From Plumapathes pennacea (taxonomy: Eukaryota; Cnidaria; Anthozoa; Antipatharia; Myriopathidae): DNA of 64,000 nt. Shown piece after piece: positions 1 to 64,000 of the stretch (positions are counted from its first letter, which is position 1; every line of letters starts with the position of its first letter). Location of the stretch: NCBI GenBank assembly GCA_964036295.1, contig OZ038473.1:14869862-14933861 (forward strand), given 5' to 3'. The notes under the pieces were generated by a model that worked only from the letters and a program-made list of their open reading frames with translations, ran no database searches and was not told the DNA's origin. The position numbers and the translations under genes were made by a program.

Positions 1-172
1 CTCTCCAAATGCAAAACAAATTCTATTTCAGAAGACCCGGGGGACCATTCCCTGGCCCCTAACCTGTTCGAGTCTCCTGCGCTTGGCAATATCCCTTTTA
101 TTTAGCGCTAACGGGATCGCAACGGCCACACGTAACATATACACAAGATACAGAACGAATAATCAACTTTCC

Positions 173-648
173 TATGCATTTTATGTTGGTGAAGCCTTCA
201 GATTACACTGCACAAACTACTCAAACACGCTTTCAAAATGCAGGAAATGCTATCTCAGGAGACAGAAATCTTAAACATTTTACGGGAGACAATCGCCCGG
301 ACCCCGCTAATCTGCTCAAGCCTACCGAGCTCTCAAATTCCCGTACTATTCCGCCCTAACAGGATCGCAATCACCGCACAAAACATATATATAAGATCCA
401 AGACGAATGATGAACTTTTCTATGCATCTTATGTTGGTGAAGCCTGCAGAATACACAGCAAATACTACTGAAACATGCTCTCCAAATGCAAAAAAAATCT
501 ATTTCAGAAGACCCGGGGGACCATTCCCTGGCCCCTTACCTGTTCGAGTCTCCTGCGCTTGGCAATGTCCCTTCTATTTTGCGCTAACGGGATCGCAACG
601 GCCACACGTAACATATACACAAGATACAGAACGAATAATCAACTTTCC
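173..648 (+). repeat. Reference dimer unit: half-unit A (173-420) plus half-unit B (421-648)
   Basis: Each 476-478 bp unit contains two related halves. Half A starts tatgcattttatgttggtga and half B starts tatgcatcttatgttggtga. Both continue through gaagcc(t)(g/t)cag, then aca(g/c)cacaaa/aatac, then acatgctctccaaatgca or acacgctttcaaaatgca. Both end in related segments: aacaggatcgcaatcaccgc in A and aacgggatcgcaacggccac in B, followed by acatata(t/c)a(t/c)aagat. Half A is 248 bp and half B 228 bp. Most of the difference is one stretch of about 20 bp, present in A after caggagac and absent in B after cagaagac. Confidence 0.9.
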
Positions 649-1439
649 TATGCATTTTATGTTGGTGAAGCCTTCAGATTACACTGCACAAACTACTCAA
701 ACACGCTTTCAAAATGCAGGAAATGCTATCTCAGGAGACAGAAATCTTAAACATTTTACGGGAGACAATCGCCCGGACCCCGCTAATCTCCTCAAGCCTA
801 CCGAGCTCGCAGAATCCCGTACTATTCCGCCCTAACAGGATCGAAATCACCCCACAAAACATATATATAAGATCTAAGACGAATGATGAACTTTACTATG
901 CATTTTATGTTGGTGAAGCCTTCAGAATACACAGCGAATACTACTGAAACATGCTCCCTAAATGCAAAAAAAAATCTATTTCAGAAGACCCGGGGGACCA
1001 TTCCCTAGCCCCTAACCTGTTCGAGTCTCCTGCGCTTGCAATGTCCCTTCTATTTTGCGCTAACGGGATCGCAACCGCCACACGTAACATATACACAAGA
1101 TACAAAACGAATAATCAACTTTCCTATGCATTTTATGCTGGTGAAGCCTTCAGATTACACTGCACAAACTACTCAAACACGCTTTCAAAATGCAGGAAAT
1201 GCTATCTCAGGAGACAGAAATCTTAAACATTTTTGCGGGAGACAATCGCCCGGACCCCGCTAATCTCCTCAAGTCTACCGAGCTCCCAAAATCCCGTACT
1301 ATTCCGCCCTAACAGGATCGAAATCACCCCACAAAACATATATATAAGATCCAAGACGAATTATGAACTTTTCTATGCATTTTATGTTGGTGAAGCCTTC
1401 AGAATACACAACAAATACTACTGAAACATGCTTTTCAAA

Positions 1440-2960
1440 TGCAAAAAAAAAATCTATTTCAGAAGACCCGGGGGACCATTCCCTAGCCCCTAACCTGTTC
1501 GAGTCTCCGGCGCTTCGCAATGTCCCTTCTATTTAGCGCTAACGGGATCGCAACCGCCACACGTAACATATACACAAGATACAGAACGAATAATCAACTT
1601 TCCTATGCATTTTATGTTGGTGAAGCCATCAGATTACACTGCACAAACTACACAAACACGCTTTCAAAATGCAGGAAATGCTATCTCAGGAGACAGAAAT
1701 CTTAAACATTTTGCGGGAGACAATCGCCCGGACCCCGCTAATCTGCTCAAGCCTACCGAGCTCGCAAATTCCCGTACTAATCCGCCCTACAGGATCGAAA
1801 TCACCGCACAAAACATATATATAAGATCTAAGACGAATGATGAACTTTACTATGCATTTTATGTTGGTGAAGCCTGCAGAATACACAGCAAATACTACTG
1901 AAACATGCTCTCCAAATGCAAAACAAATTCTATTTCACAAGACGCGGCGGACCATTCCCTGGCCCCTAACCTGTTCGAGTCTCCGGCGCTTCGCAATGTC
2001 CCTTCTATTTAGCGGTAACGGGATCGCAACCGCCACACGTAACATATACACAAGATACAGAACGAATAATCAACTTTCTTATGCATTTTATGTTGGTGAA
2101 GCCTTCAGAGTACACAGCACAAACTACTCAAACACGCTTTCAAAATGCAGGAAATGCTATCTCACGAGACAGAAATCTTAAACATTTTGCGGGAGAATAT
2201 CGCCCGGACCCCGCTAATCTGCTCAAGCCTACCGAGCTCGCAAAATCCCGTACTATTCCGCCCTAACAGGATCGAAATCACCCCACAAAACATATATATA
2301 AGATCCAAGACGAATGATGAACTTTTCTATGCAATTTATGTTGGTGAAGCCTTCAGAATACACAGCAAATACTACTGAAACATGCTCTCCAAATGCAAAA
2401 AAAATCTATTTCAGAAGACCCGGGGGACCATTCCCTGGCCCCTTACCTGTTCGAGTCTCCGGCGCTTGGCAATGTCCCTTCTATTTTGCGCTAACGGGAT
2501 CGCAACGGCCACACGTAACATATACACAAGATACAGAACGAATAATCAACTTTCCTATGCATTTTATGTTGGTGAAGCCTTCAGATTACACTGCACAAAC
2601 TACTCAAACACGCTTTCAAAACGCAGGAAATGCTATCTCAGGAGACAGAAATCTTAAACATTTTTGCGGGAGACAATCGCCCGGACCCCGCTAATCTCCT
2701 GAAGCCTACCGAGCTCGCAAATTCCCGTACTATTCCGCCCTACCAGGATCGAAATCACCGGACAAAACATATATATAAGATCCAAAACGAATGATGAACT
2801 TTACTATGCATTTTATGTTGGTGAAGCCTGCAAAATACAAAGCAAATACTACTGAAACATGCTCTCCAAATGCAAAAAAAATCTATTTCAGAAGACCCGG
2901 GGGACCATTCCCTGGCCCCTAACCTGTTCGAGTCTCCTGCGCTTGGCATTGTCCCTTGTA
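1440..2960 (+). repeat. Higher-order block, re-occurs at 5,255-6,775
   Basis: Private variants in this stretch reappear in the same order 3,815 bp (8 dimers) to the right. Examples are the cacaagacgcggcgg version of the SmaI-site landmark at 1,936 and 5,751, the gggagaatatcgccc variant at 2,191 and 6,006, and the aaaacgcagg variant at 2,618 and 6,433. Flanking units do not match as well, so this is a transposed or expanded block and not uniform homogenisation. Confidence 0.75.
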
Positions 2961-5900
2961 TTTTCCGCTAACGGGATCGCAACGGCCACACGTAACATAT
3001 ACACAAGATACAGAACGAATAATCAACTTTCCTATGCATTTTATGTTGGTGAAGCCTTCAGAGTGCACAGCACAAACTACTCAAACACGCTTTCAAAATG
3101 CAGGAAATGCTATCTCAGGAAACAGAAATCTTAAACATTTTACGGGAGACAATCGCCCGGACCCCGCTAATCTCCTCAAGTCTACCGAGCTCCCAAAATC
3201 CCGTACTATTCCGCCCTAACAGGATCGCAATCACCGCACAAAACATATATATAAGATCTAAGACGAATGATGAACTTTTCTATGCATTTTATGTTGGTGA
3301 AGCCTTCAGAATACACAGCAAATACTACTGAAACATGCTCTCCAAATGCAAAAAAAAATCTATTTCAGAAGACCCGGGGGACCATTCCCTAGCCCCTAAC
3401 CTGTTCGAGTCTCCAGCGCTTCGCAATGTCCCTTCTATTTAGCGCTAACGGGATCGCAACCGCCACACGTAACATATACACAAGATACAAAACGAATAAT
3501 CAACTTTCCTATGCATTTTATGTTGGTGAAGCCATCAGATTACACTGCACAAACTACACAAACACGCTTTCAAAATGCAGGAAATGCTATCTCAGGAGAC
3601 AGAAATCTTAAACATTTTGCGGGAGACAATCGCCCGGACCCCGCTAATCTGCTCAAGCCAACCGAGCTCGCAAAATCCCGTACTATTCCGCCCTAACAGG
3701 ATCGAAATCACCCCACAAAACATATATATAAGATCCAAGACGAATTATGAACTTTTCTATGCATTTTATGTTGGTGAAGCCTTCAGAAAACACAGCAAAT
3801 ACTACTGAAACATGCTCTCCAAATGCAAAAAAAAATCTATTTCAGAAGACCCGGGGGACCATTCCCTAGCCCCTAACCTGTTCGAGTCTCCAGCGCTTCG
3901 CAATGTCCCTTCTATTTAGCGCTAACGGGATCGCAACCGCCACACGTAACATATACACAAGATAGAGAACGAATAATCAACTTTCCTATGCATTTTATGT
4001 TGGTGAAGCCATCAGATTACACTGCACAAACTACACAAACACGCTTTCAAAATGCAGGAAATGCTATCTCAGGAGACAGAAATCTTAAACATTTTGCGGG
4101 AGATAATCGCCCGGACCCCGCTAATCTGCTCAAGCCTACCGAGCTCGCAAATTCCCGTACTATTCCGCCCTACAGGATCGAAATCACCGCACAAAACATA
4201 TATATAAGATCTAAGACGAATGATGAACTTTACTATGCATTTTATGTTGGTGAAGCCTGCAGAATACACAGCAAATACTATTGAAACATGCTCTCCAAAT
4301 GCAAAACAAATTCTATTTCAGAAGACCCGGGGGACCATTCCCTGGCCCCTAACCTGTTCGAGTCTCCGGCGCTTCGCAATGTCCCTTCTATTTAGCGGTA
4401 ACGGGATCGCAACCGCCACACGTAACATATACACAAGATACAGAACAAATAATCAACTTTCTTATGCATTTTATGTTGGTGAAGCCTTCAGAGTGCACAG
4501 CACAAACTACTCAAACACGGTTTCAAAATGCAGGAAATGCTATCTCACGAGACAGAAATCTTAAACATTTTTGCGGGAGACAATCGCCCGGACCCCGCTA
4601 ATCTGCTCAAGCCTACCGAGCTCTCAAATTCCCGTACTATTCCGCCCTAACAGGATCGCAATCACCGCACAAAACATATATATAAGATCCAAGACGAATG
4701 ATGAACTTTTCTATGCATCTTATGTTGGTGAAGCCTTCAAAATACACAGCAAATACTACTAAAACATGCTCTCCAAATGCAAAACAAATTCTATTTCAGA
4801 AGACCCGGGGGACCATTCCCTGGCCCCTAACCTGTTCGAGTCTCCGGCGCTTCGCAATGTCCCTTTTATTTAGCGCTAACGGGATCGCAACCGCCACACG
4901 TAACATATACACAAGATACAGAACGAATAATCAACTTTCCTATGCATTTTATGTTGGTGAAGCCTTCAGAGTGCACAGCACAAACTACTCAAACACGCTT
5001 TCAAAATGCAGGAAATGCTATCTCAGGAAACAGAAATCTTAAACATTTTACGGGAGACAATCGCCCGGACCCCGCTAATCTCCTCAAGTCTACCGAGCTC
5101 CCAAAATCCCGTACTATTCCGCCCTAACAGGATCGCAATCACCGCACAAAACATATATATAAGATCTAAGACGAATGATGAACTTTTCTATGCATTTTAT
5201 GTTGGTGAAGCCTTCAGAATACACAGCAAATACTACTGAAACATGCTCTCCAAATACAAAAAAAAAATCTATTTCAGAAGACCCGGGGGACCATTCCCTA
5301 GCCCCTAACCTGTTCGAGTCTCCAGCGCTTCGCAATGTCCCTTCTATTTAGCGCTAACGGGATCGCAACCGCCACACGTAACATATACACAAGATACAAA
5401 ACGAATAATCAACTTTCCTATGCATTTTATGTTGGTGAAGCCATCAGATTACACTGCACAAACTACACAAACACGCTTTCAAAATGCAGGAAATGCTATC
5501 TCAGGAGACAGAAATCTTAAACATTTTGCGGGAGACAATCGCCCGGACCCCGCTAATCTGCTCAAGCCTACCGAGCTCGCAAATTCCCGTACTAATTCGC
5601 CCTACAGGATCGAAATCACCGCACAAAACATATATATAAGATCTAAGACGAATGATGAACTTTACTATGCATTTTATGTTGGTGAAGCCTGCAGAATACA
5701 CAGCAAATACTACTGAAACATGCTCTCCAAATGCAAAACAAATTCTATTTCACAAGACGCGGCGGACCATTCCCTGGCCCCTAACCTGTTCGAGTCTCCG
5801 GCGCTTCGCAATGTCCCTTCTATTTAGCGGTAACGGGATCGCAACCGCCACACGTAACATATACACAAGATACAGAACGAATAATCAACTTTCTTATGCA

Positions 5901-8900
5901 TTTTATGTTGGTGAAGCCTTCAGAGTACACAGCACAAACTACTCAAACACGCTTTCAAAATGCAGGAAATGCTATCTCACGAGACAGAAATCTTAAACAT
6001 TTTGCGGGAGAATATCGCCCGGACCCCGCTAATCTGCTCAAGCCTACCGAGCTCGCAAAATCCCGTACTATTCCGCCCTAACAGGATCGAAATCACCGCA
6101 CAAAACATATATATAAGATCCAAGACGAATGATGAACTTTTCTATGCAATTTATGTTGGTGAAGCCTTCAGAATACACAGCAAATACTACTGAAACATGC
6201 TCTCCAAATGCAAAAAAAATCTATTTCAGAAGACCCGGGGGACCATTCCCTGGCCCCTTACCTGTTCGAGTCTCCGGCGCTTGGCAATGTCCCTTCTATT
6301 TTGCGCTAACGGGATCGCAACGGCCACACGTAACATATACACAAGATACAGAACGAATAATCAACTTTCCTATGCATTTTATGTTGGTGAAGCCTTCAGA
6401 TTACACTGCACAAACTACTCAAACACGCTTTCAAAACGCAGGAAATGCTATCTCAGGAGACAGAAATCTTAAACATTTTTGCGGGAGACAATCGCCCGGA
6501 CCCCGCTAATCTCCTGAAGCCTACCGAGCTCGCAAATTCCCGTACTATTCCGCCCTACCAGGATCGAAATCACCGGACAAAACATATATATAAGATCCAA
6601 AACGAATGATGAACTTTACTATGCATTTTATGTTGGTGAAGCCTGCAAAATACAAAGCAAATACTACTGAAACATGCTCTCCAAATGCAAAAAAAATCTA
6701 TTTCAGAAGACCCGGGGGACCATTCCCTGGCCCCTAACCTGTTTGAGTCTTCTGCGCTTGGCATTGTCCCTTGTATTTTCCGCTAACGGGATCGCAACGG
6801 CCACACGTAACATATACACAAGATACAAAAGGAATAATCAACTTTCCTATGCATTTTATGTTGGTGAAGCCTTCAGATTACACTGCACAAACTACTCAAA
6901 CACGCTTTCAAAATGCAGGATATGCTATCTCAGGAGACAGAAATCTTAAACATTTTTGGGGGAGACAATCGCCCGGACCCCGCTAATCTCCTCAAGCCTA
7001 CCGAGCTCGCAAATTCCCGTACTATTCCGCCCTAACATAATCGCAATCACCGCACAAAACATATATATAAGATCCAAGACGAATGATGAACTTTTTTATG
7101 GATTTCATGTTGGTGAAGCCTTCAGAATACACAGCAAATACTGCTAAAACATGCTCTCCAAATGCAAAAAAAATCTATTTCAGAAGACCCGGGGGACCAT
7201 TCCCTGGCCCATAACCTGTTCGAGTCTCCGGCGCTTGCCAATGTCCCTTCTATTTAGCGGTAACGGGATCGCAACCGCCACACGTAACATATACACAAGA
7301 TACAGAACGAATAATCAACTTTCTTATGCATTTTATGTTGGTGAAGCCTTCAGAGTGCACAGCACAAACTACTCAAACACGCTTTCAAAATGCAGGAAAT
7401 GCTATCTCAGGAGACAGAAATCTTAAACATTTTGCGGGAGAAAATCGCCCGGACCCCGCTAATCTCCTCAAGCCTACCGAGCTCGCAAATTCCCGTACTA
7501 TTCCGCCCTAACAGGATCGAAATCACCGCACAAAACATATATACAAGAACTAAGACGAATGATGAACTTTACTATGCATTTTATGTTGGTGAAGCCTGCA
7601 GAAAACACGGCAAATACTATTGAAACATGCTCTCCAAATGCAAAACAAATTCTATTTCAAATGATCCCGGGGACCATTCCCTGGCCCCTAACCTGTTCGA
7701 GTCTCCGGCGCTTCGCAATGTCCCTTATATTTAGCGCTAACGCGATCGCAACCGCCACACGTAACATATACACAAGATAGAGAACGAATAATCAACTTTC
7801 CTATGCATTTTATGTTGGTGAAGCCTTCAGAGTGCACAGCACAAACTACTCAAACACGATTTCAAAATGCAGGAAATGCTATCTCAGGAGACAAAAATCT
7901 TAAACATTTTACGGGAGACAATCGCCCGGACCCCGCTAATCTGCTCAAGCCTACCGAGCTCGCAAAATCCCGTACTATTCCGCCCTAACAGGATCGAAAT
8001 CACCGCACAAAACATATATATAAGATCCAAGACGAATGATGAACTTTTCTATGCATTTTATGTTGGTGAAGCCTTCAGAATACACAGCAAATACTACTGA
8101 AACATGCTCTCCAAATGCAAAAAAAATCTATTTCAGAAGACCCGGGGGACCATTCCCTAGCCCCTAACCTGTTCGAATCTCCTGCGCTTGCAATGTCCCT
8201 TCTATTTAGCGGTAAGGGGATCGCAACCGCCACACGTAACATATACACAAGATACAAAACGAATAATCAACTTTCCTATGCATTTTATGCTGGTGAAGCC
8301 TTCAGATTACACTGCACAAACTACTCAAACACGCTTTCAAAATGCAGGAAATGCTATCTCAGGAGACAGAAATCTTAAACATTTTTGCGGGAGACAATCG
8401 CCCGGACCCCGCTAATCTCCTCAAGTCTACCGAGCTCCCAAAATCCCGTACTATTCCGCCCTAACAGGATCGCAATCACCGCACAAAACATATATATAAG
8501 ATCTAAGACAAATGATGAACTTTTCTATGCATTTTATGTTGGTGAAGCCTTCAGAATACACAGCAAATACTACTGAAACATGCTCTCCAAATGCAAAAAA
8601 AGATCTATTTCAGAAGACCCGGGGGACCATTCCCTAGCCCCTAACCTGTTCGAGTCTCCAGCGCTTCGCAATGTCCCTTCTATTTAGCGCTAACGGGATC
8701 GCAACCGCCACACGTAACATATACACAAGATACAAAACGAATAATCAACTTTCCTATGCATTTTATGTTGGTGAAGCCATCAGATTACACTGCACAAACT
8801 ACACAAACACGCTTTCAAAATGCAGGAAATGCTATCTCAGGAGACAGAAATCTTAAACATTTTGCGGGAGACAATCGCCCGGACCCCGCTAATCTGCTCA

Positions 8901-11440
8901 AGCCTACCGAGCTCTCAAATTCCCGTACTATTCCGCCCTAACAGGATGGCAATCACCGCACAAAACATATATATAAGATCCAAGACGAATGATGAACTTT
9001 TCTATGCATCTTATGTTGGTGAAGCCTGCAGAATACACAGCAAATACTACTAAAACATGCTCTCCAAATGCAAAACAAATTCTACTTCAGAAGACCCGGG
9101 GGACCATTCCCTGGCCCCTAACCTGTTCGAGTCTCCGGCGCTTCGCAATGTCCCTTCTATTTAGCGGTAACGGGATCGCAACCGCCACACGTAACATATA
9201 CACAAGATACAGAACGAATAATCAACTTTCTTATGCATATTATGTTGGTGAAGCCTTCAGAGTGCACAGCACAAACTACTCAAACACGCTTTCAAAATGC
9301 AGGAAATGCTATCTCACGAGACAGAAATCTTAAACATTTTTGCGGGAGACAATCGCCCGGACCCCGCTAATCTGCTCAAGCCTACCGAGCTCTCAAATTC
9401 CCGTACTATTCCGCCCTAACAGGATCGCAATCACCGCACAAAACATATATATAAGATCCAAGACGAATGATGAACTTTTCTATGCATCTTATGTTGGTGA
9501 AGCCTGCAGAATACACAGCAAATACTACTGAAACATGCTCTCCAAATGCAAAAAAAATCTATTTCAGAAGACCCGGGGGACCATTCCCTGGCCCCTTACC
9601 TGTTCGAGTCTCCTGCGCTTGGCAATGTCCCTTCTATTTTGCGCTAACGGGATCGCAACGGCCACACGTAACATATACACAAGATACAGAACGAATAATC
9701 AACTTTCCTATGCATTTTATGCTGGTGAAGCCTTCAGATTACACTGCACAAACTACTCAAACACGCTTTCAAAATGCAGGAAATGCTATCTCAGGAGACA
9801 GAAATCTTAAACATTTTACGGGAGACAATCGCCCGGACCCCGCTAATCTCCTCAAGCCTACCGAGCTCGCAAAATCCCGTACTATTCCGCCCTAACAGGA
9901 TCGCAATCACCGCACAAAACATATATATAAGATCTAAGACGAATGATGAACTTTACTATGCATTTTATGTTGGTGAAGCCTTCAGAATACACAGCAAATA
10001 CTACTGAAACATGCTCCCTAAATGCAAAAAAAAATCTATTTCAGAAGACCCGGGGGACCATTCCCTAGCCCCTAACCTGTTCGAATCTCCTGCGCTTGCA
10101 ATGTCCCTTCTATTTTGCGCTAACGGGATCGCAACCACCACACTTAACATATACACAAGATACAAAACGAATAATCAACTTTCCTATGCATTTTATGCTG
10201 GTGAAGCCTTCAGATTACACTGCACAAACTACTCAAACACGCTTTCAAAATGCAGGAAATGCTATCTCAGGAGACAGAAATCTTAAACATTTTTGCGGGA
10301 GACAATCGCCCGGACCCCGCTAATCTCCTCAAGTCTACCGAGCTCCCAAAATCCCGTACTATTCCGCCCTAACAGGATCGCAATCACCGCACAAAACATA
10401 TATATAAGATCTAAGACGAATGATGAACTTTTCTATGCATTTTATGTTGGTGAAGCCTTCAGAATACACAGCAAATACTACTGAAACATGCTCTCCAAAT
10501 GCAAAAAAAGATCTATTTCAGAAGACCCGGGGGACCATTCCCTAGCCCCTAACCTGTTCGAGTCTCCAGCGCTTCGCAATGTCCCTTCTATTTAGCGCTA
10601 ACGGGATCGCAACCGCCACACGTAACATATACACAAGATACAAAACGAATAATCAACTTTCCTATGCATTTTATGTTGGTGAAGCCATCAGATTACACTG
10701 CACAAACTACACAAACACGCTTTCAAAATGCAGGAAATGCTATCTCAGGAGACAGAAATCTTAAACATTTTGCGGGAGACAATCGCCCGGACCCCGCTAA
10801 TCTGCTCAAGCCTACCGAGCTCTCAAATTCCCGTACTATTCCGCCCTAAGAGGATCGCAATCACCGCACAAAACATATATATAAGATCCAAGACGAATGA
10901 TGAACTTTTCTATGCATCTTATGTTGGTGAAGCCTGCAGAATACACAGCAAATACTACTGAAACATGCTCTCCAAATGCAAAAAAAATCTATTTCAGAAG
11001 ACCCGGGGGACCATTCCCTGGCCCCTTACCTGTTCGAGTCTCCTGCGCTTGGCAATGTCCCTTCTATTTTGCGCTAACGGGATCGCAACGGCCACACGTA
11101 ACATATACACAAGATACAGAACGAATAATCAACTTTCCTATGCATTTTATGTTGGTGAAGCCTTCAGATTACACTGCACAAACTACTCAAACACGCTTTC
11201 AAAATGCAGGAAATGCTATCTCAGGAGACAGAAATCTTAAACATTTTACGGGAGACAATCGCCCGGACCCCGCTAATCTCCTCAAGCTTACCGAGCTCGC
11301 AAAATCCCGTACTATTCCGCCCTAACAGGATCGAAATCACCCCACAAAACATATATATAAGATCTAAGACGAATGATGAACTTTACTATGCATTTTATGT
11401 TGGTGAAGCCTTCAGAATACACAGCAAATACTACTGAAAC

Positions 11441-13348
11441 ATGCTCCCTAAATGCAAAAAAAAATCTATTTCAGAAGACCCGGGGGACCATTCCCTAGCC
11501 CCTAACCTGTTCGAATCTCCTGCGCTTGCAATGTCCCTTCTATTTTGCGCTAACGGGATCGCAACCACCACACTTAACATATACACAAGATACAAAACGA
11601 ATAATCAACTTTCCTATGCATTTTATGCTGGTGAAGCCTTCAGATTACACTGCACAAACTACTCAAACACGCTTTCAAAATGCAGGAAATGCTATCTCAG
11701 GAGACAGAAATCTTAAACATTTTTGCGGGAGACAATCGCCCGGACCCCGCTAATCTCCTCAAGTCTACCGAGCTCCCAAAATCCCGTACTATTCCGCCCT
11801 AACAGGATCGCAATCACCGCACAAAACATATATATAAGATCTAAGACGAATGATGAACTTTTCTATGCATTTTATGTTGGTGAAGCCTACAGAATACACA
11901 GCAAATACTACTGAAACATGCTCTCCAAATGCAAAAAAAAATCTATTTCAGAAGACCCGGGGGACCATTCCCTAGCCCCTAACCTGTTCGAGTCTCCAGC
12001 GCTTCGCAATGTCCCTTCTATTTAGCGCTAACGGGATCGCAACCGCCACACGTAACATATACACAAGATACAAAACGAATAATCAACTTTCCTATGCATT
12101 TTATGTTGGTGAAGCCATCAGATTACACTGCACAAACTACACAAACACGCTTTCAAAATGCAGGAAATGCTATCTCAGGAGACAGAAATCTTAAACATTT
12201 TGCGGGAGACAATCGCCCGGACCCCGCTAATCTGCTCAAGCCTACCGAGCTCTCAAATTCCCGTACTATTCCGCCCTAACAGGATGGCAATCACCGCACA
12301 AAACATATATATAAGATCCAAGACGAATGATGAACTTTTCTATGCATCTTATGTTGGTGAAGCCTGCAGAATACACAGCAAATACTACTAAAACATGCTC
12401 TCCAAATGCAAAACAAATTCTACTTCAGAAGACCCGGGGGACCATTCCCTGGCCCCTAACCTGTTCGAGTCTCCGGCGCTTCGCAATGTCCCTTCTATTT
12501 AGCGGTAACGGGATCGCAACCGCCACACGTAACATATACACAAGATACAGAACGAATAATCAACTTTCTTATGCATTTTATGTTGGTGAAGCCTTCAGAG
12601 TGCACAGCACAAACTACTCAAACACGCTTTCAAAATGCAGGAAATGCTATCTCACGAGACAGAAATCTTAAACATTTTTGCGGGAGACAATCGCCCGGAC
12701 CCCGCTAATCTGCTCAAGCCTACCGAGCTCTCAAATTCCCGTACTATTCCGCCCTAACAGGATCGCAATCACCGCACAAAACATATATATAAGATCCAAG
12801 ACGAATGATGAACTTTACTATGCATCTTATGTTGGTGAAGCCTGCAGAATACACAGCAAATACTACTGAAACATGCTCTCCAAATGCAAAAAAAATCTAT
12901 TTCAGAAGACCCGGGGGACCATTCCCTGGCCCCTTACCTGTTCGAGTCTCCTGCGCTTGGCAATGTCCCTTCTATTTTGCGCTAACGGGATCGCAACGGC
13001 CACACGTAACATATACACAAGATACAGAACGAATAATCAACTTTCCTATGCATTTTATGTTGGTGAAGCCTTCAGATTACACTGCACAAACTACTCAAAC
13101 ACGCTTTCAAAATGCAGGAAATGCTATCTCAGGAGACAGAAATCTTAAACATTTTACGGGAGACAATCGCCCGGACCCCGCTAATCTCCTCAAGCCTACC
13201 GAGCTCGCAAAATCCCGTACTATTCCGCCCTAACAGGATCGAAATCACCCCACAAAACATATATATAAGATCTAAGACGAATGATGAACTTTACTATGCA
13301 TTTTATGTTGGTGAAGCCTTCAGAATACACAGCAAATACTACTAAAAC
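11441..13348 (+). repeat. Four-dimer block, three copies (11,441; 15,256; 17,640)
   Basis: A run of about four dimers starting with the ctccctaaatgc variant and continuing through the caaccaccacacttaac variant and the aggatggcaatc variant is found at 11,441-13,348, 15,256-17,163 and 17,640-19,547. Displacements are 3,815 bp (8 dimers) and 2,384 bp (5 dimers). In each case the block is followed by a unit with the ctccaaatcaaaaaa deletion variant. Confidence 0.7.
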
Positions 13349-16300
13349 ATGCTCTCCAAATCAAAAAAAAAATGTATTTCAGAAGACCCGGGGGACCATT
13401 CCCTAGCCCCTAACCTGTTCGAGTCTCCTGCGCTTGCAATGTCCCTTCTATTTTGCGCTAACGGGATCGCAACCGCCACACGTAACATATACACAAGATA
13501 CAAAACGAATAATCAACTTTCCTATGCATTTTATGCTGGTGAAGCCTTCAGATTACACTGCACAAACTACTCAAACACGCTTTCAAAATGCAGGAAATGC
13601 TATCTCAGGAGACAGAAATCTTAAACATTTTTGCGGGAGACAATCGCCCGGACCCCGCTAATCTCCTCAAGTCTACCGAGCTCCCAAAATCCCGTACTAT
13701 TCCGCCCTAACAGGATCGCAATCACCGCACAAAACATATATATAAGATCTAAGACGAATGATGAACTTTTCTATGCATTTTATGTTGGTGAAGCCTTCAG
13801 AATACACAGCAAATACTACTGAAACATGCTCTCCAAATGCAAAACAAATTCTATTTCAGAACACCCGGGGGACCATTCCCTAGCCCCTAACCTGTTCGAG
13901 TCTCCTGCGCTTGCAATGTCCCTTCTATTTTGCGCTAACGGGATCGCAACGGCCACACGTAACATATACACAAGATACAGAACGAATAATCAACTTTCCT
14001 ATGCATTTTATGTTGGTGAAGCCTTCAGATTACACTGCACAAACTACTCAAACACGCTTTCAAAATGCAGGAAATGCTATCTCAGGAGACAGAAATCTTA
14101 AACATTTTACGGGAGACAATCGCCCGGACCCCGCTAATCTGCTCAAGCCTACCGAGCTCTCAAATTCCCGTACTATTCCGCCCTAACAGGATCGCAATCA
14201 CCGCACAAAACATATATATAAGATCCAAGACGAATGATGAACTTTTCTATGCATCTTATGTTGGTGAAGCCTGCAGAATACACAGCAAATACTACTAAAA
14301 CATGCTCTCCAAATGCAAAACAAATTCTACTTCAGAAGACCCGGGGGACCATTCCCTGGCCCCTAACCTGTTCGAGTCTCCGGCGCTTCGCAATGTCCCT
14401 TCTATTTAGCGGTAACGGGATCGCAACCGCCACACGTAACATATACACAAGATACAGAACGAATAATCAACTTTCTTATGCATATTATGTTGGTGAAGCC
14501 TTCAGAGTGCACAGCACAAACTACTCAAACACGCTTTCAAAATGCAGGAAATGCTATCTCACGAGACAGAAATCTTAAACATTTTTGCGGGAGACAATCG
14601 CCCGGACCCCGCTAATCTGCTCAAGCCTACCGAGCTCTCAAATTCCCGTACTATTCCGCCCTAACAGGATCGCAATCACCGCACAAAACATATATATAAG
14701 ATCCAAGACGAATGATGAACTTTTCTATGCATCTTATGTTGGTGAAGCCTGCAGAATACACAGCAAATACTACTGAAACATGCTCTCCAAATGCAAAAAA
14801 AATCTATTTCAGAAGACCCGGGGGACCATTCCCTGGCCCCTTACCTGTTCGAGTCTCCTGCGCTTGGCAATGTCCCTTCTATTTTGCGCTAACGGGATCG
14901 CAACGGCCACACGTAACATATACACAAGATACAGAACGAATAATCAACTTTCCTATGCATTTTATGTTGGTGAAGCCTTCAGATTACACTGCACAAACTA
15001 CTCAAACACCCTTTCAAAATGCAGGAAATGCTATCTCAGGAGACAGAAATCTTAAACATTTTACGGGAGACAATCGCCCGGACCCCGCTAATCTCCTCAA
15101 GCCTACCGAGCTCGCAAAATCCCGTACTATTCCGCCCTAACAGGATCGAAATCACCCCACAAAACATATATATAAGATCTAAGACGAATGATGAACTTTA
15201 CTATGCATTTTATGTTGGTGAAGCCTTCAGAATACACAGCAAATACTACTGAAACATGCTCCCTAAATGCAAAAAAAAATCTATTTCAGAAGACCCGGGG
15301 GACCATTCCCTAGCCCCTAACCTGTTCGAATCTCCTGCGCTTGCAATGTCCCTTCTATTTTGCGCTAACGGGATCGCAACCACCACACTTAACATATACA
15401 CAAGATACAAAACGAATAATCAACTTTCCTATGCATTTTATGCTGGTGAAGCCTTCAGATTACACTGCACAAACTACTCAAACACGCTTTCAAAATGCAG
15501 GAAATGCTATCTCAGGAGACAGAAATCTTAAACATTTTTGCGGGAGACAATCGCCCGGACCCCGCTAATCTCCTCAAGTCTACCGAGCTCCCAAAATCCC
15601 GTACTATTCCGCCCTAACAGGATCGCAATCACCGCACAAAACATATATATAAGATCTAAGACGAATGATGAACTTTTCTATGCATTTTATGTTGGTGAAA
15701 CCTACAGAATACACAGCAAATACTACTGAAACATGCTCTCCAAATGCAAAAAAAAATCTATTTCAGAAGACCCGGGGGACCATTCCCTAGCCCCTAACCT
15801 GTTCGAGTCTCCAGCGCTTCGCAATGTCCCTTCTATTTAGCGCTAACGGGATCGCAACCGCCACACGTAACATATACACAAGATACAAAACGAATAATCA
15901 ACTTTCCTATGCATTTTATGTTGGTGAAGCCATCAGATTACACTGCACAAACTACACAAACACGCTTTCAAAATGCAGGAAATGCTATCTCAGGAGACAG
16001 AAATCTTAAACATTTTGCGGGAGACAATCGCCCGGACCCCGCTAATCTGCTCAAGCCTACCGAGCTCTCAAATTCCCGTACTATTCCGCCCTAACAGGAT
16101 GGCAATCACCGCACAAAACATATATATAAGATCCAAGACGAATGATGAACTTTTCTATGCATCTTATGTTGGTGAAGCCTGCAGAATACACAGCAAATAC
16201 TACTAAAACATGCTCTCCAAATGCAAAACAAATTCTACTTCAGAAGACCCGGGGGACCATTCCCTGGCCCCTAACCTGTTCGAGTCTCCGGCGCTTCGCA

Positions 16301-19300
16301 ATGTCCCTTCTATTTAGCGGTAACGGGATCGCAACCGCCACACGTAACATATACACAAGATACAGAACGAATAATCAACTTTCTTATGCATTTTATGTTG
16401 GTGAAGCCTTCAGAGTGCACAGCACAAACTACTCAAACACGCTTTCAAAATGCAGGAAATGCTATCTCACGAGACAGAAATCTTAAACATTTTTGCGGGA
16501 GACAATCGCCCGGACCCCGCTAATCTGCTCAAGCCTACCGAGCTCTCAAATTCCCGTACTATTCCGCCCTAACAGGATCGCAATCACCGCACAAAACATA
16601 TATATAAGATCCAAGACGAATGATGAACTTTACTATGCATCTTATGTTGGTGAAGCCTGCAGAATACACAGCAAATACTACTGAAACATGCTCTCCAAAT
16701 GCAAAAAAAATCTATTTCAGAAGACCCGGGGGACCATTCCCTGGCCCCTTACCTGTTCGAGTCTCCTGCGCTTGGCAATGTCCCTTCTATTTTGCGCTAA
16801 CGGGATCGCAACGGCCACACGTAACATATACACAAGATACAGAACGAATAATCAACTTTCCTATGCATTTTATGTTGGTGAAGCCTTCAGATTACACTGC
16901 ACAAACTACTCAAACACGCTTTCAAAATGCAGGAAATGCTATCTCAGGAGACAGAAATCTTAAACATTTTACGGGAGACAATCGCCCGGACCCCGCTAAT
17001 CTCCTCAAGCCTACCGAGCTCGCAAAATCCCGTACTATTCCGCCCTAACAGGATCGAAATCACCCCACAAAACATATATATAAGATCTAAGACGAATGAT
17101 GAACTTTACTATGCATTTTATGTTGGTGAAGCCTTCAGAATACACAGCAAATACTACTAAAACATGCTCTCCAAATCAAAAAAAAATCTATTTCAGAAGA
17201 CCCGGGGGACCATTCCCTAGCCCCTAACCTGTTCGAATCTCCTGCGCTTGCAATGTCCCTTCTATTTTGCGCTAACGGGATCGCAACCGCCACACGTAAC
17301 ATATACACAAGATACAAAACGAATAATCAACTTTCCTATGCATTTTATGCTGGTGAAGCCTTCAGATTACACTGCACAAACTACTCAAACACGCTTTCAA
17401 AATGCAGGAAATGCTATCTCAGGAGACAGAAATCTTAAACATTTTTACGGGAGACAATCGCCCGGACCCCGCTAATCTCCTCAAGCCTACCGAGCTCCCA
17501 AAATCCCGTACTATTCCGCCTTAACAGGATCGCAATCACCGCACAAAACATATATATAAGATCTAAGACGAATGATGAACTTTACTATGCATTTTATGTT
17601 GGTGAAGCCTTCAGAATACACAGCAAATACTACTGAAACATGCTCCCTAAATGCAAAAAAAAATCTATTTCAGAAGACCCGGGGGACCATTCCCTAGCCC
17701 CTAACCTGTTCGAATCTCCTGCGCTTGCAATGTCCCTTCTATTTTGCGCTAACGGGATCGCAACCACCACACTTAACATATACACAAGATACAAAACGAA
17801 TAATCAACTTTCCTATGCATTTTATGCTGGTGAAGCCTTCAGATTACACTGCACAAACTACTCAAACACGCTTTCAAAATGCAGGAAATGCTATCTCAGG
17901 AGACAGAAATCTTAAACATTTTTGCGGGAGACAATCGCCCGGACCCCGCTAATCTCCTCAAGTCTACCGAGCTCCCAAAATCCCGTACTATTCCGCCCTA
18001 ACAGGATCGCAATCACCGCACAAAACATATATATAAGATCTAAGACGAATGATGAACTTTTCTATGCATTTTATGTTGGTGAAGCCTACAGAATACACAG
18101 CAAATACTACTGAAACATGCTCTCCAAATGCAAAAAAAAATCTATTTCAGAAGACCCGGGGGACCATTCCCTAGCCCCTAACCTGTTCGAGTCTCCAGCG
18201 CTTCGCAATGTCCCTTCTATTTAGCGCTAACGGGATCGCAACCGCCACACGTAACATATACACAAGATACAAAACGAATAATCAACTTTCCTATGCATTT
18301 TATGTTGGTGAAGCCATCAGATTACACTGCACAAACTACACAAACACGCTTTCAAAATGCAGGAAATGCTATCTCAGGAGACAGAAATCTTAAACATTTT
18401 GCGGGAGACAATCGCCCGGACCCCGCTAATCTGCTCAAGCCTACCGAGCTCTCAAATTCCCGTACTATTCCGCCCTAACAGGATGGCAATCACCGCACAA
18501 AACATATATATAAGATCCAAGACGAATGATGAACTTTTCTATGCATCTTATGTTGGTGAAGCCTGCAGAATACACAGCAAATACTACTAAAACATGCTCT
18601 CCAAATGCAAAACAAATTCTACTTCAGAAGACCCGGGGGACCATTCCCTGGCCCCTAACCTGTTCGAGTCTCCGGCGCTTCGCAATGTCCCTTCTATTTA
18701 GCGGTAACGGGATCGCAACCGCCACACGTAACATATACACAAGATACAGAACGAATAATCAACTTTCTTATGCATTTTATGTTGGTGAAGCCTTCAGAGT
18801 GCACAGCACAAACTACTCAAACACGCTTTCAAAATGCAGGAAATGCTATCTCACGAGACAGAAATCTTAAACATTTTTGCGGGAGACAATCGCCCGGACC
18901 CCGCTAATCTGCTCAAGCCTACCGAGCTCTCAAATTCCCGTACTATTCCGCCCTAACAGGATCGCAATCACCGCACAAAACATATATATAAGATCCAAGA
19001 CGAATGATGAACTTTACTATGCATCTTATGTTGGTGAAGCCTGCAGAATACACAGCAAATACTACTGAAACATGCTCTCCAAATGCAAAAAAAATCTATT
19101 TCAGAAGACCCGGGGGACCATTCCCTGGCCCCTTACCTGTTCGAGTCTCCTGCGCTTGGCAATGTCCCTTCTATTTTGCGCTAACGGGATCGCAACGGCC
19201 ACACGTAACATATACACAAGATACAGAACGAATAATCAACTTTCCTATGCATTTTATGTTGGTGAAGCCTTCAGATTACACTGCACAAACTACTCAAACA

Positions 19301-22300
19301 CGCTTTCAAAATGCAGGAAATGCTATCTCAGGAGACAGAAATCTTAAACATTTTACGGGAGACAATCGCCCGGACCCCGCTAATCTCCTCAAGCCTACCG
19401 AGCTCGCAAAATCCCGTACTATTCCGCCCTAACAGGATCGAAATCACCCCACAAAACATATATATAAGATCTAAGACGAATGATGAACTTTACTATGCAT
19501 TTTATGTTGGTGAAGCCTTCAGAATACACAGCAAATACTACTAAAACATGCTCTCCAAATCAAAAAAAAAATCTATTTCAGAAGACCCGGGGGACCATTC
19601 CCTAGCCCCTAACCTGTTCGAATCTCCTGCGCTTGCAATGTCCCTTCTATTTTGCGCTAACGGGATCGCAACCGCCACACGTAACATATACACAAGATAC
19701 AAAACGAATAATCAACTTTCCTATGCATTTTATGCTGGTGAAGCCTTCAGATTACACTGCACAAACTACTCAAACACGCTTTCAAAATGCAGGAAATGCT
19801 ATCTCAGGAGACAGAAATCTTAAACATTTTTGCGGGAGACAATCGCCCGGACCCCGCTAATCTCCTCAAGTCTACCGAGCTCCCAAAATCCCGTACTATT
19901 CCGCCCTAACAGGATCGCAATCACCGCACAAAACATATATATAAGATCTAAGACGAATGATGAACTTTTCTATGCATTTTATGTTGGTGAAGCCTTCAGA
20001 ATACACAGCAAATACTACTGAAACATGCTCTCCAAATGCAAAAAAAAATCTATTTCAGAAGACCCGGGGGACCATTCCCTAGCCCCTAACCTGTTCGAGT
20101 CTCCAGCGCTTCGCAATGTCCCTTCTATTTAGCGCTAACGGGATCGCAACCGCCACACGTAACATATACACAAGATAGAGAACGAATAATCAACTTTCCT
20201 ATGCATTTTATGTTGGTGAAGCCATCAGATTACACTGCACAAACTACACAAACACGCTTTCAAAATGCAGGAAATGCTATCTCAGGAGACAGAAATCTTA
20301 AACATTTTGCGGGAGACAATCGCCCGGACCCCGCTAATCTGCTCAAGCCTACCGAGCTCGCAAATTCCCGTACTATTCCGCCCTACAGGATCGAAATCAC
20401 CGCACAAAACATATATATAAGATCTAAGACGAATGATGAACTTTACTATGCATTTTATGTTGGTGAAGCCTGCAGAATACACAGCAAATACTATTGAAAC
20501 ATGCTCTCCAAATGCAAAACAAATTCTATTTCAGAAGACCCGGGGGACCATTCCCTGGCCCCTAACCTGTTCGAGTCTCCGGCGCTTCGCAATGTCCCTT
20601 CTATTTAGCGGTAACGGGATCGCAACCGCCACACGTAACATATACACAAGATACAAAACAAATAATCAACTTTCTTATGCATTTTATGTTGGTGAAGCCT
20701 TCAGAGTGCACAGCACAAACTACTCAAACACGCTTTCAAAATGCAGGAAATGCTATCTCAGGAGACAGAAATCTTAAACATTTTACGGGAGACAATCTTC
20801 CGGACCCCGCTAATCTCCTCAAGCCTACCGAGCTCGCAAAATCCCGTACTATTCCGCCCTAACAGGATCGAAATCACCGCACAAAACATATATATAAGAT
20901 CCAAGACGAATGATGAACTTTTCTATGCATTTTATGTTGGTGAAGCCTTCAGAATACACAGCAAATACTACTGAAACATGCTCTCCAAATGCAAAAAAAA
21001 TCTATTTCAGAAGACCCGGGGGACCATTCCCTAGCCCCTAACCTGTTCGAGTCTCCTGCGCTTGCAATGTCCCTTCTATTTTGCGCTAACGGGATCGCAA
21101 CGGCCACACGTAACATATACACAAGATACAGAACGAATAATCAACTTTCCTATGCATTTTATGTTGGTGAAGCCTTCAGATTACACTGCACAAACTACTC
21201 AAACACGCTTTCAAAATGCAGGAAATGCTATCTCAGGAGACAGAAATCTTAAACATTTTACGGGAGACAATCGCCCGGACCCCGCTAATCTGCTCAAGCC
21301 TACCGAGCTCTCAAATTCCCGTACTATTCCGCCCTAACAGGATCGCAATCACCGCACAAAACATATATATAAGATCCAAGACGAATGATGAACTTTTCTA
21401 TGCATCTTATGTTGGTGAAGCCTGCAGAATACACAGCAAATACTACTAAAACATGCTCTCCAAATGCAAAACAAATTCTACTTCAGAAGACCCGGGGGAC
21501 CATTCCCTGGCCCCTAACCTGTTCGAGTCTCCGGCGCTTCGCAATGTCCCTTCTATTTAGCGGTAACGAGATCGCAACCGCCACACGTAACATATACACA
21601 AGATACAGAACGAATAATCAACTTTCTTATGCATTTTATGTTGGTGAAGCCTTCAGAGTGCACAGCACAAACTACTCAAACACGCTTTCAAAATGCAGGA
21701 AATGCTATCTCACGAGACAGAAATCTTAAACAATTTTGCGGGAGACAATCGCCCGGACCCCGCTAATCTGCTGAAGCCTACCGAGCTCTCAAATTTCCGT
21801 ACTATTCCGCCCTAACAGGATCGCAATCACCGCACAAAACATATATATAAGATCCAAGACGAATGATGAACTTTTCTATGCATCTTATGTTGGTGAAGCC
21901 TGCAGAATACACAGCAAATACTACTGAAACATGCTCTCCAAATGCAAAAAAAATCTATTTCAGAAGACCCGGGGGACCATTCCCTGGCCCCTTACCTGTT
22001 CGAGTCTCCTGCGCTTGGCAATGTCCCTTCTATTTTGCGCTAACGGGATCGCAACGGCCACACGTAACATATACACAAGATACAGAACGAATAATCAACT
22101 TTCCTATGCATTTTATGTTGGTGAAGCCTTCAGATTACACTGCACAAACTACTCAAACACGCTTTCAAAATGCAGGAAATGCTATCTCAGGAGACAGAAA
22201 TCTTAAACATTTTACGGGAGACAATCGCCCGGACCCCGCTAATCTCCTCAAGCCTACCGAGCTCGCAAAATCCCGTACTATTCCGCCCTAACAGGATCGA

Positions 22301-23355
22301 AATCACCCCACAAAACATATATATAAGATCTAAGACGAATGATGAACTTTACTATGCATTTTATGTTGGTGAAGCCTTCAGAATACACAGCGAATACTAC
22401 TGAAACATGCTCCCTAAATGCAAAAAAAAATCTATTTCAGAAGACCCGGGGGACCATTCCCTAGCCCCTAACCTGTTCGAGTCTCCTGCGCTTGCAATGT
22501 CCCTTCTATTTTGCGCTAACGGGATCGCAACCGCCACACGTAACATATACACAAGATACAAAACGAATAATCAACTTTCCTATGCATTTTATGCTGGTGA
22601 AGCCTTCAGATTACACTGCACAAACTACTCAAACACGCTTTCAAAATGCAGGAAATGCTATCTCAGGAGACAGAAATCTTAAACATTTTTGCGGGAGACA
22701 ATCGCCCGGACCCCGCTAATCTCCTCAAGTCTACCGAGCTCCCAAAATCCCGTACTATTCCGCCCTAACAGGATCGCAATCACCGCACAAAACATATATA
22801 TAAGATCCAAGACGAATGATGAACTTTTCTATGCATCTTATGTTGGTGAAGCCTGCAGAATACACAGCAAATACTACTAAAACATGCTCTCCAAATGCAA
22901 AACAAATTCTACTTCAGAAGACCCGGGGGACCATTCCCTGGCCCCTAACCTGTTCGAATCTCCGGCGCTTCGCAATGTCCCTTCTATTTAGCGGTAACGG
23001 GATCGCAACCGCCACACGTAACATATACACAAGATACAGAACGAATAATCAACTTTCTTATGCATTTTATGTTGGTGAAGCCTTCAGAGTGCACAGCACA
23101 AACTACTCAAACACGCTTTCAAAATGCAGGAAATGCTATCTCACGAGACAGAAATCTTAAACATTTTTGCGGGAGACAATCGCCCGGACCCCGCTAATCT
23201 GCTCAAGCCTACCGAGCTCTCAAATTTCCGTACTATTCCGCCCTAACAGGATCGCAATCACCGCACAAAACATATATATAAGATCCAAGACGAATGATGA
23301 ACTTTTCTATGCATCTTATGTTGGTGAAGCCTGCAGAATACACAGCAAGTACTAC

Positions 23356-26300
23356 TGAAACATGCTCTCCAAATGCAAAAAAAATCTATTTCAGAAGACC
23401 CGGGGGACCATTCCCTGGCCCCTTACCTGTTCGAGTCTCCTGCGCTTGGCAATGTCCCTTCTATTTTGCGCTAACGGGATCGCAACGGCCACACGTAACA
23501 TATACACAAGATACAGAACGAATAATCAACTTTCCTATGCATTTTATGTTGGTGAAGCCTTCAGATTACACTGCACAAACTACTCAAACACGCTTTCAAA
23601 ATGCAGGAAATGCTATCTCAGGAGACAGAAATCTTAAACATTTTACGGGAGACAATCGCCCGGACCCCGCTAATCTCCTCAAGCCTACCGAGCTCGCAAA
23701 ATCCCGTACTATTCCGCCCTAACAGGATCGAAATCACCCCACAAAACATATATATAAGATCTAAGACGAATGATGAACTTTACTATGCATTTTATGTTGG
23801 TGAAGCCTTCAGAATACACAGCGAATACTACTGAAACATGCTCCCTAAATGCAAAAAAAAATCTATTTCAGAAGACCCGGGGGACCATTCCCTAGCCCCT
23901 AACCTGTTCGAGTCTCCTGCGCTTGCAATGTCACTTCTATTTTGCGCTAACGGGATCGCAACCGCCACACGTAACATATACACAAGATACAAAACGAATA
24001 ATCAACTTTCCTATGCATTTTATGCTGGTGAAGCCTTCAGATTACACTGCACAAACTACTCAAACACGCTTTCAAAATGCAGGAAATGCTATCTCAGGAG
24101 ACAGAAATCTTAAACATTTTTGCGGGAGACAATCGCCCGGACCCCGCTAATCTCCTCAAGTCTACCGAGCTCCCAAAATCCCGTACTGTTCCGCCCTAAC
24201 AGGATCGCAATCACCGCACAAAACATATATATAAGATCTAAGACGAATGATGAACTTTTCTATGCATTTTATGTTGGTGAAGCCTTCAGAATATACAGCA
24301 AATACTACTGAAACATGCTCTCCAAATGCAAAACAAATTCTATTTCAGAAGACCCGGGGGACCATTCCCTAGCCCCTAACCTGTTCGAGTCTCCAGCGCT
24401 TCGCAATGTCCCTTCTATTTAGCGGTAACGGGATCGCAACCGCCACACGTAACATATACACAAGATACAAAATGAATAATCAACTTTCCTATGCATTTTA
24501 TGTTGGTGAAGCCATCAGATTACACTGCACAAACTACACAAACACGCTTTCAAAATGCAGGAAATGCTATCTCAGGAGACAGAAATCTTAAACATTTTGC
24601 GGGAGACAATCGCCCGGACCCCGCTAATCTGCTCAAGCCTACCGAGCTCGCAAATTCCCGTACTATTCCGCCCTACAGGATCGAAATCACCGCACAAAAC
24701 ATATATATAAGATCTAAGACGAATGATGAACTTTTCTATGCAATTTATGTTGGTGAAGCCTTCAGAATACACAGCAAATACTATTGAAACATGCTCTCCA
24801 AATGCAAAACAAAATCTATTTCAGAAGACCCGGGGGACCATTCCCTGGCCCCTAACCTGTTCGAGACTCCGGCGCTGGGCAATGTCCCTTCTATTTAGCG
24901 CTAACGGGATCGCAACCGCCACACGTAACATATACACAAGATACAGAACGAATAATCAACTTTCCTATGCATTTTATGTTGGTGAAGCCTTCAGATTACA
25001 CTGCACAAACTACTCAAACACGCTTTCAAAATGCAGGAAATGCTATCTCACGAGACAGAAATCTTAAACATTTTTGCGGGAGACAATCGCCCGGACCCCG
25101 CTAATCTGCTCAAGCCTACCGAGCTCTCAAATTCCCGTACTATTCCGCCCTAACAGGATCGAAATCACCCCACAAAACATATATATAAGATCCAACACGA
25201 ATTATGAACTTTTCTATGCATTTTATGTTGGTGAAGCCTGCAGAATACACAGCAAATACTACTAAAACATGCTCTCCAAATCAAAAAAAAATCTATTTCA
25301 GAAGACCCGGGGGACCATTCCCTGGCCCCTAACCTGTTCGAGTCTCCGGCGCTTCCCAATGTCCCTTCTATTTAACGGTAACGGGATCGCAACCGCCACA
25401 CGTAACATATACACAAGATACAAAACGAATAATCAACTTTCCTATGCATTTTATGCTGGTGAAGCCTTCAGATTACACTGCACAAACTACTCAAACACGC
25501 TTTCAAAATGCAGGAAATGCTATCTCAGGAGACAGAAATCTTAAACATTTTTGCGGGAGACAATCGCCCGGACCCCGCTAATCTCCTCAAGTCTACCGAG
25601 CTCCCAAAATCCCGTACTATTCCGCCCTAACAGGATCGCAATCACCGCACAAAACATATATATAAGATCTAAGACGAATGATGAACTTTTCTATGCATTT
25701 TATGTTGGTGAAGCCTTCAGAATACACAGCAAATACTACTGAAACATGCTCTCCAAATGCAAAAAAAAATCTATTTCAGAAGACCCGGGGGACCATTCCC
25801 TAGCCCCTAACCTGTTCGAGTCTCCAGCGCTTCGCAATGTCCCTTCTATTTAGCGCTAACGGGATCGCAACCGCCACACGTAACATATACACAAGATAGA
25901 GAACGAATAATCAACTTTCCTATGCATTTTATGTTGGTGAAGCCATCAGATTACACTGCACAAACTACACAAACACGCTTTCACAATGCAGGAAATGCTA
26001 TCTCAGGAGACAGAAATCTTAAACATTTTGCGGGAGACAATCGCCCGGACCCCGCTAATCTGCTCAAGCCTACCGAGCTCGCAAATTCCCGTACTATTCC
26101 GCCCTACAGGATCGAAATCACCCCACAAAACATATATATAAGATCCAAGACGAATGATGAACTTTACTATGCATTTTATGTTGGTGAAGCCTGCAGAATA
26201 CACAGCAAATACTATTGAAACATGCTCTCCAAATGCAAAACAAATTCTATTTCAGAAGACCCGGGGGACCATTCCCTGGCCCCTAACCTGTTCGAGTCTC

Positions 26301-29300
26301 CGGCGCTTCCCAATGTCCCTTCTATTTAGCGGTAACGGGATCGCAACCGCCACACGTAACATATACACAAGATACAAAACGAATAATCAACTTTCCTATG
26401 CATTTTATGCTGGTGAAGCCTTCAGATTACACTGCACAAACTACTCAAACACGCTTTCAAAATGCAGGAAATGCTATCTCAGGAGACAGAAATCTTAAAC
26501 ATTTTTGCGGGAGACAATCGCCCGGACCCCGCTAATCTCCTCAAGTCTACCGAGCTCCCAAAATCCCGTACTATTCCGCCCTAACAGGATCGAAATCACC
26601 GCACAAAACATATATATAAGATCCAAGACGAATGATGAACTTTTCTATGCATTTTATGTTGGTGAAGCCTTCAGAATACACAGCAAATACTACTGAAACA
26701 TGCTCTCCAAATGCAAAAAAAAATCTATTTCAGAAGACCCGGGGGACCATTCCCTAGCCCCTAACCTGTTCGAGTCTCCAGCGCTTCGCAATGTCCCTTC
26801 TATTTAGCGCTAACGGGATCGCAACCGCCACACGTAACATATACACAAGATAGAGAACGAATAATCAACTTTCCTATGCATTTTATGTTGGTGAAGCCAT
26901 CAGATTACACTGCACAAACTACACAAACACGCTTTCAAAATGCAGGAAATGCTATCTCAGGAGACAGAAATCTTAAACATTTTGCGGGAGACAATCGCCC
27001 GGACCCCGCTAATCTGCTCAAGCCTACCGAGCTCGCAAATTCCCGTACTATTCCGCCCTACAGGATCGAAATCACCGCACAAAACATATATATAAGATCT
27101 AAGACGAATGATGAACTTTACTATGCATTTTATGTTGGTGAAGCCTGCAGAATACACAGCAAATACTATTGAAACATGCTCTCCAAATGCAAAAAAAATC
27201 TATTTCAGAAGACCCGGGGGACCATTCCCTGGCCCCTTACCTGTTCGAGTCTCCTGCGCTTGGCAATGTCCCTTCTATTTTGCGCTAACGGGATCGCAAC
27301 GGCCACACGTAACATATACACAAGATACAGAACGAATAATCAACTTTCCTATGCATTTTATGTTGGTGAAGCCTTCAGATTACACTGCACAAACTACTCA
27401 AACACGCTTTCAAAATGCAGGAAATGCTATCTCAGGAGACAGAAATCTTAAACATTTTACGGGAGACAATCGCCCGGACCCCGCTAATCTCCTCAAGCCT
27501 ACCGAGCTCGCAAAATCCCGTACTATTCCGCCCTAACAGGATCGAAATCACCCCACAAAACATATATATAAGATCTAAGACGAATGATGAACTTTACTAT
27601 GCATTTTATGTTGGTGAAGCCTTCAGAATACACAGCGAATACTACTGAAACATGCTCCCTAAATGCAAAAAAAAATCTATTTCAGAAGACCCGGGGGACC
27701 ATTCCCTAGCCCCTAACCTGTTCGAGTCTCCTGCGCTTGCAATGTCCCTTCTATTTTGCGCTAACGGGATCGCAACCGCCACACGTAACATATACACAAG
27801 ATACAAAACGAATAATCAACTTTCCTATGCATTTTATGCTGGTGAAGCCTTCAGATTACACTGCACAAACTACTCAAACACGCTTTCAAAATGCAGGAAA
27901 TGCTATCTCAGGAGACAGAAATCTTAAACATTTTTGCGGGAGACAATCGCCCGGACCCCGCTAATCTCCTCAAGTCTACCGAGCTCCCAAAATCCCGTAC
28001 TATTCCGCCCTAACAGGATCGCAATCACCGCACAAAACATATATATAAGATCTAAGACGAATGATGAACTTTTCTATGCATTTTATGTTGGTGAAGCCTT
28101 CAGAATATACAGCAAATACTACTGAAACATGCTCTCCAAATGCAAAACAAATTCTATTTCAGAAGACCCGGGGGACCATTCCCTAGCCCCTAACCTGTTC
28201 GAGTCTCCAGCGCTTCGCAATGTCCCTTCTATTTAGCGGTAACGGGATCGCAACCGCCACACGTAACATATACACAAGATACAAAATGAATAATCAACTT
28301 TCCTATGCATTTTATGTTGGTGAAGCCATCAGATTACACTGCACAAACTACACAAACACGCTTTCAAAATGCAGGAAATGCTATCTCAGGAGACAGAAAT
28401 CTTAAACATTTTGCGGGAGACAATCGCCCGGACCCCGCTAATCTGCTCAAGCCTACCGAGCTCGCAAATTCCCGTACTATTCCGCCCTACAGGATCGAAA
28501 TCACCGCACAAAACATATATATAAGATCTAAGACGAATGATGAACTTTTCTATGCAATTTATGTTGGTGAAGCCTTCAGAATACACAGCAAATACTATTG
28601 AAACATGCTCTCCAAATGCAAAACAAAATCTATTTCAGAAGACCCGGGGGACCATTCCCTGGCCCCTAACCTGTTCGAGACTCCGGCGCTGGGCAATGTC
28701 CCTTCTATTTAGCGCTAACGGGATCGCAACCGCCACACGTAACATATACACAAGATACAGAACGAATAATCAACTTTCCTATGCATTTTATGTTGGTGAA
28801 GCCTTCAGATTACACTGCACAAACTACTCAAACACGCTTTCAAAATGCAGGAAATGCTATCTCACGAGACAGAAATCTTAAACATTTTTGCGGGAGACAA
28901 TCGCCCGGACCCCGCTAATCTGCTCAAGCCTACCGAGCTCTCAAATTCCCGTACTATTCCGCCCTAACAGGATCGAAATCACCCCACAAAACATATATAT
29001 AAGATCCAACACGAATTATGAACTTTTCTATGCATTTTATGTTGGTGAAGCCTGCAGAATACACAGCAAATACTACTAAAACATGCTCTCCAAATCAAAA
29101 AAAAATCTATTTCAGAAGACCCGGGGGACCATTCCCTGGCCCCTAACCTGTTCGAGTCTCCGGCGCTTCCCAATGTCCCTTCTATTTAACGGTAACGGGA
29201 TCGCAACCGCCACACGTAACATATACACAAGATACAAAACGAATAATCAACTTTCCTATGCATTTTATGCTGGTGAAGCCTTCAGATTACACTGCACAAA

Positions 29301-30983
29301 CTACTCAAACACGCTTTCAAAATGCAGGAAATGCTATCTCAGGAGACAGAAATCTTAAACATTTTTGCGGGAGACAATCGCCCGGACCCCGCTAATCTCC
29401 TCAAGTCTACCGAGCTCCCAAAATCCCGTACTATTCCGCCCTAACAGGATCGCAATCACCGCACAAAACATATATATAAGATCTAAGACGAATGATGAAC
29501 TTTTCTATGCATTTTATGTTGGTGAAGCCTTCAGAATACACAGCAAATACTACTGAAACATGCTCTCCAAATGCAAAAAAAAATCTATTTCAGAAGACCC
29601 GGGGGACCATTCCCTAGCCCCTAACCTGTTCGAGTCTCCAGCGCTTCGCAATGTCCCTTCTATTTAGCGCTAACGGGATCGCAACCGCCACACGTAACAT
29701 ATACACAAGATAGAGAACGAATAATCAACTTTCCTATGCATTTTATGTTGGTGAAGCCATCAGATTACACTGCACAAACTACACAAACACGCTTTCACAA
29801 TGCAGGAAATGCTATCTCAGGAGACAGAAATCTTAAACATTTTGCGGGAGACAATCGCCCGGACCCCGCTAATCTGCTCAAGCCTACCGAGCTCGCAAAT
29901 TCCCGTACTATTCCGCCCTACAGGATCGAAATCACCCCACAAAACATATATATAAGATCCAAGACGAATGATGAACTTTACTATGCATTTTATGTTGGTG
30001 AAGCCTGCAGAATACACAGCAAATACTATTGAAACATGCTCTCCAAATGCAAAACAAATTCTATTTCAGAAGACCCGGGGGACCATTCCCTGGCCCCTAA
30101 CCTGTTCGAGTCTCCGGCGCTTCCCAATGTCCCTTCTATTTAGCGGTAACGGGATCGCAACCGCCACACGTAACATATACACAAGATACAAAACGAATAA
30201 TCAACTTTCCTATGCATTTTATGCTGGTGAAGCCTTCAGATTACACTGCACAAACTACTCAAACACGCTTTCAAAATGCAGGAAATGCTATCTCAGGAGA
30301 CAGAAATCTTAAACATTTTTGCGGGAGACAATCGCCCGGACCCCGCTAATCTCCTCAAGTCTACCGAGCTCCCAAAATCCCGTACTATTCCGCCCTAACA
30401 GGATCGAAATCACCGCACAAAACATATATATAAGATCCAAGACGAATGATGAACTTTTCTATGCATTTTATGTTGGTGAAGCCTTCAGAATACACAGCAA
30501 ATACTACTGAAACATGCTCTCCAAATGCAAAAAAAAATCTATTTCAGAAGACCCGGGGGACCATTCCCTAGCCCCTAACCTGTTCGAGTCTCCAGCGCTT
30601 CGCAATGTCCCTTCTATTTAGCGCTAACGGGATCGCAACCGCCACACGTAACATATACACAAGATAGAGAACGAATAATCAACTTTCCTATGCATTTTAT
30701 GTTGGTGAAGCCATCAGATTACACTGCACAAACTACACAAACACGCTTTCAAAATGCAGGAAATGCTATCTCAGGAGACAGAAATCTTAAACATTTTGCG
30801 GGAGACAATCGCCCGGACCCCGCTAATCTGCTCAAGCCTACCGAGCTCGCAAATTCCCGTACTATTCCGCCCTACAGGATCGAAATCACCGCACAAAACA
30901 TATATATAAGATCTAAGACGAATGATGAACTTTACTATGCATTTTATGTTGGTGAAGCCTGCAGAATACACAGCAAATACTAT
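23356..30983 (+). repeat. Tandem pair of a 3,814-bp higher-order unit (8 dimers each)
   Basis: The segment 23,356-27,169 is repeated immediately as 27,170-30,983. The same ordered series of rare variants occurs in both: agaatatacagc at 24,288 and 28,102, acaaaatgaataat at 24,468 and 28,282, ggcgctgggcaatg at 24,871 and 28,685, and tttcacaatgc at 25,980 and 29,794. By eye I found only two differences between the copies: tcacttct against tcccttct at 23,932/27,746, and actgttcc against actattcc at 24,188/28,002. Outside these limits neighbouring dimers no longer correspond. Confidence 0.85.
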
Positions 30984-33900
30984 TGAAACATGCTCTCCAA
31001 ATGCAAAACAAATTCTATTTCAGAAGACCCGGGGGACCATTCCCTGGCCCCTAACCTGTTCGAGTCTCCGGCGCTTCGCAATGTCCCTTCTATTTAGCGG
31101 TAACGGGATCGCAACCGCCACACGTAACATAAACACAAGATACAGAACGAATAATCAACTTTCTTATGCATTTTATGTTGGTGAAGCCTTCAGAGTGCAC
31201 AGCACAAACTACTCAAACACGCTTTCAAAATGCAGGAAATGCTATCTCAGGAGACAGAAATCTTAAACATTTTACGGGAGACAATCGCCCGGACCCCGCT
31301 AATCTGCTCAAGCCTACCGAGCTCGCAAAATCCCGTACTATTCCGCCCTAACAGGATCGAAATCACCGCACAAAACATATATATAAGATCCAAGACGAAT
31401 GATGAACCTTTCTATGCATTTTATGTTGGTGAAGCCTGCAGAATACACAGCAAATACTACTGAAACATGCTCTCCAAATGCAAAAAAAATCTATTTCAGA
31501 AGACCCGGGGGACCATTCCCTGGCCCCTTACCTGTTCGAGTCTCCTGCGCTTGGCAATGTCCCTTCTATTTTGCGCTAACGGGATCGCAACCGCCACACG
31601 TAACATATACACAAGATACAGAACGAATAATCAACTTTCCTATGCATTTTATGTTGGTGAAGCCTTCAGATTACACTGCACAAACTACTCAAACACGCTT
31701 TCAAAATGCAGGAAATGCTATCTCAGGAGACAGAAATCTTAAACATTTTACGGGAAACAATCGCCCGGACCCCGCTAATCTCCTCAAGCCTACCGAGCTC
31801 GCAAAATCCCGTACTATTCCGCCCTAACAGGATCGAAATCACCCCACAAAACATATATATAAGATCCAAGACGAATGATGAACTTTTCTATGCATTTTAT
31901 GTTGGTGAAGCCTGCAGAATACACAGCAAATACTACTAAAACATGCTCTCCAAATCAAAAAAAAATCTATTTCAGAAGACCCGGGGGACCATTCCCTGGC
32001 CCCTAACCTGTTCGAGTCTCCGGCGCTTCCCATTGTCCCTTCTATTTAACGGTAACGGGATCGCAACGGCCACACGTAACATATACACAAGATACAAAAC
32101 GAATAATCAACTTTCCTATGCATTTTATGCTGGTGAAGCCTTCAGATTACACTGCACAAACTACTCAAACACGCTTTCAAAATGCAGGAAATGCTATCTC
32201 AGGAGACAGAAATCTTAAACATTTTTGCGGGAGACAATCGCCCGGACCCCGCTAATCTCCTCAAGTCTACCGAGCTCCCAAAATCCCGTACTATTCCGCC
32301 CTAACAGGATCGCAATCACCGCACAAAACATATATATAAGATCTAAGACGAATGATGAACTTTTCTATGCATTTTATGTTGGTGAAGCCTTCAGAATACA
32401 CAGCAAATACTACTGAAACATGCTCTCCAAATGCAAAAAAAAATCTATTTCAGAAGACCCGGGGGACCATTCCCTAGCCCCTAACCTGTTCGAGTCTCCA
32501 GCGCTTCGCAATGTCCCTTCTATTTAGCGCTAACGGGATCGCAACCGCCACACGTAACATATACACAAGATACAAAACGAATAATCAACTTTCCTATGCA
32601 TTTTATGTTGGTGAAGCCATCAGATTACACTGCACAAACTAGACAAACACGCTTTCAAAATGCAGGAAATGCTATCTCAGGAGACAGAAATCTTAAACAT
32701 TTTGCGGGAGACAATCGCCCGGACCCCGCTAATCTGCTCAAGGCTACCGAGCTCGCAAATTCCCGTACTAATCCGCCCTACAGGATCGAAATCACCGCAC
32801 AAAACATATATATAAGATCTAAGACGAATGATGAACTTTACTATGCATTTTATGTTGGTGAAGCCTGCAGAATACACAGCAAATACTATTGAAAGATGCT
32901 CTCCAAATGCAAAACAAATTCTTTTTCAGAAGACCCGGGGGACCATTCCCTGGCCCCTAACCTGTTCGAGTCTCCGGCGCTTCGCAATGTCCCTTCTATT
33001 TAGCGGTAACGGGATCGCAACCGCCACACGTAACATATACACAAGATACAGAACGAATAATCAACTTTCTTATGCATTTTATGTTGGTGAAGCCTTCAGA
33101 GTGCACAGCACAAACTAATCAAACACGCTTTCAAAATGCAGGAAATGCTATCTCAGGAGACAGAAATCTTAAACATTTTACGGGAGACAATCGCCCGGAC
33201 CCCGCTAATCTGCTCAAGCCTACCGAGCTCGCAAAATCCCGTACTATTCCGCCCTAACAGGATCGAAATCACCGCACAAAACATATAGATAAGATCCAAG
33301 ACGAATGATGAACTTTTCTATGCATTTTATGTTGGTGAAGCCTGCAGAATACACAGCAAATACTACTGAAACATGCTCTCCAAATGCAAAAAAAATCTAT
33401 TTCAGAAGACCCGGGGGACCATTCCCTGGCCCCTTACCTGTTCGAGTCTCCTGCGCTTGGCAATGTCCCTTCTATTTTGCGCTAACGGGATCGCAACGGC
33501 CACACGTAACATATACACAAGATACAGAACGAATAATCAACTTTCCTATGCATTTTATGTTGGTGAAGCCTTCAGATTACACTGCACAAACTACTCAAAC
33601 ACGCTTTCAAAATGCAGGAAATGCTATCTCAGGAGACAGAAATCTTAAACATTTTACGGGAGACAATCGCCAGGACCCCGCTAATCTCCTCAAGCCTACC
33701 GAGCTCGCAAAATCCCGTACTATTCCGCCCTAACAGGATCGAAATCACCCCACAAAACATATATATAAGATCCAAGACGAATTATGAACTTTTCTATGCA
33801 TTATATGTTGGTGAAGCCTTCAGAATACACAGCAAATACTACTGAAACATGCTCTCCAAATGCAAAACAAATTCTATTTCAGAAGACCCGGGGGACCATT

Positions 33901-34329
33901 CCCTAGCCCCTAACCTGTTCGAGTCTCCGGCGCTTCGCAATGTCCCTTCTATTTAGCGGTAACGGGATCGCAACCGCCACACGTAACATATACACAAGAT
34001 ACAAAACGAATAATCAACTTTCCTATGCATTTTATGCTGGTGAAGCCTTCAGAGTGCACAGCACAAACTAATCAAACACGCTTTCAAAATGCAGGAAATG
34101 CTATCTCAGGAGACAGAAATCTTAAACATTTTACGGGAGACAATCGCCCGGACCCCGCTAATCTGCTCAAGCCTACCGAGCTCGCAAAATCCCGTACTAT
34201 TCCGCCGTAACAGGATCGAAATCACCGCACAAAACATATAGATAAGATCCAAGACGAATGATGAACTCTTCTATGCATTTTATGTTGGTGAAGCCTTCAG
34301 AATACACAGCAAATACTACTGAAACATGC

Positions 34330-37300
34330 TCTCCAAATGCAAAAAAAATCTATTTCAGAAGACCCGGGGGACCATTCCCTGGCCCCTTACCTGTTCGAGT
34401 CTCCTGCGCTTGGCAATGTCCCTTCTATTTTGCGCTAACGGGATCGCAACGGCCACACGTAACATATACACAAGATACAGAACGAATAATCAACTTTCCT
34501 ATGCATTTTATGTTGGTGAAGCCTTCAAATTACACTGCACAAACTACTCAAACACGCTTTCAAAATGCAGGAAATGCTATCTCAGGAGACAGAAATCTTA
34601 AACATTTTACGGGAGACAATCGCCAGGACCCCGCTAATCTCCTCAAGCCTACCGAGCTCGCAAAATCCCGTACTATTCCGCCCTAACAGGATCGAAATCA
34701 CCCCACAAAACATATATATAAGATCCAAGACGAATTATGAACTTTTCTATGCATTATATGTTGGTGAAGCCTTCAGAATACACAGCAAATACTACTGAAA
34801 CATGCTCTCTAAATGCAAAAAAAAATCTATTTCAGAAGACCCGGGGGACCATTCCCTAGCCCCTAACCTGTTCGAGTCTCCGGCGCTTCGCAATGTCCCT
34901 TCTATTTAGCGGTAACGGGATCGCAACCGCCACACGTAACATATACACAAGATACAAAACGAATAATCAACTTTCCTATGCATTTTATGTTGGTGAAGCC
35001 ATCAGATTACACTGCACAAACTAGACAAACACGCTTTCAAAATGCAGGAAATGCTATCTCAGGAGACAGAAATCTTAAACATTTTACGGGAGACAATCGC
35101 CCGGACCCCGCTAATCTGCTCAAGCCTACCGAGCTCGCAAATTCCCGTACTATTCCGCCCTACAGGATCGAAATCACCGCACAAAACATATATATAAGAT
35201 CTAAGACGAATGATGAACTTTTCTATGCATTTTATGTTGGTGAAGCCTGCAGAATACACAGCAAATACTACTAAAACATGCTCTCCAAATCAAAAAAAAA
35301 TCTATTTCAGAAGACCCGGGGGACCATTCCCTAGCCCCTAACCTGTTCGAGTCTCCGGCGCTTCCCAATGTCCCTTCTATTTAACGGTAACGGGATCGCA
35401 ACCGCCACACGTAACATATACACAAGAAACAAAACGAATAATCAACTTTCCTATGCATTTTATGCTGGTGAAGCCATCAGATTACACTGCACAAACTAGA
35501 CAAACACGCTTTCAAAATGCAGGAAATGCTATCTCAGGAGACAGAAATCTTAAACATTTTGCGGGAGACAATCGCCCGGACCCCGCTAATCTGCTCAAGC
35601 CAACAGAGCTCGCAAATTCCCGTACTATTCCGCCCTAACATAATCGCAATCACCGCACAAAACATATATATAAGATCCAAAACGAATGATAAACTTTTCT
35701 ATGCATTTTATGTTGGTGAAGCCTGCAGAATACACAGCAAATACTACTGAAACATGCTCTCAAAATGCAAAACAAATTCTATTTCAGAAGACCCGGGGGA
35801 CCATTCCCTGGCCCCTAACCTGTTCGAGTCTCCGGCGCTTCGCAATGTCCCTTCTATTTAGCGGTAACGGGATCGCAACCGCCACACGTAACATATACAC
35901 AAGATACAGAACGAATAATCAACTTTCTTATGCATTTTATGTTGGTGAAGCCTTCAGAGTGCACAGCACAAACTAATCAAACACGCTTTCAAAATGCAGG
36001 AAATGCTATCTCAGGAGACAGAAATCTTAAACATTTTACGGGAGACAATCGCCCGGACCCCGCTAATCTGCTCAAACCTACCGAGCTCGCAAAATCCCGT
36101 ACTATTCCGCCCTAACAGGATCGAAATCACCGCACAAAACATATATATAAGATCCAAGACGAATGATGAACTTTTCTATGCATTTTATGTTGGTGAAGCC
36201 TTCAGAATACACAGCAAATACTACTGAAACATGCTCTCCAAATGCAAAAAAAATCTATTTCAGAAGACCCGGGGGACCATTCCCTGGCCCCTTACCTGTT
36301 CGAGTCTCCTGCGCTTGGCAATGTCCCTTCTATTTTGCGCTAACGGGATCGCAACGGCCACACGTAACATATACACAAGATACAGAACGAATAATCAACT
36401 TTCCTATGCATTTTATGTTGGTGAAGCCATCAGATTACACTGCACAAACTACACAAACACGCTTTCAAAATGCAGGAAATGCTATCTCAGGAGACAGAAA
36501 TCTTAAACATTTTACGGGAGACAATCGCCCGGACCCCGCTAATCTCCTCAAGCCTACCGAGCTCGCAAAATCCCGTACTATTCCGCCCTAACAGGATCGA
36601 AATCACCCCACAAAACATATATATAAGATCCAAGACGAATTATGAACTTTTCTATGCATTTTATGTTGGTGAAGCCTGCAGAATACACAGCAAATACTAC
36701 TAAAACATGCTCTCCAAATCAAAAAAAAATCTATTTCAGAAGACCCGGGGGACCATTCCCTGGCCCCTAACCTGTTCGAGTCTCCGGCGCTTCCCAATGT
36801 CCCTTCTATTTAACGGTAACGGGATCGCAACCGCCACACGTAACATATACACAAGATACAAAACGAATAATCAACTTTCCTATGCATTTTATGCTGGTGA
36901 AGCCTTCAGAGTGCACAGCACAAACTAATCAAACACGCTTTCAAAATGCAGGAAATGCTATCTCAGGAGACAGAAATCTTAAACATTTTACGGGAGACAA
37001 TCGCCCGGACCCCGCTAATCTGCTCAAGCCTACCGAGCTCGCAAAATTCCGTACTATTCCGCCCTAACAGGATCGAAATCACCGCACAAAACATATAGAT
37101 AAGATCCAAGACGAATGATGAACTTTTCTATGCATTTTATGTTGGTGAAGCCTTCAGAATACACAGCAAATACTACTGAAACATGCTCTCCAAATGCAAA
37201 AAAAATCTATTTCAGAAGACCCGGGGGACCATTCCCTGGCCCCTTACCTGTTCGAGTCTCCTGCGCTTGGCAATGTCCCTTCTATTTTGCGCTAACGGGA

Positions 37301-40040
37301 TCGCAACGGCCACACGTAACATATACACAAGATACAGAACGAATAATCAACTTTCCTATGCATTTTATGTTGGTGAAGCCTTCAGATTACACTGCACAAA
37401 CTACTCAAACACGCTTTCAAAATGCAGGAAATGCTATCTCAGGAGACAGAAATCTTAAACATTTTACGGGAGACAATCGCCAGGACCCCGCTAATCTCCT
37501 CAAGCCTACCGAGCTCGCAAAATCCCGTACTATTCCGCCCTAACAGGATCGAAATCACCCCACAAAACATATATATAAGATCCAAGACGAATTATGAACT
37601 TTTCTATGCATTATATGTTGGTGAAGCCTTCAGAATACACAGCAAATACTACTGAAACATGCTCTCTAAATGCAAAAAAAAATCTATTTCAGAAGACCCG
37701 GGGGACCATTCCCTAGCCCCTAACCTGTTCGAGTCTCCGGCGCTTCGCAATGTCCCTTCTATTTAGCGGTAACGGGATCGCAACCGCAACACGTAACATA
37801 TACACAAGATACAAAACGAATAATCAACTTTCCTATGCATTTTATGTTGGTGAAGCCATCAGATTACACTGCACAAACTAGACAAACACGCTTTCAAAAT
37901 GCAGGAAATGCTATCTCAGGAGACAGAAATCTTAAACATTTTACGGGAGACAATCGCCCGGACCCCGCTAATCTGCTCAAGCCTACCGAGCTCGCAAATT
38001 CCCGTACTATTCCGCCCTACAGGATCGAAATCACCGCACAAAACATATATATAAGATCTAAGACGAATGATGAACTTTTCTATGCATTTTATGTTGGTGA
38101 AGCCTGCAGAATACACAGCAAATACTACTAAAACATGCTCTCCAAATCAAAAAAAAATCTATTTCAGAAGACCCGGGGGACCATTCCCTGGCCCCTAACC
38201 TGTTCGAGTCTCCGGCGCTTCCCAATGTCCCTTCTATTTAACGGTAACGGGATCGCAACCGCCACACGTAACATATACACAAGATACAAAACGAATAATC
38301 AACTTTCCTATGCATTTTATGCTGGTGAAGCCATCAGATTACACTGCACAAACTAGACAAACACGCTTTCAAAATGCAGGAAATGCTATCTCAGGAGACA
38401 GAAATCTTAAACATTTTGCGGGAGACAATCGCCCGGACCCCGCTAATCTGCTCAAGCCAACAGAGCTCGCAAATTCCCGTACTATTCCGCCCTAACATAA
38501 TCGCAATCACCGCACAAAACATATATATAAGATCCAAAACGAATGATAAACTTTTCTATGCATTTTATGTTGGTGAAGCCTGCAGAATACACAGCAAATA
38601 CTACTGAAACATGCTCTCAAAATGCAAAACAAATTCTATTTCAGAAGACCCGGGGGACCATTCCCTGGCCCCTAACCTGTTCGAGTCTCCGGCGCTTCGC
38701 AATGTCCCTTCTATTTAGCGGTAACGGGATCGCAACCGCCACACGTAACATATACACAAGATACAGAACGAATAATCAACTTTCTTATGCATTTTATGTT
38801 GGTGAAGCCTTCAGAGTGCACAGCACAAACTAATCAAACACGCTTTCAAAATGCAGGAAATGCTATCTCAGGAGACAGAAATCTTAAACATTTTACGGGA
38901 GACAATCGCCCGGACCCCGCTAATCTGCTCAAGCCTACCGAGCTCGCAAAATCCCGTACTATTCCGCCCTAACAGGATCGAAATCACCGCACAAAACATA
39001 TATATAAGATCCAAGACGAATGATGAACTTTTCTATGCATTTTATGTTGGTGAAGCCTTCAGAATACACAGCAAATACTACTGAAACATGCTCTCCAAAT
39101 GCAAAAAAAATCTATTTCAGAAGACCCGGGGGACCATTCCCTGGCCCCTTACCTGTTCGAGTCTCCTGCGCTTGGCAATGTCCCTTCTATTTTGCGCTAA
39201 CGGGATCGCAACGGCCACACGTAACATATACACAAGATACAGAACGAATAATCAACTTTCCTATGCATTTTATGTTGGTGAAGCCATCAGATTACACTGC
39301 ACAAACTACACAAACACGCTTTCAAAATGCAGGAAATGCTATCTCAGGAGACAGAAATCTTAAACATTTTACGGGAGACAATCGCCCGGACCCCGCTAAT
39401 CTCCTCAAGCCTACCGAGCTCGCAAAATCCCGTACTATTCCGCCCTAACAGGATCGAAATCACCCCACAAAACATATATATAAGATCCAAGACGAATTAT
39501 GAACTTTTCTATGCATTTTATGTTGGTGAAGCCTGCAGAATACACAGCAAATACTACTAAAACATGCTCTCCAAATCAAAAAAAAATCTATTTCAGAAGA
39601 CCCGGGGGACCATTCCCTGGCCCCTAACCTGTTCGAGTCTCCGGCGCTTCCCAATGTCCCTTCTATTTAACGGTAACGGGATCGCAACCGCCACACGTAA
39701 CATATACACAAGATACAAAACGAATAATCAACTTTCCTATGCATTTTATGCTGGTGAAGCCTTCAGAGTGCACAGCACAAACTAATCAAACACGCTTTCA
39801 AAATGCAGGAAATGCTATCTCAGGAGACAGAAATCTTAAACATTTTACGGGAGACAATCGCCCGGACCCCGCTAATCTGCTCAAGCCTACCGAGCTCGCA
39901 AAATCCCGTACTATTCCGCCCTAACAGGATCGAAATCACCGCACAAAACATATAGATAAGATCCAAGACGAATGATGAACTTTTCTATGCATTTTATGTT
40001 GGTGAAGCCTTCAGAATACACAGCAAATACTACTGAAACA
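34330..40040 (+). repeat. Tandem pair of a 2,857-bp higher-order unit (6 dimers each)
   Basis: Ordered variants repeat at a displacement of 2,857 bp. Examples are the gacaatcgccagg variant at 34,616 and 37,473, the caagccaacagagctc variant at 35,598 and 38,455, the taacataatcgcaatc variant, and the acgaatgataaac variant at 35,683 and 38,540. Individual differences exist, for example cacaagaaac at 35,421 against the usual cacaagatac, so the copies are close but not identical. Parts of the same series also reappear farther right, near 40.7 kb and at 44.6-46.5 kb. Confidence 0.75.
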
Positions 40041-43000
40041 TGCTCTCCAAATGCAAAAAAAATCTATTTCAGAAGACCCGGGGGACCATTCCCTGGCCCC
40101 TTACCTGTTCGAGTCTCCTGCGCTTGGCAATGTCCCTTCTATTTTGCGCTAACGGGATCGCAACGGCCACACGTAACATATACACAAGATACAGAACGAA
40201 TAATCAACTTTCCTATGCATTTTATGTTGGTGAAGCCTTCAGATTACACTGCACAAACTACTCAAACACGCTTTCAAAATGCAGGAAATGCTATCTCAGG
40301 AGACAGAAATCTTAAACATTTTACGGGAGACAATCGCCAGGACCCCGCTAATCTCCTCAAGCCTACCGAGCTCGCAAAATCCCGTACTATTCCGCCCTAA
40401 CAGGATCGAAATCACCCCACAAAACATATATATAAGATCCAAGACGAATTATGAACTTTTCTATGCATTATATGTTGGTGAAGCCTGCAGAATACACAGC
40501 AAATACTACTAAAACATGCTCTCCAAATCAAAAAAAAATCTATTTCAGAAGACCCGGGGGACCATTCCCTGGCCCCTAACCTGTTCGAGTCTCCGGCGCT
40601 TCCCAATGTCCCTTCTATTTAACGGTAACGGGATCGCAACCGCCACACGTAACATATACACAAGATACAAAACGAATAATCAACTTTCCTATGCATTTTA
40701 TGCTGGTGAAGCCATCAGATTACACTGCACAAACTAGACAAACACGCTTTCAAAATGCAGGAAATGCTATCTCAGGAGACAGAAATCTTAAACATTTTGC
40801 GGGAGACAATCGCCCGGACCCCGCTAATCTGCTCAAGCCAACAGAGCTCGCAAATTCCCGTACTATTCCGCCCTAACATAATCGCAATCACCGCACAAAA
40901 CATATATATAAGATCCAAAACGAATGATAAACTTTTCTATGCATTTTATGTTGGTGAAGCCTGCAGAATACACAGCAAATACTACTGAAACATGCTCTCA
41001 AAATGCAAAACAAATTCTATTTCAGAAGACCCGGGGGACCATTCCCTGGCCCCTAACCTGTTCGAGTCTCCGGCGCTTCGCAATGTCCCTTCTATTTAGC
41101 GGTAACGGGATCGCAACCGCCACACGTAACATATACACAAGATACAGAACGAATAATCAACTTTCTTATGCATTTTATGTTGGTGAAGCCTTCAGAGTGC
41201 ACAGCACAAACTAATCAAACACGCTTTCAAAATGCAGGAAATGCTATCTCAGGAGACAGAAATCTTAAACATTTTACGGGAGACAATCGCCCGGACCCCG
41301 CTAATCTGCTCAAGCCTACCGAGCTCGCAAAATCCCGTACTATTCCGCCCTAACAGGATCGAAATCACCGCACAAAACATATATATAAGATCCAAGACGA
41401 ATGATGAACTTTTCTATGCATTTTATGTTGGTGAAGCCTTCAGAATACACAGCAAATACTACTGAAACATGCTCTCCAAATGCAAAAAAAATCTATTTCA
41501 GAAGACCCGGGGGACCATTCCCTGGCCCCTTACCTGTTCGAGTCTCCTGCGCTTGGCAATGTCCCTTCTATTTTGCGCTAACGGGATCGCAACGGCCACA
41601 CGTAACATATACACAAGATACAGAACGAATAATCAACTTTCCTATGCATTTTATGTTGGTGAAGCCATCAGATTACACTGCACAAACTAGACAAACACGC
41701 TTTCAAAATGCAGGAAATGCTATCTCAGGAGACAGAAATCTTAAACATTTTACGGGAGACAATCGCCCGGACCCCGCTAATCTCCTCAAGCCTACCGAGC
41801 TCGCAAAATCCCGTACTATTCCGCCCTAACAGGATCGAAATCACCCCACAAAACATATATATAAGATCCAAGACGAATTATGAACTTTTCTATGCATTTT
41901 ATGTTGGTGAAGCCTGCAGAATACACAGCAAATACTACTAAAACATGCTCTCCAAATCAAAAAAAAATCTATTTCAGAAGACCCGGGGGACCATTCCCTG
42001 GCCCCTAACCTGTTCGAGTCTCCGGCGCTTCCCAATGTCCCTTCTATTTAACGGTAACGGGATCGCAACCGCCACACGTAACATATACACAAGATACAAA
42101 ACGAATAATCAACTTTCCTATGCATTTTATGCTGGTGAAGCCTTCAGATTACACTGCACAAACTACTCAAACACGCTTTCAAAATGCAGGAAATGCTATT
42201 TCACGAGACAGAAATCTTAAACGTTTTTGCGGGAGACAATCGCCCGGACCCCGCTAATCTGCTCAAGCCTACCGAGCTCGCAAATTCCCGTACAACTATT
42301 CCGCCCTAAGAGGATCGCAATCACCGCACAAAACATATATATAAGATCTAAGACGAATGATGAACTTTTCTATGCAATTTATGTTGGTGAAGCCTGTAGA
42401 ATACACAGCAAATACTACTGAAACATGCTCTCCAAATGCAAAACAAAATCTATTTCAGAAGACCCGGGGGACCATTCCCTAGCCCCTAACCTGTTCGAGA
42501 CTCCGGCGCTTGGGAATGTCCCTTCTATTTAGCGCTAACGGGATCGCAACCGCCACACGTAACATATACACAAGATACAAAACGAATAATCAACTTTCCT
42601 ATGCATTTTATGTTGGTGAAGCCATCAGATTACACTGCACAAACTACACAAACACGCTTTCAAAATGCAGGAAATGCTATCTCAGGAGACAGAAATCTTA
42701 AACATTTTGCGGGAGACAATCGCCCGGACCCCGCTAATCTGCTCAAGCCTACCGAGCTCGCAAATTCCCGTACTATTCCGCCCTACAGGATCGAAATCAC
42801 CGCACAAAACATATATATAAGATCTAAGACGAATGATGAACTTTACTATGCATTTTATGTTGGTGAAGCCTGCAGAATACACAGCAAATACTATTGAAAC
42901 ATGCTCTCTAAATGCAAAACAAATTCTATTTCAGAAGACCCGGGGGACCATTCCCTGGCCCCTAACCTGTTCGAGTCTCCGGCGCTTCGCAATGTCCCTT

Positions 43001-44259
43001 CTATTTAGCGGTAACGGGATCGCAACCGCCACACGTAACATATACACAAGATACAGAACGAATAATCAACTTTCTTATGCATTTTATGTTGGTGAAGCCT
43101 TCAGAGTGCACAGCACAAACTAATCAAACACGCTTTCAAAATGCAGGAAATGCTATCTCAGGAGACAGAAATCTTAAACATTTTACGGGAGACAATCGCC
43201 CGGACCCCGCTAATCTGCTCAAGCCTACCGAGCTCGCAAAATCCCGTACTATTCCGCCCTAACAGGATCGAAATCACCGCACAAAACATATAGATAAGAT
43301 CCAAGACGAATGATGAACTTTTCTATGCATTTTATGTTGGTGAAGCCTTCAGAATACACAGCAAATACTACTGAAACATGCTTTCCAAATGCAAAAAAAA
43401 TCTATTTCAGAAGACCCGGGGGACCATTCCCTGGCCCCTTACCTGTTCGAGTCTCCTGCGCTTGGCAATGTCCCTTCTATTTTGCGCTAACGGGATCGCA
43501 ACGGCCACACGTAACATATACACAAGATACAGAACGAATAATCAACTTTCCTATGCATTTTATGTTGGTGAAGCCTTCAGATTACACTGCACAAACTACT
43601 CAAACACGCTTTCAAAATGCAGGAAATGCTATCTCAGGAGACAGAAATCTTAAACATTTTACGGGAGACAATCGCCCAAACCCCGCTAATCTCCTCAAGC
43701 CTACCGAGCTCGCAAAATCCCGTACTATTCCGCCCTAACAGGATCGAAATCACCCCATAAAACATATATATAAGATCCAAGACGAATTATGAACTATTCT
43801 ATGCATTTTGTGTTGGTGAAGCCTTCAGAATACACAGCAAATACTACTGAAACATGCTCTCTAAATGCAAAACAAATTCTATTTCAGAAGACCCGGGGGA
43901 CCATTCCCTAGCCCCTAACCTGTTCGAGTCTCCGGCGCTTCGCAATGTCCCTTCTATTTAGCGCTAACGGGATCGCAACCGCCACACGTAACATATACAC
44001 AAGATAGAGAACGAATAATCAACTTTCCTATGCATTTTATGTTGGTGAAGCCTTCAGAGTGCACAGCACAAACTACACAAACACGCTTTCAAAATGCAGG
44101 AAATGCTATCTCAGGAGACAGAAATCTTAAACATTTTGCGGGAGACAATCACCCGGACCCCGCTAATCTGCTCAAGCCTACCGAGCTCGCAAATTCCCGT
44201 ACTATTCCGCCCTAACAGGATCGAAATCACCGCACAAAACATATATATAAGATCCAAGA

Positions 44260-44620
44260 CGAATGATGAACTTTTCTATGCATTTTATGTTGGTGAAGCC
44301 TTCAGAATACACAGCAAATACTACTGAAACATGCTCTCCAAATGTAAAAAAAAATCTAGTTCAGAAGACCCGGGGGACCATTCCCTGGCTCCTAACCTGT
44401 TTGAGTCTCCGGCGGTTCCCAATGTCCCTTCTATCCAGCGGTAACGGGATCGCAACCGCCACACGTAACATATACACAAGATACAAAACGAATAATCAAC
44501 TTTCCTATGCATTTTATGTTGGTGAAGCCTTCAGATTACACAGCACAAACTACTCAAACACGCTTTCAAAATGCAGGAAATGCTATCTCAGGAGACAGAA
44601 ATCTTAAACATTTTACGGGA
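44260..44620 (+). repeat. Interior dimer carrying the array-edge variant
   Basis: This unit has a set of substitutions (ggctcctaacctgtttgag, ggcggttcccaatg, tctatccagcgg) found elsewhere only in the very last dimer of the array at about 47,240-47,300. It is placed about 2.86 kb (6 dimers) from that edge copy. Confidence 0.75.
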
Positions 44621-47487
44621 GACAATCGCCAGGACCCCGCTAATCTCCTCAAGCCTACCGAGCTCGCAAAATCCCGTACTATTCCGCCCTAACAGGATCG
44701 AAATCACCCCACAAAACATATATATAAGATCCAAGACGAATTATGAACTTTTCTATGCATTATATGTTGGTGAAGCCTTCAGAATACACAGCAAATACTA
44801 CTGAAACATGCTCTCTAAATGCAAAAAAAAATCTATTTCAGAAGACCCGGGGGACCATTCCCTAGCCCCTAACCTGTTCGAGTCTCCGGCGCTTCGCAAT
44901 GTCCCTTCTATTTAGCGGTAACGGGATCGCAACCGCAACACGTAACATATACACAAGATACAAAACGAATAATCAACTTTCCTATGCATTTTATGTTGGT
45001 GAAGCCATCAGATTACACTGCACAAACTAGACAAACACGCTTTCAAAATTCAGGAAATGCTATCTCAGGAGACAGAAATCTTAAACATTTTACGGGAGAC
45101 AATCGCCCGGACCCCGCTAATCTGCTCAAGCCTACCGAGCTCGCAAATTCCCGTACTATTCCGCCCTACAGGATCGAAATCACCGCACAAAACATATATA
45201 TAAGATCTAAGACGAATGATGAACTTTTCTATGCATTTTATGTTGGTGAAGCCTGCAGAATACACAGCAAATACTACTAAAACATGCTCTCCAAATCAAA
45301 AAAAAATCTATTTCAGAAGACCCGGGGGACCATTCCCTGGCCCCTAACCTGTTCGAGTCTCCGGCGCTTCCCAATGTCCCTTCTATTTAACGGTAACGGG
45401 ATCGCAACCGCCACACGTAACATATACACAAGATACAAAACGAATAATCAACTTTCCTATGCATTTTATGCTGGTGAAGCCATCAGATTACACTGCACAA
45501 ACTAGACAAACACGCTTTCAAAATGCAGGAAATGCTATCTCAGGAGACAGAAATCTTAAACATTTTGCGGGAGACAATCGCCCGGACCCCGCTAATCTGC
45601 TCAAGCCAACAGAGCTCGCAAATTCCCGTACTATTCCACCCTAACATAATCGCAATCACCGCACAAAACATATATATAAGATCCAAAACGAATGATAAAC
45701 TTTTCTATGCATTTTATGTTGGTGAAGCCTGCAGAATACACAGCAAATACTACTGAAACATGCTCTCAAAATGCAAAACAAATTCTATTTCAGAAGACCC
45801 GGGGGACCATTCCCTGGCCCCTAACCTGTTCGAGTCTCCGGCGCTTCGCAATGTCCCTTCTATTTAGCGGTAACGGGATCGCAACCGCCACACGTAACAT
45901 ATACACAAGATACAGAACGAATAATCAACTTTCTTATGCATTTTATGTTGGTGAAGCCTTCAGAGTGCACAGCACAAACTAATCAAACACGCTTTCAAAA
46001 TGCAGGAAATGCTATCTCAGGAGACAGAAATCTTAAACATTTTACGGGAGACAATCGCCCGGACCCCGCTAATCTGCTCAAGCCTACCGAGCTCGCAAAA
46101 TCCCGTACTATTCCGCCCTAACAGGATCGAAATCACCGCACAAAACATATATATAAGATCCAAGACGAATGATGAACTTTTCTATGCAATTTATGTTGGT
46201 GAAGCCTTCAGAATACACAGCAAATACTACTGAAACATGCTCTCCAAATGCAAAAAAAATCTATTTCAGAAGACCCGGGGGACCATTCCCTGGCCCCTTA
46301 CCTGTTCGAGTCTCCTGCGCTTGGCAATGTCCCTTCTATTTTGCGCTAACGGGATCGCAACCGCCACACGTAACATATACACAAGATACAAAACGAATAA
46401 TCAACTTTCCTATGCATTTTATGTTGGTGAAGCCATCAGATTACACTGCACAAACTAGACAAACACGCTTTCAAAATGCAGGAAATGCTATCTCAGGAGA
46501 CAGAAATCTTAAACATTTTACGGGAGACAATCGCCCGGACCCCGCTAATCTCCTCAAGCCTACCGAGCTCGCAAAATCCCGTACTATTCCGCCCTAACAG
46601 GATCGAAATCACCCCACAAAACATATATATAAGATCTAAGACGAATGATGAACTTTACTATGCATTTTATGTTGGTGAAGCCTGCAGAATACACAGCAAA
46701 TACTATTGAAACATGCTCTCCAAATCAAAAAAAAATCTATTTCAGAAGACCCGGGGGACCATTCCCTGGCCCCTAACCTGTTCGAGTCTCCGGCGCTTCG
46801 CAATGTCCCTTCTATTTAGCGGTAACGGGATCGCAACCGCCACACGTAACATATACACAAGATACAGAACGAATAATCAACTTTCTTATGCATTTTATGT
46901 TGGTGAAGCCTTCAGAGTGCACAGCACAAACTAATCAAACACGCTTTCAAAATGCAGGAAATGCTATCTCAGGAGACAGAAATCTTAAACATTTTACGGG
47001 AGACAATCGCCCGGACCCCGCTAATCTGCTCAAGCCTACCGAGCTCGCAAAATCCCGTACTATTCCGCCCTAACAGGATCGAAATCACCGCACAAAACAT
47101 ATAGATAAGATCCAAGACGAATGATGAACTTTTCTATGCATTTTATGTTGGTGAAGCCTTCAGAATACACAGCAAATACTACTGAAACATGCTTTCCAAA
47201 TGCAAAAAAAATCTATTTCAGAAGACCCGGGGGACCATTCCCTGGCTCCTAACCTGTTTGAGTCTCCGGCGGTTCCCAATGTCCCTTCTATCCAGCGGTA
47301 ACGGGATCGCAACCGCCACACGTAACATATACACAAGATACAAAACGAATAATCAACTTTCCTATGCATTTTATGTTGGTGAAGCCTTCAGATTACACAG
47401 CACAAACTACTCAAACACGCTTTCAAAATGCAGGAAATCCTATCTCAGGAGACAGAAATCTTAAAAATTTTTGCGGGAGACAATCCC

Positions 47488-48190
47488 CCAGTCTCCCCTA
47501 AGTTGTAAGCTGTTCTTTGTTTAGGAAACAATAGATATTTGGCTATCCAAAACAGTCAATTATAGACTGGATCCACTCTAGTTGAAATTAAAAGTTGCAC
47601 TTACTGAATAATGGCAAACAATTCAATTTTTTTATCACAATAAATTAAGAGCGTATGCACTGTCAAATAATCAGAGCATAGTCTTGTTTCAATCCATGTT
47701 GCAAACAGAAACTAGTGAAAAATGCCAATTATCTGATTCCCCTCCATAATGGGCAAATTTCACCCCTTAGTGCTGTCAGCATAAAAGCCCTGCAGTAAAC
47801 ATATTCAAGTTGTAGGATCCCCAAATCTCTATGATACCATATGCATTTTATTTGGCTGTTGTGGAATTTGTCAAAGAGGCCTTGAAATGCTCTGGTTTTC
47901 CCCTCCGTACCATTACCAAATACTGTAGAATGACCCATATATCTACACTGAAAATCATTGTGCATGACAGGGTGGACATCCAGATTTGTAGGCAAGTAGG
48001 CTTTACAGAAGACACAAGCCCTACCGTCAGTTATAGCAGCTCAGTTATAAATAGTTGGTTCAGTTTTGTTTGGCAGATTTAAATTGCATGCAATAGCCAC
48101 CTCTGGTTTCAGTTATTGAAAGCCTGATCAAGCTAGGCAGCCAGTAGTAAGCAAATTCATTTTGTGCGAAGACGCTGCACAACTTTTTTT
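47488..48190. repeat. Satellite-edge flank: deletion-collapsed copy of 50,350-52,705
   Basis: From about 47,513 to 47,945 the sequence matches 50,350-50,812 closely (start tttgtttaggaaacaatag, end gacccatatatctac). From about 47,948 to 48,190 it matches 52,466-52,705 (start ctgaaaat(c/t)(a/g)ttgtgcatgac, end gacgctgcacaac). The intervening 1.65 kb of the fuller copy, which carries three candidate exons, is absent here. Small length differences also occur near 47,705 and 47,875. No intact coding frame is supported in this stretch. Confidence 0.85.
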
Positions 48191-48760
48191 ATGAAAGACC
48201 TAGCTAAAAGATTGTTCCAGCTCGTAACATCATGCTGAGGAAGTCGTTTTGTGAATGAAAGGTTCTCATTTCCAGGCTTTAAAACGACAACAAAATTTAG
48301 ACCTTAATCCATAACCATCTGTACAGTCATGCTTTGAATAATAATTATTCAGGAATTGCTGGCCCTGTGTTGCGGAAAAGTCATTGATTGAAGTTATATA
48401 TATCCTAGGTTAATACGACAGACATGTGCATTGCACAGTGATTGGCACAGCTGTGTCACCAAGCAAATTATGCAGTTGCTATATAATATTAGACAATGTT
48501 ATTTCTTGTAATCGAACCTTCAGTACTTGACACTGAATGAAAAATTATGGATTTCAATAAATGCTTGAGAATGACCAAAACCTGTTCACCGAGAACTGCA
48601 TATAATATTGTAACATTATTGCATTATAGACTTCACACACTTTCTGCAGCCCAGATTCCTAGTGATATGTGCACCCCCCAAACACTGGTGATATGAAAAA
48701 TTATATGCATAAATTGCTTGCAAAACACTCGAGTTAGACTTAGACTGTAGCAGGTGGTTC
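48191..48760. other. AT-rich stretch without recognised gene
   Basis: I see no splice-bounded open frame, RNA gene or repeat here. If the minus-strand first exon at 48,854 is real, this is the beginning of its first intron. Confidence 0.4.
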
Positions 48761-48853
48761 TATTTAGTGGAACTCCGACACAACGAGCTGCCAACGGGCT
48801 GGGAAAGTGTGTTTGTTATAGAAAAGGGATCGATACAAAAATCGCCAGCTTAC

Positions 48854-49018
48854 CTTGGGTCGAAGTCGGGCTCCTTGAACGCAATTTGCGGCTTCCTGCA
48901 CTACGTACGTCTTCTGTACGGGACCACACGAAGCGCTTGGCGCAGTTTGCATAAAGGCAAAGGTGGATTGAATGGATAACACGAGCGTTGAAACTGTAAC
49001 CACTAACGCAAACGCCAT
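48854..49018 (-). CDS. First coding exon of an unrecognised secreted protein (5' partial gene)
   Basis: Reading the minus strand, the ATG at 49,018 lies in a strong initiation context (aaaacaATGG) and opens a 55-codon frame. The frame begins with a hydrophobic, signal-peptide-like segment (MAFALVVTVSTLVLSIQSTF, then an Ala-containing cleavage region). The mature part seen here is short, with two cysteines (residues about 22 and 34 of the mature chain) and a basic end, ARLRPK. The frame stops being open to purpose exactly at a consensus donor, AAG|GTAAGC, with exon end at 48,854 and intron phase 0. An upstream in-frame ATG at 49,039 adds 7 residues (MRVNIKT) but has a weaker context. CpG-rich sequence at 49,020-49,330 fits a promoter. 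Later exons must lie to the left, possibly beyond the satellite array, and I could not identify them. The family is not recognised. Confidence 0.55.
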
Positions 49019-49039
49019 TGTTTTTATATTAACACGCAT

Positions 49040-49340
49040 GCGCACAGAGCAGACTGCTGACCGCGTACACACTGGATCGCAGCCGCGCGATCGCGTGACT
49101 TCGACGGCTAGTGAATGAAAGATGGGCTTTCAATCGCGTTTTGGCTAATTCTTTGTCTTTGGGGGCAGGTGGCGTGTGAGAGCTTGAGCAAACGTGTGCT
49201 AGACGCAATCACGGCAATTTAGTGTCGCAGATCTGGAGTGTTTGAGCGAGCAAGACCGGAAAACAGACAGGCCCTGGCCCTGACGAACAGCGCTGTCTTG
49301 AGCGCTCACCGTTGAGTGTGCCCGCATGGTCGGCAAGTGT
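49040..49340 (-). promoter_or_regulatory. Probable promoter/5' UTR region of the minus-strand secreted-protein exon
   Basis: This stretch is distinctly richer in G, C and CpG than the AT-rich DNA on both sides, with gcgcgatcgcgtgac near 49,083. It lies immediately upstream, on the minus strand, of the signal-peptide exon. No clear TATA box was found. The assignment rests on position and composition only. Confidence 0.35.
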
Positions 49341-49597
49341 CAGTTACGCGTGGCCTTTTTTATGTCTGTTTTTTTTTTAGCCGTTGCGCACGCTATACTT
49401 TTTGGACGCGAAATAATCAAGTTCGCAGTCAAGTTTCGGAATGACAGTTAACTTGCAGCATGGGTTTTTAAGGTCGCCCACGAAGTGGGGCACCGTAATG
49501 TAACATCCAGTCCCAATAATAATAAATAATAAATATTGTATCCATATGTATATAAAAATATTGCACATGAAACACTGTGTGAACAAAAGCAGCTTAG

Positions 49598-49836
49598 TTT
49601 ATTGAATAAAAGATGTCATCACTTCTTGTTTTTTTCAATCAATCAATCAATCAACCTTTATTTATACACGATAAAAGTTTAAAGCTACAGCTTGTGTGGT
49701 CGTGTGACCACTCCCACAAGTCTTGTACAGCCTGAAAGTTAAACAAGTGCGGCGTCAGTAATAACACCAAACCAGGATCAAAGTTTGAAAATCAACTCAA
49801 AGTCAATGTGGAAAAGCTGAACAACTGAGCTGCAGC
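49598..49836 (-). CDS. Candidate terminal exon and 3' end of the minus-strand multi-exon gene
   Basis: Two acceptors give alternative last exons in phase 0. The first, at 49,836 after gtccatacag, gives 15 codons (AAAQLFSFSTLTLS, stop at 49,792). The second, at 49,731 after gtttaactttcag, gives 27 codons starting AVQDLWEWSHDH with a stop at 49,651. A canonical AATAAA lies at 49,603-49,598 on the minus strand, about 50 nt past the second stop. Another AATAAA lies inside the second open frame. The second version overlaps the probable retroelement tail and may be an exonised repeat, so the choice between the two is open. Both keep the frame of the upstream exon ending MTEEK. Confidence 0.4.
49636..49740 (-). 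mobile_element. Probable 3' end of a non-LTR retroelement (hairpin plus TTGA tail)
   Basis: On the minus strand, the hairpin gtggtc-acac-gaccac (about 49,697-49,712) is followed by tataaataaagg and then by a short tandem (TTGA)n tract, seen on the plus strand as (tcaa)n at 49,636-49,655. A conserved stem-loop followed by a short tandem repeat is the usual 3' terminus of CR1/L2-like LINEs and the SINEs that use them. No reverse transcriptase sequence is present, so this is at most a 5'-truncated copy. It overlaps one of the two possible terminal exons of the minus-strand gene. Confidence 0.4.
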
Positions 49837-49973
49837 CTGTATGGACATGCAAAGCCAAAATATTTCCAATTTTTCTTTAATAAAAAAGGGGGTTCCAATT
49901 TTTTACTTCTTTAATAAAAAAAGGGTAATACAATTATATAAAGTTACATCATATGCATGCACTAAGGCCTTAC

Positions 49974-50045
49974 CTTTTCTTCAGTCATTTTATACGACTT
50001 CATGAAGTTCTTGAACTTTTCCATCGTCTTTGGCAAGAATGGAGA
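49974..50045 (-). CDS. Candidate internal exon, 24 codons, phase 0-0
   Basis: On the minus strand, an acceptor (tatttcccttag) is followed by 72 nt with an open phase-0 frame, SPFLPKTMEKFKNFMKSYKM then TEEK, and a consensus donor AAG|GTAAGG. The peptide is lysine- and phenylalanine-rich with amphipathic spacing (MEKFKNFMKSYK). The other two frames are less protein-like. This is one of the best-supported exons of the locus, because both splice sites and the frame agree with its neighbours. Function is unknown. Confidence 0.5.
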
Positions 50046-50212
50046 CTAAGGGAAATATGTTAAAGGCTTGTTATTACAACGAAACATCCAAAGAAGGTAT
50101 TGCGAGGGGACTCAACATGTTTAAATATTGCAATTTACTCAAAATGTATGGGTATTGTAGATCTTCTAGTAATGGTTGGATAAGACTCCTCCTGTTATCT
50201 GGACATAAGTAC

Positions 50213-50264
50213 TTTAAAGAACTCAAATAAAATCTGAATATTATCCTTGGTAAAAGTGAACAAA
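50213..50264 (-). CDS. Possible alternative exon, 52 nt, phase 2-0
   Basis: A strong polypyrimidine acceptor (ttatctttttcatgtag) precedes 52 nt that are open in the phase-2 frame (LFTFTKDNIQILFEFFK) and end at a weak donor AAA|GTACTT. In phase 0 the stretch has a TAA after 7 codons, so it can only be used if the preceding exon ends in phase 2. That holds for the alternative frame of the 50,829-50,898 exon, which ends ..MPVIL plus AG. In the preferred model it is skipped. Confidence 0.25.
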
Positions 50265-50349
50265 CTACATGAAAAAGATAATGTTAGATCTGCAATAAAA
50301 AAAAGGGCAGAACAAGGACAAACTCTTACAGCAGGTTCCATGTTATGCC

Positions 50350-50812
50350 TCTTTGTTTAGGAAACAATAGATATTTGGCTATCCAAAACACTGTCAATTA
50401 TAGACTGGATCCACTCTAGTTGAAATTAAAAGTTGCACTTACTGAATAATGGCAAACAATTCAATTTTTTTATCGCAATAAATTAATAGCATATGCACTG
50501 TCAAATAATCAGAGCATACTCTTGTTTCAATCCATGCTGCAAACTCAGAGAAATTTGAGAGCAAAAAGAAACTAGTGAAAAATGCCAATTATCTGATTCC
50601 CCTCCATAACGGGCAAATTTCACCCCTTAGTGCTGCCAGCATAAAAGCCCTGCAGTAAACATATTCAAGTTGTAGCATCCCCAAATCTCTATGATACCAT
50701 ATGCATTTTATTTGGCTGTTGTGGAATTTGTCAAATTTTGAGGCCCTGAAATGCTCTGATTTCCCCCTCCGTACCATTACCAAATACTGTAGAATGACCC
50801 ATATATCTACAA
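50350..50812. repeat. Low-copy segment shared with 47,513-47,945
   Basis: The two segments align over their whole length with few differences, for example aaaacactgtcaatt here against aaaacagtcaatt at 47,548, and an extra 23 bp (tcagagaaatttgagagcaaa..) here near 50,546. The segment is intronic to the candidate minus-strand gene. I see no supported exon in it. Confidence 0.85.
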
Positions 50813-50828
50813 CAAGGTATATACACAC

Positions 50829-50898
50829 CTTAATATGACAGGCATCACTAACTTGGTACCTGGCATATATGTTCCAGTCAAGCCAACCAGGCCAGACC
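50829..50898 (-). CDS. Candidate exon, block copy 1 (70 nt), frame ambiguous
   Basis: An acceptor (aattatttattctgcag) and a donor AAG|GTGTGT bound 70 nt. Entered in phase 2, as the preceding exon requires, it reads VWPGWLDWNIYARYQVSDAC then HIK and leaves in phase 0, matching the exon at 49,974. Entered in phase 1 it reads SGLVGLTGTYMPGTKLVMPV then IL and leaves in phase 2. The homologous exon in block copy 2 lacks 10 bp (ctggcctggt) and reads VGLTGTYMPGTKLFMPVIL from the same phase-2 entry. The two copies therefore encode different peptides over most of their length, and one of them has been frameshifted. Confidence 0.4.
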
Positions 50899-51529
50899 CT
50901 GCAGAATAAATAATTTATTAGTGTTTCTATCCAATATTTTACAAAATAACACAATGTGAGCAAAATTCAAATATTTGGAGATGACAAAAATAAAATGTCT
51001 TCAATTTCCAGTTTGGGAATTAGTTCTAAAATGAAACCTTTCCACTACTTAGCATGGCCAACATGGATGTGGAAATGTGTTAATTGTCTGACAGTGGACA
51101 ATAAGGCAAGACAATTTAACAGCAACTGCATGAATCTGTGCCTGGCTGCAAAAAGTGACAACACTTGAGACAAGTATAAGCCATGCAGTGAAACAGGGCT
51201 AAACTCATCTAGGTTAAATGGTGAAATTATTGCTTAATAAAAAAAGAGGCATAAAGCAGACTGTCTTGCACTTTTCAATATCATGTATACATGCCATCAA
51301 CTGCAGACAAAATTTTGGGACACTTGCTAAATGTTGATAATTTCTATATATTTTCTAGTACGAAAGACCACCCCCCCCCCCCCATTTCCCAAATTCAATT
51401 GTTCCAATGTTTCAGATTTCTAACCATAACCCTAACCCTATCCACAACAAGGTACCTGTATATACACACCTTAATATGACAAGCATCATAGTTGTTCTGC
51501 AATCATTAGGTAATCACAGCAAACTGTAC

Positions 51530-51561
51530 CAAGCAAGAACACCAGCATCTGTAATTTCTTC
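51530..51561 (-). CDS. Candidate exon, block copy 1 (32 nt), EEITDAGVLA
   Basis: The acceptor ctctttctgtgtaatttgcag is followed by a phase-0 frame EEITDAGVLA plus TG, ending at GCTTG|GTACAG in phase 2. The next G completes a Trp codon. Reading through the donor reaches a TGA five codons later. The homologous position in block copy 2 is TGG, so the longer 92-nt version (donor AAG|GTGTGT) is closed here but open there. Related exons exist at 55,390, 58,139 and 59,455. Confidence 0.4.
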
Positions 51562-52221
51562 CTGCAAATTACACAGAAAGAGGTCAAGGTTAATAATAGC
51601 ACAACCACACAAAAATGGTCAAATTTACTGATTAATGTAAATCTTCTAATAACTCATACAAGGTTATATTTCTGAAATATCCCCTTCTCCATTTAGTCTG
51701 TTATGAGAGCCAAATTTGCACAGAAACCTGCAAACCACTGCATGTGATACTTGGTGATATAATGTTGCACTGCACTATATGTTTCTCATGTGGATATTTT
51801 AAAGTAACCCTAACCCTAAAAATATTATGACTCCAAGTATCATCCAATAGATGACAATCTATATATGCAGCTGAATTCCCCAACTTTTCAAGCATCTAAA
51901 TTAATTACACATTAAAGTCTTGCTAACAAGACTAAAGCCAGGCTATACACAAAATTCACTCAATTCTAGGGGCACTTTGCTAAGTAAAATTTTCAAAAGA
52001 AGTTATTAGCGTGCATTGCAGACAGAACTAACACCCACTAAGTCTGACTGAGATAAGAAACAAAACTGTGTGCCAGGACCCCCCATCATCATTGCAGGAG
52101 TACATACAAATTATAATTCTGGTTGGCTTGATTGAAATGAGACTTGAGACTGGTCTCCTCCTCTCTGTTTAAAAATATATCATGAAGCATGTAATGCATA
52201 CCATTTGATTCAATTGCTTAC

Positions 52222-52258
52222 CTCTGCATACAAGGACAGAAACAAGTTAGACCAAAAC
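52222..52258 (-). CDS. Candidate exon, block copy 1 (37 nt), FWSNLFLSLYAE
   Basis: On the minus strand, a pyrimidine-rich acceptor ending actgttgccag precedes 37 nt. Entered in phase 2, these read FWSNLFLSLYAE and end at GCAGAG|GTAAGC, a consensus donor, in phase 0. The other two entry phases meet stops or are less plausible. Together with the next exon (EEITDAGVLAW) it makes an L..LYAEEEITDAGVLAW pattern. This faintly recalls the helix pair in W2-type HEAT domains of translation factors, but the match is too short to assign. Confidence 0.45.
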
Positions 52259-52912
52259 CTGGCAACAGTATAAAAAAAAATTAAAGTTGAGCATTTAGAC
52301 CTCACAACTTTAGGAGCAACTGGTGAGAAGAAACTATTGATTGGTACTTGACAGAAGCTGCCTTGAGTAAGGCCTTTGAAAAATATGTAACCCCACCAGC
52401 TGCAATTGGGTCAACTTTAAGTCAACAGGCCCTGCATGGTTACTGTTATTTTGATCAATTAACCTGAAAATTGTTGTGCATGACAGAGTGGACATCCAGA
52501 TTTGTATATAAGTAGGCTTTATGGAAGACACAAGCCCTACCGTCAGTTGTAGCAGCTCAGTTATAAATAGTTGGTTCAGTTTTGTTTGGCAGATTTAAAT
52601 TGCATGCAATAGCCACCTCTGGTTTCAGTTATTCAAAGCCTGATCAAGCGAGGCAGCCAGTAGTAAGCAAATTCATTTTGTGCCAAGACGCTGCACAACT
52701 TTTTTATTAATAACATGCATACAATAATTTACGGCATGCATTTTTATTAAATTTTGTTACAATTCACAAGTGCCTCTTAAGAACTTTGTTTTCTCGTAAA
52801 CAGAATCAGAATTGTCTTGAGGAATGAAAACACACTTTCTGCCAGCTATCATTAATATTGCTACTCTTAATTTCACAATTATGCAACTGTTTGGAATAAA
52901 TTGACATGTGGC

Positions 52913-53087
52913 ATGTTACTAATAGCAAAATAGTATTGAATGCAGGAATTATTGTATGCATGTTACTAATAGCAAAATAGTATTGAATGCAGGAATTATT
53001 GTATGCATGTTATTAATAGCAAAATAGTATTGAATGCAGGAATTATTGTATGCATGTTATTAATAACAAAATAGTATTGAATGCAGT
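52913..53087. repeat. 47-bp minisatellite, about 3.7 units
   Basis: Unit starts (atgtta(c/t)taatagc) fall at 52,913, 52,960, 53,007 and 53,054, exactly 47 bp apart, with near-identical units containing aaaatagtattgaatgcagg. The last unit is truncated. It lies in the intron just downstream (minus strand) of the 21-nt candidate exon. Confidence 0.95.
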
Positions 53088-53113
53088 TTTAGTAGTGTAC
53101 TGATCAGACTTAC

Positions 53114-53134
53114 CTTCTCTCAATCTCAATAAAT
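53114..53134 (-). CDS. Candidate microexon, 21 nt, FIEIER
   Basis: Acceptor cctttatccacag and a perfect donor AAG|GTAAGT bound 21 nt. Entered in phase 2 it reads (Q)FIEIER plus AG and leaves in phase 2, which is what the FWSNLF exon needs. A microexon this short is only credible because both splice sites are strong and the phases on both sides agree. Confidence 0.4.
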
Positions 53135-53360
53135 CTGTGGATAAAGGAATGCATGTTTACAATGATGGCCAATAAAATGTCAACTAAGGCACCAAAACCA
53201 AGATAGCGATTTGATGTAAGTAAACTTTATATAGAGAAATCTAAACAGAGTGGGTATACATGGTAATTACAGTTTTGAATGAGATTGAGAAGACAAAAAA
53301 CCACTCAGAAAACATTCATAATATGACATGTGACTAAAATAATAACATGAAAGTACTCAC

Positions 53361-53404
53361 TGTTGATTCATTCCAGTCACAAAATTAAACAACTGCTTGA
53401 ACTG
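53361..53404 (-). CDS. Candidate exon, 44 nt, QFKQLFNFVTGMNQ
   Basis: A long T-tract acceptor (about 14 T, then catgtag) and a consensus donor CA|GTGAGT bound 44 nt. The stretch is open only in phase 0 (QFKQLFNFVTGMNQ plus CA); the other two phases hit stops. It leaves in phase 2, matching the next microexon, and converts the phase-0 chain of upstream exons into the phase-2 chain downstream. Confidence 0.5.
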
Positions 53405-53504
53405 CTACATGAAAAAAAAAAAAAAGTTCTTTAGTTAATTATTCTATAAATACAGCCATCTCCCATAGGGCAGGAGAACCTCTGGGATGTTGGAATGTGG
53501 GCAC

Positions 53505-53725
53505 TACATATATCTTTAAGATACAAAATGAATAATGATTTTTTCTATATGTGTAATGTTGATGAAGCCTTTAGATTTCATACAAAAATACTAAAACACA
53601 CTCTCAAAATGCAGTAAATGCCACTTCAGAAGACACATTTATTTTAATTTTCCCAGATGAGCATGCCCCCAGACCCCCTAGCTGCTCAAGCCTCTGGATC
53701 TTGTAAATCACCCTATTATTAACCT
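53505..53725 (+). repeat. Solitary diverged relative of the satellite half-unit
   Basis: The order of landmarks is that of the array: acatatat..aagatac, then aaaatgaataatga, then ctatatgtgtaatgttgatg, aagcctttagattt, acacactctcaaaatgcag, cttcagaagaca, cccccagaccccctagctgc, tcaagcctctgga and finally gtaaatcaccctattatt..aac. Each piece matches array sequence such as gaagccttcagatt, cgctttcaaaatgcagg and gctaatctgctcaagcc with many substitutions. It has the A-type length after cagaagac but B-type cagaagac itself. Confidence 0.8.
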
Positions 53726-53756
53726 CCAACAAGGTTGGAATGCCTGCGCTAATTAA

Positions 53757-53940
53757 GAAATATATAACGCGTCACCGTGTAATATAACCTCATCTAAACA
53801 TGCAGGAAGTTGGGAGAACACGAGAGTAGTGTAAGGAAACCACAAGGCTGCCGAGTGGTTTCCGGCACTACTCGAGTGTTCTCCCAACTTCCCAAGTGTT
53901 TAGATGAGGCTATATTACACGGTGACGCGTTATATATTTC
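53757..53940. mobile_element. Foldback palindrome, arms about 86 bp, loop 11 bp (MITE-like)
   Basis: The left arm from gaaatatataacgcgtcacc is the inverted complement of the right arm ending ggtgacgcgttatatatttc, apart from a few mismatches. The pairing continues inward to ggaaaccac (53,835-53,843) and gtggtttcc (53,855-53,863) around an 11-bp loop. A degenerate direct copy of the terminal motif, gtaatata(c/a)(t/c)ctcatcta, occurs just outside at 53,990-54,012. There is no open frame. A non-autonomous DNA transposon with long inverted repeats is the simplest reading. The family is not identified. Confidence 0.75.
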
Positions 53941-54041
53941 TTTTATAAAATAATTAGCTAAGTAAAAAACATCGCGTATCACGTCAGCATGTAATATACT
54001 CTCATCTAACATGGTTACTTAGCCAATCAGGACGCGCGTAG

Positions 54042-54325
54042 GAGGCAGGTGTGGCCAAGCGGTTAGGGCGCCGGACTTGAAATCCGGAGGTCCCAGGTCT
54101 GACCACTAGCTGAATTTGCAACACGGTAGCCCTGAGTTCAAATCCTTGGCCACACTTTGTAAATAGCCAACTGGTTAGCCTCCGACCAGTTGGGATTCTT
54201 AACACATTTGTGTTCAGTTTATGATATTTGGTTTCTGCATTTCAAGTCTCCCCAATTAGCACGGCAAGTGCTAAATACATTGCGACTTAAATAAAGTGAT
54301 TTATTTTATTATTTATTTATTTAAA
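54042..54325 (+). mobile_element. SINE with tRNA-Ser(UGA)-derived head
   Basis: The head (54,049-54,155) begins gtgtggcc and ends ggccacac, an 8-bp perfect terminal stem. It has a polymerase III A box (tggccaagcggttagg), an intact anticodon arm (ccgga-cttgaaa-tccgg, 54,071-54,087) with a UGA anticodon, and a B box (gagttcaaatcc, 54,134-54,145). About 45 nt separate the anticodon and T arms, and the T stem pairs poorly, so this is not a functional tRNA. A body follows (ccaactggttagcctccgac, accagttgggattcttaac), with an AT-rich tail ending tattatttatttattta near 54,325. No target-site duplication is evident. Confidence 0.75.
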
Positions 54326-54509
54326 TCCTTTCTAATCCTAAGTCAGTATGAGTCAGAAGTTGTCTGTTAAGCCTAACTCTTGACAGTAAACAAAACCAGG
54401 AAATTAAAACAGTGCGATATTCAGAGCTTAATGAACCCCCTCCCCAAGTCAATGTTTCAGATTTCTAACCCTAACACTAATGTATATATCTACAACAAGG
54501 TATACACAC

Positions 54510-54569
54510 CTTAATATGACAGGCATAAATAACTTGGTACCTGGCATATATGTTCCAGTCAAGCCAACC
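54510..54569 (-). pseudogene. Block copy 2 of the 50,829 exon, 10 bp shorter
   Basis: Same acceptor (ttatttattctgcag) and donor (AAG|GTGTGT) as 50,829-50,898, but 60 nt because ten bases next to the acceptor are missing (ccaaccaggccagaccctgc there, ccaaccctgc here). Entered in phase 2 it reads VGLTGTYMPGTKLFMPVIL. Whether this or the longer copy is the original cannot be told from the window alone. Confidence 0.4.
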
Positions 54570-55389
54570 CTGCAGAATAAATAATTTATTAGTGTTTCTA
54601 TCCAATATTTTACAAAATAATACTTGTGTGTGTGTCTGTGTACCAAATTGTTATAATTTCAATTTGTGACGCAACAAATTAAACCAGTGATTAGAAAATG
54701 TGGTTTGAATTTCTGACGAAACAAATGCTTGCCTACTTGTTAGCCATCATTAGTCCAGCCCGTGACTTGTATACAGGTACTTAAATACAGTGCTGGAAAT
54801 CGTGACTGATATGGTCCCCAAGTACAATGTGAGCAAAATTAAAATATTTGGAGATGACAAAAATAAAATGTCTCCAATTTCCAGTTTGGGAATTAGTTCT
54901 AAAATGAAACCTTTCCACTACTTAGCATGGCCAACATGGATGTGGAAATGTGTTAATTGTCTGACAGTGGACAATAAGGCAAGACAATTTAACAGCAACT
55001 GCATGAATCTGTGCCTGGCTGCAAAAAGTGACAACACTTGAGACAAGTATAAGCCATGCAGTGAAACAGGGCTAAACTCATCTAGGTTAAATGGTGAAAT
55101 TATTGCTTAATAGAAAAAGAGGCATAAAGCAGACTGTCTTGCAATATCATGTATACATGCCATCAACTGCAGACAAAATTTTGGGACACTTGCTAAATGT
55201 TGATAATTTCTATATATTTTCTAGTAAGAAAGGCCACCCCCCCATTTCCCAAATTAAATTGTTCCAATGTTTCAGATTTCTAACCATAACCCTAACCCTA
55301 TCCACAACAAGGTACCTGTATATACACACCTTAATATGACAAGCATCATAGTTGTTCTACAATCATTAGATAACCACAGCAAACTGTAC

Positions 55390-55421
55390 CAAGCAAGAAC
55401 ACCAGCATCTGTAATTTCTTC
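55390..55421 (-). pseudogene. Block copy 2 of the EEITDAGVLA exon
   Basis: The acceptor, peptide and donor GCTTG|GTACAG are identical to those of the copy at 51,530. Unlike that copy, the frame stays open past the donor (TGG instead of TGA) for a 92-nt version ending at AAG|GTGTGT. It cannot be joined in frame to the phase-0 microexons upstream, because the exon before it (56,082) needs phase-2 entry. It is therefore a silent, alternative or mis-spliced copy in the preferred model. Confidence 0.4.
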
Positions 55422-56081
55422 CTGCAAATTACACAGAAAGAGGTCAAGGTTAATAATAGCACAACCACACAAAAATGGTCAAATTTACTGATTAATGTAA
55501 ATCTTCTAATAACTCATACAAGGTCATATTTCTGAAATATCCCCTCCTCCATTTAGTCTGTTATGAGAGCCAAATTTGCACAGAAACCTACAAACCACTG
55601 CATGTGATACTTGGTGATATAATGTTGCACTGTACAGTATGTTTCTCATGTGGATATTTTAAAGTAACCCTAACCCTAAAAACATTATGACTCCAAGTAT
55701 CATCCAATAGATGACAATCTATATATGCAGCTGAATTTCCCAACTTTTCAAGCATCTAAATTAATTACACATTAAAGTCTTGCTAACAAGACTAAAGCCA
55801 GGCTATACACAAAATTCACTCAATTCTAGGGACACTTTGCTAAGTAAAATTTTCAAAAGAAGTTATTAGCGTGCATTGCAGACAGAACTAACACCCACTA
55901 AGTCTGACTGAGATAAGAAACAAAACTGTGTGCCAGGACCCCCCATCATCATTGCAGGAGTACATACAAATTATAATTCTGGTTGGCTTGATTGAAATGA
56001 GACTTGAGACTGGTCTCCTCCTCTCTGTTTAAAAATATATCATGAAGCATGTAATGCATACCATTTGATTCAATTGCTTAC

Positions 56082-56118
56082 CTCTGCATACAAGGATAGA
56101 AACAAGTTAGACCAAAAC
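56082..56118 (-). pseudogene. Block copy 2 of the FWSNLFLSLYAE exon
   Basis: 37 nt with the same acceptor and donor as 52,222-52,258. One synonymous difference (CTA for CTG) leaves the peptide unchanged. Entry from the phase-0 DTEKKGAPK exon would meet TAA after three codons. Entry in phase 2 is open. Confidence 0.4.
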
Positions 56119-56338
56119 CTGGCAAAGGTATAAAAAAAATTAAAGTTGAGCATTTAGACCTCACAACTTTAGGAGCAACTGGTGAGAAGAAACTATTGAT
56201 TGGTACTTGACAGAAGCTGCCTTGAGTAAGGCCTTTGAAAAATATGTAACCCCACCAGCTGCAATTGGGTCAACTTTAAGTCAACAGGCCCTGCATGGTT
56301 ACTGTTATTTTGATCAATTAACCTGAAAATTGTTGTGC

Positions 56339-56775
56339 ACCAGGGGGTTACCGCAAGATAAATACTACCACATGTGAATCTAAAAATATGTTAATATTAA
56401 CCCCTAACATGACAGCTTTTTAACATACTTTAAACTAAAACAGAGAAGTTACTGCAAGTATGCAATGTAATATTAAAAATGTGTCACACCTGGTTTTTAT
56501 GCTGGCCATTCATCTGCCATATTGTACAGACAATAATTTAAAGCTACCATTTTGCTCTCCAGCCATGCCAAGAACCTCCGACTAGCAATTTCTGCTTTCA
56601 TATTAATGCATAACCTTGGCATAAATAATGTACAGACATAAACTACTAGGTTACTTGGGTTAAGGGAACCCTTCATTGGCTTTACAGGAGGTTCAGTGAC
56701 ACTGCAGTAAGACCATTGCCATCAAGAATTTAAATGTAATAAAATAATATCTCACTGTCATGTACATGCATGTAC
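56339..56775. other. Intronic-looking AT-rich stretch
   Basis: No supported exon, repeat or RNA gene was seen between the end of the segmental duplication and the next microexon. Confidence 0.4.
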
Positions 56776-56802
56776 CTTTGGAGCTCCTTTCTTTTCTGTG
56801 TC
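56776..56802 (-). CDS. Candidate microexon, 27 nt, DTEKKGAPK
   Basis: The acceptor gtgctggttttag is followed by exactly nine codons, DTEKKGAPK, and the donor AAG|GTACAT. The phase is 0-0. Length, phase, donor type and the KK..(P/H)K pattern match the next 27-nt exon upstream (56,975), so the two look like duplicates of one ancestral microexon. The alternative phase-2 reading (TQKRKELQ) is also open, so the frame is inferred from the chain and not certain. Confidence 0.45.
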
Positions 56803-56974
56803 CTAAAACCAGCACAAAAGACAAATAAACACATAAATCAATACATAAATCTAGAAGTTAAAGTGATGAACAGTGACCTCTTTAGAGTATTTCTCTTAAA
56901 CTAGCCTCACTGATACTTTCACTTAAAACAGTCAAGCTTGATTTCACTGTGCAAGTTAGTGGATTTCACTGTAC

Positions 56975-57001
56975 CTTATGTAATGCTTTCTTGTCAGCAC
57001 C
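56975..57001 (-). CDS. Candidate microexon, 27 nt, GADKKALHK
   Basis: The acceptor ctttgtgtccctgcag is followed by nine codons, GADKKALHK, and the donor AAG|GTACAG, phase 0-0. It is 27 nt, like the exon at 56,776, with a related lysine-rich peptide. It joins in frame to the ATG-bearing exon at 57,417 on one side and to DTEKKGAPK on the other. Confidence 0.45.
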
Positions 57002-57416
57002 CTGCAGGGACACAAAGTTTACAACACCAAAATCAAAATAACAGTAGTCACCAGCTTAATGCAATGTTCATACATTAGGTAACCACCATACACTGACAGG
57101 TTATGTGCGGTGATAAATTAGTGTGAACCATGTTTTGCAAGTACTTGAGTTTGAAGCATCAATTTGACACCTAGCACTGGCACAAAACTATTTTTATATA
57201 TTACCGGGGAAGAGAAAGATTAAAAATGCAATCAAAGAAACAACAATATCCTTAGTGAAAGAGGAAGATTAAAATCGCAATCAATGCAACAACAATATTT
57301 TTAGTGCAGCATTCTAAAAAACAATTTGTACTGACATTCCCAAACACGTATATATTGAATAAGAATCTAACGTTGTTTAATGAGCCCTATATATTTCCAG
57401 AGAAGTCTCAATGTAC

Positions 57417-57576
57417 CTGCATTTCATGTTCCTTCATGGTCCAAAGACTTGTTTGTGTCAGGTACAACTGATTCGTCCAGTTTGCAACATTGAGTCCATA
57501 GAGCTTTAGTCTCTTCCCTAAGCCAAAACATACTGCCATCTTTCTTCAGACTTGTATGCAAGCCAATATGGAAGGT
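57417..57576 (-). CDS. Candidate first coding exon of the minus-strand gene (ATG at 57,539)
   Basis: The acceptor catgttttctttgcctgtag at the right end and the donor CAG|GTACAT at the left bound 160 nt. The ATG at 57,539 has a good context (gaaagATGG) with an in-frame TGA upstream in the exon. It opens 41 codons: MAVCFGLGKRLKLYGLNVAN, then a stretch with WTNQLYL and ending KEHEMQ, leaving in phase 0. The exon would therefore hold 37 nt of 5' UTR and the start. An earlier possible donor (GCA|GTATGT at 57,533) would instead give a 43-nt exon readable as LPYWLAYKSEERW. The product is not recognised. Confidence 0.45.
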
Positions 57577-57890
57577 CTACAGGCAAAGAAAACATGAACA
57601 TAAGATCAAATCAATTTGAAAAAAATCTGAAAGTCATTGTGAAACCAAGTTGATTATCTATCAACCAAAGTTGATTTGCCTCAAGCAAAAAAGTTGATTC
57701 CGAATGCTGATAAACGAGCAACTTGCTCAGGAAACTGAGGGCAAATTACAAGTGGCATTACTATTACTGTAATCAACAACATTCAATGCAGGCCCAGAAC
57801 AATATGCACTGAGCGACTGCACACCCACAGATTAAAATCTATATAACATCATAGTTATAATAATTATAATTCGAGCAGGCTAATAATTGC
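57577..57890. other. Intronic-looking stretch
   Basis: No exon or repeat I can support. The sequence is AT-rich. Confidence 0.35.
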
Positions 57891-58138
57891 CCTGCATTTC
57901 TCAATAGCATGTTTACATGCCCTCAATCTGAGACAAAAGTCAGAATACTCACTAAATGTTGATAATATTTCTATACATTCTTTAGTGAGAATGAACCCCC
58001 CTCCCCAATTCAATGTTTCAGATTTCTAACCCTAACACTAATGTATATATCCACAAGAAGGTGTACACTCACCTTAATATGACAGGCATCATAGTTGATA
58101 TTCAATCATTAGGTAACCACAACCACAACAAACTGTAC

Positions 58139-58168
58139 AGCAAGAATATGAGTAACCATATTTTTTTC
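58139..58168 (-). pseudogene. Block copy 3 of the EEIT exon, diverged
   Basis: The acceptor is retained (gctgtgtaatttgcag). The 30-nt exon reads EKNMVTHILA before GCT|GTACAG. Two bases are missing next to the donor relative to copies 1 and 2, so the exon leaves in phase 0 instead of phase 2. Only the first and last residues resemble EEITDAGVLA. Probably decayed. Confidence 0.4.
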
Positions 58169-58823
58169 CTGCAAATTACACAGCAAGAGGTCAAGGTTAA
58201 TAATAGTACAACCACACAAAAATGGTCAAATTTACTGATTAATGTAAATCTTCTAATAACTCATACAAGGTTATATTTCCGAAATATCTCCCTTTCCCCT
58301 CCTCCATTTTGCCCTCTGTTATAAGAACCAAATTTGCACAGAAACATACAAACCACTGCATGTGTTACTTGGTGATATAATTTTGCACTGTATGTTTCTC
58401 ATGTAATTATTTTAAACTAACCCTAACTATAAAAAAACTTATCACTCCAAGTATCATCCAATAGATGACAATCTATATATGTAGCTGAATTTCCCCACTT
58501 TTCAAGCATCTAAAATTGCACGTTCAAGTCTTGCTAACAAGACTAATGGCAGGCTATACACAAAATTCACTCAATTCAAGGGGCACTTTGCTAAGTAAAA
58601 TTTTCAAAAGAAGTTACTAGTGTGCAGTGCAGACAGAACTCAACACCCACTAAGTCAGAGAAATAAGAAACAAAACTGTTTTCCAGGACCCCCATCATCA
58701 TAATAATAAATCATAATTCTGGTTGGCTTGATTCAAATGAGACTTGTAACTGGGTCTCTGGCCTCTCTGTTCAAAAATATATCATGAAGCATGTAATGCA
58801 GGCCATTTTATTTGATTGCTTAC

Positions 58824-58857
58824 CTCTGTATAGAAGGGATAGAAATAGGACCAAAAC
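58824..58857 (-). pseudogene. Block copy 3 of the FWSNLF exon, diverged
   Basis: Both splice sites are kept (ccctgtccag acceptor, ACAGAG|GTAAGC donor). The exon is 34 nt, a 3-nt loss that keeps the frame, reading FWSYFYPFYTE. Confidence 0.4.
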
Positions 58858-59454
58858 CTGGACAGGGTATAAAAAAACAATAAAAGTTGAGCATTTAGAC
58901 CTGACAACTTTAGGAATGACTGGTGAAAGAAAACTATTGATTGGTACTCAATAAAAGTTCCCTGAAGTGAGGCCTTTGAAAAATATATAACCCAACCAGC
59001 TCCAACTGGCTTTCCTGAAGTCTTTCTCTTATACTTTAAGCAAACAGGCCCTGGTTACTGTTATGTTGATCAATTCATCTGAAAAGCATTGTGCATGACA
59101 GAGTGGACATCCAGATTTGTATGCAAGTAGGCTTTATGGGAGACAAAAGCCCTGATTTATATCACATGCAAGTCAACTGTGCAGAGGTTTTCAGGACAAA
59201 CCACTGCATATTTGCAATGAAGCCCTTGCTAATCCTAAGTCAGTACAAGTCAGAAGTTGTATGCTAACACAACCCCTTGACAGTAAACAAACCAGGCAAA
59301 ACTGTGCAATATTCATAGAGTGAATGTTTCAATGTTTCAGATTTCTAACCCTAACCGTAACGTGTATATCCACAAGAAGGTATACACACACCTTAATATG
59401 ACAGGCATCAGAGCTGATGTTCAGTCATTAGCTAACCCTAACCAAACTGTGCAC

Positions 59455-59482
59455 CAAGAACAGCAGCATCTTTAATTTCATC
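59455..59482 (-). pseudogene. Block copy 4 of the EEIT exon
   Basis: The acceptor gctgtgtaatttacag is followed by DEIKDAAVL plus G and GTGCAC as a possible donor, 28 nt (phase 1). The peptide is clearly related to EEITDAGVL, but the exon is four bases shorter at its end. Confidence 0.4.
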
Positions 59483-59620
59483 CTGTAAATTACACAGCAA
59501 GAGGTCAAGGTGAATAATAGCACAACCACACAAAAATGGTCAAATAAAGTGATCATGCCATAAACAAAATTTACTTAATTCAAAGTGCTTTTTGCTGAGT
59601 AAAATGATTTAATTGCTTCC

Positions 59621-59654
59621 CTTTGTATACAAGGGAATGAAAGGAGTCCAAAGC
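59621..59654 (-). pseudogene. Block copy 4 of the FWSNLF exon, donor lost
   Basis: The acceptor ttattgccag is retained, and the 34 nt read LWTPFIPLYTK. The donor dinucleotide is GG instead of GT (GGAAGC), so the exon cannot be spliced normally. Confidence 0.45.
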
Positions 59655-60065
59655 CTGGCAATAAAATAATAAAAGTTGAGCATTCAGACCTGAGAACTTT
59701 AGGAAGAACTGGTGAAAGGAAACTATTAATTTTTACTTGACAGAAGTTCCCTCAAGTGAGGCCTTTGAAAAATATATTAACCTGAAAATCGTTGTGCGTG
59801 AGAGAGTGAACATCGAGAGTTGTATGGCAGTAAGCTTTATGTAACTCAAAAGCCATTATTTATCGCACATGCATGTGAACTCTGCACAGGTTTTCCAGGA
59901 CAAACTCGGTGCATATTTACAATGAAATATCTGCGAACCGTAACTCGGTAAGAGTGAGAAGTTGTACGTGAACCCTAACCCTTGAGAGTAAACAAACCAG
60001 GCAAAACGGTGCGATATTAAGAGCTTACGAAGGATAAACGTAATCGTACTTTGAATGAAACTGAC

Positions 60066-60340
60066 CTGCATAAATATAAGCTTTGAGAATTGGCGAGAGA
60101 GAAGAGCTCGTTGTCTCGTCGTGAATGAAGAGTGATCGGGTTGTCGCAAAAGACGTGCTGACCGTGATTAAGCGCCAGGTACGATAGAGGAAGTTGAGAT
60201 GGATGTGGACAGAGTACCAAGGCGGTGTTGCTGTTCTCCTCGAAGGCACAAAGAAGGCAATTTGTTGTAGAACGAGCCGAGTGATTACTCCGCCATTTTA
60301 AGTGCAGACTAGTGTCCAGTCCCATGGGGAAAGACAATGG
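60066..60340 (-). other. Possible 5' UTR/first exon of the minus-strand gene
   Basis: A strong donor, ATGCAG|GTCAGT, sits at 60,066 on the minus strand at the inner edge of a CpG-richer region, with an aaaatggcgg (YY1-like) element near 60,292. All three frames are partly open. The ATG at 60,322 opens 86 codons up to the donor (MGLDTSLHLKWRSNHSARST..), but this frame runs into a stop at once in the next candidate exon. I therefore favour a non-coding first exon, with translation starting at 57,539. A second donor, TTC|GTAAGC, lies at 60,028. Confidence 0.3.
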
Positions 60341-61109
60341 GTAATTGTTTTAATTAGAAATGAATGAACGTGAGTGGTGGGCGATGTATGACGTGTTAAC
60401 TTAATTATTTTCCGCGCCAAGGACGAAAGCAGAAGCCCGCGACGTGAAGGAAGAGTTGGCAGCTTTGTGCGCTCTTCTGTCGTGCGCTGAGAATTGTTGC
60501 TCTGAGGGTACCTGAAGGCATCATTAAGCCTGACGACGGTTGAAAGGGGAGTCGCTTGAAGAACTAAGCGGTCTGGATAACCCCGCCCTGGGACGAGCAA
60601 GAGTTGTTATAAGTCTTTTCCTGAGAGACGGTTTAGAGCGGAAAAATGCTCGGTGAAAATTGGCGAATTTTCGGCCGGAACATTGAGTTGGGTCGAGTAA
60701 AAAGCATAACTGGCCTATAGCTTTGAGCGTTTCATGGGGCAGGCAAAGACTTATATATTTTTTGTTAGATGTGGGGGGAGGCTATGGGTGCTGTTCAAAA
60801 AATGGTCACGCATGAACACGCTAATTACTAAAAGGACACTTAGAGATGTACATGATGTGCAATTGAATAGACTGTACAGTACTTAATAAACATGATCAGA
60901 CACCTTAATGAGGAAAATCATGATCGCTCAACACACGTGTATCGCAATCGCTTGTAGTAAATCGATCTCTGGCGGTGAACAAGTCGCTTTGAAAAATATT
61001 ATGATGACAGCCGTTCGCGCCGAGCGGGAAGGAAATTATGTAAATCAGCCGGCGGACTCATCCTCATCGCGTTTGTTCCCGTGTGTTTCCGTGTCTCTGA
61101 ATTAGATTT
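60341..61109. promoter_or_regulatory. CpG-richer, promoter-like intergenic stretch
   Basis: Base composition changes from the AT-rich introns to a mixed, CpG-containing sequence. No coding frame, RNA gene or repeat is supported. Its position at the 5' side of the minus-strand candidate gene suggests promoter function, which is inference only. Confidence 0.3.
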
Positions 61110-61650
61110 CGCCGGCTCTCCCTCACTCACTGCACACACACAAACACACACACACAGCAAGGATTCCGTTGAGTTTTATGGAGGCGCTCTGATCGGATCT
61201 GAGGCTTTGTAAACCGCGGGCAAAAATTTATAATATAAATGTAAACAAACCCGGCCGCCTTTTCTCCCCGCTTAAAGTTTGGTCGCTCGGTCGTCCCCCG
61301 GTTTATTTAAAAGCTAGCGCTCTTAAAGAATAAAGCGAGTGCGTGTTGTTGACTTGAATTTGAGGCGATCGAGCGGTGCGGTTGTATTTACACTTTTTAA
61401 ATGGCTCGCTCGCTCGCTCGCTGTGGTGATATTAAAATCAAAACACTTGGCCGAGTCTCAAAATGATTACACATCATTACACATTACTGTACATCATTGT
61501 ACATTACTGTACAGTAGCAAATAACCGAGTTAGTTGATGAAGATGTGGATTCTCACTAGATCGCCGATACATTTTGCACTTTAATGTTAGGAGAGTTTCA
61601 CGCGAGAATCACGCCAGCACAGAGTTCAATAAAAATAAATAATCGCCGCT
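61110..61650. repeat. Tandem duplication, left copy
   Basis: It runs from cgccggctctccctcactca through ggaggcgctctgatcggatc, gtcgctcggtcgtcccccgg and cttggccgagtctcaaaat to aataaaaataaataatcgcc. The same order of sequences occurs at 61,796-62,415 with scattered substitutions. It includes a short CA run (61,132-61,157) and a GCTC tetranucleotide run near 61,404. Confidence 0.92.
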
Positions 61651-61795
61651 CTGATGACCGCTCTGATGACTCCTCTGATGACTCCTCTATTCACCGCTCT
61701 CATGGGTTAAAAATCGGGAGGATTCTTTTTGTTTTCCCGTGAGTTTCCGGAACTGGCCATTTCCCGGAACTCGCCAGTTCCCGGAACTCGGAAGT

Positions 61796-61868
61796 CGCCG
61801 GCTCTCGCTCGCTCACTCCACACACGCAAACAAACAAACACACACACACACACACAAATACACAAACA

Positions 61869-61917
<49 letters not shown>

Positions 61918-62415
61918 CAAGGATACCGTTGTACTTTATGGAGGCGCTCTGATCGGATCTGAGGCTTTATAAATATCGGGGAAAATTTTATAATGTAAGT
62001 GTAAACAAACTCCGGCCGCCTTTTCTCCCCGCTTAAAGTTTTGTCGCTCGGTCGTCCCCCGGTTTATTTAAAAGCTAGCGCTCTAAAGAATAAAGCGAGT
62101 GTGTGTTGTCGACTTAAATTTGAGGCGATCGATCGAGCGGTGCGGGTGTATTTATTTTTAAATCGCACACTTTTTAAATGGCTCGCTCGCTCGCTGTGGT
62201 GATGTTATAATCAAAACACTTGGCCGAGTCTCAAAATAATTACACATCATGACACATTATTGTACATCATTGTAGATCATTGTACATTACTGTACAGTAG
62301 CAGATAGCAGAGTTAGATGATGAAGATGTGGATTCTCAGTAAATCGCTTATACATTTTCCACTTTAACGTTGGGAGAGTTTCACGCGCAGTTAAATAAAA
62401 ATAAATGATTGCCGC
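61796..62415. repeat. Tandem duplication, right copy
   Basis: Homologous to 61,110-61,650. It is longer mainly because of the expanded CA tract, with smaller indels near 62,130 and 62,160. Displacement is 686 bp before and 760 bp after the CA tract. Confidence 0.92.
61818..61916. repeat. (CA)n microsatellite with CAAA interruptions
   Basis: About 100 bp of alternating CA with aaac interruptions at its left, and a pure (CA) run of about 46 bp at its right end. The long Cys-Val frames on the complement are artefacts of this repeat. Confidence 0.98.
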
Positions 62416-62745
62416 TCCAAATAATAATAATAATAAATAATCCCCGCTCCAAACAGTAATAATAAATAATCCCCGCTCTGATGACCGCTCTGATGGGTTA
62501 AAAAGGATTGGTTTGTTTTCTAGTTAGTTTCCCGTAGGAACTCGGCAGTTACTCTCTCACTCTCTTCCCCCTCTCTCTCTTATTTTGAACGCGTTTTAAA
62601 CGGGTAGATTATTTTGTTGGGATCGCCTTGCTTGCGAAAACATGTAGCAGATAATTGTAATAAAAATAATAAAATGGTGAAATGACACTGCGGCTCTGAG
62701 CTCAATGAAACATTACCGGGGCTGAAGTCACGCGAATTTAAAAAA
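62416..62745. other. Low-complexity junction (AAT repeats, CT repeats)
   Basis: Short (aat)n runs at 62,425-62,470 alternate with tccccgctc pieces, followed by a CT-rich run (62,550-62,580). No gene is seen. Confidence 0.6.
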
Positions 62746-63895
62746 TGCGATCGCTTGTGTATTTAGTCTCTGCGGCTGTATAAACATGTCATTGCTGCGA
62801 TCGCTTCTGTATTTACTGTCGGCGGCTGTATAAACATGTCATTACTGCGATCGCTTGTGTATTTACTCTCTGCGGCTGTATAAACATGCAATTACTGCCA
62901 TCACTCCTGTATTTACTGTCGGCGGCTGTATAAACATGTCATTACTGCCATCACTCCTGTATTTACTCTCTGCGGCCGTGTAAACATGCAATTACTGCGA
63001 TCGCTTGTGTAGTTACTCTCTGCGGCCGTGTAAACATGCAATTACTGCGATCGCTCCTGTAGTTACTCTCTGCGGCCGTGTAAACATGTCATTACTGCGA
63101 TCGCTCCTGTAGTTACTCTCTGCGGCCGTGTAAACATGTCATTACTGCGATCGCTTCTGTAGTTACTCTCTGCGGCCGTGTAAACATGTCATTACTGCGA
63201 TCGCTTCTGTAGTTACTCTCTGCGGCCGTGTAAACATGTCATTACTGCGATCGGTTCTGTAGTTACTCTCTGCGGCCGTATAAACATGCAATTACTGCGA
63301 TCGCTTCTGTAGTTACTCTCTGCGGCCGTGTAAACATGCAATTACTGCGATCGGTTTCTGTAGTTACTCTCTGCGGCCGTCTAAACATGGAATTACTGCG
63401 ATCGCTTCTGTAGTTACTCTCTGCGGTCGTGTAAACATAGAATTACTGCGAACATTGCTGTATTTACTCTCGGCGGCTGTATAAACATACAATTGCTGCG
63501 AACATTGCTGTATTTACTGGGGCTAAAGTCGCGCGAATTTTAAAAATCTTAGCGGTTCCGAATCTTAAAGATATATTTGATTCGGTTCCGATATCTCTTG
63601 TATTTAGTCTCTGCGGCTGCATAAACATAGAATAAACATAGAATTGCTGCAAACATTGCTGAATTTACTCTCTGCGGCCGTGTCAACATAGAATTGCTGC
63701 GAACATTGCTGTATTTACTCTCTGCGGCCGTGTAAACATAGAATTGCTGCGATCGCTTCTGTATTTACTCTCTGCGGCCGTGGAAACATAGAATCGCTGC
63801 GAACATTGCTGTATTTACTCTCTGCGGCCGTGCAAACATAGAATCGCTGCGAAAATTGCTGTATTTACTCTCTGCGGCTGTGTAAACATAGAAAT
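62746..63895. repeat. 50-bp minisatellite, about 21 units, interrupted once
   Basis: Units begin tgcgatcgct(t/c)(g/c)tgta, continue (t/g)ttactctctgcgg(c/t)(c/t)gt and end taaacatg(t/c)(c/a)attac. They are spaced 50 bp apart (62,746, 62,796 and on). The central units (about 63,000-63,400) are nearly identical and the outer ones more diverged. Positions 63,516-63,600 interrupt the array with a non-repeat segment. After it, units carry the aacattgctg version in place of gatcgcttctg. Confidence 0.93.
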
Positions 63896-64000
63896 GCTCC
63901 AATCTCTGGTGAATTTGATCTCGCCGGTTCTGAAGTCGGCCGAATTCAATTTAAACGGCACTGAACTCACGCGAATAAAACTCAAGCGAGTTAAAGCTTA

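Follow-up and report, generated by a model that had tools for sequence, protein, structure and literature searches.

Our data indicate that a diverged half-unit lying about 6 kb beyond the edge of a satellite array in Plumapathes pennacea is very probably a relic of an earlier generation of that same subtelomeric satellite, the decayed remainder of an older array. The DNA analysed here (the window) is the terminal 64 kb of contig C12, up to base 14,933,861, in an assembly of 24 contigs and 290 Mb. An earlier note, made from the letters of the window alone, had described the lone half-unit as a single-copy member of an older dispersed family. The following features of the window bear on its origin:

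1-47506, plus strand: homogenised subtelomeric satellite array of half-units A (249 bp) and B (228 bp) in a 476-bp dimer (TRF, consensus comparison).
47507-53470, unstranded: subtelomeric spacer common to other chromosome ends, including the segment 50951-52480 (comparison of chromosome ends).
53471-53500, plus strand: tail of unit 0 of the old run, truncated upstream; 30/30 bases equal to C12:14843379-14843408.
53501-53746, plus strand: lone half-unit, unit 1 of the older tandem run (profile matches, alignment to the inboard run on C12).
53747-53755, plus strand: first bases of unit 2 (alignment to C12:14843632 onward).
53750-54041, unstranded: MITE-like hairpin element of ~290 bp, a long inverted repeat, which interrupts the run (sequence search).
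54041-54300, plus strand: tRNA-derived SINE-like element (sequence search; tRNA likeness read by eye).
54824-56339, unstranded: second copy of a 1.5-kb segment, distal to the lone unit (self-comparison).

The array in the window is the distal portion of a longer one that starts ~1.3 kb upstream of the window, near C12:14868574. Aligned over 226 columns, the consensus sequences of A and B share 78% identity, and array units match their own consensus at ~97% identity on average. From the array edge at 47506 to the lone half-unit is 5,994 bp. The right end of C9, which is the counterpart of the window's end, terminates in TTAGGG repeats, which places the window's DNA in a subtelomere; at the right contig end of C12, within the window, a TTAGGG run of three is absent, whereas C9 right has many. 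A 50-bp tandem repeat lies close to this contig end (62746-63893). We also considered a centromeric satellite, which is unlikely because array-type units are present at both ends of C9, C10 and C12.

Several of these ends have features of their own. The C12 left array (C12:29320-36299) has a higher-order period, with an odd A-like unit every 1,683 bases (at 29320, 31003, 32686, 34369 and 36052). Array-edge units at C10 left (C10:46338-47069) and C9 right (C9:17325214-17325941) are near-identical on the two chromosomes and have diverged from core units of either type. The first 7,500 bases of C12 left and of C10 left, and the first 1,500 of C6, are N, possibly representing masked, withheld or unassembled ends. 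Elsewhere in the assembly, a mitochondrial contig of 17,711 bp carries a cox1 match in three pieces, as if split by an intron (C24:4485-8372), beside which cox3 and the terminal part of the large rRNA can be read by eye, a gene order that suggests a hexacoral.

We searched the 16.5 kb distal to the array with A and B profiles built from the window's array units alone. The lone half-unit scored 85.1 bits with the A profile (E 3e-26, match 53513-53741) and 72.0 bits with the B profile (E 3e-22, match 53502-53738), against maxima of 9.8 (A) and 7.7 (B) bits in 100 dinucleotide-preserving shuffles of the same 16.5 kb. No second significant copy was found there by profile search; the runner-up among real matches had E 1.3. 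Pairwise alignment scores of 137 and 83 likewise stood above every one of 200 simple shuffles (maxima 25 and 32). The similarity to A and B is thus significant over the full length, and the half-unit belongs to the satellite family of the window's array. It lies on the same strand as the array and is 65-69% identical to sampled array units over aligned columns. Its landmarks are in order, and its length of ~246 bp is A-like (A 249, B 228) while it also carries CAGAAGAC, the B-type motif, just as the earlier note had described. That note placed the half-unit at 53,505-53,725; it is indeed there, but its bounds are 53501-53746, and homology to an older locus spans 53471-53755.

That older locus shows where the half-unit came from. 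About 80 kb inboard, C12:14843287-14844030 holds part of one unit (unit 0), two further units (1 and 2) and part of a fourth (unit 3) in tandem. Window positions 53471-53755 align to C12:14843379-14843640 at 95.3% identity over 258 columns, and both unit junctions are collinear. The similarity continues outside the run: upstream, window 52704-53473 matches the inboard locus piecewise at 88-92%, and window 56620-57101 matches farther along it at 89%. The lone half-unit therefore began as unit 1 in a tandem series that numbered four units or more (0-3). The window's version of this series breaks off within the first bases of unit 2, where the hairpin element starts; the exact junction is uncertain because the last few unit 2 bases overlap the start of that element.

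The right end of C10 preserves the same run in another form. There, a chimera of units 1 and 2, internally shortened, is followed by the start of unit 3. Among 28 diagnostic sites, the chimera is of unit-1 type at the first 10/10 and of unit-2 type at the next 18/18. The ~187 bases of spacer upstream of it are identical to those of the window save for a difference in poly-A length. The window and C10 right versions are thus different decay products of one tandem run. With junctions on both sides collinear with the run of four whole or partial units, the lone copy has what is expected of a diverged copy left outside a homogenised array from a tandem run. Its edges are parts of the adjacent units, and fragments of those units on both flanks would not be expected of a transposed single copy.

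The elements that now adjoin the run are widespread. The hairpin element (53750-54041) and the SINE-like element (54041-54300) stand back to back. At least 33 copies of the hairpin element lie elsewhere at 93-94% identity, the other 7 of the best 40 among 2,123 candidates being at the lone locus; the SINE-like element likewise has at least 33 copies elsewhere, at 90-94%, among 40 scored candidates. ARAGORN found no tRNA in the SINE-like element at 54041-54300.

To place the lone half-unit in time, we gathered 475 units (at least 141 profile positions each) from the window and from fetched stretches, and built trees from 54 of them: 13 A and 13 B units taken from seven stretches by random sampling, together with 28 further units. 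The trees left aside the remaining A and B units, units shorter than 175 bases, and the unclassified units of nine stretches; these last comprise variants from the arrays, duplicates of units at array edges, and the lone unit's copies on C11 and C10, which are near-identical to retained ones. In the whole-unit tree, the lone half-unit falls inside an old clade of 15 rows without any A or B row (support 100/99), while A, B and five intermediate units lie together on one side of a branch (98/93). Trees of the two halves place it in a 15-row set, again free of A and B rows, both for the 5′ half (99/97) and for the 3′ half (99/96).

These trees bear directly on the possibility of a recent escape, in which a unit of A or B type left the present array and merely appears old. 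The array is only 6 kb away and on the same strand, as such an origin would have it. We constrained the lone copy and its C12-left twin to join A together with three A-like units, or alternatively to join B, and the AU test rejected both placements (A, p 3e-8; B, p 6e-5); each was also rejected in the 5′ half and in the 3′ half separately. The lone half-unit is thus a member of neither type, and its 65-69% identity to sampled array units compares with a figure of ~97% for array units against their respective consensus. An origin by escape from the array, the outcome that would have overturned the earlier note's reading of the copy as old, is refuted by the AU tests, and we consider it barely conceivable.

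The trees further support the view that the lone half-unit predates the A/B split, provided that the root lies outside A and B; they were rooted by midpoint, within the satellite family. The greater age proposed in the earlier note accordingly gains support from the trees and from the two characters described below, and remains conditional on that root. Grouping just the 26 core A and B rows as a clade was rejected in the 3′ half (p 0.003) and not in the 5′ half (p 0.09), so the A/B split itself is blurred, probably by array-edge intermediate units that fall among the core rows. A single tree carries no model of recombination, though chimeric units show that recombination has occurred.

Two characters separate the A and B types, and we scored both in all but 8 of the 475 units, which were not scorable. 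A segment of ~18 bp that B lacks is present in every A unit (213/213) and in 44/47 units classed as neither, and is absent from 206/207 B units (1 unclear). The motif CAGAAGAC occurs in 188/207 B units, in 1/213 A units and in 13/47 unclassed units, and CAGGAGAC in 191/213 A units and 13/47 unclassed units. Twelve of the 47 unclassed units combine the segment with an exact CAGAAGAC; by sequence, these include the four lone copies scored. Several old copies have still other letters at the motif position. On the simplest reading, whose polarity depends on the same midpoint root, the ancestral unit would be the long form with CAGAAGAC, followed by a change of motif in the A line and loss of the segment in the B line. 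The combination of A length and B motif in the lone copy would then most simply represent retained ancestral states, and the idea in the earlier note that the mixture dates from before the split fits this well. We considered an A/B recombinant that took its length from A and its motif from B; this origin is unneeded because the segment and CAGAAGAC occur together in other old copies.

A genome search revealed that the lone unit, which the earlier note had taken to be single-copy, has at least six further copies at 99% identity: at the left ends of C12, C11 and C10, at either end of C9, and in C6 at 20.37 Mb. Five of these six lie near chromosome ends and one, on C6, is interior. The copies are part of a subtelomeric block that has been duplicated: starting at the array edge and moving outward, the spacer is 92-99% identical in its main blocks at C12 left, C11 left, C10 left and C9 right, and is also common to C9 left and C7 left, as judged from two partial queries. 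The distance from array to lone unit is 5,994 bp at C12 right, 5,154 bp at C12 left, 4,831 bp at C11 left, 4,827 bp at C10 left and 4,862 bp at C9 right. Copy counts across the genome are lower bounds, as they come from best-scoring candidates.

Some stretches of related sequence stand apart from this block. Within C6:20366700-20380500, compared in parts, array units, spacer and lone unit form a subtelomere-like block ~3.0 Mb from the end of C6. There are no N bases in C6:20378000-20380500 and no TTAGGG or CCCTAA run of three in the final 2,470 bases of C6. Fusion of chromosomes, translocation of an end or a join made in scaffolding could each explain this interior block. Window positions 48026-48820 have relatives at 79% identity, with equal scores, at C8:7221-7996, C4:27.164 Mb and C2:37.906 Mb; judging from sequence, these are perhaps a second type of subtelomeric block.

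Near-identity at seven places could also mean that the lone unit is a conserved functional element of the subtelomere, such as a boundary or binding site, held by selection at many ends. The surrounding spacer is about equally conserved (92-99% in main blocks), however, and the C10 right version is chimeric and internally shortened. The C7 left stretch (C7:17900-20200), moreover, contains the 1.5-kb segment a single time and lacks the lone unit, which makes a conserved function unlikely. In the window, this segment occurs twice around the lone unit, at 50951-52480 and 54824-56339, the two copies being 97.7% alike; C7 left has either lost the lone unit through recombination between the 1.5-kb repeats or kept an arrangement without it. 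We regard selection for such an element as very improbable, and our data indicate no function for the lone half-unit.

Old copies of the family are more widely scattered than the lone unit itself. Near C12 right they lie at 14.827, 14.843, 14.859 and 14.860 Mb; others are at 164 kb on C12, 42-44 kb and 19.63 Mb on C7, 118 kb on C3, and 21.2-22.9 Mb on C6. Since further old copies lie in chromosome interiors (C12 at 4.07 Mb, at least four in tandem; C1 at 25.2 Mb, two; C5 at 16.4 Mb, one partial), the older generation is not confined to subtelomeres. Excluding the lone loci, 17/20 old loci whose sequence was compared have at least two neighbouring copies or parts, a rough count in that most stretches covered are short and some of the 17, being duplicated from one another, are not independent. 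At the other 3/20, one copy or fragment is seen: at C10 right, at C5 and, as a 47-base piece, at 14.8545 Mb on C12. Members of the older family are mainly short tandem runs.

These loci also weigh on the possibility that a dispersed, singly inserted family came first and that the satellite was amplified from one of its copies, leaving the lone copy as a surviving relative of the founder. The position of the lone copy as older than the A/B split in the trees is compatible with such a founder, as are the few old copies in chromosome interiors. Yet what borders the lone copy on each side is part of an adjacent unit and not a target site, and adjacent copies or parts are the rule at the old loci (17/20). 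We therefore consider a dispersed founder unlikely. The older dispersed family invoked in the earlier note gives way here to a tandem one: the edges of the lone copy are those of a tandem run, and that run survives at C12:14843287-14844030.

We favour a history in which the lone half-unit is a relic of the older tandem satellite. An older run would have been left outside the homogenised array when the A/B dimer arose and expanded. No longer corrected through unequal exchange and gene conversion, it would then have decayed. What is left of it in the window is unit 1 between the end of unit 0 and the beginning of unit 2, and at C10 right a fused unit 1/2. The lone unit would have been carried passively among chromosome ends by ectopic exchange of the spacer. 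Four units of the older run are visible, and it may formerly have been a long homogenised array. The assembly thus brings together probable ancestral states, a remnant of the older run and two of its decay products, making the lone unit a checkable case of a dimeric satellite arising from an older one.

The replacement process itself is well known from other satellites, and the phenomenon is an ordinary one of known kind. Among the literature matches listed, no paper describes a comparable satellite in a cnidarian, as judged by title or the start of the abstract. Subtelomeric satellites with exchange between chromosome ends form a known general class, and the system described here resembles them in having an array some kilobases inside the telomere and a spacer duplicated between ends. 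A more tentative idea, which we put forward as somewhat less probable than not, is that subtelomeric satellite generations in this animal have been replaced in waves, each newcomer displacing its predecessor to both flanks, with layers of differing age persisting there and being traded between chromosomes, in a stratigraphy like that of alpha satellite but located at chromosome ends instead of centromeres. In the account of primate alpha satellite by Shepelev et al. (2009; PMC2729386), older layers flank the homogenised centromeric arrays and are common to non-homologous chromosomes. Here, too, a young homogenised multimeric array is flanked by older, diverged copies of its family, and two scenarios in that account, "segment cut off" and "interchromosomal transfer/amplification", are both compatible with the lone unit. 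Unlike alpha satellite, the array here is subtelomeric and the relic runs are only a few units long; the likeness described here is one of organisation.
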